Position numbers and translations under genes: made by a program. From Candidatus Parabacteroides intestinavium (lineage in GTDB: Bacteria; Bacteroidota; Bacteroidia; Bacteroidales; Tannerellaceae), in assembly GCA_019118725.1 (NCBI GenBank), contig DWYO01000085.1:1-33371 (forward strand): DNA of 33,371 nucleotides. Direction: 5' to 3'. Of the stretch, positions 1 to 33,371 are shown piece by piece. Within the stretch, counting starts at the first letter, position 1; every line of letters begins with the position of its first letter. The notes under the pieces were generated by a model. The model ran no database searches. It was given only the letters and a program-made list of their open reading frames with translations, and was not told the DNA's origin.

Positions 1-2
1 AG

Positions 3-134
3 AAAAAGCTGAATAACTATTTTCCGAAGAAATTCAAAACAGCTTCTAAGCATGAAAGCTATCGTGATTGGAAAAACAAGGTAGAAAACGCAAAAATAAA
101 GATCTTGAAAAAGGTTCGGAAGAGGGATTATTGA
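3..134 (+). CDS. C-terminal fragment of an unidentified protein, truncated by the window edge
   Basis: Frame 3 is open from the window start (KKLNNYFPKKFKTASKHESYRDWKNKVENAKIKILKKVRKRDY) to a TGA at 132-134. Lys-rich tail; family not recognisable. Confidence 0.4.
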   Translation, partial: KKLNNYFPKKFKTASKHESYRDWKNKVENAKIKILKKVRKRDY

Positions 135-220
135 AGGAAGAAAAACACAGACTATTGTATTCGCCCGGCTAATGGAAGTCAATAACCGATGTACTGTTGT
201 CCAACAAGCATAGCATAAAT

Positions 221-254
221 GAAGTCAAAGAATCTTCTGCAATCCTTTGACTTC
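221..254. terminator. Perfect 10-bp inverted repeat between convergent genes; possible transcription terminator
   Basis: GAAGTCAAAG (221-230) and CTTTGACTTC (245-254) are exact reverse complements with a 14-nt loop. It lies between the plus-strand CDS end (134) and the minus-strand efflux gene end (364). No strong T-tract follows on either strand. Confidence 0.4.
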
Positions 255-363
255 GCTTTGAGGGAAGGAGAGAGTCCAAAATCTATTTTATGCCATCTGT
301 TTGATACAAACTCTATCCCTCCCCTATCAACTTATTCTCTTGTTATCTCATTGACTGAACCTT

Positions 364-3300
364 CTAATATCCTCCACCTAAGGCACGATAAAGATATACA
401 ATGGAAAGAAGTTCGTTGCATACGGCTGAATTCAATCCAATTTGTGCACTCAAGAACTCACGTTGAGCGTCCAATACATCCATATAATTCGTTACCCCGT
501 TGATATATTGAAGCTGAGCCAATTCCAAGTATTTTCGGGCGGCCACTTCCAATTTCGCCTGTGACTGACGTACCTCTTTAGCTTTACGAACGGAAACGAT
601 GGCATCGTTCACCTCCTTAAAGGCCTCGATGACGGTCTTCTCATACCCATAAACCGCCTGTTCATATTGTGCACGCGCCACTTTCAAGCGAGCTTTATTG
701 CGCCCCATCGCAAAAAGAGGCTGTGTCAAATCGGCTATCGGATTCCAATAAGGACTTTTCAAAAAATTACCCAACTCATTACTTTCCAAACCGAATATGC
801 CGGTCAACGATATTTTGGGGAACAAATCCGTATACGCCACACCTACCTGAGCATTCGCCTCTTTCAAAGCCATTTCAGCCTGACGAATATCCGGACGACG
901 TTCAACGAGAGAAGAAGGCAAACCGGCAGGTAAGGCATCCGGAAGATGCTGTTCCGATAAAATTCGTCCACGTCGGATCGGATGGGAATAATCCCCCAAA
1001 AGCAACGAAAGATCACTTTCCTTAATCTGAATCTGACGCTCCAAATCCGGTATCAAAGTTTCGGTACGAGCCAATTCCACCAATGCCTGATTGTAAGCCG
1101 TTTCAGAGGTCAGACCTCCTTCGTAACGGAGCTTGGCCAGACGGACACCCTCACGACGCGCATCCAACGTCTGACGGACAATAGACAGCTCTTCGTCCAA
1201 GGCGCACAATTCATAATAACCAGCCGCTACACCTGCAATAATCGTCAGTTTCAACGCTCGTTGCGCCTCGATACTCTGCATATAGGCCGCAATATCCGCC
1301 TCGTTTGCCCAACGGATATTTCCCCAAAGGTCCAACTCCCATCTCAGATTCAATTTAGCATCAAACTGAGGGTCGGCACTCCGGTCATCGCTACCACCAT
1401 AATTCGTCACTTCAGTGTCGCCATGCAATGTAGCACCCAACGATGGAAAAAGACGGGAAAAGTTGATGCGCTTGGCGGCCATCATCTCTTTTATCTTGGC
1501 TGCAGCAATTTTCATATCCTTATTATTCTCCAACGCTTGGCTAATGAGATTCTGCAATACCGTATCTTGATACAGACTTTGCCAAGGGATATCAGACACG
1601 GATACCGTATCGGTCGTCACCCCATCGATAGTTTCCGGCAAATTCAAATCCGGACGCGCATACTCCTTTCCCAATTTACAAGAAGAGAATGCAAGAGAAA
1701 ACGCCATAATCAAGATAAAAGGCAGGATTTTTTTCGGACGGATGTTTTTTAATTTATCCATATTCGGACGGTAACGCGACACCTTATCCATACGAATTCC
1801 TTTCTTGATCTTATAAATCAACACAAAGAAAAAGGGCACCATCACGATACCAACGCTAGTCGCCACCAACATACCGAAAAATATACCGGTACCAATACTA
1901 TGACGTGAGGCCGAACCCGGACCTGAAGCCAGTACCATCGGCAGCATACCGAGGATAAAGGCCAAAGAGGTCATCAAAATAGGACGGAATCGCATCTGTG
2001 CCGCATGAACGGCAGCCTGTATAGCATCGATTCCTTTATCCACCTGTACTTTGGCAAATTCCACAATCAGAATGGCATTCTTAGCAGCCAGACCAATAAG
2101 CGTCACCAATCCGATTTGGAAATAGACATCATTCTCCAGTCCCGTTACCCAAATACCCAGATAAGCCCCCAACGCTGCAATCGGCAGAGAAAGCAACACC
2201 GCAATCGGCACAATCCAGCTTTCATACTGAGCTGCAAGAAACAAGAATACAAAGAGGAACACCAAAGCCAGAATCATACCAGTTTGTCCGCCGGCCTGCT
2301 TTTCCTGATACGAAAGGCCACTCCATTCAAGAGCGATATTTTCCGGCAAATGCTGTTGCACAATACGCTCCATCGCTGCCATCGCATCACCCGTACTATA
2401 CCCAGATGCGGCAACAGCATTAATCGGAGCCGTAGAAAACATATTGAAACGTTTGATTGTACCCGGACCGGTAGTATATTTCGTTGTACCCAATGCCGTA
2501 AGCGGAACCATCGAACCGTTCTTGGCCCGTACGAAGAAAAGCCCCAAGCTCTCTTTGTTCGCACGGTAAGGTGCTTCGGCCTGAATATACACACGATAGA
2601 TACGGTTGAACATATTAAAATCGTTCACATAGACCGAACCCAAATAGGCCTTCATCGTTGAGAAGATATCCGCTACGGGAATTCCCAGGAACTTCGCCCG
2701 GTCACGATCTACATCAAAATAGATTTGCGGAATCTCAGCCTGCAAAGCGGAGGAGATATTCTGCAGCTCCGGAGCCTGCTTGGCATAATAAAGGAATGTG
2801 TCCGTAGCCTGAACAAGATCATCCCAAGTAGCCTCTCCTCTTGCTTCAAGCTGCATCTCCAAGCCACCGCTTTCTCCCAAACCAGGGATAACTGGCGGAC
2901 GATTCACATACCCCTTCGCTTCCGGATAATAATAAAGCTCCTTACGGACAGCCTCCATCACATCGGCCACTCCCATGTCACCCCCTTTACGCTCTTCCCA
3001 CGGTTTAAGGATAACGGTCAGCGTGGAACGATTCTGTGTCGTTCCCAACCGACTACTGCTACCTGTTACATTCTGCACATAGGCTACAGCCGGCTGAGCT
3101 TTCAGAAAATCAATCATCCGATTAGTCACCGTACGTGTACGTTCCAACGTAGCACCTTCAGGCAATTCCAGTTCGACTGTGAAGAATCCCTGGTCCTCTT
3201 CCGGAATGAAAGAGGTAGGCAAGATACGGTTTAAAACGAAGATGACCACAATAGCCATACCAAATCCCGCCAATATCCGGCGTGGCTGCTGTATTACTTT

Positions 3301-4884
3301 CCGAAGCAGACCAGTATATTTATGGTTTCCTTTTTCAAGCCATTCGTTGATCTTCCGGAAAACTATATTTTTCTCGCCATGGGTCGGACGAAGCAAGATG
3401 GCACAAAGTGCAGGACTTAACGTCAAAGCCACAACCGTGGAAAGAATCACCGAAACCGCAATCGTGATAGAGAACTGACGATACAACTGCCCTGTAATGC
3501 CACTCAAAAAGCTTACCGGCACAAACACTGCCGCCAGCACCATAGAGGTAGCAATCAAGGCACCTGTCAACTCCTTCATCGCCCGATGGGTCGCTTCGCG
3601 AGGCGACACATTCTCTTCATTGATAATACGTTCCACATTCTCAACCACCACAATCGCATCATCCACCACAATACCGATGGCCAATACAAGCCCCAGCAAT
3701 GTCAAGGTGTTCAACGAAAAGCCCATGATCAACATAAAGCCGAACGTACCAATCAGCGAAATCGGCACGGCTATCGTCGGAATCAACGCCGCACGCCAAT
3801 TCTGCAACGACAGGAACACCACCAAAATCACTAAGAACAAAGCTTCAAAAAGAGTTTTATATACTTCATGCACAGATTGGGAAATATATTCCGTCATATC
3901 AAACGGGAAATTATATTCCAACCCCTCAGGGAAGTTCTTACTCACCTCTTCCATGACGTTCCGCACATTCTCTGCCACCTCCAAGGCATTTGCGCCCGGG
4001 AGCATATAAATAGCCAAGATAGCCGCATTTTTCCCATTGATACCACTCTCCGTATTATACGAAGAGGCTTCTAACGAGACACGCGCCACATCGCGCATAC
4101 GGACGATCGAACCGTCTGAATTAGCACGGATGACAATATTCTCAAACTCTTCTACCGTTGAAAGACGACCGGATGCCGTAACAGGAAGTGTTACATCTAC
4201 ATTCAGGATAGGCTGTTTCCCAAATTCGCCAGCCGCCGATTCACGGTTCTGATCCTTCAAAGCATCCTGCAAATCCTTTACAGTAAGTCCCATCGTTGCC
4301 AAACGGTCCGGATAAACCCAAATCTGCATACCGTAATAGCGGCTGCCCACATTCGATACCCGGCCCACTCCCGGAATACGCCGTATCACATCCAGCACAT
4401 TAATCGTAGCGAAGTTACTCAAATAAATCTCATCAAACTTCGGGTCATCAGACATCAACGTGAGCGTCATCAACTGGCTGGGTGACTGTTTCTCTATCGA
4501 AATACCATTCTGAATAACTTCGGCCGGCAAACGGCTTTCGGCCAGCTTCACACGGTTCTGTATCTCTACGGCAGCCAGATCCGGATCTGAAGAGACATCA
4601 AACGAAACTGTTATCGTCAGGTTCCCGGAATTCGAGCAGTTGCTCTGCATATAAATCATACCCGGTGTACCATTCAACTCCTGCTCGATAGGTGTTGCTA
4701 CAGCTTGCGAGACCGTCAGGGCATTAGCTCCCGGATAGGAAGCGCTCACCTTCACGACTGGCGGCGTGATCTGCGGATATTGTTCGATAGGTAAGGAGAT
4801 CAATCCAATCAGTCCGACAAGCACGATCAGCACCGAGATAACCGTCGAAAAGACGGGGCGGTCGATAAAAAATCCTGCTCTCAT
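364..4884 (-). CDS. Fusion protein: HAE1/AcrB-type RND efflux permease (about residues 1-1041) fused in frame to a NodT/OprM-type outer-membrane efflux lipoprotein (about 1042-1506)
   Basis: N-terminus FFIDRPVFSTVISVLIVLVG is typical AcrB; GIVVDDAIVVVENVER lies in the TM4 region. The C-terminal part starts MDKLKNIRPKKILPFILIMAFSLAFSSCKLGKEYARPDLNLP, followed by OMF repeats (RRPDIRQAEMALKEANAQVGVAYTDLFPKISLTG). A single ORF with no stop between the two parts. Confidence 0.93.
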   Translation of the reverse strand: MRAGFFIDRPVFSTVISVLIVLVGLIGLISLPIEQYPQITPPVVKVSASYPGANALTVSQAVATPIEQELNGTPGMIYMQSNCSNSGNLTITVSFDVSSDPDLAAVEIQNRVKLAESRLPAEVIQNGISIEKQSPSQLMTLTLMSDDPKFDEIYLSNFATINVLDVIRRIPGVGRVSNVGSRYYGMQIWVYPDRLATMGLTVKDLQDALKDQNRESAAGEFGKQPILNVDVTLPVTASGRLSTVEEFENIVIRANSDGSIVRMRDVARVSLEASSYNTESGINGKNAAILAIYMLPGANALEVAENVRNVMEEVSKNFPEGLEYNFPFDMTEYISQSVHEVYKTLFEALFLVILVVFLSLQNWRAALIPTIAVPISLIGTFGFMLIMGFSLNTLTLLGLVLAIGIVVDDAIVVVENVERIINEENVSPREATHRAMKELTGALIATSMVLAAVFVPVSFLSGITGQLYRQFSITIAVSVILSTVVALTLSPALCAILLRPTHGEKNIVFRKINEWLEKGNHKYTGLLRKVIQQPRRILAGFGMAIVVIFVLNRILPTSFIPEEDQGFFTVELELPEGATLERTRTVTNRMIDFLKAQPAVAYVQNVTGSSSRLGTTQNRSTLTVILKPWEERKGGDMGVADVMEAVRKELYYYPEAKGYVNRPPVIPGLGESGGLEMQLEARGEATWDDLVQATDTFLYYAKQAPELQNISSALQAEIPQIYFDVDRDRAKFLGIPVADIFSTMKAYLGSVYVNDFNMFNRIYRVYIQAEAPYRANKESLGLFFVRAKNGSMVPLTALGTTKYTTGPGTIKRFNMFSTAPINAVAASGYSTGDAMAAMERIVQQHLPENIALEWSGLSYQEKQAGGQTGMILALVFLFVFLFLAAQYESWIVPIAVLLSLPIAALGAYLGIWVTGLENDVYFQIGLVTLIGLAAKNAILIVEFAKVQVDKGIDAIQAAVHAAQMRFRPILMTSLAFILGMLPMVLASGPGSASRHSIGTGIFFGMLVATSVGIVMVPFFFVLIYKIKKGIRMDKVSRYRPNMDKLKNIRPKKILPFILIMAFSLAFSSCKLGKEYARPDLNLPETIDGVTTDTVSVSDIPWQSLYQDTVLQNLISQALENNKDMKIAAAKIKEMMAAKRINFSRLFPSLGATLHGDTEVTNYGGSDDRSADPQFDAKLNLRWELDLWGNIRWANEADIAAYMQSIEAQRALKLTIIAGVAAGYYELCALDEELSIVRQTLDARREGVRLAKLRYEGGLTSETAYNQALVELARTETLIPDLERQIQIKESDLSLLLGDYSHPIRRGRILSEQHLPDALPAGLPSSLVERRPDIRQAEMALKEANAQVGVAYTDLFPKISLTGIFGLESNELGNFLKSPYWNPIADLTQPLFAMGRNKARLKVARAQYEQAVYGYEKTVIEAFKEVNDAIVSVRKAKEVRQSQAKLEVAARKYLELAQLQYINGVTNYMDVLDAQREFLSAQIGLNSAVCNELLSIVYLYRALGGGY

Positions 4885-4888
4885 CGCC

Positions 4889-6097
4889 TTATTCCTCCTC
4901 TTTTTCTCTTAATGCCTGGATTGCTTTTTCATCACTCGAAAGGATAGGCTGTACCTTCACGTTCGGTTCCAACTTATGATACCCCTCGATAACCACCCGC
5001 TCGTTCTCGCCCAATCCTCGTTCGATCACTACCGAATTTTCTATCTCCGGACCGATCTGGACAAAACGCTTCTCAGCCACATCATCCCGTCTCAACACAT
5101 AAATAAAGGCGCCACCGCCTTCGATGGCAATGGCCTTGCGCGGAATCACAATTGCCCGTTCGCGAACATCCAGCAGCAGCTTGACGCGCGTAGACTGTCC
5201 CGGCAAAAGTTTGCGGTTCGGGTTAGGCAAAATGGCACGAACGGTAAATGTACCGGTATTCGGATCTACTGACGGATCTGCAAAATCCACTACTCCTTTC
5301 ACGGGATATTCCGAATTATCAGCCAACGTAACCGATACGGTTGGTTGCCAGGAACGGGTCGTATCCTGCACGCCAAACTTCACATTCCGGCGTTCCGCAC
5401 GCAGATAATCCAATGCTGTCATCTTAAAATCCACATCCACCGTATCACTCTTGACCACCACAGCCAGTTTTGAGTTCGCGCCCGGTCCTACCAATGTACC
5501 GATATCCACCAGTCGCTCACTGATATATCCGGATATCGGGGATATCACCTGTGTATAGCTCAACTCCAGCTCCGCCTGCTCCAAGTCCGCCTTACTCATA
5601 GCTACATCCGCCTCAGCATTTTCTTTGGCAGCGATGGCATTATCCAAGTCCAATTGACTGGCTGCATGTTGCTCATACAACGGAGCCAGACGCTCCACAT
5701 CGCGTGCTGCCTTGGCCGCCTGCACCTCGTTCTTACGAAGCTGGGCTTTTGCCTTTTCCACACGCGCCTTATAAACGGCAGGACTGATAATAAACAGCGG
5801 GTCACCCTGTTCTACCCGTTTTCCCTCTTCAAACATCATCTTTTCCAGATATCCCTCGACACGGGCATGAATTTCGACCGTGCTTTCTGCACGGATGGTT
5901 CCTACATACTCGCCATAAATCTGGACATCTTTCTTCTCCGGTTTCTCTACAATCACAATAGGCAAAAGCGGCTCTTCTTTTTTCTTGCAACCCGACAACA
6001 ACAGACCGCATAAAAGAGAGACGCAAACTAACCATTGGGTCCTTTTAAACATACTACACATTGACTTTCTACCTATAATTAACACTTTCGTATTCAA
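4889..6097 (-). CDS. RND efflux periplasmic adaptor (membrane fusion protein, AcrA-like lipoprotein)
   Basis: Lipobox LLLSGCKKKEEP; GEYVGTIRAESTVEIHARVEGYLEKM and hairpin/lipoyl motifs. Lies 4 nt upstream of the RND gene. The true start may be an internal Met (MCSMFKRTQW). Confidence 0.92.
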   Translation of the reverse strand: MNTKVLIIGRKSMCSMFKRTQWLVCVSLLCGLLLSGCKKKEEPLLPIVIVEKPEKKDVQIYGEYVGTIRAESTVEIHARVEGYLEKMMFEEGKRVEQGDPLFIISPAVYKARVEKAKAQLRKNEVQAAKAARDVERLAPLYEQHAASQLDLDNAIAAKENAEADVAMSKADLEQAELELSYTQVISPISGYISERLVDIGTLVGPGANSKLAVVVKSDTVDVDFKMTALDYLRAERRNVKFGVQDTTRSWQPTVSVTLADNSEYPVKGVVDFADPSVDPNTGTFTVRAILPNPNRKLLPGQSTRVKLLLDVRERAIVIPRKAIAIEGGGAFIYVLRRDDVAEKRFVQIGPEIENSVVIERGLGENERVVIEGYHKLEPNVKVQPILSSDEKAIQALREKEEE

Positions 6098-6150
6098 TCT
6101 TTAGTCTTTGAGATTACCGTCTACAAATTCCTGCCGTACTCCGGTTCAAG

Positions 6151-6183
6151 AAAACCTGCAAACTTAAAAACTTATCAACTCAC
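6151..6183. repeat. AAACTNAN-type degenerate short tandem repeat (plus orientation)
   Basis: CCTGCAAACTTAAAAACTTATCAACTCAC upstream of the efflux operon. Confidence 0.4.
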
Positions 6184-6447
6184 AGAAATAATCATTCCAA
6201 AACAATATCCCTGCTGTTAAATTTAGTTATTTACCTAACGATTAAGGATATAGGGTGTAAAGATAGTAATTTATTTCTACATGGCGCATATCCCGTTGAG
6301 GAATTATTCCACACCTGTTTGTAGAACCGCCACACTTTCCCCGAAATCGGTGCCATGCTTTGAAGGGAAAGAATTCCCAACGGCTCCCTACTACATCACC
6401 GATAATTGCACCCAACATAGACTATTTCTTTTAATAACACTTATCTA

Positions 6448-7266
6448 TCACAACCGGTCTATCAACGAAGCAAAGAGAACAGTCATCTTTTGGGCAGCCC
6501 GGTCAGCAGCTTCGATAACATCGTTTGCGTCATTCACAAAGTCATCAGCAAAATGATAACCTTCGTTAGTGATTACCGACATACCAAACACCCGGATTCC
6601 ACAATGACGAGCAACAATCACTTCTGGTACCGTACTCATGCCAATGGCATCACCTCCCACCTTTCCGTAAAAGGCATATTCAGCCGGAGTCTCGTAAGAA
6701 GGGCCGGTCAAACCTACATACACCCCTTTCTTCAACGGGATATTCTTTTCAGACGCAATCGTTTCCATAAGCCGAATCATCTCCCGATCATAAGCCCGAG
6801 TCATATCCGGGAAGCGAGTTCCAAACGCTTCTTTGTTCGGACCGATCAGTGGATTCGGCATCATATTGATATGATCGCGAATAATCATCAGATCCCCTAC
6901 CTTAAATGAGGTATTGATACCTCCCGCAGCATTCGATACCAACAGGTTCTTAACCCCCAAAAGCTTCATCACCCGAATCGGGAAAGTAACCTGCTCCATT
7001 GTGTAGCCCTCATAATAATGAAAGCGTCCCTGCATAGCCAGAATTGTTTTCCCCCCTAACTTTCCACAAATAAAATTTCCTTTATGACCGGATGCCGTAG
7101 AGCGCACAAAATGCGGAATCTCATGATAAGGAATCACCGTAGCCTCTTCAATATGGTCAGCCAACGCACCCAGTCCACTACCCAATATAACTGCCGTCTC
7201 CGGATTACCTGAAATACAAGCCGACAGATAAGCGGCTGTTTCTGCATACCAATCTTTTGTTTCCAT
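6448..7266 (-). CDS. Purine-nucleoside phosphorylase (trimeric PNP/MTAP family)
   Basis: [75 protein letters not shown]. Confidence 0.93.
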
Positions 7267-7267
7267 A

Positions 7268-7306
7268 CTTTTTAAGTTTTTAAGTTTGTCAGTTTGAGAT
7301 TTTCAA
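7268..7306 (-). repeat. AAACTNAN-type degenerate short tandem repeat (minus orientation)
   Basis: Minus strand TCTCAAACTGACAAACTTAAAAACTTAAAAAGT immediately upstream of the PNP ATG. Confidence 0.55.
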
Positions 7307-7307
7307 T

Positions 7308-8573
7308 TCATCTTTTCACCAAATCATACGCACAACGCGCTGCCCGTTCCAATATCTCCTCCTCGCCCGGCACTTTGCGTTCCCGCATCAAAACCTTTCC
7401 GTTACAGATAACCGTATCCACACAATTGCCGTTGGCCGCATAGACCAAATTGGACACAAAATTGAAGTTAGGAGTAAACGCAGCACTCTTCAAATCTACC
7501 AGGCAGAGGTCGGCCAAATAACCTTCGGCAATCCGTCCTGCCTTTAAGCCCAATATGTCCGCACCTACGGATGTAGCTGCATCCAGCATCTCTTGAGCGG
7601 TCAACACCTCCGGGTCCTTGCGCCAAGCTTTTCCTAACAGTGAAGCCAGCTTCATAGCCTCGATCATATCCAAATTATTCGAAGAGGAACAGCCGTCCGT
7701 GCCAATACCAACAGGAACCCCCATACGCTTCATCTCCACAAAAGGGAACTGGATTCCCGAAGCCAATTTCATGTTTGAGGCCGGATTATGTACCACCTTC
7801 ACCCCATGATCTGCCAGCATACGAATCTCATCGTTATCTACATATACGGCATGAGCCAAAACCAGACGTGGAGAGAGAATACCCAATTTATACAAATAAC
7901 GAACCGGAGTAAACCCGAAACGCTTCAACGAGAAGTTCACCTCATCTTCCGTTTCTGCCAGATGAAGATGAATCAGCGAATTGCGCTCGTTAGCAAATTC
8001 ATGGATCCAACGCAAGAACTCTCCAGACACCGTATAAATAGCGTGCGGTCCTAATGTGAACTGCACACGCTGGCTATATCCGTCTTTTTTGTCAAAAAGC
8101 TTCCAGCATCCGCGCTTACAAGCATCTGCCTCCTGCGGGTCAAAACCATCGAAACAGACAGCCGCGATATACCCGCGCAACCCCATTTCTTCCACAGCAT
8201 CTGCCGTAACATACGGACGCTGATACATATCAAAGAAAGTTGTCGTCCCGGACTTTATCATCTCCAGACAGGCTAGTTTTGCCCCCCAATAGACATCATC
8301 CCGCGTCAACTTCGCCTCATTCGGCCAAATCTTCTGCTCCAGCCAAGGCATCAGTTTCATATCGTCCGCATATCCCCGGAAAAGAGTCATGGCCGCATGG
8401 GTATGTCCGTTCACCAATCCGGGAATCACCGCCTTACCGGTTCCGTCAATCAAGGTATTTGCTTCCGTCTCAATATGTGCACCAATCTGCTTAATGCTGT
8501 TTCCTTCCACATAAATATCCACGGAATTTCCATCCAGCTGGACGTTCTTTATCAATAATTTATTGATCTGCAT
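7308..8573 (-). CDS. mtaD: Amidohydrolase, 5'-methylthioadenosine/S-adenosylhomocysteine deaminase family
   Basis: VIPGLVNGHTHAAMTLFRGYADDMKLMPWLEQKIWPNEAKLT; metal ligands HGHTH, HLHLAE, LAHAVY, GTDGCSSSNNLDM. Confidence 0.88.
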   Translation of the reverse strand: MQINKLLIKNVQLDGNSVDIYVEGNSIKQIGAHIETEANTLIDGTGKAVIPGLVNGHTHAAMTLFRGYADDMKLMPWLEQKIWPNEAKLTRDDVYWGAKLACLEMIKSGTTTFFDMYQRPYVTADAVEEMGLRGYIAAVCFDGFDPQEADACKRGCWKLFDKKDGYSQRVQFTLGPHAIYTVSGEFLRWIHEFANERNSLIHLHLAETEDEVNFSLKRFGFTPVRYLYKLGILSPRLVLAHAVYVDNDEIRMLADHGVKVVHNPASNMKLASGIQFPFVEMKRMGVPVGIGTDGCSSSNNLDMIEAMKLASLLGKAWRKDPEVLTAQEMLDAATSVGADILGLKAGRIAEGYLADLCLVDLKSAAFTPNFNFVSNLVYAANGNCVDTVICNGKVLMRERKVPGEEEILERAARCAYDLVKR

Positions 8574-8608
8574 AAGTTTTCAGTTCTTTAGTTTTTTGAG
8601 TTTTTATC
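8574..8608 (-). repeat. AAACTNAN-type degenerate short tandem repeat (minus orientation)
   Basis: Minus strand AAAAACTCAAAAAACTAAAGAACTGAAAACTT abutting the mtaD ATG. Confidence 0.55.
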
Positions 8609-8643
8609 ATACCACTTATAACGAATAAACCCCAAAAACTTGG

Positions 8644-9978
8644 TTATCCATATTTCGCATTCTTATTCTTTATTTTCTCCAATCGGATCCGTGCCAATAC
8701 CTCCGGCTTCCGTTCCCGCTTCACCGCAGCCAAAGAGCAGGAGTCGAACACTTCTACCACACCAAGTTCCCCGTTTTCCAATCCACCTTTCTGAATCAGG
8801 AATCCGACCACATCCCCTTTGCTGATTTTGTCCCGTTTTCCCCGGTTAATGCGTAATGTGGCCCATTCCGAACGTTTCGGCCGACGGGGTGTCACAGGCA
8901 GGAAAAACTGCTCCGGCTCGGGCGTGATATAATCCGGTAAAACCTCTGCATCATGCAACAAGATATATGCCATACCCTCCGCATTCATCCGCGCCGTCCG
9001 TCCGTTGCGATGCACAAAAGCCTCTTCGTTCAGCGGCAAATGATAATGTATCACATGACGCACCTCCGGAATATCCAATCCGCGTGCCGCCAGATCGGTC
9101 GACACAAATACGGTAGCCGTCCCATTTCGCAACAGGGCCAGCCGCTGCTCTCGTTCAGACTGCTCCAAGCCGCCATGAAAACAAACATTATCGACCCGCA
9201 TCCGAGTCAGATACTGGCTGACACGCTCCACTGACTCCCGGTGATTACAAAACACCAGGGCTGACTCGCCATTCAGTTCGCCCAGCAACCCATAAAGGCA
9301 AGCCAACTTATCCCGTTCCGGAGATTTCACCTGATATAGTTTCAAACCTTTCAAAGCTTTCTGCGCCGTCAGGTATGAAATCCGCAACGGGTTTGTCAAA
9401 CCAACAAAAGCCGGAATTTCGACCGCTTCTGTAGCCGAAGTCAATACCCGTCGTCGCACACGAGGTAACCGCGCCAATATCTTCTTCATCTCCGGAACAA
9501 ATTTCAATTCCAACGACTTATCGAATTCATCCAAAATAACTGTATGCACAGCTGCTACAGATACGCTTCCTTTTTCCAAATGATCCAATATACGTCCGGG
9601 GGTACCTATCCAAACTGCCGGAGCATGTTCCAAGCTGCGGCGTTCCGTTTGGAAAGGATGTCCACCATAACAACAGGTTATTTTCAAGCCGCTTCCCAAC
9701 GAACGAAATACCGATTCAATCTGTAATGCCAACTCCCGCGAAGGAACAATTACCAACGTCTGTACCCATTCTTCCGGCTTCAATAAAGGCAATAACGGCA
9801 ACAAAAACGCCAAAGTCTTTCCCGATCCGGTAGGACTTAACAGCAACAAATCCCGTTGCACATCCGAAGAAAGAGCCTCACGTTGCATCGGATTCAACGC
9901 TACGATATCCAATTTCTGCAATGCCTTCCGGATAGCTTCCGAATAATTTTCTTCTAGTATTTTATTTTCTTTTGTCAT
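8644..9978 (-). CDS. DEAD-box-type ATP-dependent RNA helicase, DbpA-like, with DEFD motif II
   Basis: SPTGSGKT (I), PSRELALQ (Ia), VILDEFD (II), TSAT (III), HRNGRTARM (VI), C-terminal DbpA-like RNA-binding region. The ORF extends to 10026; MTKENKILEEN at 9978 is the more plausible start. Confidence 0.9.
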   Translation of the reverse strand: MTKENKILEENYSEAIRKALQKLDIVALNPMQREALSSDVQRDLLLLSPTGSGKTLAFLLPLLPLLKPEEWVQTLVIVPSRELALQIESVFRSLGSGLKITCCYGGHPFQTERRSLEHAPAVWIGTPGRILDHLEKGSVSVAAVHTVILDEFDKSLELKFVPEMKKILARLPRVRRRVLTSATEAVEIPAFVGLTNPLRISYLTAQKALKGLKLYQVKSPERDKLACLYGLLGELNGESALVFCNHRESVERVSQYLTRMRVDNVCFHGGLEQSEREQRLALLRNGTATVFVSTDLAARGLDIPEVRHVIHYHLPLNEEAFVHRNGRTARMNAEGMAYILLHDAEVLPDYITPEPEQFFLPVTPRRPKRSEWATLRINRGKRDKISKGDVVGFLIQKGGLENGELGVVEVFDSCSLAAVKRERKPEVLARIRLEKIKNKNAKYG

Positions 9979-10047
9979 ATTCTTTTTTAGTTGACACAGA
10001 ATGATTTTTCTAAAAAAGCCTTGCATTTGTAGCTTCTCACCTGAAGC

Positions 10048-12618
10048 CTAAAAAAACTTTTCCCTGCCTGTATCCTCGTTCACTACATATAGATGATGGG
10101 CCTGTTGCAAAAATTTGCTCTGCAACAAAGGCGACCATTGCTCCATTTCCTCCTGACGGAAACGATCTACCTCTTGCAAAGCTTCAGGTGATGTATGCCC
10201 TCCCAACAAGGCACGCAACCAAGCTGACGGGAAAAAGATGTCACCTGTCTGTTGTACTTCCGGCAAAATGCGTAACGCCGGACGAATATAAGCCAGCGAC
10301 TCTTGTTCACGCAAACGGTGGTTCAAAAGAGAAAGTGAGGAGGAAACCCAAGGCTCAACTCGCCGGTTCTCCGCTTTCAATAACGATTGAAATACACTGT
10401 CACGTACAGAACGGTCGGCCGATACAGCTGGAGAAATGAAGCGGTATTCCGCTTGCCGGTCCGGATTGCCTATACGTGCCAACTGCGTGGCCACAATCTC
10501 ATCAGCTTGTTCCGGTAAATGCAATGCAAGAAGATAGGACAGATTAATACAATCGCGTTCACTTAACACACATCCTGCCGGAGCTTGCCGTTCTTTCCAT
10601 ATCCGGTACAAACGACCGATGGCCTCCTTTGAGCTAGCGACCGACTGGTATTGCCGGAATGCTTGCATACGGAACTGAGGTTTCTTCCCCTCCGTTACTT
10701 GCTTCCATAAGGATTGTTCTAACCATAAGAGGTCTTTCCGAGCGAACTTCACCGCCGAACCGACATAACCTAATGCCATGGTATAAAGCAGGTCGCCAGG
10801 TTCTTGTACCAAGTAATCCATCATGTCATGCAAATAGGCATCCGCATCAAGTGTCTTATGCTGCAAATTTTCATGTAGCGAAATAAGCAATGATCCTTTC
10901 AGCAGCTCATCATGCGTGGTATCCAGGCAAGCAAATGCAGCTTGCCGATCTTTTTCTGTAAGACGAAAAAAGCCGTAGGCGTATCCATCGATATTAGGCA
11001 AAACCGTCACCGGATCTATATGCCGGAGACGCAATGGAGCTTTGGCCGTCCTTCTGTTGTCCGGCAGACCGATTTCGACCATCTCGGTGCCGGTTGCCGA
11101 AATGACACAATAGGTAATACGCTGGGGCCAAACACGTTCTTTTCCCTGCGGGTCTGTTTCTGTCACCACTAAACTATCTCCCTGTACGTAAGCATCGATT
11201 GTCGGCATGCCAGGTTCGTGCACCCACATTTGGCTCCAACGCTCCAGCTCCACATTCGTATGTTTTGAAAAAACCGATATCAAATCTTCCCACGTGGCAT
11301 TTCCATAGCAGAAGGTACGCAAATAGTCATGCAACCCCTCACGATAAGCCTGCTCCCCCATACGACGCACCAGCATCTCCATCATCACAGGCGATTTGTC
11401 GTACACAATATTACTGTATATTAACCCGGCATTGCGCAAATTATCAAGCGATTGCTTGATAGGCGTAGCACCAGCCGTCCGGTCTTCGGCATACGCGGCC
11501 GGGACATATCCCCGTATGAAATTCAACCGATGGTTGACAGAAGGATACATCGGTTCCACCATCTTAGCCGCAAAATAATTCGCAAATACTTCCTTCGTCC
11601 AGACATCGTCAAACCAAGCCATAGTCACATAATCACCGAACCACATGTGCGCGGTCTCATGGGCAATCAGTGAACTTCTCCTCAGTTGTTCATCCAGTGT
11701 TGGCTGCTCGTTCAGAAACATACTTCCATCATTATACAATGTTGCTCCGGTATGCTCCATACCCCCAAACTGGAACCCGGGGATAATAATCAAATCATAT
11801 TTAGCAAAAGGATAAGGAATACCGGTATAATCCTCCATCCAAGACAAAGCATCCAATACTTGCCGGGCTATCTCCGGACACTGCGCTACACGTTTCGGAT
11901 CAGTTTCCCGATGATAAATCGAAATAGAGCGTTCTCCCCGTTGATAAATCTCGCGCTGCAATTTCCCGGCTACAAACGAAAACAGGTAAGTGGGCAGAGG
12001 TTTCGTCTCCTGAAAACGAATCAGCCTCCGGTTCGGACGGCTCAACACATCCGCCTCTATAATCTTCCCGTTTGCCACCGCTGTCCAATTCTCCGGGATA
12101 TCCAACGTCAGCGAATAAAGAGCCTTTATATCCGGCTGGTCAAAACAAGGGAAAAGAGTCCGCGCCCGATCCGGTACCAGCAACGTGTACAAGAACTCAT
12201 CGCGTCGATTCAACGACTGATCGGATGCCCGGAAGGCGATTGTCACCTTATTGGTGCCACCCCAAGTTTCAGAATGCGGTATGATGATATGTTCTTTTTC
12301 CACACGATATTCCACCGGTTGGTCATTCAATAAGACCGATATCACCTGCGAAGAATCAGCCCGGAAATCTACAATCAACGGTTCTTTCCGACCCTGTTTC
12401 CAGGTAATCTCCGAAACACCGGTTACGGCCTCCTGCCTATTTTCCGGAATTACAAACGAAAGGTTATATTTGACGTCCCAATAGGTGCTTTTACGGAATT
12501 GCGCCAATTCCCAGCTCACACCGGTCTCTGTCATCACCGTCAAATTTGCCGGTTCCTGGCGACAAGCCATCAATCCTGCTGCCAGCAATAAATTCCACCA
12601 AAGCTTCATGGTTCTCAT
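10048..12618 (-). CDS. M1 family metallopeptidase (aminopeptidase N-like), lipoprotein
   Basis: Signal/lipobox LWWNLLLAAGLMAC; zinc site HETAH-X18-E; GGMEH in place of GxMEN; Tyr in IVYDKSPVMMEML. Confidence 0.92.
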   Translation of the reverse strand: MRTMKLWWNLLLAAGLMACRQEPANLTVMTETGVSWELAQFRKSTYWDVKYNLSFVIPENRQEAVTGVSEITWKQGRKEPLIVDFRADSSQVISVLLNDQPVEYRVEKEHIIIPHSETWGGTNKVTIAFRASDQSLNRRDEFLYTLLVPDRARTLFPCFDQPDIKALYSLTLDIPENWTAVANGKIIEADVLSRPNRRLIRFQETKPLPTYLFSFVAGKLQREIYQRGERSISIYHRETDPKRVAQCPEIARQVLDALSWMEDYTGIPYPFAKYDLIIIPGFQFGGMEHTGATLYNDGSMFLNEQPTLDEQLRRSSLIAHETAHMWFGDYVTMAWFDDVWTKEVFANYFAAKMVEPMYPSVNHRLNFIRGYVPAAYAEDRTAGATPIKQSLDNLRNAGLIYSNIVYDKSPVMMEMLVRRMGEQAYREGLHDYLRTFCYGNATWEDLISVFSKHTNVELERWSQMWVHEPGMPTIDAYVQGDSLVVTETDPQGKERVWPQRITYCVISATGTEMVEIGLPDNRRTAKAPLRLRHIDPVTVLPNIDGYAYGFFRLTEKDRQAAFACLDTTHDELLKGSLLISLHENLQHKTLDADAYLHDMMDYLVQEPGDLLYTMALGYVGSAVKFARKDLLWLEQSLWKQVTEGKKPQFRMQAFRQYQSVASSKEAIGRLYRIWKERQAPAGCVLSERDCINLSYLLALHLPEQADEIVATQLARIGNPDRQAEYRFISPAVSADRSVRDSVFQSLLKAENRRVEPWVSSSLSLLNHRLREQESLAYIRPALRILPEVQQTGDIFFPSAWLRALLGGHTSPEALQEVDRFRQEEMEQWSPLLQSKFLQQAHHLYVVNEDTGREKFF

Positions 12619-12716
12619 CTATATTTAGTTTTTGAGCTTTTAAGTTTCTGAGTTCATAAATTTTTGTCATGCGTCAAGTTGACAGCGAAAAAACTTATAC
12701 TCAAAAAAACTTATCG
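12619..12716. repeat. Two opposed blocks of AAACTNAN-type repeats around a small GTCAA-G-TTGAC dyad
   Basis: Minus-oriented block 12623-12660 (GAACTCAGAAACTTAAAAGCTCAAAAACT); plus-oriented block 12687-12716 (GAAAAAACTTATACTCAAAAAAACTTATCG); dyad GTCAAGTTGAC at 12673-12683. Confidence 0.5.
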
Positions 12717-12718
12717 TT

Positions 12719-13174
12719 TTAATCTCGTAAATATTCTGCGATTTTCATAAAATTGCCTTCCAACAGATACATCTGCCGTGCCATAAAAGAGAAAAATTCG
12801 CCCCAGTCTTCACGCCGATGGAAATCTATGCCCTCCTTTTTCGTGTAAATCCGAGCCACCTCGTTGCCGGTCTCACGAACATAACAGATATCCCATATCA
12901 GTCCATCCGGAAACTCTGCCTCCAAATTCTCCTTATACCAAGTCAGCTTCTCCAACATTTCCAGCCGCTGCGCCTCTTGTCGGTGATTGACCTCCAATAT
13001 CACATACGCTCCGGAACGGTTCACCTCAAACTTCAACTCAACACCTTTCACCTTCGTATTATACAAGACCCACATTTTCCGCCGGCGACGCAAATAGGGC
13101 TGTACGGCACAATAAGCGGCGAAGCTTTCCCAAAACTCAACCTTCAATTGTTTCAGTTCGTCCTTGCTATACAT
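12719..13174 (-). CDS. DUF4268-like protein
   Basis: FWESFAAYCAVQPYLRRRRKMWVLYNTKVKGVELKFEVNRSGAYVILEVNH; resembles DUF4268 as I know it. Starts 2 nt after the upstream M16 gene stop. Confidence 0.7.
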   Translation of the reverse strand: MYSKDELKQLKVEFWESFAAYCAVQPYLRRRRKMWVLYNTKVKGVELKFEVNRSGAYVILEVNHRQEAQRLEMLEKLTWYKENLEAEFPDGLIWDICYVRETGNEVARIYTKKEGIDFHRREDWGEFFSFMARQMYLLEGNFMKIAEYLRD

Positions 13175-13176
13175 CT

Positions 13177-16011
13177 TTATCGATAAATATCATTAATCTT
13201 CACTTTGATGATCTTCCCGAAAGCAGCCAATTGTTTTCGGTCGATCTGCTTTGCATTTCCCACAATCGCATAGACTACCGGAGCCCCAGCTATCTGTTTC
13301 CGATAAAAATCCATAACATCTTTCATGTCCATACGGTCAATATAATCCAACAGCATCCTGTTCGGATCCTTGTCAAACCCTTCTTTTTGCATACGGGAAA
13401 GCCGTTCCGATATATCACGTAAAGCGGGGAAAGTATTGTTTACCTCATTACGAATATTCTGCTTTACCGCAGGGATACGTTCCGGCTTCTCCGGCATCTG
13501 CTTGATAAGATGATGAAAAATAGTCAACGCATCAATGGTCTTATCACTTTGCGTAGAAAACATGGCCTGGAAATAGCCCGGACAGCCTTTGCTCATCATA
13601 GAAGGCAAATAATACTGACCATTTACCCGATATGCGTATGATCGGAATTCACGAATCTCCTGAAACATCAACGAAGACATATCTCCACCAAAATATCCAG
13701 AGAAAAGCTTTGAAGCACAACGCATTTCCAGATCATCCACCGCTTGTCCCTCTACATACGCATAAACGATGCTCTGCGAAACATCCGGTTTGTTCAAGAA
13801 AAAGACACAAGGTTCCTCATAATGTATCAAAGGCCTTGCCCATGGATACCCAGACGGATAGACTATATCTTGCAAACGGAAATAATGTGCAACCATCTTT
13901 TGTACATTTTCTATGGGAACGTTGCCACAATAATGGACCGTGCAGGCATATTGCTGCACTTCCTTAAACAAAGCCAACAGGTTCTCCCCTTTCATCTGCC
14001 GGACCTCTTTCAAGGATGGTTTTTGCAAAAAGCGCGAAGCTTCACCGAAAATCACATGCTCTATCAGAACAGAGGCCAAACTACTGCTGGAGTTGAGCAA
14101 CGCTTTCTCGACTACCCGCATTTCGTCAACAACCTGACGCAACTGTTTGTCATCAACTTGGGGATGCTGCATAAAGTCACCTACCAATGCAATGGTTTCC
14201 AACAGATTCTCATCAAATCCTGTAATGCGTACAACAAAATCCGTATTGTTCGCTTCAAAGGTCAGAATACTTCCAATGGTCTGCAATTTGTTGCGGAACA
14301 CCTCAAATTTATCCTTTTCAGTACCGATGAAATGCAGATAATTCGCCACCTGTGCCAACATTTTTTTCCCGATTACACCAACACCATAATAGATATCCAA
14401 CGAGAAGATATCGTTTACCGGATTCTTTGTAGCATATAGTTTTACCTTATCCGACAAGGTTATCGTCTCAATAGAATAGCACTTCTCATCCACAAAACGA
14501 GGTTCCAAACGGCTGACCGGAAGTTTTTCCAGATTCTGCGCATAAAGCGACTTGCTCTGCTTGGGATTCGGGCGAACCGGAATATAATCCGGTTTCGGCA
14601 GGTGATCATTCTTATAACGGCCTGTAGTCTTCGTCACATACAGATAATTTTCGGTGAAATATTTACGGGCAACCGCTATGACATCATCCCGCGTCATCTG
14701 GTCTATCCGTTTCAACTCAGCCAAATAATCTTCCCATTTCTTCCCTTGCGAGAATACACGCATCATGATTTGGGCGCGTGAGCTTACATCCTCCAATAAC
14801 GAAACATAATCCCGTTTCTGCTCCAACTTCAATCCCTGGAAAATCTCCTCGCTGAATTCACCGGCTTTTAATCGATTTATCTCCCGCCAAACTAATTTTT
14901 CTGCGGCCGAATATGACTGAAAAAACAATTTGGGCATGACAAATATCGCTAAAATACCAGCCTCGTTCATACATTCATTGACCGCCATCGAAGCCACCAC
15001 CTTGTGATCTACTGCCAATTTATCCAAAAAGCCCGTGCCATTGGAATTGTTCAGCAAAGCGATAGCCACTTTCAAGGCTACCTCATCCTCATGATTGGCC
15101 GACACCCCCCGGAATCCCAATGCCATCATTTTGACAAACGGCATAGGAACTTTCAACTTCATCTTCTCTTTGCCTTTAAACTCAGGCAACGGTACCGGCT
15201 CATTCTTAGGGGCTATCCCTTCACGGATCCGCGAAAAGGTCCGTTCCAAAATGGGAAGGACCTCCTCCGTACGAAAATCGCCACATAGTATTAGGCCCAT
15301 ATTGGACGCTACATAATAGGTCTCAAAGAAACGACGCATCTCGGAAAGACGCGGATTCTTTAGGTTCTCCGTACTTCCTATCACCGGATATGCATACGGA
15401 TGCGGTGCAAAATAGCGCTCTTTCAACCGCTCCACCGACATACCACCGACATAATCGGCGTACATATTTTTCTCTTCGTAAACCGTCTCCAACTCATTCT
15501 GGAACAGGCGGAACACCGGATTAATCAACCTTTCGCTATTAATCTCCGCCCATTGTTCCATGTATTGAGATGAAAATATATTGAAATAGACTGTATAATC
15601 CAAAGATGTTCCCGCATTCAGCTTCGTACCTCCATACTGAGTAATCAATTTATCAAACTCATTGGGGATAACATATTTGGCAGCTTCCACACTCAATTCA
15701 TTAATCTGCTTCTGCAAAGAACGGCGTTCTGCATGATCCTGCGTTTCCGCCAATTCATCATACTTAGCTGCAATCCGATCCAGCAAAGCCTTCTCCTGCT
15801 CATAATCGATTGTACCGATCTTGTCGGTACCTTTAAACATCATGTGCTCAAAATAATGCGCGATTCCTGTATTCGGACAATCTTTCGCTCCCGCTTTCAC
15901 TACCACTGCACCAAATACTTTGGGCTGCGTATGGTCTTCGTTCAACCATACGGTCAATCCATTTTTCAGTGTATGTGTCGTACAAGTTATCTGTTGTTCT
16001 CCTGATTCCAT
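13177..16011 (-). CDS. M16 family (insulinase/pitrilysin-like) zinc metallopeptidase, two tandem M16 halves
   Basis: Inverted zinc motif HYFEHMMF with downstream NELETVYEEKNMY; long two-half architecture. Confidence 0.93.
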   Translation of the reverse strand: MESGEQQITCTTHTLKNGLTVWLNEDHTQPKVFGAVVVKAGAKDCPNTGIAHYFEHMMFKGTDKIGTIDYEQEKALLDRIAAKYDELAETQDHAERRSLQKQINELSVEAAKYVIPNEFDKLITQYGGTKLNAGTSLDYTVYFNIFSSQYMEQWAEINSERLINPVFRLFQNELETVYEEKNMYADYVGGMSVERLKERYFAPHPYAYPVIGSTENLKNPRLSEMRRFFETYYVASNMGLILCGDFRTEEVLPILERTFSRIREGIAPKNEPVPLPEFKGKEKMKLKVPMPFVKMMALGFRGVSANHEDEVALKVAIALLNNSNGTGFLDKLAVDHKVVASMAVNECMNEAGILAIFVMPKLFFQSYSAAEKLVWREINRLKAGEFSEEIFQGLKLEQKRDYVSLLEDVSSRAQIMMRVFSQGKKWEDYLAELKRIDQMTRDDVIAVARKYFTENYLYVTKTTGRYKNDHLPKPDYIPVRPNPKQSKSLYAQNLEKLPVSRLEPRFVDEKCYSIETITLSDKVKLYATKNPVNDIFSLDIYYGVGVIGKKMLAQVANYLHFIGTEKDKFEVFRNKLQTIGSILTFEANNTDFVVRITGFDENLLETIALVGDFMQHPQVDDKQLRQVVDEMRVVEKALLNSSSSLASVLIEHVIFGEASRFLQKPSLKEVRQMKGENLLALFKEVQQYACTVHYCGNVPIENVQKMVAHYFRLQDIVYPSGYPWARPLIHYEEPCVFFLNKPDVSQSIVYAYVEGQAVDDLEMRCASKLFSGYFGGDMSSLMFQEIREFRSYAYRVNGQYYLPSMMSKGCPGYFQAMFSTQSDKTIDALTIFHHLIKQMPEKPERIPAVKQNIRNEVNNTFPALRDISERLSRMQKEGFDKDPNRMLLDYIDRMDMKDVMDFYRKQIAGAPVVYAIVGNAKQIDRKQLAAFGKIIKVKINDIYR

Positions 16012-16056
16012 TCCTTATTTTTATGGCGTATTTTCCTTTAATGAACGATTAAGATA

Positions 16057-16064
16057 CAAAAATA
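16057..16064 (-). promoter_or_regulatory. Putative -7 element (TATTTTTG, matches TAnnTTTG) for the M16 peptidase gene
   Basis: CAAAAATA on the plus strand, 46 nt upstream of the M16 start. No convincing TTTG -33 partner seen. Confidence 0.4.
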
Positions 16065-16131
16065 GTGAATTTTTCAGAAAAACAGGCGAAAAATAAGGAA
16101 CTTAAATGCCCAAGGGATTAAATTGAAAATT

Positions 16132-16848
16132 TTATTCCACTTTCTTCAAATACTGTTTGAACTGTTCCGGCTTGTCGTTCAGAATCAAACTTTCAGGGAA
16201 CTCCGTCAGTTGGAGCAGTTCATAGATGTGACTGTAATCAGCTATCGAGAAAGAGATATGCGCATCGCTGCCCAAAATTACCGGCACCTCATACTGCTTG
16301 CACAAACGCAGAATTTCCAGATTATTGTCTCGTGCCTTTACTTTGTGGCGTACCGGATTCAGCGAACTGTTATTTATCTCCAACAGTGTATGCGTCTCCT
16401 TGGCTGCCAGAACTACCGGCTCAAACAACATATCGGCTGTACCATCTCCCGGATGACTGATAATCTGCACATAAGGGTGATGTATTGCGCCCAGCATGGC
16501 CGATGTATTTTGCACAATACTGCCCGGAGTATAGCAAAGGGAATGAATTCCGGCTATCCGCAAATCCAGCATTTTCCAATACTCTTCGGTCAGATCGACT
16601 GTCCCGTCATAATCCAGAATATTCAATTCGGCCCCCAACATCAGCTCCACCCCGTACATCTTCCGGGGCACAACATGCAAATTCCGGAAATAAATCGGCG
16701 CACAGGAACCTGGAATGCCCGGAGCATGTTCAGTTATACCCAATATCTCCAGTCCTTTCTCCGCAGCCGCATGGACCATTTCCTGCAGGCTGCTAAAGGC
16801 ATGACCGCTCGCCACGGTATGCGTATGTACATCTAACGCTATTTTCAT
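16132..16848 (-). CDS. PHP-domain phosphatase/phosphoesterase (YcdX-like)
   Basis: MKIALDVHTHTVASGHAFSSLQEMV, ITEHAPGIPG, GIHSLCYTPG, SHPGDG, LGSDAHISFSI. Confidence 0.9.
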   Translation of the reverse strand: MKIALDVHTHTVASGHAFSSLQEMVHAAAEKGLEILGITEHAPGIPGSCAPIYFRNLHVVPRKMYGVELMLGAELNILDYDGTVDLTEEYWKMLDLRIAGIHSLCYTPGSIVQNTSAMLGAIHHPYVQIISHPGDGTADMLFEPVVLAAKETHTLLEINNSSLNPVRHKVKARDNNLEILRLCKQYEVPVILGSDAHISFSIADYSHIYELLQLTEFPESLILNDKPEQFKQYLKKVE

Positions 16849-16866
16849 TTTTGTCTATTTTTTCTC

Positions 16867-17550
16867 TTAGGCCTTTAACATTCGTACCAACGGAGCATGA
16901 AATACCAACAATATTATCCACATTAATCCGATTGAGGCCATGATCAGCCAGGCTCTTTTGGCGCCATAAACAGGATAAGGAGCAGCAGGAAGCCAGCGCG
17001 AACGTACCCAAACATAGAGTTTATACACGATGTAGCCAAAGAACAAACCGGCCATCATACCGGGAATAATATCTGTCAGGAAATGTACACCCAAGTAAAT
17101 GCGGCTATACGCATTGACGGTGGCCCAAAGGAATAAGGTAAATCCCAGCCACCGATTACGGAACAGCAAAGTAAGAAACATCGCGAATCCGAAAGCATTC
17201 GCCGCATGGCTGGATATAAATCCATAGCGTCCTCCCCGATAACCAAAAACAGTCTGGACATCATTCATAAAATCCGGATGATACGTTGGCCGGAAACGGG
17301 TGAACAGGGGTTTGCAAACATGGGACGCAAACTGGTCGCATAACGTGACGGTCAGTACTATCGCCAGCAACACCAGCAACACTTCCCGCCAATCCTTCCG
17401 ATAACACAGCGTCAACAAGACAAACAAGGCCAACGGCAACCATACCGTCTTTCCGGAATAAAGCCACATCACTTCATCCCAATAGGGGGTATGGCACCCG
17501 TTTAACCACAAAAAAAGCTCACGCTCGTATGTCAACAATTGCTCTAACAT
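16867..17550 (-). CDS. PAP2-family membrane phosphatase
   Basis: KPLFTRFRPTYHPDF, SSHAANAFGFAMFL, RIYLGVHFLTDI match PAP2 motifs. ATG at 17550 overlaps the batE TGA (TGATG); the ORF track uses TTG at 17553. Confidence 0.92.
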   Translation of the reverse strand: MLEQLLTYERELFLWLNGCHTPYWDEVMWLYSGKTVWLPLALFVLLTLCYRKDWREVLLVLLAIVLTVTLCDQFASHVCKPLFTRFRPTYHPDFMNDVQTVFGYRGGRYGFISSHAANAFGFAMFLTLLFRNRWLGFTLFLWATVNAYSRIYLGVHFLTDIIPGMMAGLFFGYIVYKLYVWVRSRWLPAAPYPVYGAKRAWLIMASIGLMWIILLVFHAPLVRMLKA

Positions 17551-18311
17551 CAAATCATCTGTATCTCTTTACTCGGCATCCAGCCCACATTGCCATCTTC
17601 CAGTTCCACCTCGCTCCATTCGCCTAAAGTACTTTTAACCGTTACTTTCGTACCCTCGTGCAAAACAACCAGATCGGTTCCGCTTTCATCCGGTGAGCTC
17701 TTTACCGTGACACTGGAAGCAAACACAATCGCTTCGGCATGATTCTTCATCGCACTCTTCTGACTATATCCGAAGATATTGGAAAAGACAACAATCACCA
17801 AGAAAAGCAAGGCGCAATAAAAACCGACCTTCTTAAAGCGAACAACCTTCGAAAAGAAGAACACGACCAAACAAAGCATAAAGAGGATAAAGCAGATAAT
17901 CCCCGTAGCGCCCCACGTATCTACACTTGCGATATCCCGTATGCCTTCAAACCATTTGGTCAGGAAAAACTGTCCGACCGGCTCGATTTTATCCACGGCA
18001 CGCGATTTGGCCAACTGCAAATTGAAACGGATATCCTTATCCCCCGGTTCTAAAATCAAAGCACGCTCGTAGTTCAAGATAGCCGGAGCAATCTGTCCGC
18101 TCTTGTAATAAGCATTTCCCAAATTATAATAGATAGCCGCCGACTCGCCATTGTTTTTCAACAGACCTTCGTAAAGCTCAATCGCTGTCTTATAATCCTC
18201 CTTTGTATAAGCTACCTCCGCCTCTTTAATAGAAGCCTCTTGCGCCATCATAGGCCATGCCAAACATAGAATCAGCAAAGCCAGCCCAAATTGTCTGATA
18301 TATCTTTTCAT
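17550..18311 (-). CDS. batE: BatE-like protein: signal peptide, TPR repeats, two TM segments, SH3-like C-terminus
   Basis: TPR AIYYNLGNAYYKSGQIAPAILNYERALILEPGDKDIRFNL; SH3b VTVKSSPDESGTDLVVLHEGTKVTVKSTLGEWSEVELEDGNVGWM; position downstream of batD. Confidence 0.88.
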   Translation of the reverse strand: MKRYIRQFGLALLILCLAWPMMAQEASIKEAEVAYTKEDYKTAIELYEGLLKNNGESAAIYYNLGNAYYKSGQIAPAILNYERALILEPGDKDIRFNLQLAKSRAVDKIEPVGQFFLTKWFEGIRDIASVDTWGATGIICFILFMLCLVVFFFSKVVRFKKVGFYCALLFLVIVVFSNIFGYSQKSAMKNHAEAIVFASSVTVKSSPDESGTDLVVLHEGTKVTVKSTLGEWSEVELEDGNVGWMPSKEIQMI

Positions 18312-18317
18312 TGCTTT

Positions 18318-20129
18318 TTACTTTTTAATGGTATTCTCCATCTTGCCGATAGCATCGACCGTCATTGCATACAACTTATCCATCGCATCCGATGCCTGAG
18401 AAGGCGCATAACGCGCAAATTCACACGTATTCAGAATATCCATAAATTCTTTCGTCAACGACTCGTCCACGCCATATTTAGCCAATTCAGCCTCAACATT
18501 ATCTTTGGTCAGGTCAGCAGGAGGAATATTCAGTTTGTCACTCAAATAGCCCCATAAAGCCCGAAGCACCTCTTCATAAAAAGCCTCTTTCTGGTTAGCC
18601 TGCATCAGCTTGCCCGCATTTTTCAGACGCTTCACGGCAATCTTGTTCGCTTTCTTCGTACGGACACGTGCCAAATCTGAATTTTCTTTGATTTGTTTGC
18701 GATATACCACAAAGAAAACGACAAACAGAATCAATGGAACAATATAGGCCATCACATACATAGCCGTTCCGAAGAACATCACCTCACGCTTATTGATGAA
18801 ATGAATTCCCTTCGTTTTCAAGAAACGGATATCCTGTCCCAAGTACTTCACCTGTTCTTTGTTGGAATAATTTGACACTACCGGTACCGAACCGCTTCCT
18901 TCTTCACCCTTTTCTACATGCAGTTTAAAAGCTTCCGAAGTTAATGTCTTATACGTCTTCGACTTGACATCAAAGTAAGAAAACTGAACGGCCGATATCT
19001 CGAAATCGCCATTATAACGCGGGATCGCCATGTATTCAATATGCTTGCTTCCGGAAACACCTGCTGCCGTAGTCTTGGTATCCGATTCCACCTTCGGATC
19101 ATAAATATCGAAATCGTTCGGAAATTTCACCTCCGGATTCTTCACCATCTTCAGATTTCCATTACCCGATATATTCACTTTCACGGTAACTGCCTCATTG
19201 GCCTTCACATGATCTGTACTGATAGAAGCGGTCATAGTGAAATTTCCGACAGCCCCTGAGAAAGAAGCCGGTTTTCCAGAAGGTAACGGTTCTACCTGAA
19301 TAGTCGCCGGCTGAGAAACCAGTGTCTTCTGCACTTCGCGGTAGGAATCAAAGAAATCATCAAAAATACTACGTGCCTTCTGCGGTGTAGAGACACGAAT
19401 CACCGCATCATAAGTTCCTTTGCCAATCGTCAGTTCTCCTGAACGCTGCGGATACAACACACACTGCTTCAAATCAACCGTGAAATAGTTGCGATCCTTG
19501 TAACGGTCTTGTACCCATTGCTTCTCTTGAGGCAGCTCTACCTCCTGAACCAAGAACCCCTCAAATTCCGGGAACTTCACGCTTGTCAGTCCACAAGGAC
19601 GCGCCGCATACAGTTTGAACGTCACCAAGAATCCCTCCTGCTCATATACATTCCGTTTAGAGACAATCATACGCACAAAAAAATCATCATTACTGATCGT
19701 AGCAGACGACTCCTGCGCCCGTTCAGCAGTTGTCTTACCCGACTTGTCCGGAGGAAGCACCTTGATAGACAAGCCATTTGAGGTATAGGTGGCATTCTTC
19801 ACTTTGATAGTCGCCGGAGCAATGGAGAAAGTACCCTCTTTCTTCGGCATAAGGATATACGTATAGGTTATTGTCGTCTCACTGCTCACCTTTCCATTCA
19901 CATAACTGGTGCTATGTGATGTAGATTGAGCCGGCCCCATCAGCACATCGAAATCCGGCATTCCCTGTACCCTTAAATCTTTTCCTTCAGCGTTGACCGT
20001 GTAGGTAAGTCTGAACTGCTCGCCCATCACGACCGATTGCGGTGCAGAAGCTTTGAAAGTCACCTCGTCCGCATAGATCGCTCCACTTACGACCAACCAC
20101 AGAAAGAGTAAGAAAATACATCTTTTCAT
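18318..20129 (-). CDS. batD: BatD-like protein (oxygen-tolerance family)
   Basis: Signal peptide, FKASAPQSVVMGEQFRLTYTVNAEG, multiple Ig-like segments, C-terminal TM and alpha-helical region; operon context. Confidence 0.88.
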   Translation of the reverse strand: MKRCIFLLFLWLVVSGAIYADEVTFKASAPQSVVMGEQFRLTYTVNAEGKDLRVQGMPDFDVLMGPAQSTSHSTSYVNGKVSSETTITYTYILMPKKEGTFSIAPATIKVKNATYTSNGLSIKVLPPDKSGKTTAERAQESSATISNDDFFVRMIVSKRNVYEQEGFLVTFKLYAARPCGLTSVKFPEFEGFLVQEVELPQEKQWVQDRYKDRNYFTVDLKQCVLYPQRSGELTIGKGTYDAVIRVSTPQKARSIFDDFFDSYREVQKTLVSQPATIQVEPLPSGKPASFSGAVGNFTMTASISTDHVKANEAVTVKVNISGNGNLKMVKNPEVKFPNDFDIYDPKVESDTKTTAAGVSGSKHIEYMAIPRYNGDFEISAVQFSYFDVKSKTYKTLTSEAFKLHVEKGEEGSGSVPVVSNYSNKEQVKYLGQDIRFLKTKGIHFINKREVMFFGTAMYVMAYIVPLILFVVFFVVYRKQIKENSDLARVRTKKANKIAVKRLKNAGKLMQANQKEAFYEEVLRALWGYLSDKLNIPPADLTKDNVEAELAKYGVDESLTKEFMDILNTCEFARYAPSQASDAMDKLYAMTVDAIGKMENTIKK

Positions 20130-20151
20130 TATACTTGCATTTTTATTGTTT

Positions 20152-20910
20152 TTACCATTGTTTTTCTGTCTTCCGGCGTTGCTGCTTCTGCTGCTGTGCC
20201 TTCTTCACTTTTTCTTGTGTATCTTTCTCGTCTTGCAGGAAAGCATCCAACATCTGTTGCGCATTGTCTTGGCTCATCTGTTCATTAGGCTGCTGCTCCT
20301 CTTGCGTTTTGTTCTGCTGATTGTCTTGCTGAGGTTGCTGCTGCTGTTGTTGCTGATCCTGTTTATCCTGATTCTCTTGCTTATCCTGATTTTGCTGATT
20401 CTGACTCTGGTCTTGCTGCTGTTGCTGGTCATTCAACAGCTTCTGGGCCAACGCCAAGTTATAACGAGTCTCATCATCTTTCGGATTCATCCGCAAAGAC
20501 TGCTTGTACGCCTCTACACTTTGAGCATAATCCTTTGCCTGCATACAAACATTCCCCATATTATGGTACACCTGCGCCAATCGGGCACGCCCTTCTGGTG
20601 TCTCTTTCAGTTTAGCCTCCTGTCCGGCAAGCAATTGATATTGTTCGGCTGCTTCCTGAAATTTCTTTTGCTTATAAAGCGCATTTCCCAGATTGTAAAT
20701 ACCTTCCACCGAACGCGGATTCACGTCCAGCGCTTTCCGGTAAGCAACCTCCGCCTCTGTATATTTCTCGCTCTGATAAAGGCTATTTCCTTCACGTACC
20801 TGTTTCCGCTCCGCCTTTTGCGCGGAAGCCGAAAATACTCCGCCCACCAACAACGCTCCTCCACACAGGATTGCTATCCGTATTGTTTTCATTTGTATCG
20901 TCCGTTTCAT
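20152..20910 (-). CDS. batC: BatC-like TPR protein with Gln/Asp/Asn-rich C-terminal region
   Basis: Signal peptide MKTIRIAILCGGALLVGGVFSASAQ; TPRs (AYRKALDVNPRSVEGIYNLGNALYKQKKFQEAAEQY). The ORF starts at 20964 but overlaps batB; MKRTIQMK at 20910 is the likely start. Confidence 0.87.
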   Translation of the reverse strand: MKRTIQMKTIRIAILCGGALLVGGVFSASAQKAERKQVREGNSLYQSEKYTEAEVAYRKALDVNPRSVEGIYNLGNALYKQKKFQEAAEQYQLLAGQEAKLKETPEGRARLAQVYHNMGNVCMQAKDYAQSVEAYKQSLRMNPKDDETRYNLALAQKLLNDQQQQQDQSQNQQNQDKQENQDKQDQQQQQQQPQQDNQQNKTQEEQQPNEQMSQDNAQQMLDAFLQDEKDTQEKVKKAQQQKQQRRKTEKQW

Positions 20911-20914
20911 TTCT

Positions 20915-21949
20915 TTAGTCCTCTTTGTTAGGTTCCTTAAACAGAGTAATCTTGCGGAACACACGGTTCTTCCGATCCAGCGTCAAGACATCAGCGACCA
21001 ACAGGAACAGAGCAATCCAAGCAAATATCTGGAACTGCTCATCATACTCGGAATAGACTTTCGAATCCATTTCCGTCTTATTCATCTTCTCAATCTCTTC
21101 CTGTAAGGCTTTCAAAGCCGAATTGGTATTGTCAGCACGTACATACATGCCATTGCCCGCCGCCGCGATCTCTTGGGCCATCTGCTCACTCAGCTTGGTA
21201 ATAACCACATTTCCGGCATTGTCTTTCATATAATTGCCTCCTTCCAAAGGAATCGGCGCGCCTTTCGGATCTCCCATTCCGACAACATTCACGTGGATTC
21301 CTTTCTCTGCAGCAGCTTTAGCCGCTCCGACAGCGTCATCCTCATGATTCTCACCATCGGTTATCACAATGATCGCCTTATCGGATGATTCATTAGGCGT
21401 AAACGAACGGGCCGCCAGATTGATAGCCGCTCCGATAGCTGTACCCTGAGTTGAAATCATTTCCGGATTAATGGAAGAAAGAAACATCTTCGCTGAAATA
21501 TAATCCGAAGTGATGGGCAACTGGGTAAAAGCATCTCCCGCAAAAACAATCAACCCGACTTTATCATTCTTGAAACCGTCAGTCAGCCGTGCCAGCATTT
21601 GCTTAGCCTTATCCAAACGGTTCGGTGCCATATCCTCCGCCAACATCGAATTGGAGATATCCAAACAAACCATAATCTCCACACCTTGCCGCTTTACGGT
21701 TTCCAATTTCGTACCAAACTGCGGACCGGCAATCACGAAAATCATCGCGGCAATAGCTCCCCATGCCAACCAGAACTTTAAATGCTGGCGTTTGAGGGAG
21801 ACATCAGGCATCAGCTCTTTCAATAATTCCGGATTACCATATCGCTTCACCGCCCTGCGTTTCCAGACGATAGCATAAATATAAAACACGACCAAAACGG
21901 GAAGGATGAAAAGCAAATATAAAAATTCCGGATGTGCAAAACGAAACAT
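20915..21949 (-). CDS. batB: BatB-like VWA-domain membrane protein
   Basis: MIDAS motif VCLDISNSMLAEDM; N- and C-terminal TM segments. Confidence 0.9.
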   Translation of the reverse strand: MFRFAHPEFLYLLFILPVLVVFYIYAIVWKRRAVKRYGNPELLKELMPDVSLKRQHLKFWLAWGAIAAMIFVIAGPQFGTKLETVKRQGVEIMVCLDISNSMLAEDMAPNRLDKAKQMLARLTDGFKNDKVGLIVFAGDAFTQLPITSDYISAKMFLSSINPEMISTQGTAIGAAINLAARSFTPNESSDKAIIVITDGENHEDDAVGAAKAAAEKGIHVNVVGMGDPKGAPIPLEGGNYMKDNAGNVVITKLSEQMAQEIAAAGNGMYVRADNTNSALKALQEEIEKMNKTEMDSKVYSEYDEQFQIFAWIALFLLVADVLTLDRKNRVFRKITLFKEPNKED

Positions 21950-21961
21950 ATCTTTCTGTTT

Positions 21962-22948
21962 TTATGGAATATTTCTCAATAATGTATTTCTCAACAACAC
22001 CTCAACCAACAACAAAGCAAACACAATCAGTGCCCAATTCTTATACTCTTCCTGTTTCTTGCTAAACTCTTGTACACTGATTTTAGTTTTCTCCATCTGG
22101 TCGATTTCCGAATAGATTTCCTTCAAACTGGCATTATCCGTAGCACGGAAATATTGCCCTCCGGTTGTCGAAGCGATCTGCTTCAGCACCTGCTCGTCTA
22201 TTTCGACCGGAACATTCTGGTACTGAATACCGAATGCGGTCGGTATCGGATAGGGTGCCTCTCCCTGCGTACCGACACCGATCGTGTACACACGGATACC
22301 GAATGTCTTGGCAATCTCAGCGGCTGTTACCGGAGCTATCTCTCCCGTATTATTCACACCGTCTGTCAACAAGATAATGACTTTCGACTTTGCCTGGCTA
22401 TCTTTGATTCGGCTGACCGCATTAGCCAGTCCCAATCCGATAGCTGTTCCATCCTGAATAATTCCGGGTTGAATATCCTTAAAAAGGTTCAGCAGCACCC
22501 CATGATCAATCGTCAACGGACATTGCGTAAAACTTTCTGCCGCAAACACCACCAGACCGATATTATCGTTCTGACGACCATTTATGAAAGAAGCTGCCAC
22601 ATCTTTAGCCGCCTCCAAACGGTTGGGCTTCAAATCTTCGGCCAACATACTGGTTGAAATATCCATTGCCATCACAATGTCAATACCTTCCGTTGTAGAG
22701 TTCTGCCAGCTATCGGTAGATTGCGGACGGGCCAAGACTACAATCAGCAGGGCTATAGCCAATGTCCGCAAAACAAAAGGCACATGCCGCAAATACACCT
22801 TCCACGATACAGCCCCTGCCACCTCGAAAGCCTCTGTTGAAGAGACCTGTAAACTGGCCTGGCTCTTGCGCAGTTTATAGATATACCACCCGATCATCGG
22901 GATAAGCAGCAATAACAAATATAAATAGGTAGGATTCGCAAATACCAT
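21962..22948 (-). CDS. batA: BatA-like VWA-domain membrane protein
   Basis: MIDAS motif MAMDISTSMLAEDL; LLTDGVNNTGEIAP; TM segments. Confidence 0.9.
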   Translation of the reverse strand: MVFANPTYLYLLLLLIPMIGWYIYKLRKSQASLQVSSTEAFEVAGAVSWKVYLRHVPFVLRTLAIALLIVVLARPQSTDSWQNSTTEGIDIVMAMDISTSMLAEDLKPNRLEAAKDVAASFINGRQNDNIGLVVFAAESFTQCPLTIDHGVLLNLFKDIQPGIIQDGTAIGLGLANAVSRIKDSQAKSKVIILLTDGVNNTGEIAPVTAAEIAKTFGIRVYTIGVGTQGEAPYPIPTAFGIQYQNVPVEIDEQVLKQIASTTGGQYFRATDNASLKEIYSEIDQMEKTKISVQEFSKKQEEYKNWALIVFALLLVEVLLRNTLLRNIP

Positions 22949-22960
22949 CTTTATTCCCCC

Positions 22961-23950
22961 TTATTCTTTCTTTTTAGCATCATTTGTACTCTCCTCATCT
23001 GCCGTTTCCGTACTTTCCGGAACCACCTCGACCGGCTTGGTCGCATTGACAAACAGATAAGCATTCACCAAACTCAAATCATTCTCATTGGGTAGCGGAT
23101 GAATCTTGGCAAACTTCACAAAGTCGGCAAGCTGCAATATTTGCTGCAACTTATCATATACAGACTTCACTTCCGGAACGCTACGCAACAAATCCAGAAT
23201 TTCGGAAGAGGTCAGCTCCATAGCATTTACCCCGAACCGCTCATCAATATACCGGCGCAACGTCTCGGTCAATGCCGTATAATATTCTTTATTCAGGCCT
23301 TGCTGCCAAAGCTTCTGTCCTTTCAGCTCGTCCAACTCCTTGATAGCCTGTTCGTAAGGAGGAAGCTTCGGGACATCCGGTTCTGCGAACGGCAATAATG
23401 ATTTCCGGTTCTTCAAGCGCTTGATGATATAAATAATCACACACAACAAGAACAAGCCTAACAATACCCCGTAAATAATCGGATAATAATCAGCCCATAC
23501 AAACGGAGGCTTCCAGACCTCTTTTATATCATTGAATTCTTCCGGCTTATCCGCATTGACAGGAATGGTCGATACCTTTAAAGCGACCTGGTTTGATGAC
23601 ACGGTATCCGGACCATCAACCACTTTCAACGGAGGTAACAGATACAACGCCGAGTCAAACGATGTAATGAGCAAATCCTGCTTTATCACCAGACGGTCAT
23701 TCTCGATCAACGAAGAATCTGGACGGGATATATCCAGCACTTCCACCCCCCGCATCAGTGTGTCGGCCGGAAGCAGCAGCTGGACCGGACGGTCTTTATC
23801 CGCCGTTACCGTAAGATGCAGCTTCGTCTGTTCTCCTATAAGGATAGCTGCCGAATCGATCGTCACATCAATGAGGGTCTGCTGCGCATACGCTGTCCCG
23901 CTTATCCCCCAAACGACTATCCAAAGGAATATATTCTTCAACAAATTCAT
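22961..23950 (-). CDS. Bat-operon membrane protein with BatD-like N-terminal extracytoplasmic domain, one TM and a cytosolic helical region
   Basis: Signal peptide ending AYAQQ; beta-rich N-terminal half; TM YYPIIYGVLLGLFLLCVIIYIIKRLK; between DUF58 and batA genes. Confidence 0.7.
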   Translation of the reverse strand: MNLLKNIFLWIVVWGISGTAYAQQTLIDVTIDSAAILIGEQTKLHLTVTADKDRPVQLLLPADTLMRGVEVLDISRPDSSLIENDRLVIKQDLLITSFDSALYLLPPLKVVDGPDTVSSNQVALKVSTIPVNADKPEEFNDIKEVWKPPFVWADYYPIIYGVLLGLFLLCVIIYIIKRLKNRKSLLPFAEPDVPKLPPYEQAIKELDELKGQKLWQQGLNKEYYTALTETLRRYIDERFGVNAMELTSSEILDLLRSVPEVKSVYDKLQQILQLADFVKFAKIHPLPNENDLSLVNAYLFVNATKPVEVVPESTETADEESTNDAKKKE

Positions 23951-23954
23951 AATC

Positions 23955-24836
23955 CTAATTACGTTTATCGAAAAGAGTCATCAAAGACTTCACATAATCA
24001 TCACCTGTACTGATCGAGACCGAATCCACCCGACACTTCTTGAATGTAGTGTCCATAGCTTCCTGCCTTTTGTTCCACCAGTCCTTATACGCTTCACGCA
24101 CACGGGCAGACGAGGTGTCTATCCATTGCTCCTTTCCGGTTTCCGCATCCCGGACCTTCATCAAGCCGACAGCCGGAAGTTCCGTTTCGCGCTGGTCATA
24201 AACCTGAATCGCCACCATGTCATGTTTCCGGTTAGCAACAGTCAACGCATCTTTGAAACTATCCTTATTGATAAAGTCGGATATCAGGAACGCCGTACAG
24301 CGCTTTTTAATGGCATTCGTCAGATACTTCAACACCTGGCTGATGTCCGTTCGTTTATCCTCCGGATGAAAATCGATCAGTTCCCGGATTACATACAAAA
24401 TATGCTTTTTCCCTTTCTGAGGAGGAATAAATTTCTCTACCTTGTCCGAAAAGAAAATGACACCGATCTTATCATTATTCTGTATCGCCGAAAAGGCCAG
24501 TGTAGCCGCAATCTCCGTAATGATTTCCTTTTTCATCACATTGACAGTACCGAAATCACGGCTTCCGGAAACATCAATCAGCAGCATCACGGTCAGTTCG
24601 CGTTCCTCCTCAAACACCTTGACATAAGGACGGACATAACGAGCCGTTACATTCCAATCAATGTCCCGGATATCATCGCCATACTGATACTCGCGCACTT
24701 CACTGAACGCCATACCCCTCCCTTTAAAGGCTGAATGATACTGTCCGGCAAAAATATTCCGGGAAAGTCCACGCGTCTTGATTTCTATCCGACGAACCTT
24801 TTTCAACAATTCACTTGTTTCCATCATGCTATTCAA
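23955..24836 (-). CDS. DUF58 domain protein
   Basis: SAFKGRGMAFSEVREYQYGDDIRDIDWNVTAR is the classic DUF58 signature; VWA-like LLIDVSGSRDFG. Confidence 0.93.
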   Translation of the reverse strand: MNSMMETSELLKKVRRIEIKTRGLSRNIFAGQYHSAFKGRGMAFSEVREYQYGDDIRDIDWNVTARYVRPYVKVFEEERELTVMLLIDVSGSRDFGTVNVMKKEIITEIAATLAFSAIQNNDKIGVIFFSDKVEKFIPPQKGKKHILYVIRELIDFHPEDKRTDISQVLKYLTNAIKKRCTAFLISDFINKDSFKDALTVANRKHDMVAIQVYDQRETELPAVGLMKVRDAETGKEQWIDTSSARVREAYKDWWNKRQEAMDTTFKKCRVDSVSISTGDDYVKSLMTLFDKRN

Positions 24837-24893
24837 TTAAAAATCAAAAACCAAAAATTAAAAACATAATTTTCAATTTTCAACTTTCAATTT
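24837..24893. repeat. A-rich heptad-like repeats in opposed blocks between moxR and DUF58 genes
   Basis: AATTAAAAATCAAAAACCAAAAATTAAAAAC followed by TTTTCAATTTTCAACTTTCAATTT. Confidence 0.5.
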
Positions 24894-24894
24894 A

Positions 24895-25890
24895 TCAAGG
24901 TACTTCTACTTTATTCAAGATTTCACTGATTACCTCTTCTGTAGTCAGATTGTTTGCTTCCGCTTCGTAACTCAATCCGATACGGTGGCGCATCACATCA
25001 TGACAAACAGCACGTATATCTTCCGGAATCACATACCCTCTACGCTTGATGAATGCGTAAGCACGAGCTGCAGATGCCAAACTGATAGATGCACGCGGAG
25101 AAGCTCCGAATGAGATCATGTTCGCCAAGTTCGGCAGGCCATGTTCTTGCGGGAAACGGGTCGCAAATACAATATCCACGATATAACGTTCTATCTTTTC
25201 ATCCAAATAAACCTCACGGACTACCTTTCGTGCTTCCAGGATTTCCTCTTTGGAAAGGATAGGTTTGATATCCGGTTTCACGCCGGATATATTCTGACGG
25301 ATAATCAGTTTTTCTTCCTCTTTCTTCGGATAAGAGATAATCACCTTCAGCATGAAACGGTCTACCTGCGCTTCCGGAAGCGGATAGGTTCCCTCCTGCT
25401 CTACCGGGTTCTGAGTAGCCATTACCAAAAAAGGTTCCGGCAGTTTATAGGTCTGCTCACCGATAGTCACCTGGCGTTCCTGCATGGCCTCCAACAAGGC
25501 ACTCTGTACTTTTGCCGGAGCACGGTTAATTTCATCGGCCAACACAAAATTAGCGAAGATAGGTCCCTGTTTTACCTGAAACTCTTCGCTTTTCTGACTA
25601 TAAATCATCGTACCGATAACATCGGCCGGAAGCAAATCCGGAGTGAACTGGATTCGACTATATTTTGCATCAATCAGGGAAGAAAGGGTCTTAATGGCCA
25701 ATGTCTTTGCCAAACCCGGTACACCTTCCAGCAAGATATGTCCGTCTGAGAGTAAACCAATCAACAATGACTCAACAAGATGTTTCTGACCAACAATCAC
25801 CTGATCCATGCCCATCGTAATCATATTTACGAACGAGCTTTTACTTTCAATTCGTTCATTCAATTCACGAATATCAACCGTCTGACTCAT
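24895..25890 (-). CDS. MoxR-family AAA+ ATPase
   Basis: LLEGVPGLAKTLAIKTLS (Walker A), FVLADEINRAPAKVQSALLEAMQERQVTIG (Walker B), ATQNPVEQEGTYPLPEAQVDRFML. Confidence 0.95.
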   Translation of the reverse strand: MSQTVDIRELNERIESKSSFVNMITMGMDQVIVGQKHLVESLLIGLLSDGHILLEGVPGLAKTLAIKTLSSLIDAKYSRIQFTPDLLPADVIGTMIYSQKSEEFQVKQGPIFANFVLADEINRAPAKVQSALLEAMQERQVTIGEQTYKLPEPFLVMATQNPVEQEGTYPLPEAQVDRFMLKVIISYPKKEEEKLIIRQNISGVKPDIKPILSKEEILEARKVVREVYLDEKIERYIVDIVFATRFPQEHGLPNLANMISFGASPRASISLASAARAYAFIKRRGYVIPEDIRAVCHDVMRHRIGLSYEAEANNLTTEEVISEILNKVEVP

Positions 25891-25940
25891 AATTATACTA
25901 TATTCTCTGTTTGTTTTTCAATCACTTTTTTTAAGCTGCA

Positions 25941-25948
25941 CAAAATTA
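25941..25948 (-). promoter_or_regulatory. Putative -7 element (TAATTTTG, matches TAnnTTTG) for the moxR/bat operon
   Basis: CAAAATTA on the plus strand, about 51 nt upstream of the moxR start; no clear TTTG -33 element. Confidence 0.4.
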
Positions 25949-25956
25949 GAAATGTT

Positions 25957-25968
25957 AAATACGTATTT
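25957..25968. promoter_or_regulatory. Perfect 12-bp palindrome AAATACGTATTT upstream of moxR
   Basis: Exact self-complementary sequence, lying between the two -7-like elements CAAAATTA (minus) and TACTTTTG (plus). Confidence 0.45.
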
Positions 25969-26013
25969 CCTACTTTTGCAGTTAAATAATACTAATTCAG
26001 CCATCAGAATCAT

Positions 26014-26056
26014 ACTCTTTAAGTTTATGAGTTTCCAGTTTATGAGTTTTTAGTTC
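26014..26056 (-). repeat. AAACTNAN-type tandem repeat (minus orientation)
   Basis: Minus strand GAACTAAAAACTCATAAACTGGAAACTCATAAACTTAAAGAGT; AACT units spaced 8, 7, 8 nt. Confidence 0.55.
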
Positions 26057-26088
26057 TTGGCCGCAAAAAAATTCACTATTCTCCACTC

Positions 26089-27156
26089 CTATTTGTCACC
26101 TTTCCCGTCCCCTTCGGATAAAATTTCGGTCTGTAAAGCCGCAGCTTTGTCTATAGAGGCTCGGTCTTTTGCATTTATCCCATACCGGGCCGGTGCCGGA
26201 ATACGTATTTCCGTCCCTATCGGTATGTTATTCGGGTCGACTATGACCGCGTCATTATACTTATATATATATACCCAGAAGAATTTGTGTCCATAATACT
26301 TCAACGATATAGAGGTCAGTCTGTCGCCCGATTTAATCTGAGTCACGGCCAAATCCTCCAACGGATCCGGTTTTACGTCTTCCGGCGGAAGTGTATCCAC
26401 GGGTACTACTTTCCCTGAATCTTGAACCATCCGGGGAGTATCCACAAGAGCCACCGGCTCTCTTTCTACATGAACCGAGCCGTCCGGGGCCAAACGTACC
26501 GGATTATCCTTCACGAACCATTCACTCAAATAAGCGATATAGGCAATACCTGCCACAATTATCGCTACTAGGCAAGCCACCAATATCCGCCATTTCCGGG
26601 AATCATCCTTTACCAGGGGAGGCTGGAGCGGCATTTCCGGCACCGGTTTCTCTGTTTTGTCCTCCCTTATCTCCTCAGGTTCTACAGGAACATCCGGTTT
26701 CATTTCCACGTTTTCCTGCTCAGGTTCTTTCTCTACCGGAGGCAAATCCGGCAGGACCTCTTCTACCGATTCATCCGATACCCCCTCTATATCCTCCGGT
26801 TCAGAAGAGGCATTCAAATCAGAAAAAGTCACACCGGCATTCAGTTCCGTAGTTTCAAACCAAGAAAAAGGTTTGTTGACCAACTCTTTCAAGTCTTTGT
26901 CCGGTACAAAGGTAAACTTATAATGTGCCGGGATCAGAAAACGCTCACCGGAATTGACCGAGACACTCTCCCGTTCTTCTACACGGATAATTTTGAATGT
27001 TCCCAGTCCCTTTACTTTAACCAGCTTATCGGTATAAACGCCCTCCGTTACGACCGCAACAAATGTCTGCAAGAAACGCTCAGCCTCTTGCACCTCCTTG
27101 CCGGTCTGCTCGGCCAATATAACAGCTAAGTCCTGTAATGTCAGTCGTTTATTCAT
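26089..27156 (-). CDS. HU/IHF-like domain protein with acidic linker, single TM helix and C-terminal LysM domain
   Basis: HU-like MNKRLTLQDLAVILAEQTGKEVQEAERFLQTFVAVVTEGVYTDKLVKVKGLGTFKII; TM WRILVACLVAIIVAGIAYIAYL; LysM VTQIKSGDRLTSISLKYYGHKFFWVYIYKYNDAVIVDPNNIPIGTEIRIP. Confidence 0.9.
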   Translation of the reverse strand: MNKRLTLQDLAVILAEQTGKEVQEAERFLQTFVAVVTEGVYTDKLVKVKGLGTFKIIRVEERESVSVNSGERFLIPAHYKFTFVPDKDLKELVNKPFSWFETTELNAGVTFSDLNASSEPEDIEGVSDESVEEVLPDLPPVEKEPEQENVEMKPDVPVEPEEIREDKTEKPVPEMPLQPPLVKDDSRKWRILVACLVAIIVAGIAYIAYLSEWFVKDNPVRLAPDGSVHVEREPVALVDTPRMVQDSGKVVPVDTLPPEDVKPDPLEDLAVTQIKSGDRLTSISLKYYGHKFFWVYIYKYNDAVIVDPNNIPIGTEIRIPAPARYGINAKDRASIDKAAALQTEILSEGDGKGDK

Positions 27157-27484
27157 TTTCTTCCAATTTCTTTAGCCGGTTCTTCACCGTTACTCCCGGC
27201 TTAAATACCGGAACCAGTTTAGGCGGAACCAGGTATCTCTTTCCATTAACCGGATTCACGGAAATCCGTTCCATTTTCTTCCGCACCTCAAATTGTCCGA
27301 ACGAAGCCAAATAGACCGAATCCCCCTCCATCAGCTTCGTCCCGATGGCCGAACCTAAGGCGGAAAGCATCTCTGTCACCTCTTTTGAGGTCCAGTTCAT
27401 GCGCCCGGAAAGGGCTGATATGACTTCTTTACTTTTCATGGAAGAGCGTTTTTCGATATCGGTTGCTATATTAATCATTTTTGG
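27149..27484 (-). CDS. HU-family DNA-binding protein
   Basis: MINIATDIEKRSSMKSKEVISALSGRMNWTSKEVTEMLSALGSAIGTKLMEGDSVYLASFGQFEVRKKMERISVNPVNGKRYLVPPKLVPVFKPG. The ORF extends to 27496. The stop overlaps the start of the HU-LysM gene (ATGAATAA). Confidence 0.88.
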   Translation of the reverse strand, partial: PKMINIATDIEKRSSMKSKEVISALSGRMNWTSKEVTEMLSALGSAIGTKLMEGDSVYLASFGQFEVRKKMERISVNPVNGKRYLVPPKLVPVFKPGVTVKNRLKKLEENE

Positions 27485-27513
27485 GTAAACACACAACTTT
27501 TTTAAGGCTGAAT

Positions 27514-28809
27514 TTACAAAACCCGGCCATAAAGCTCAAAAGGCTGTGCATCTTCAATCAGCACTTCATAAAAATGGCCCGGTTTAAGCACTTTATCTTT
27601 ACTGATCAAAACTTCGGGGTCAACTTCCGGTGAATCGTATTCCGTACGCCCGATGTAGAAATCCTCCTCCTCACGATCCAGAATAACCTTAAAAGTCTTA
27701 TCAATCTTCGAGGTATTAGCCGCCAACGAGATACGTTCCTGCGCCCGCATCAGGATATCCAAACGCTCCTGCTTTGTCTCTTCAGGAATACTGTCCTCAT
27801 AATGCTGGTATGCATACGTACCGCTCTCGTGGCTATACGCGAACGCCCCCATCCGCTCAAAGCGCACCTTCCGTACAAATTCCAATAACTCCTCAAAATC
27901 GGTCTCCGTCTCGCCAGGATGTCCCACCATCAAGGTAGTCCGCAAATGAATGCCGGGCACCTCCTCTCGCATCCGTTGCATCAATTCGTATGTCTGAGCC
28001 TTCGTGATGTTCCGCCGCATCATTTTCAACATGTTATCACTGATATGCTGGAGGGCTATATCCATATACTTACACACATTCTCACGTTCGCGCATGACAC
28101 GGAGCAGATCCATGGGGAAATGCGCCGGGTAGCCATAATGCAGGCGGATCCATTCTACCCCTTTCACATCCGAAATCCGCTCTACCAGCTCCGGAAGTGC
28201 CATTCGTTTATAAAGATCCAAACCGTAATAGGTCAAATCCTGAGCGATCAACTGGAACTCCTTGACGCCTCGGCTCACCAGCAGTTTCACCTCTTCTACC
28301 AGATCCTCCATAGACCTGGACTGATAAGCGCCTGTAATCAACGGAATAGAACAATATGAGCAGGTGCGGTTACATCCTTCGCCAATCTTAAGATAGGCAT
28401 AATGCTTCGGGGTAGTCAGCACCCGATCGTGTGCCAATTCTTCATGGTAAGCCTTTCCCAAGTCAGAAATCAATTCCTTCCAATTGAATTTCCCATAAAA
28501 ATGGTCCACCTCCGGAAGCTCTTGCATCAGGTCATTCATGAAACGTTCCGAAAGGCATCCCATTACAAACAACTTGCCTATCTTACCCTGCTTCTTGGCC
28601 TGGCCCAGCTCCAGAATCATCTCGATGGACTCTTCCTGCGCATCACCGATAAATCCGCATGTATTGACCACGACTATCTCACCATTGATTTTATGCGGGT
28701 CATGCTCCACCTGATAGCCATTCGCCTTGAATTGACGCATCAGTTGTTCCGAATCCACAAGGTTCTTCGAGCACCCCAACGTTATAATATCCACCTTATT
28801 TTTCCGCAT
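27514..28809 (-). CDS. rimO: Ribosomal protein S12 methylthiotransferase RimO
   Basis: ITLGCSKNLVDSEQLM; radical SAM CNRTCSYCSIP; C-terminal TRAM-like region. Confidence 0.96.
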   Translation of the reverse strand: MRKNKVDIITLGCSKNLVDSEQLMRQFKANGYQVEHDPHKINGEIVVVNTCGFIGDAQEESIEMILELGQAKKQGKIGKLFVMGCLSERFMNDLMQELPEVDHFYGKFNWKELISDLGKAYHEELAHDRVLTTPKHYAYLKIGEGCNRTCSYCSIPLITGAYQSRSMEDLVEEVKLLVSRGVKEFQLIAQDLTYYGLDLYKRMALPELVERISDVKGVEWIRLHYGYPAHFPMDLLRVMRERENVCKYMDIALQHISDNMLKMMRRNITKAQTYELMQRMREEVPGIHLRTTLMVGHPGETETDFEELLEFVRKVRFERMGAFAYSHESGTYAYQHYEDSIPEETKQERLDILMRAQERISLAANTSKIDKTFKVILDREEEDFYIGRTEYDSPEVDPEVLISKDKVLKPGHFYEVLIEDAQPFELYGRVL

Positions 28810-28878
28810 ATTCTATTTATTTTCTTATTCACGCCCAACAAAAAATAATGTATTTCTATTTCCCGAATAGGATTTGGA

Positions 28879-28910
28879 CAAAAGTAATCAAATCCGCCCG
28901 ATTATGCAAA
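28879..28910 (-). promoter_or_regulatory. Promoter matching Bacteroidota consensus TTTG-N20-TAnnTTTG, driving rimO-HU-HU/LysM
   Basis: Minus strand: TTTG-CATAATCGGGCGGATTTGAT-TACTTTTG, exact -33/-7 match with N20 spacing, about 70 nt upstream of the rimO ATG. Confidence 0.75.
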
Positions 28911-28960
28911 AGCCAAGAAAAGACAGACACGTATACAGCAGAGAAAATAAGCTCCGGGCA

Positions 28961-30337
28961 TCACCCAAAAAGTTGTCGAAAAGCCTCTTCCACTTTACGA
29001 ACCTGAACAATCTGAATCCTACATTTCGAGGTATCAAACCCTTTCAAATTATTATGGGGAATCAGAATACGGGAAAAGCCTAATTTTTCGGCTTCAAGAA
29101 TACGTTGCTCTATCCGATTGACGGGGCGGATCTCTCCGGATAATCCCACTTCACCCGCCATACAAACACCCGGCTCGATGCTAATGTCCAAATTAGAAGA
29201 TAGGACAGCGCTGATTACCGCCAAGTCGATTGCCGGATCATTCACCCGTAACCCACCGGCTATATTCAGGAACACATCTTTTTGTACAAGCTTAAAACCG
29301 GCACGCTTTTCCAAGACAGCAAGCAACATATTCATGCGACGGATATCAAAACCGGTCGCGCTGCGCTGAGGTGTACCATAAACAGCCGAACTGACCAAAG
29401 CCTGCGTTTCAATCAAGAAAGGACGAATGCCCTCAATAGCTGCCGCAATCGTCACTCCGCTCAATCCTTCATGATTTTGCGTAAGCAATAACTCAGACGG
29501 ATTGCTTACCTCGCGCAACCCTTCCTGGCGCATCTCATAAATGCCTAATTCTGCTGTACTACCAAAACGATTTTTGATGCTACGAAGAATACGATACATA
29601 TAATGTTGATCCCCTTCAAATTGCAGCACCGTATCCACAATATGCTCCAAGACTTTCGGACCGGCTATGCTCCCTTCTTTATTGATATGTCCGATCAGCA
29701 TAACCGCAGTACCACTCTCCTTGGCATACTTTAATATGGCCGCACTACATTCACGTACCTGAGAAACGCTTCCGGGAGAAGACTCAACCACCTCGGTAAA
29801 AATTGTCTGAATAGAATCAATGACCAATAAATCCGGACGTACATGATCGGCTTCTGCAAAAATCTTCTCCAGATTCGTTTCGCATAAAATCAGGCAATGC
29901 TGATTTTGCGGGCTAAGTCTGTCCGCACGCATCTTGAGCTGATGCAGGCTCTCCTCACCAGACACATATAGCACCTTAAGCTGTTCCAACTTCAAGACAG
30001 TCTGCAATACCAACGTAGACTTTCCGATACCCGGCTCTCCACCAATCAAGACCAACGAGCCACGCACCAATCCACCTCCCAAGACACGGTTCAGCTCCGC
30101 ATCGTGCAGGTCAATCCGTTCTTCCCGCTCTGTCGTCACGTCCCGCAATAATACCGGACGAACCCGATCACCGATTGCTCCCCCCGGCACAGCTACACGC
30201 TTGGATGAAGACGTCTCACGAGTCACGACCTCCTCTACGTAGGTATTCCATTCTCCGCAATTCGGACATTTGCCAAGCCATTTCGGAGAATCCGCCCCAC
30301 AATTAGAGCAAACATACACTGTCTTTGCTTTTGCCAT
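28961..30337 (-). CDS. radA: DNA repair protein RadA
   Basis: N-terminal zinc finger CSNCGADSPKWLGKCPNCGEW; Walker A GGEPGIGKST; SIKNRFGSTAELGIYEM; Lon-like C-terminal domain. Confidence 0.96.
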   Translation of the reverse strand: MAKAKTVYVCSNCGADSPKWLGKCPNCGEWNTYVEEVVTRETSSSKRVAVPGGAIGDRVRPVLLRDVTTEREERIDLHDAELNRVLGGGLVRGSLVLIGGEPGIGKSTLVLQTVLKLEQLKVLYVSGEESLHQLKMRADRLSPQNQHCLILCETNLEKIFAEADHVRPDLLVIDSIQTIFTEVVESSPGSVSQVRECSAAILKYAKESGTAVMLIGHINKEGSIAGPKVLEHIVDTVLQFEGDQHYMYRILRSIKNRFGSTAELGIYEMRQEGLREVSNPSELLLTQNHEGLSGVTIAAAIEGIRPFLIETQALVSSAVYGTPQRSATGFDIRRMNMLLAVLEKRAGFKLVQKDVFLNIAGGLRVNDPAIDLAVISAVLSSNLDISIEPGVCMAGEVGLSGEIRPVNRIEQRILEAEKLGFSRILIPHNNLKGFDTSKCRIQIVQVRKVEEAFRQLFG

Positions 30338-30340
30338 GAC

Positions 30341-31879
30341 TTATTTATTTTTTTTCAAACGAACCTCGTATAAGTCATGCCGACGATCTTTCAAATTACG
30401 GACACTACCATACGTATGCAATTCGTTCAGCAGGTCAAGGTCTACGTCCGACACCAAAATCATCTCCGTATTCGGAGTAGCCTCGGCACGCATGCCATCT
30501 GTCGGGAAAGCAAAATCACAAGGCGTAAACACACCGGACTGAGCATATTGTATATCCATATTATGTACACGCGGTAAGTTACCTACACTTCCGGCTATCA
30601 CCACAAAACATTCATTCTCGATAGCACGTGCATGAGCACATACTTTCACACGCGAATAGGCATTTTGGGTATCTGTCAGATAAGGCACAAACAAGATCTG
30701 CATGCCTTGGTCGGCCATGATACGGGAAAGTTCCGGAAATTCCACATCATAACAGATTAAAATACCTATCTTAGCACAATCCGTTTCAAATGTTTGAACC
30801 CGTTTCCCACCGGAAAGTCCCCAGCTTTTCGCCTCATCCGGTGTAATATGGATTTTCTCATACGTTTCATACGAGCCATCTCGGCGACAAAGGAAACCAA
30901 CATTGTAAAGGCCATCCTCCCGCAATTGCGGCATACTTCCGGTAATGATATTGATATTATAACTGATGGCCAGGTCAATGAAACGTCGGCGAATCTCATC
31001 CGTATATTGAGCCAGCTCACGGATGGCTTCCGATTCGCTCTTGTCATTAAATTTCGCCATCAACGGAGCATTGAAATATTCCGGGAACAACACGAAATCG
31101 CTCTTATAATCGGACACAGCATCCACAAAGAACTCTACTTGTTCGAATACATCTTTGATGCTCTTATAAGGGCGCATCTGCCATTGTACCAGTCCGACAC
31201 GTACCGTGGTTTTCGAGGCTATCACTTCCGGTTTCGGTTGATAATAAATATTATCCCATTGCAACAAAGTCGCATAATGCTTGGACTCCTCATCGTTCGG
31301 AAGGTAATTGGTCATCACCTTACGCACGTGAAAATCATTTGAAAGCTGGAAGGTCAATACCGGGTCAAAAATCTCTTTCTTACGCACCTTATCAATATAT
31401 TCTTTCGGGCGCATCTGGTCAGCATATTTATGATAATTCGGAATACGTCCTCCAAACATAATTGCCTTCAGATTCAGGCTTTCACAAAGTTCCTTACGGT
31501 ACTCATACATACGACGCGCCAAGCGCAACCCCCGATATTCCGGATGCACAAACACTTCAATGCCATACAAAATATTCCCCTTAGGATTGTGGGTGTTAAA
31601 CGTTTCATTACCGGTAACATCGGCATACGTATGGTCGTTCTTTACACGGTCATAATCCACGATAATAGACAACGCACAACCTACGATCTTGTTGTCTACT
31701 ACCGTCACGACTTGTCCTTCCGGAAAGATTGTCAGTAACTTTTCAATCTGTTCACGTGTCCAAAAAACATCCGAACCATCGGAATAAACCCGTCTGAACG
31801 ACTGAGCCAATTGCTTGTAATCGGCCATTTGCAACGGACGTACAATGACCTTGTTAATGTTTTGTGAATGTTGTTCCAT
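30341..31879 (-). CDS. Bifunctional GNAT N-acetyltransferase / carbon-nitrogen hydrolase (nitrilase superfamily) protein
   Basis: N-terminal GNAT (EVFVHPEYRGLRLARRMYEYRKELCESLN); C-terminal nitrilase triad E (LFPEYFN), K (YEKIHITPDE), C (GILICYDVEFPEL). Confidence 0.93.
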   Translation of the reverse strand: MEQHSQNINKVIVRPLQMADYKQLAQSFRRVYSDGSDVFWTREQIEKLLTIFPEGQVVTVVDNKIVGCALSIIVDYDRVKNDHTYADVTGNETFNTHNPKGNILYGIEVFVHPEYRGLRLARRMYEYRKELCESLNLKAIMFGGRIPNYHKYADQMRPKEYIDKVRKKEIFDPVLTFQLSNDFHVRKVMTNYLPNDEESKHYATLLQWDNIYYQPKPEVIASKTTVRVGLVQWQMRPYKSIKDVFEQVEFFVDAVSDYKSDFVLFPEYFNAPLMAKFNDKSESEAIRELAQYTDEIRRRFIDLAISYNINIITGSMPQLREDGLYNVGFLCRRDGSYETYEKIHITPDEAKSWGLSGGKRVQTFETDCAKIGILICYDVEFPELSRIMADQGMQILFVPYLTDTQNAYSRVKVCAHARAIENECFVVIAGSVGNLPRVHNMDIQYAQSGVFTPCDFAFPTDGMRAEATPNTEMILVSDVDLDLLNELHTYGSVRNLKDRRHDLYEVRLKKNK

Positions 31880-31889
31880 ATTTTTCTCC

Positions 31890-31966
31890 AGTTTTTGAGT
31901 CTGTATGTTTTCAATTTTTTAATTGACGAATAAATTCTCTAAACCCATAAACTTAAAAACATACAA
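31890..31966. repeat. Opposed AAACT-type blocks with a nested inverted repeat upstream of the GNAT-nitrilase gene
   Basis: GTATGTTTT (31903-31911) and AAAACATAC (31956-31964) are exact reverse complements; nested TCAATT-TTTT-AATTGA at 31911-31926; flanking CAGTTTTTGAGTC and AAACCCATAAACTTAAAAAC. Confidence 0.5.
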
Positions 31967-31976
31967 CCTCTTCTGA

Positions 31977-33329
31977 CTACCATTCTATAAACTTACCACG
32001 CTCACGACGCTTCTGCAATTCCTGTTCCAGAAGCCGGTGGCGATCTTTGGCTATATAACGCCGGGCAAAAATATTCGGTACAGCTACACCCAACGAAATA
32101 CAGAATATAATTAAAGCCGAATTGATGCCATTATAAAAAGCATGTGTCACCTCTCCGACTACACCGTGCATATTGATAAATGCCAGCAAAGAACGATACA
32201 TCAGTACACCCGGTATCATCGGTATAACAGAAGGTATCGTCAATACGTGATTCGGCACATCAAACCAGTACACGGCTTTTACCGCAATCAGACTGACCAC
32301 AAAACTTCCCATAAAAGAACCAACTACCGGCCCATAGCCCAATTCGAAGTTCACAAAATTTCGTGTACATACAGCCAGAATTCCTCCCAAAGCAACAACC
32401 CAAAGCAAACGGCGCTGGATATTGAATATCATGGAGAATCCCATCGCCGAAATAGCCGCTGCTACTGCATAGACATAATAAGGATCATGCGGTACCATGC
32501 TCAGTTCACTGAATTTATGGTCGATTGTCACATCGTTCATTACAAAAAGACGTAGGGCAAACGCTATTCCGAAGGCCATGGCACAAATCATCATCACCGT
32601 ATTCGCTGCCCGGGTTATGCCCACCAGCAAAAAGTTATCCAACATATCATCCACAAAATTAATCAGCGGAACACCCGGAACAATAAAAAGCGCACAAGCC
32701 AATAACGGATGATAGGGGGTAGACGAATAATTCGTCAATGAGGTCAGATAAGCCATGCACGTGGCCAGAAAAGCGGCAATCGCCATACTCATATAGGCAT
32801 TGATACCAAACTCCATGCAACGGGCACGAATCCGGAATCCGGCAAAAGCACAAATCGAAGCGAACAAAAAGGCAATCCAATCTCCGCCAAACAATTTACA
32901 AAATCCGCCGCAGGCAAATCCCGCACCGATAGCCACTATATAAGGCCGATAATTACGCGGCTGACGAGATATTCTTTCTAATTCTTTCTCATACCGGTCC
33001 AACGAATAATCTTGTTCAATAGCCCTCCACGACAATTTACTGATTTCCGTAATTGTCGTCATATTCACTCCATGCTTCTCACATTTCTGGAACTTGGAAA
33101 ACGAATGAGCCTCGTCACTTACATTCACCATGATCATCGACCAACGGATATCCAGATGAAGCTTATCTTCCGGTATTCCTAAAAAGGCAGCGACCCGTTT
33201 CATGTTCCGGTCTACCCGGTTCGTGTCTGCCGCACTCTCCACCAGCAGCTTCCCTGTTCTCAACAATAAATCCAATTTCCGTCTCAACAACAGCACCTCT
33301 TGCTCATTCATCTCTTTGTAATCTGCCAT
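31977..33329 (-). CDS. Threonine/serine exporter (ThrE) family, both exporter domains in one polypeptide
   Basis: N-terminal LLVESAADTNRVDRNMKRVAAFLG, then multi-TM; second domain with MIPGVLMYRSLLAF. Confidence 0.88.
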   Translation of the reverse strand: MADYKEMNEQEVLLLRRKLDLLLRTGKLLVESAADTNRVDRNMKRVAAFLGIPEDKLHLDIRWSMIMVNVSDEAHSFSKFQKCEKHGVNMTTITEISKLSWRAIEQDYSLDRYEKELERISRQPRNYRPYIVAIGAGFACGGFCKLFGGDWIAFLFASICAFAGFRIRARCMEFGINAYMSMAIAAFLATCMAYLTSLTNYSSTPYHPLLACALFIVPGVPLINFVDDMLDNFLLVGITRAANTVMMICAMAFGIAFALRLFVMNDVTIDHKFSELSMVPHDPYYVYAVAAAISAMGFSMIFNIQRRLLWVVALGGILAVCTRNFVNFELGYGPVVGSFMGSFVVSLIAVKAVYWFDVPNHVLTIPSVIPMIPGVLMYRSLLAFINMHGVVGEVTHAFYNGINSALIIFCISLGVAVPNIFARRYIAKDRHRLLEQELQKRRERGKFIEW

Positions 33330-33358
33330 ATTTTTTCTTACACTTGATTTTTCGGCTG

Positions 33359-33366
33359 CAAAATTA
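33359..33366 (-). promoter_or_regulatory. Putative -7 element (TAATTTTG) for the ThrE gene
   Basis: CAAAATTA on the plus strand, 30 nt upstream of the ATG; the -33 region falls outside the window. Confidence 0.5.
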
Positions 33367-33371
33367 CAAAG

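Follow-up and report, generated by a model that had tools for sequence, protein, structure and literature searches.

The window, by which we mean the whole stretch of 33,371 nucleotides that was analysed, comes from a genome assembly of Candidatus Parabacteroides intestinavium that is 81% complete. It harbors, on its minus strand like all of the window features described here, a gene of 355 codons with an ATG start (26089..27156, stop included), whose product combines an HU domain, a single transmembrane (TM) helix and a LysM domain. The HU domain, referred to here as HU2, encompasses residues 1-105 (26842..27156; PF00216) and ends in a tail, N-K-P-F-S-x-F-E, that lies beyond the HU fold and is conserved in the A1 and A2 relatives. 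Its beta-arm, KIIRVEERESVSVNSGERFLI (26932..26994), has a net charge of 0 and carries valine at the position of the intercalating proline. An acidic, Glu/Pro-rich cytoplasmic linker, residues 106-188 (26593..26841), is predicted to be disordered, with a pLDDT <50 over residues 113-182, and leads into the TM helix WRILVACLVAIIVAGIAYIAYL, residues 189-210 (26527..26592), which is the sole hydrophobic helix and is predicted to run N-in. On the basis of the model and family comparison, a periplasmic linker is placed at residues 211-267 (26356..26526). It is followed by a LysM domain of the Kbp/TsaP type, residues 268-321 (26194..26355), with the family motif YYGHKFFWVYIY, and by a C-terminal helix, residues 322-355 (26092..26193), that is modelled over residues 332-354 and conserved in A1.

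The gene directly upstream encodes HU1, a soluble partner HU of 96 residues (27149..27439; PF00216, E 7.3e-21) with a net charge of +9 and an arm, EVRKKMERISVNPVNGKRYLV, that includes the NP proline. Its start is very likely the ATG at 27439 rather than the TTG at 27496. The stop codon of HU1 (TAA, 27149-27151) and the start codon of HU2 (ATG, 27154-27156) fall within an overlap of 8 nt (27149..27156). By synteny, the usual upstream neighbor is rimO (27514..28809; Radical_SAM/UPF0004/TRAM_2), and the usual downstream neighbor is a MoxR AAA ATPase (24895..25890; AAA_3, E 1.5e-67), the first gene of a Bat-type operon. A search with Rfam found no regulatory RNA in the window.

The architecture put forward in the initial annotation, an HU-like domain joined through one TM helix to a LysM, is borne out by the Pfam HU match within the 355-residue ORF (PF00216, E 1.5e-17, residues 6-94), the one TM helix, and the NCBIfam and profile matches to LysM. 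It is kept in 159 distinct relatives and is therefore not due to chance. Structure prediction of the HU domain, suggested at the same time as a check, gave an HU fold. The AlphaFold2 model, built from an alignment of the window protein with proteins from related loci, shows this fold with both arm strands at a pLDDT that is mostly 70-87, and beyond it disordered linkers, a single helix at residues 186-212, and a LysM at a pLDDT of ~90; the best PDB matches of the model in Foldseek are HU/IHF proteins (5lvt, E 1.2e-7).

The C-terminal domain is a divergent LysM of the Kbp/TsaP type. The Pfam LysM model stays under its cut-off in the window protein (E 0.023), the NCBIfam Kbp/YgaU model matches residues 266-321 (E 1.4e-5), and a search with the family profile finds the solved structures of Kbp (E 6.4e-11) and TsaP (E 1.1e-4). 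The earlier assignment to LysM thus holds, with the correction that the domain is divergent. A chance artefact is ruled out by the NCBIfam match, the modelled fold and the profile matches. Kbp is a K+-binding protein, and a LysM of this type may have K+ as its ligand in place of peptidoglycan. The same LysM type is found at the C-terminus of OmpA-like proteins (L179:1756-3471, L180:1579-3252), which is consistent with a periplasmic wall role, and a Wzc-like polysaccharide co-polymerase/kinase also ends in it (L181:302-2959). Within family f16, paralogous clusters pair a short HU-TM-LysM protein with a TM-LysM protein encoded after it (L186:1977-3649, L187:1076-2513, L188:1039-2453), and in the L186 cluster a short HU1-like ORF lies ahead of both.

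Across 158 distinct relatives, Lys and Arg in the 15 residues flanking the TM helix number 4.3 before the helix and 1.7 after it. The N-terminal flank is the richer in 131 of these proteins and the poorer in 18 (p 2e-22, a value that is overstated because the sequences are related), and a second hydrophobic helix is present in none of the 158. A cytoplasmic HU domain and a periplasmic LysM are well supported by this charge bias, in agreement with the earlier placement of the two domains on opposite faces of the membrane. Across the family, the cytoplasmic linker is very rich in acidic residues (E 22.5%, D 9.0%). The length of the periplasmic linker is 73 residues at the family median and 61 in the window protein; when extended, this linker would be long enough to span to the wall.

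Clear members of the module are found in ~19 of the ~109 sampled families of Bacteroidales, in a survey of 198 genomes of the order whose counts represent related genomes and not independent events. Outside the Bacteroidales it is carried by a single family (f131), which belongs to another class. Among named organisms, the nearest relatives are Parabacteroides, and in the window's own family the module is near universal (49 of 51 good genomes). A separate HU1 gene lies directly upstream in 141 of 159 distinct proteins, and most of the remaining 18 contain an HU1-like domain within the same ORF. The two genes overlap by 1-11 nt in 130 of the 141 pairs (-8 in 85, -4 in 30, -11 in 13 and -1 in 2), which upholds the earlier claim of translational coupling to the upstream HU. 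The usual gene order is rimO-HU1-HU2-moxR-bat. In 47 pairs both rimO and moxR are missing from the fetched stretch, and the pairing is consequently not a by-product of the rimO-moxR block; the absence of one neighbor alone carries little weight, since most stretches reach only ~1.5 kb on each side. Taken from sequence, the HU1-HU2 pairing and the N-in topology both appear strongly supported.

That the two HU chains could heterodimerise was proposed at the outset, and this idea has gained from the adjacency of the genes and from natural fusions. In 141 of 141 pairs, the HU1 profile and the HU2 profile give the higher score to the member of their own class, partly by construction because the profiles were trained on those pairs. 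Eight natural two-domain fusions outside the training set (L042, L169, L161, L166, L167, L175, L176 and L185) score best as HU1 in the first domain and as HU2 in the second, which is the gene order. A tree based on the HU2 tail and LysM has 7 changes between the fused and separate states; as it draws on few columns and has some long branches, including both f80 rows, a fusion origin is claimed for several lineages only. Within it, the L185 fusion falls in the window's own genus, and L168, in which the genes are separate, groups with the fused L166 and L167. The fusions represent strong Rosetta-stone support, short of proof, for an association of HU1 with HU2, and together with the gene pairing they point to a shared HU dimer as the probable state of the two chains.

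The two partners differ in the features associated with DNA binding. In HU1 the intercalating proline of the arm is kept in 134 of 141 sequences and the net charge of the domain averages +5 in Bacteroidales. HU2 has a net charge of approximately -0.5 in Bacteroidales and -2 in the window, where its arm reads SVNSG, with Val in place of the proline. Val or Ile occupies this position in 89 of 100 Bacteroidales, and Pro in 41 of the 41 pairs counted with family f131. R58 of HU2 is retained in 91%, and the arm has been deleted in L039, L043, L183 and in the fusions. The initial annotation had staked the tether on the presence of a DNA-binding arm in the HU domain. That arm is indeed present in HU2, but without its intercalating proline and on a domain of negative net charge. 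Because HU2 is near neutral and devoid of the arm proline, any DNA contact of the window module would be mainly through HU1.

Neither is DNA binding probably universal in the family. In f131, HU1 is nearly neutral (+0.5), and in genus g307 the HU1-like part, an HU1 body joined to an HU2 tail, has a net charge of -6 to -12, such that DNA binding looks to have been lost. The TM helix and LysM persist in g307, so the module may have other roles. The chimeras at L156, L157, L159 and other g307 loci consist of the HU1 body with the C-terminal strand and tail of HU2. That this tail, FTPDxxLNExVNxxFSxFEP, persists where the remainder of HU2 has disappeared hints at an independent function for it.

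A further feature is seen in one clade of family f16 and is absent from the window's own HU2-TM-LysM gene. In genera g301, g303, g307, g308 and g309 (loci L149-L168 and L189-L208), the TM codons for L/I-F-F-F read xTT TTT TTT TTC, with exactly ten T followed by C in 30 of 30 genomes, a count made over run-bearing loci, some of which (g307) were first noticed by the run itself. Flanking codons vary at third positions, and Phe is encoded in these loci by TTT (55%) and TTC (45%). On the same f16 branch, g305 is without the T10 run, and in g300 the run either falls in a different phase or is a T9. In 15 of the 30 genomes the LysM is in frame; in the other 15 it is without exception in the +1 frame, and the HU frame ends 6-17 codons past the run. 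Slippage is known to occur at long runs of A or T, which coding regions contain less often than expected (PMC1088944). The invariant T10C and the +1 placement of the LysM in half of the genomes suggest programmed transcriptional slippage, yielding HU-TM proteins with and without LysM, as the best reading; a -1 ribosomal shift would yield the other frame. Two papers on recoding make no mention of this gene in the text searched.

Taken together, these observations make it plausible, with a probability of about one half, that the module tethers the nucleoid to the envelope. HU1 and the HU2 domain would fold together as a dedicated cytoplasmic heterodimer, in which the intercalating arm and the bulk of the charge that contacts DNA would come from HU1. 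HU2 would provide the attachment, by way of its flexible acidic linker, one N-in membrane helix, periplasmic linker, and a LysM predicted to hold peptidoglycan, much as the periplasmic LysM of Vibrio HubP serves in positioning partition proteins. In this organism and in most module-bearing Bacteroidales, the nucleoid would then be tethered, or transiently held, at the envelope. The DNA-to-wall tether of the initial annotation therefore stands in part: the topology, the pairing and the proline and charge of HU1 speak for it, and the missing proline of HU2, the arm losses and the acidic HU1 of g307 speak against it. A fuller version, in which the heterodimeric HU bridges DNA to peptidoglycan and one f16 clade sets the ratio of wall-attached to membrane-only forms by T10 transcriptional slippage in the TM codons, is offered tentatively. 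Direct tethers between DNA and the wall have rarely been identified in bacteria, little is known of how Bacteroidota position their chromosome, and no functional description of, or experimental data on, the HU-TM-LysM architecture was found in the literature. With a soluble and a wall-anchored HU in one operon, the module represents a testable candidate for such a tether. The natural fusions, arm losses and conserved putative slippage site offer existing variants with which to ask if the module requires DNA binding, and for what reason its attachment to the wall should be dosed.

Some of the features that weaken the case for a tether would fit HU folds that act as a protein scaffold, with the HU1-HU2 heterodimer forming the dimerisation and partner-binding head of an envelope protein and DNA binding being ancestral or incidental. 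The arms of HU2 have been lost repeatedly and HU1 of g307 is acidic, yet the TM-LysM part and the tail VNKPFSxFEP are kept, the latter even in chimeras otherwise without HU2. The partner could be, for example, the neighboring MoxR/Bat complex, as moxR and bat genes lie downstream at many loci, or a division or elongation protein. However, a pure scaffold has no need of the proline found in 134 of 141 HU1 sequences or of the basic charge seen in most Bacteroidales, and the pair persists at 47 loci without rimO or moxR; on balance we consider this explanation rather unlikely.

It is also conceivable that the protein is a membrane-bound transcription regulator of the ToxR/CadC one-component type, in which the LysM senses the state of the wall or periplasm, or an ion as in Kbp, and alters HU-DNA contacts at promoters. 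A domain of DNA-binding type, one TM helix and a periplasmic ligand-binding domain are present in a single chain, and the LysM is nearest to that of the K+-binding Kbp. The long disordered linkers that flank the membrane helix would nevertheless be poor transmitters of a signal, Pfam found no promoter-specific domain, and HU/IHF folds serve an architectural role and bind DNA mostly without specificity, all of which makes regulation of this kind improbable. Least probable is a role in which the module would retain foreign or incoming DNA at the envelope, during uptake, conjugation or defence. HU is a general DNA binder, the protein is located at the membrane, and HU expansions in Bacteroidetes have been proposed to act on invasive elements; against this, the gene is a syntenic core gene, near universal in its family and not island-like, and PADLOC returned no match to a defence system.

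The nucleoid tether that we favor would have a parallel within the same genome, which also encodes an HU-CCDC81_bac_1/2-TM-SPOR protein (L044:1414-2508). This parallel HU-to-wall architecture substantiates the initial expectation that similar proteins occur in Bacteroidota, and makes HU-TM-LysM a further form of a known architecture. Of 98 good genomes of the order, 91 have the first HU domain of the CCDC81 type, so genomes with the module usually carry two proteins of the HU-TM-wall-binding type. Burroughs et al. reportedly predicted a chromosome-partition role for the HU-CCDC81_bac-SPOR family in 2017. Both forms have tandem HU-type domains, one TM helix and a domain of peptidoglycan-binding type on the outside. 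The present module differs in having two canonical PF00216 HUs, mostly in two coupled genes, and LysM instead of SPOR: Pfam found neither PF18174 nor PF18175 in the window protein, and Pfam and NCBIfam found no SPOR domain, its C-terminal domain being the LysM. Several HU2 domains (A2 members, L167 and L185) match PF18175 (HU-CCDC81_bac_2) weakly and below its cut-off, and the model reaches E <0.01 in 6 of 33 relatives. The CCDC81-type tandem HUs and the HU1-HU2 pair might have a common origin.

Among better known proteins, the polar landmark protein HubP of Vibrio has a periplasmic LysM, a TM helix and an acidic cytosolic region, and positions the chromosome origin through ParA1 (PMC8789113). 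The window protein resembles HubP/FimV in its periplasmic LysM, one TM helix and long acidic cytosolic region. In HubP, however, the cytosolic part contains Asp/Glu repeats and a TPR region but no HU, and contact with DNA is made only via ParA1. The LysM of HubP, which lies N-terminal to its TM helix, is placed in the reverse order in the window protein, which is predicted to be N-in and in which Pfam found no TPR. HU alpha-beta and IHF alpha-beta share the HU fold with the module and have the heterodimeric form that is proposed for it, and the fused HU1-HU2 relatives are natural counterparts of engineered single-chain IHF (2iie). Known HU and IHF proteins bear no membrane anchor or LysM, and in the present pair one subunit is without the arm proline and the charge.
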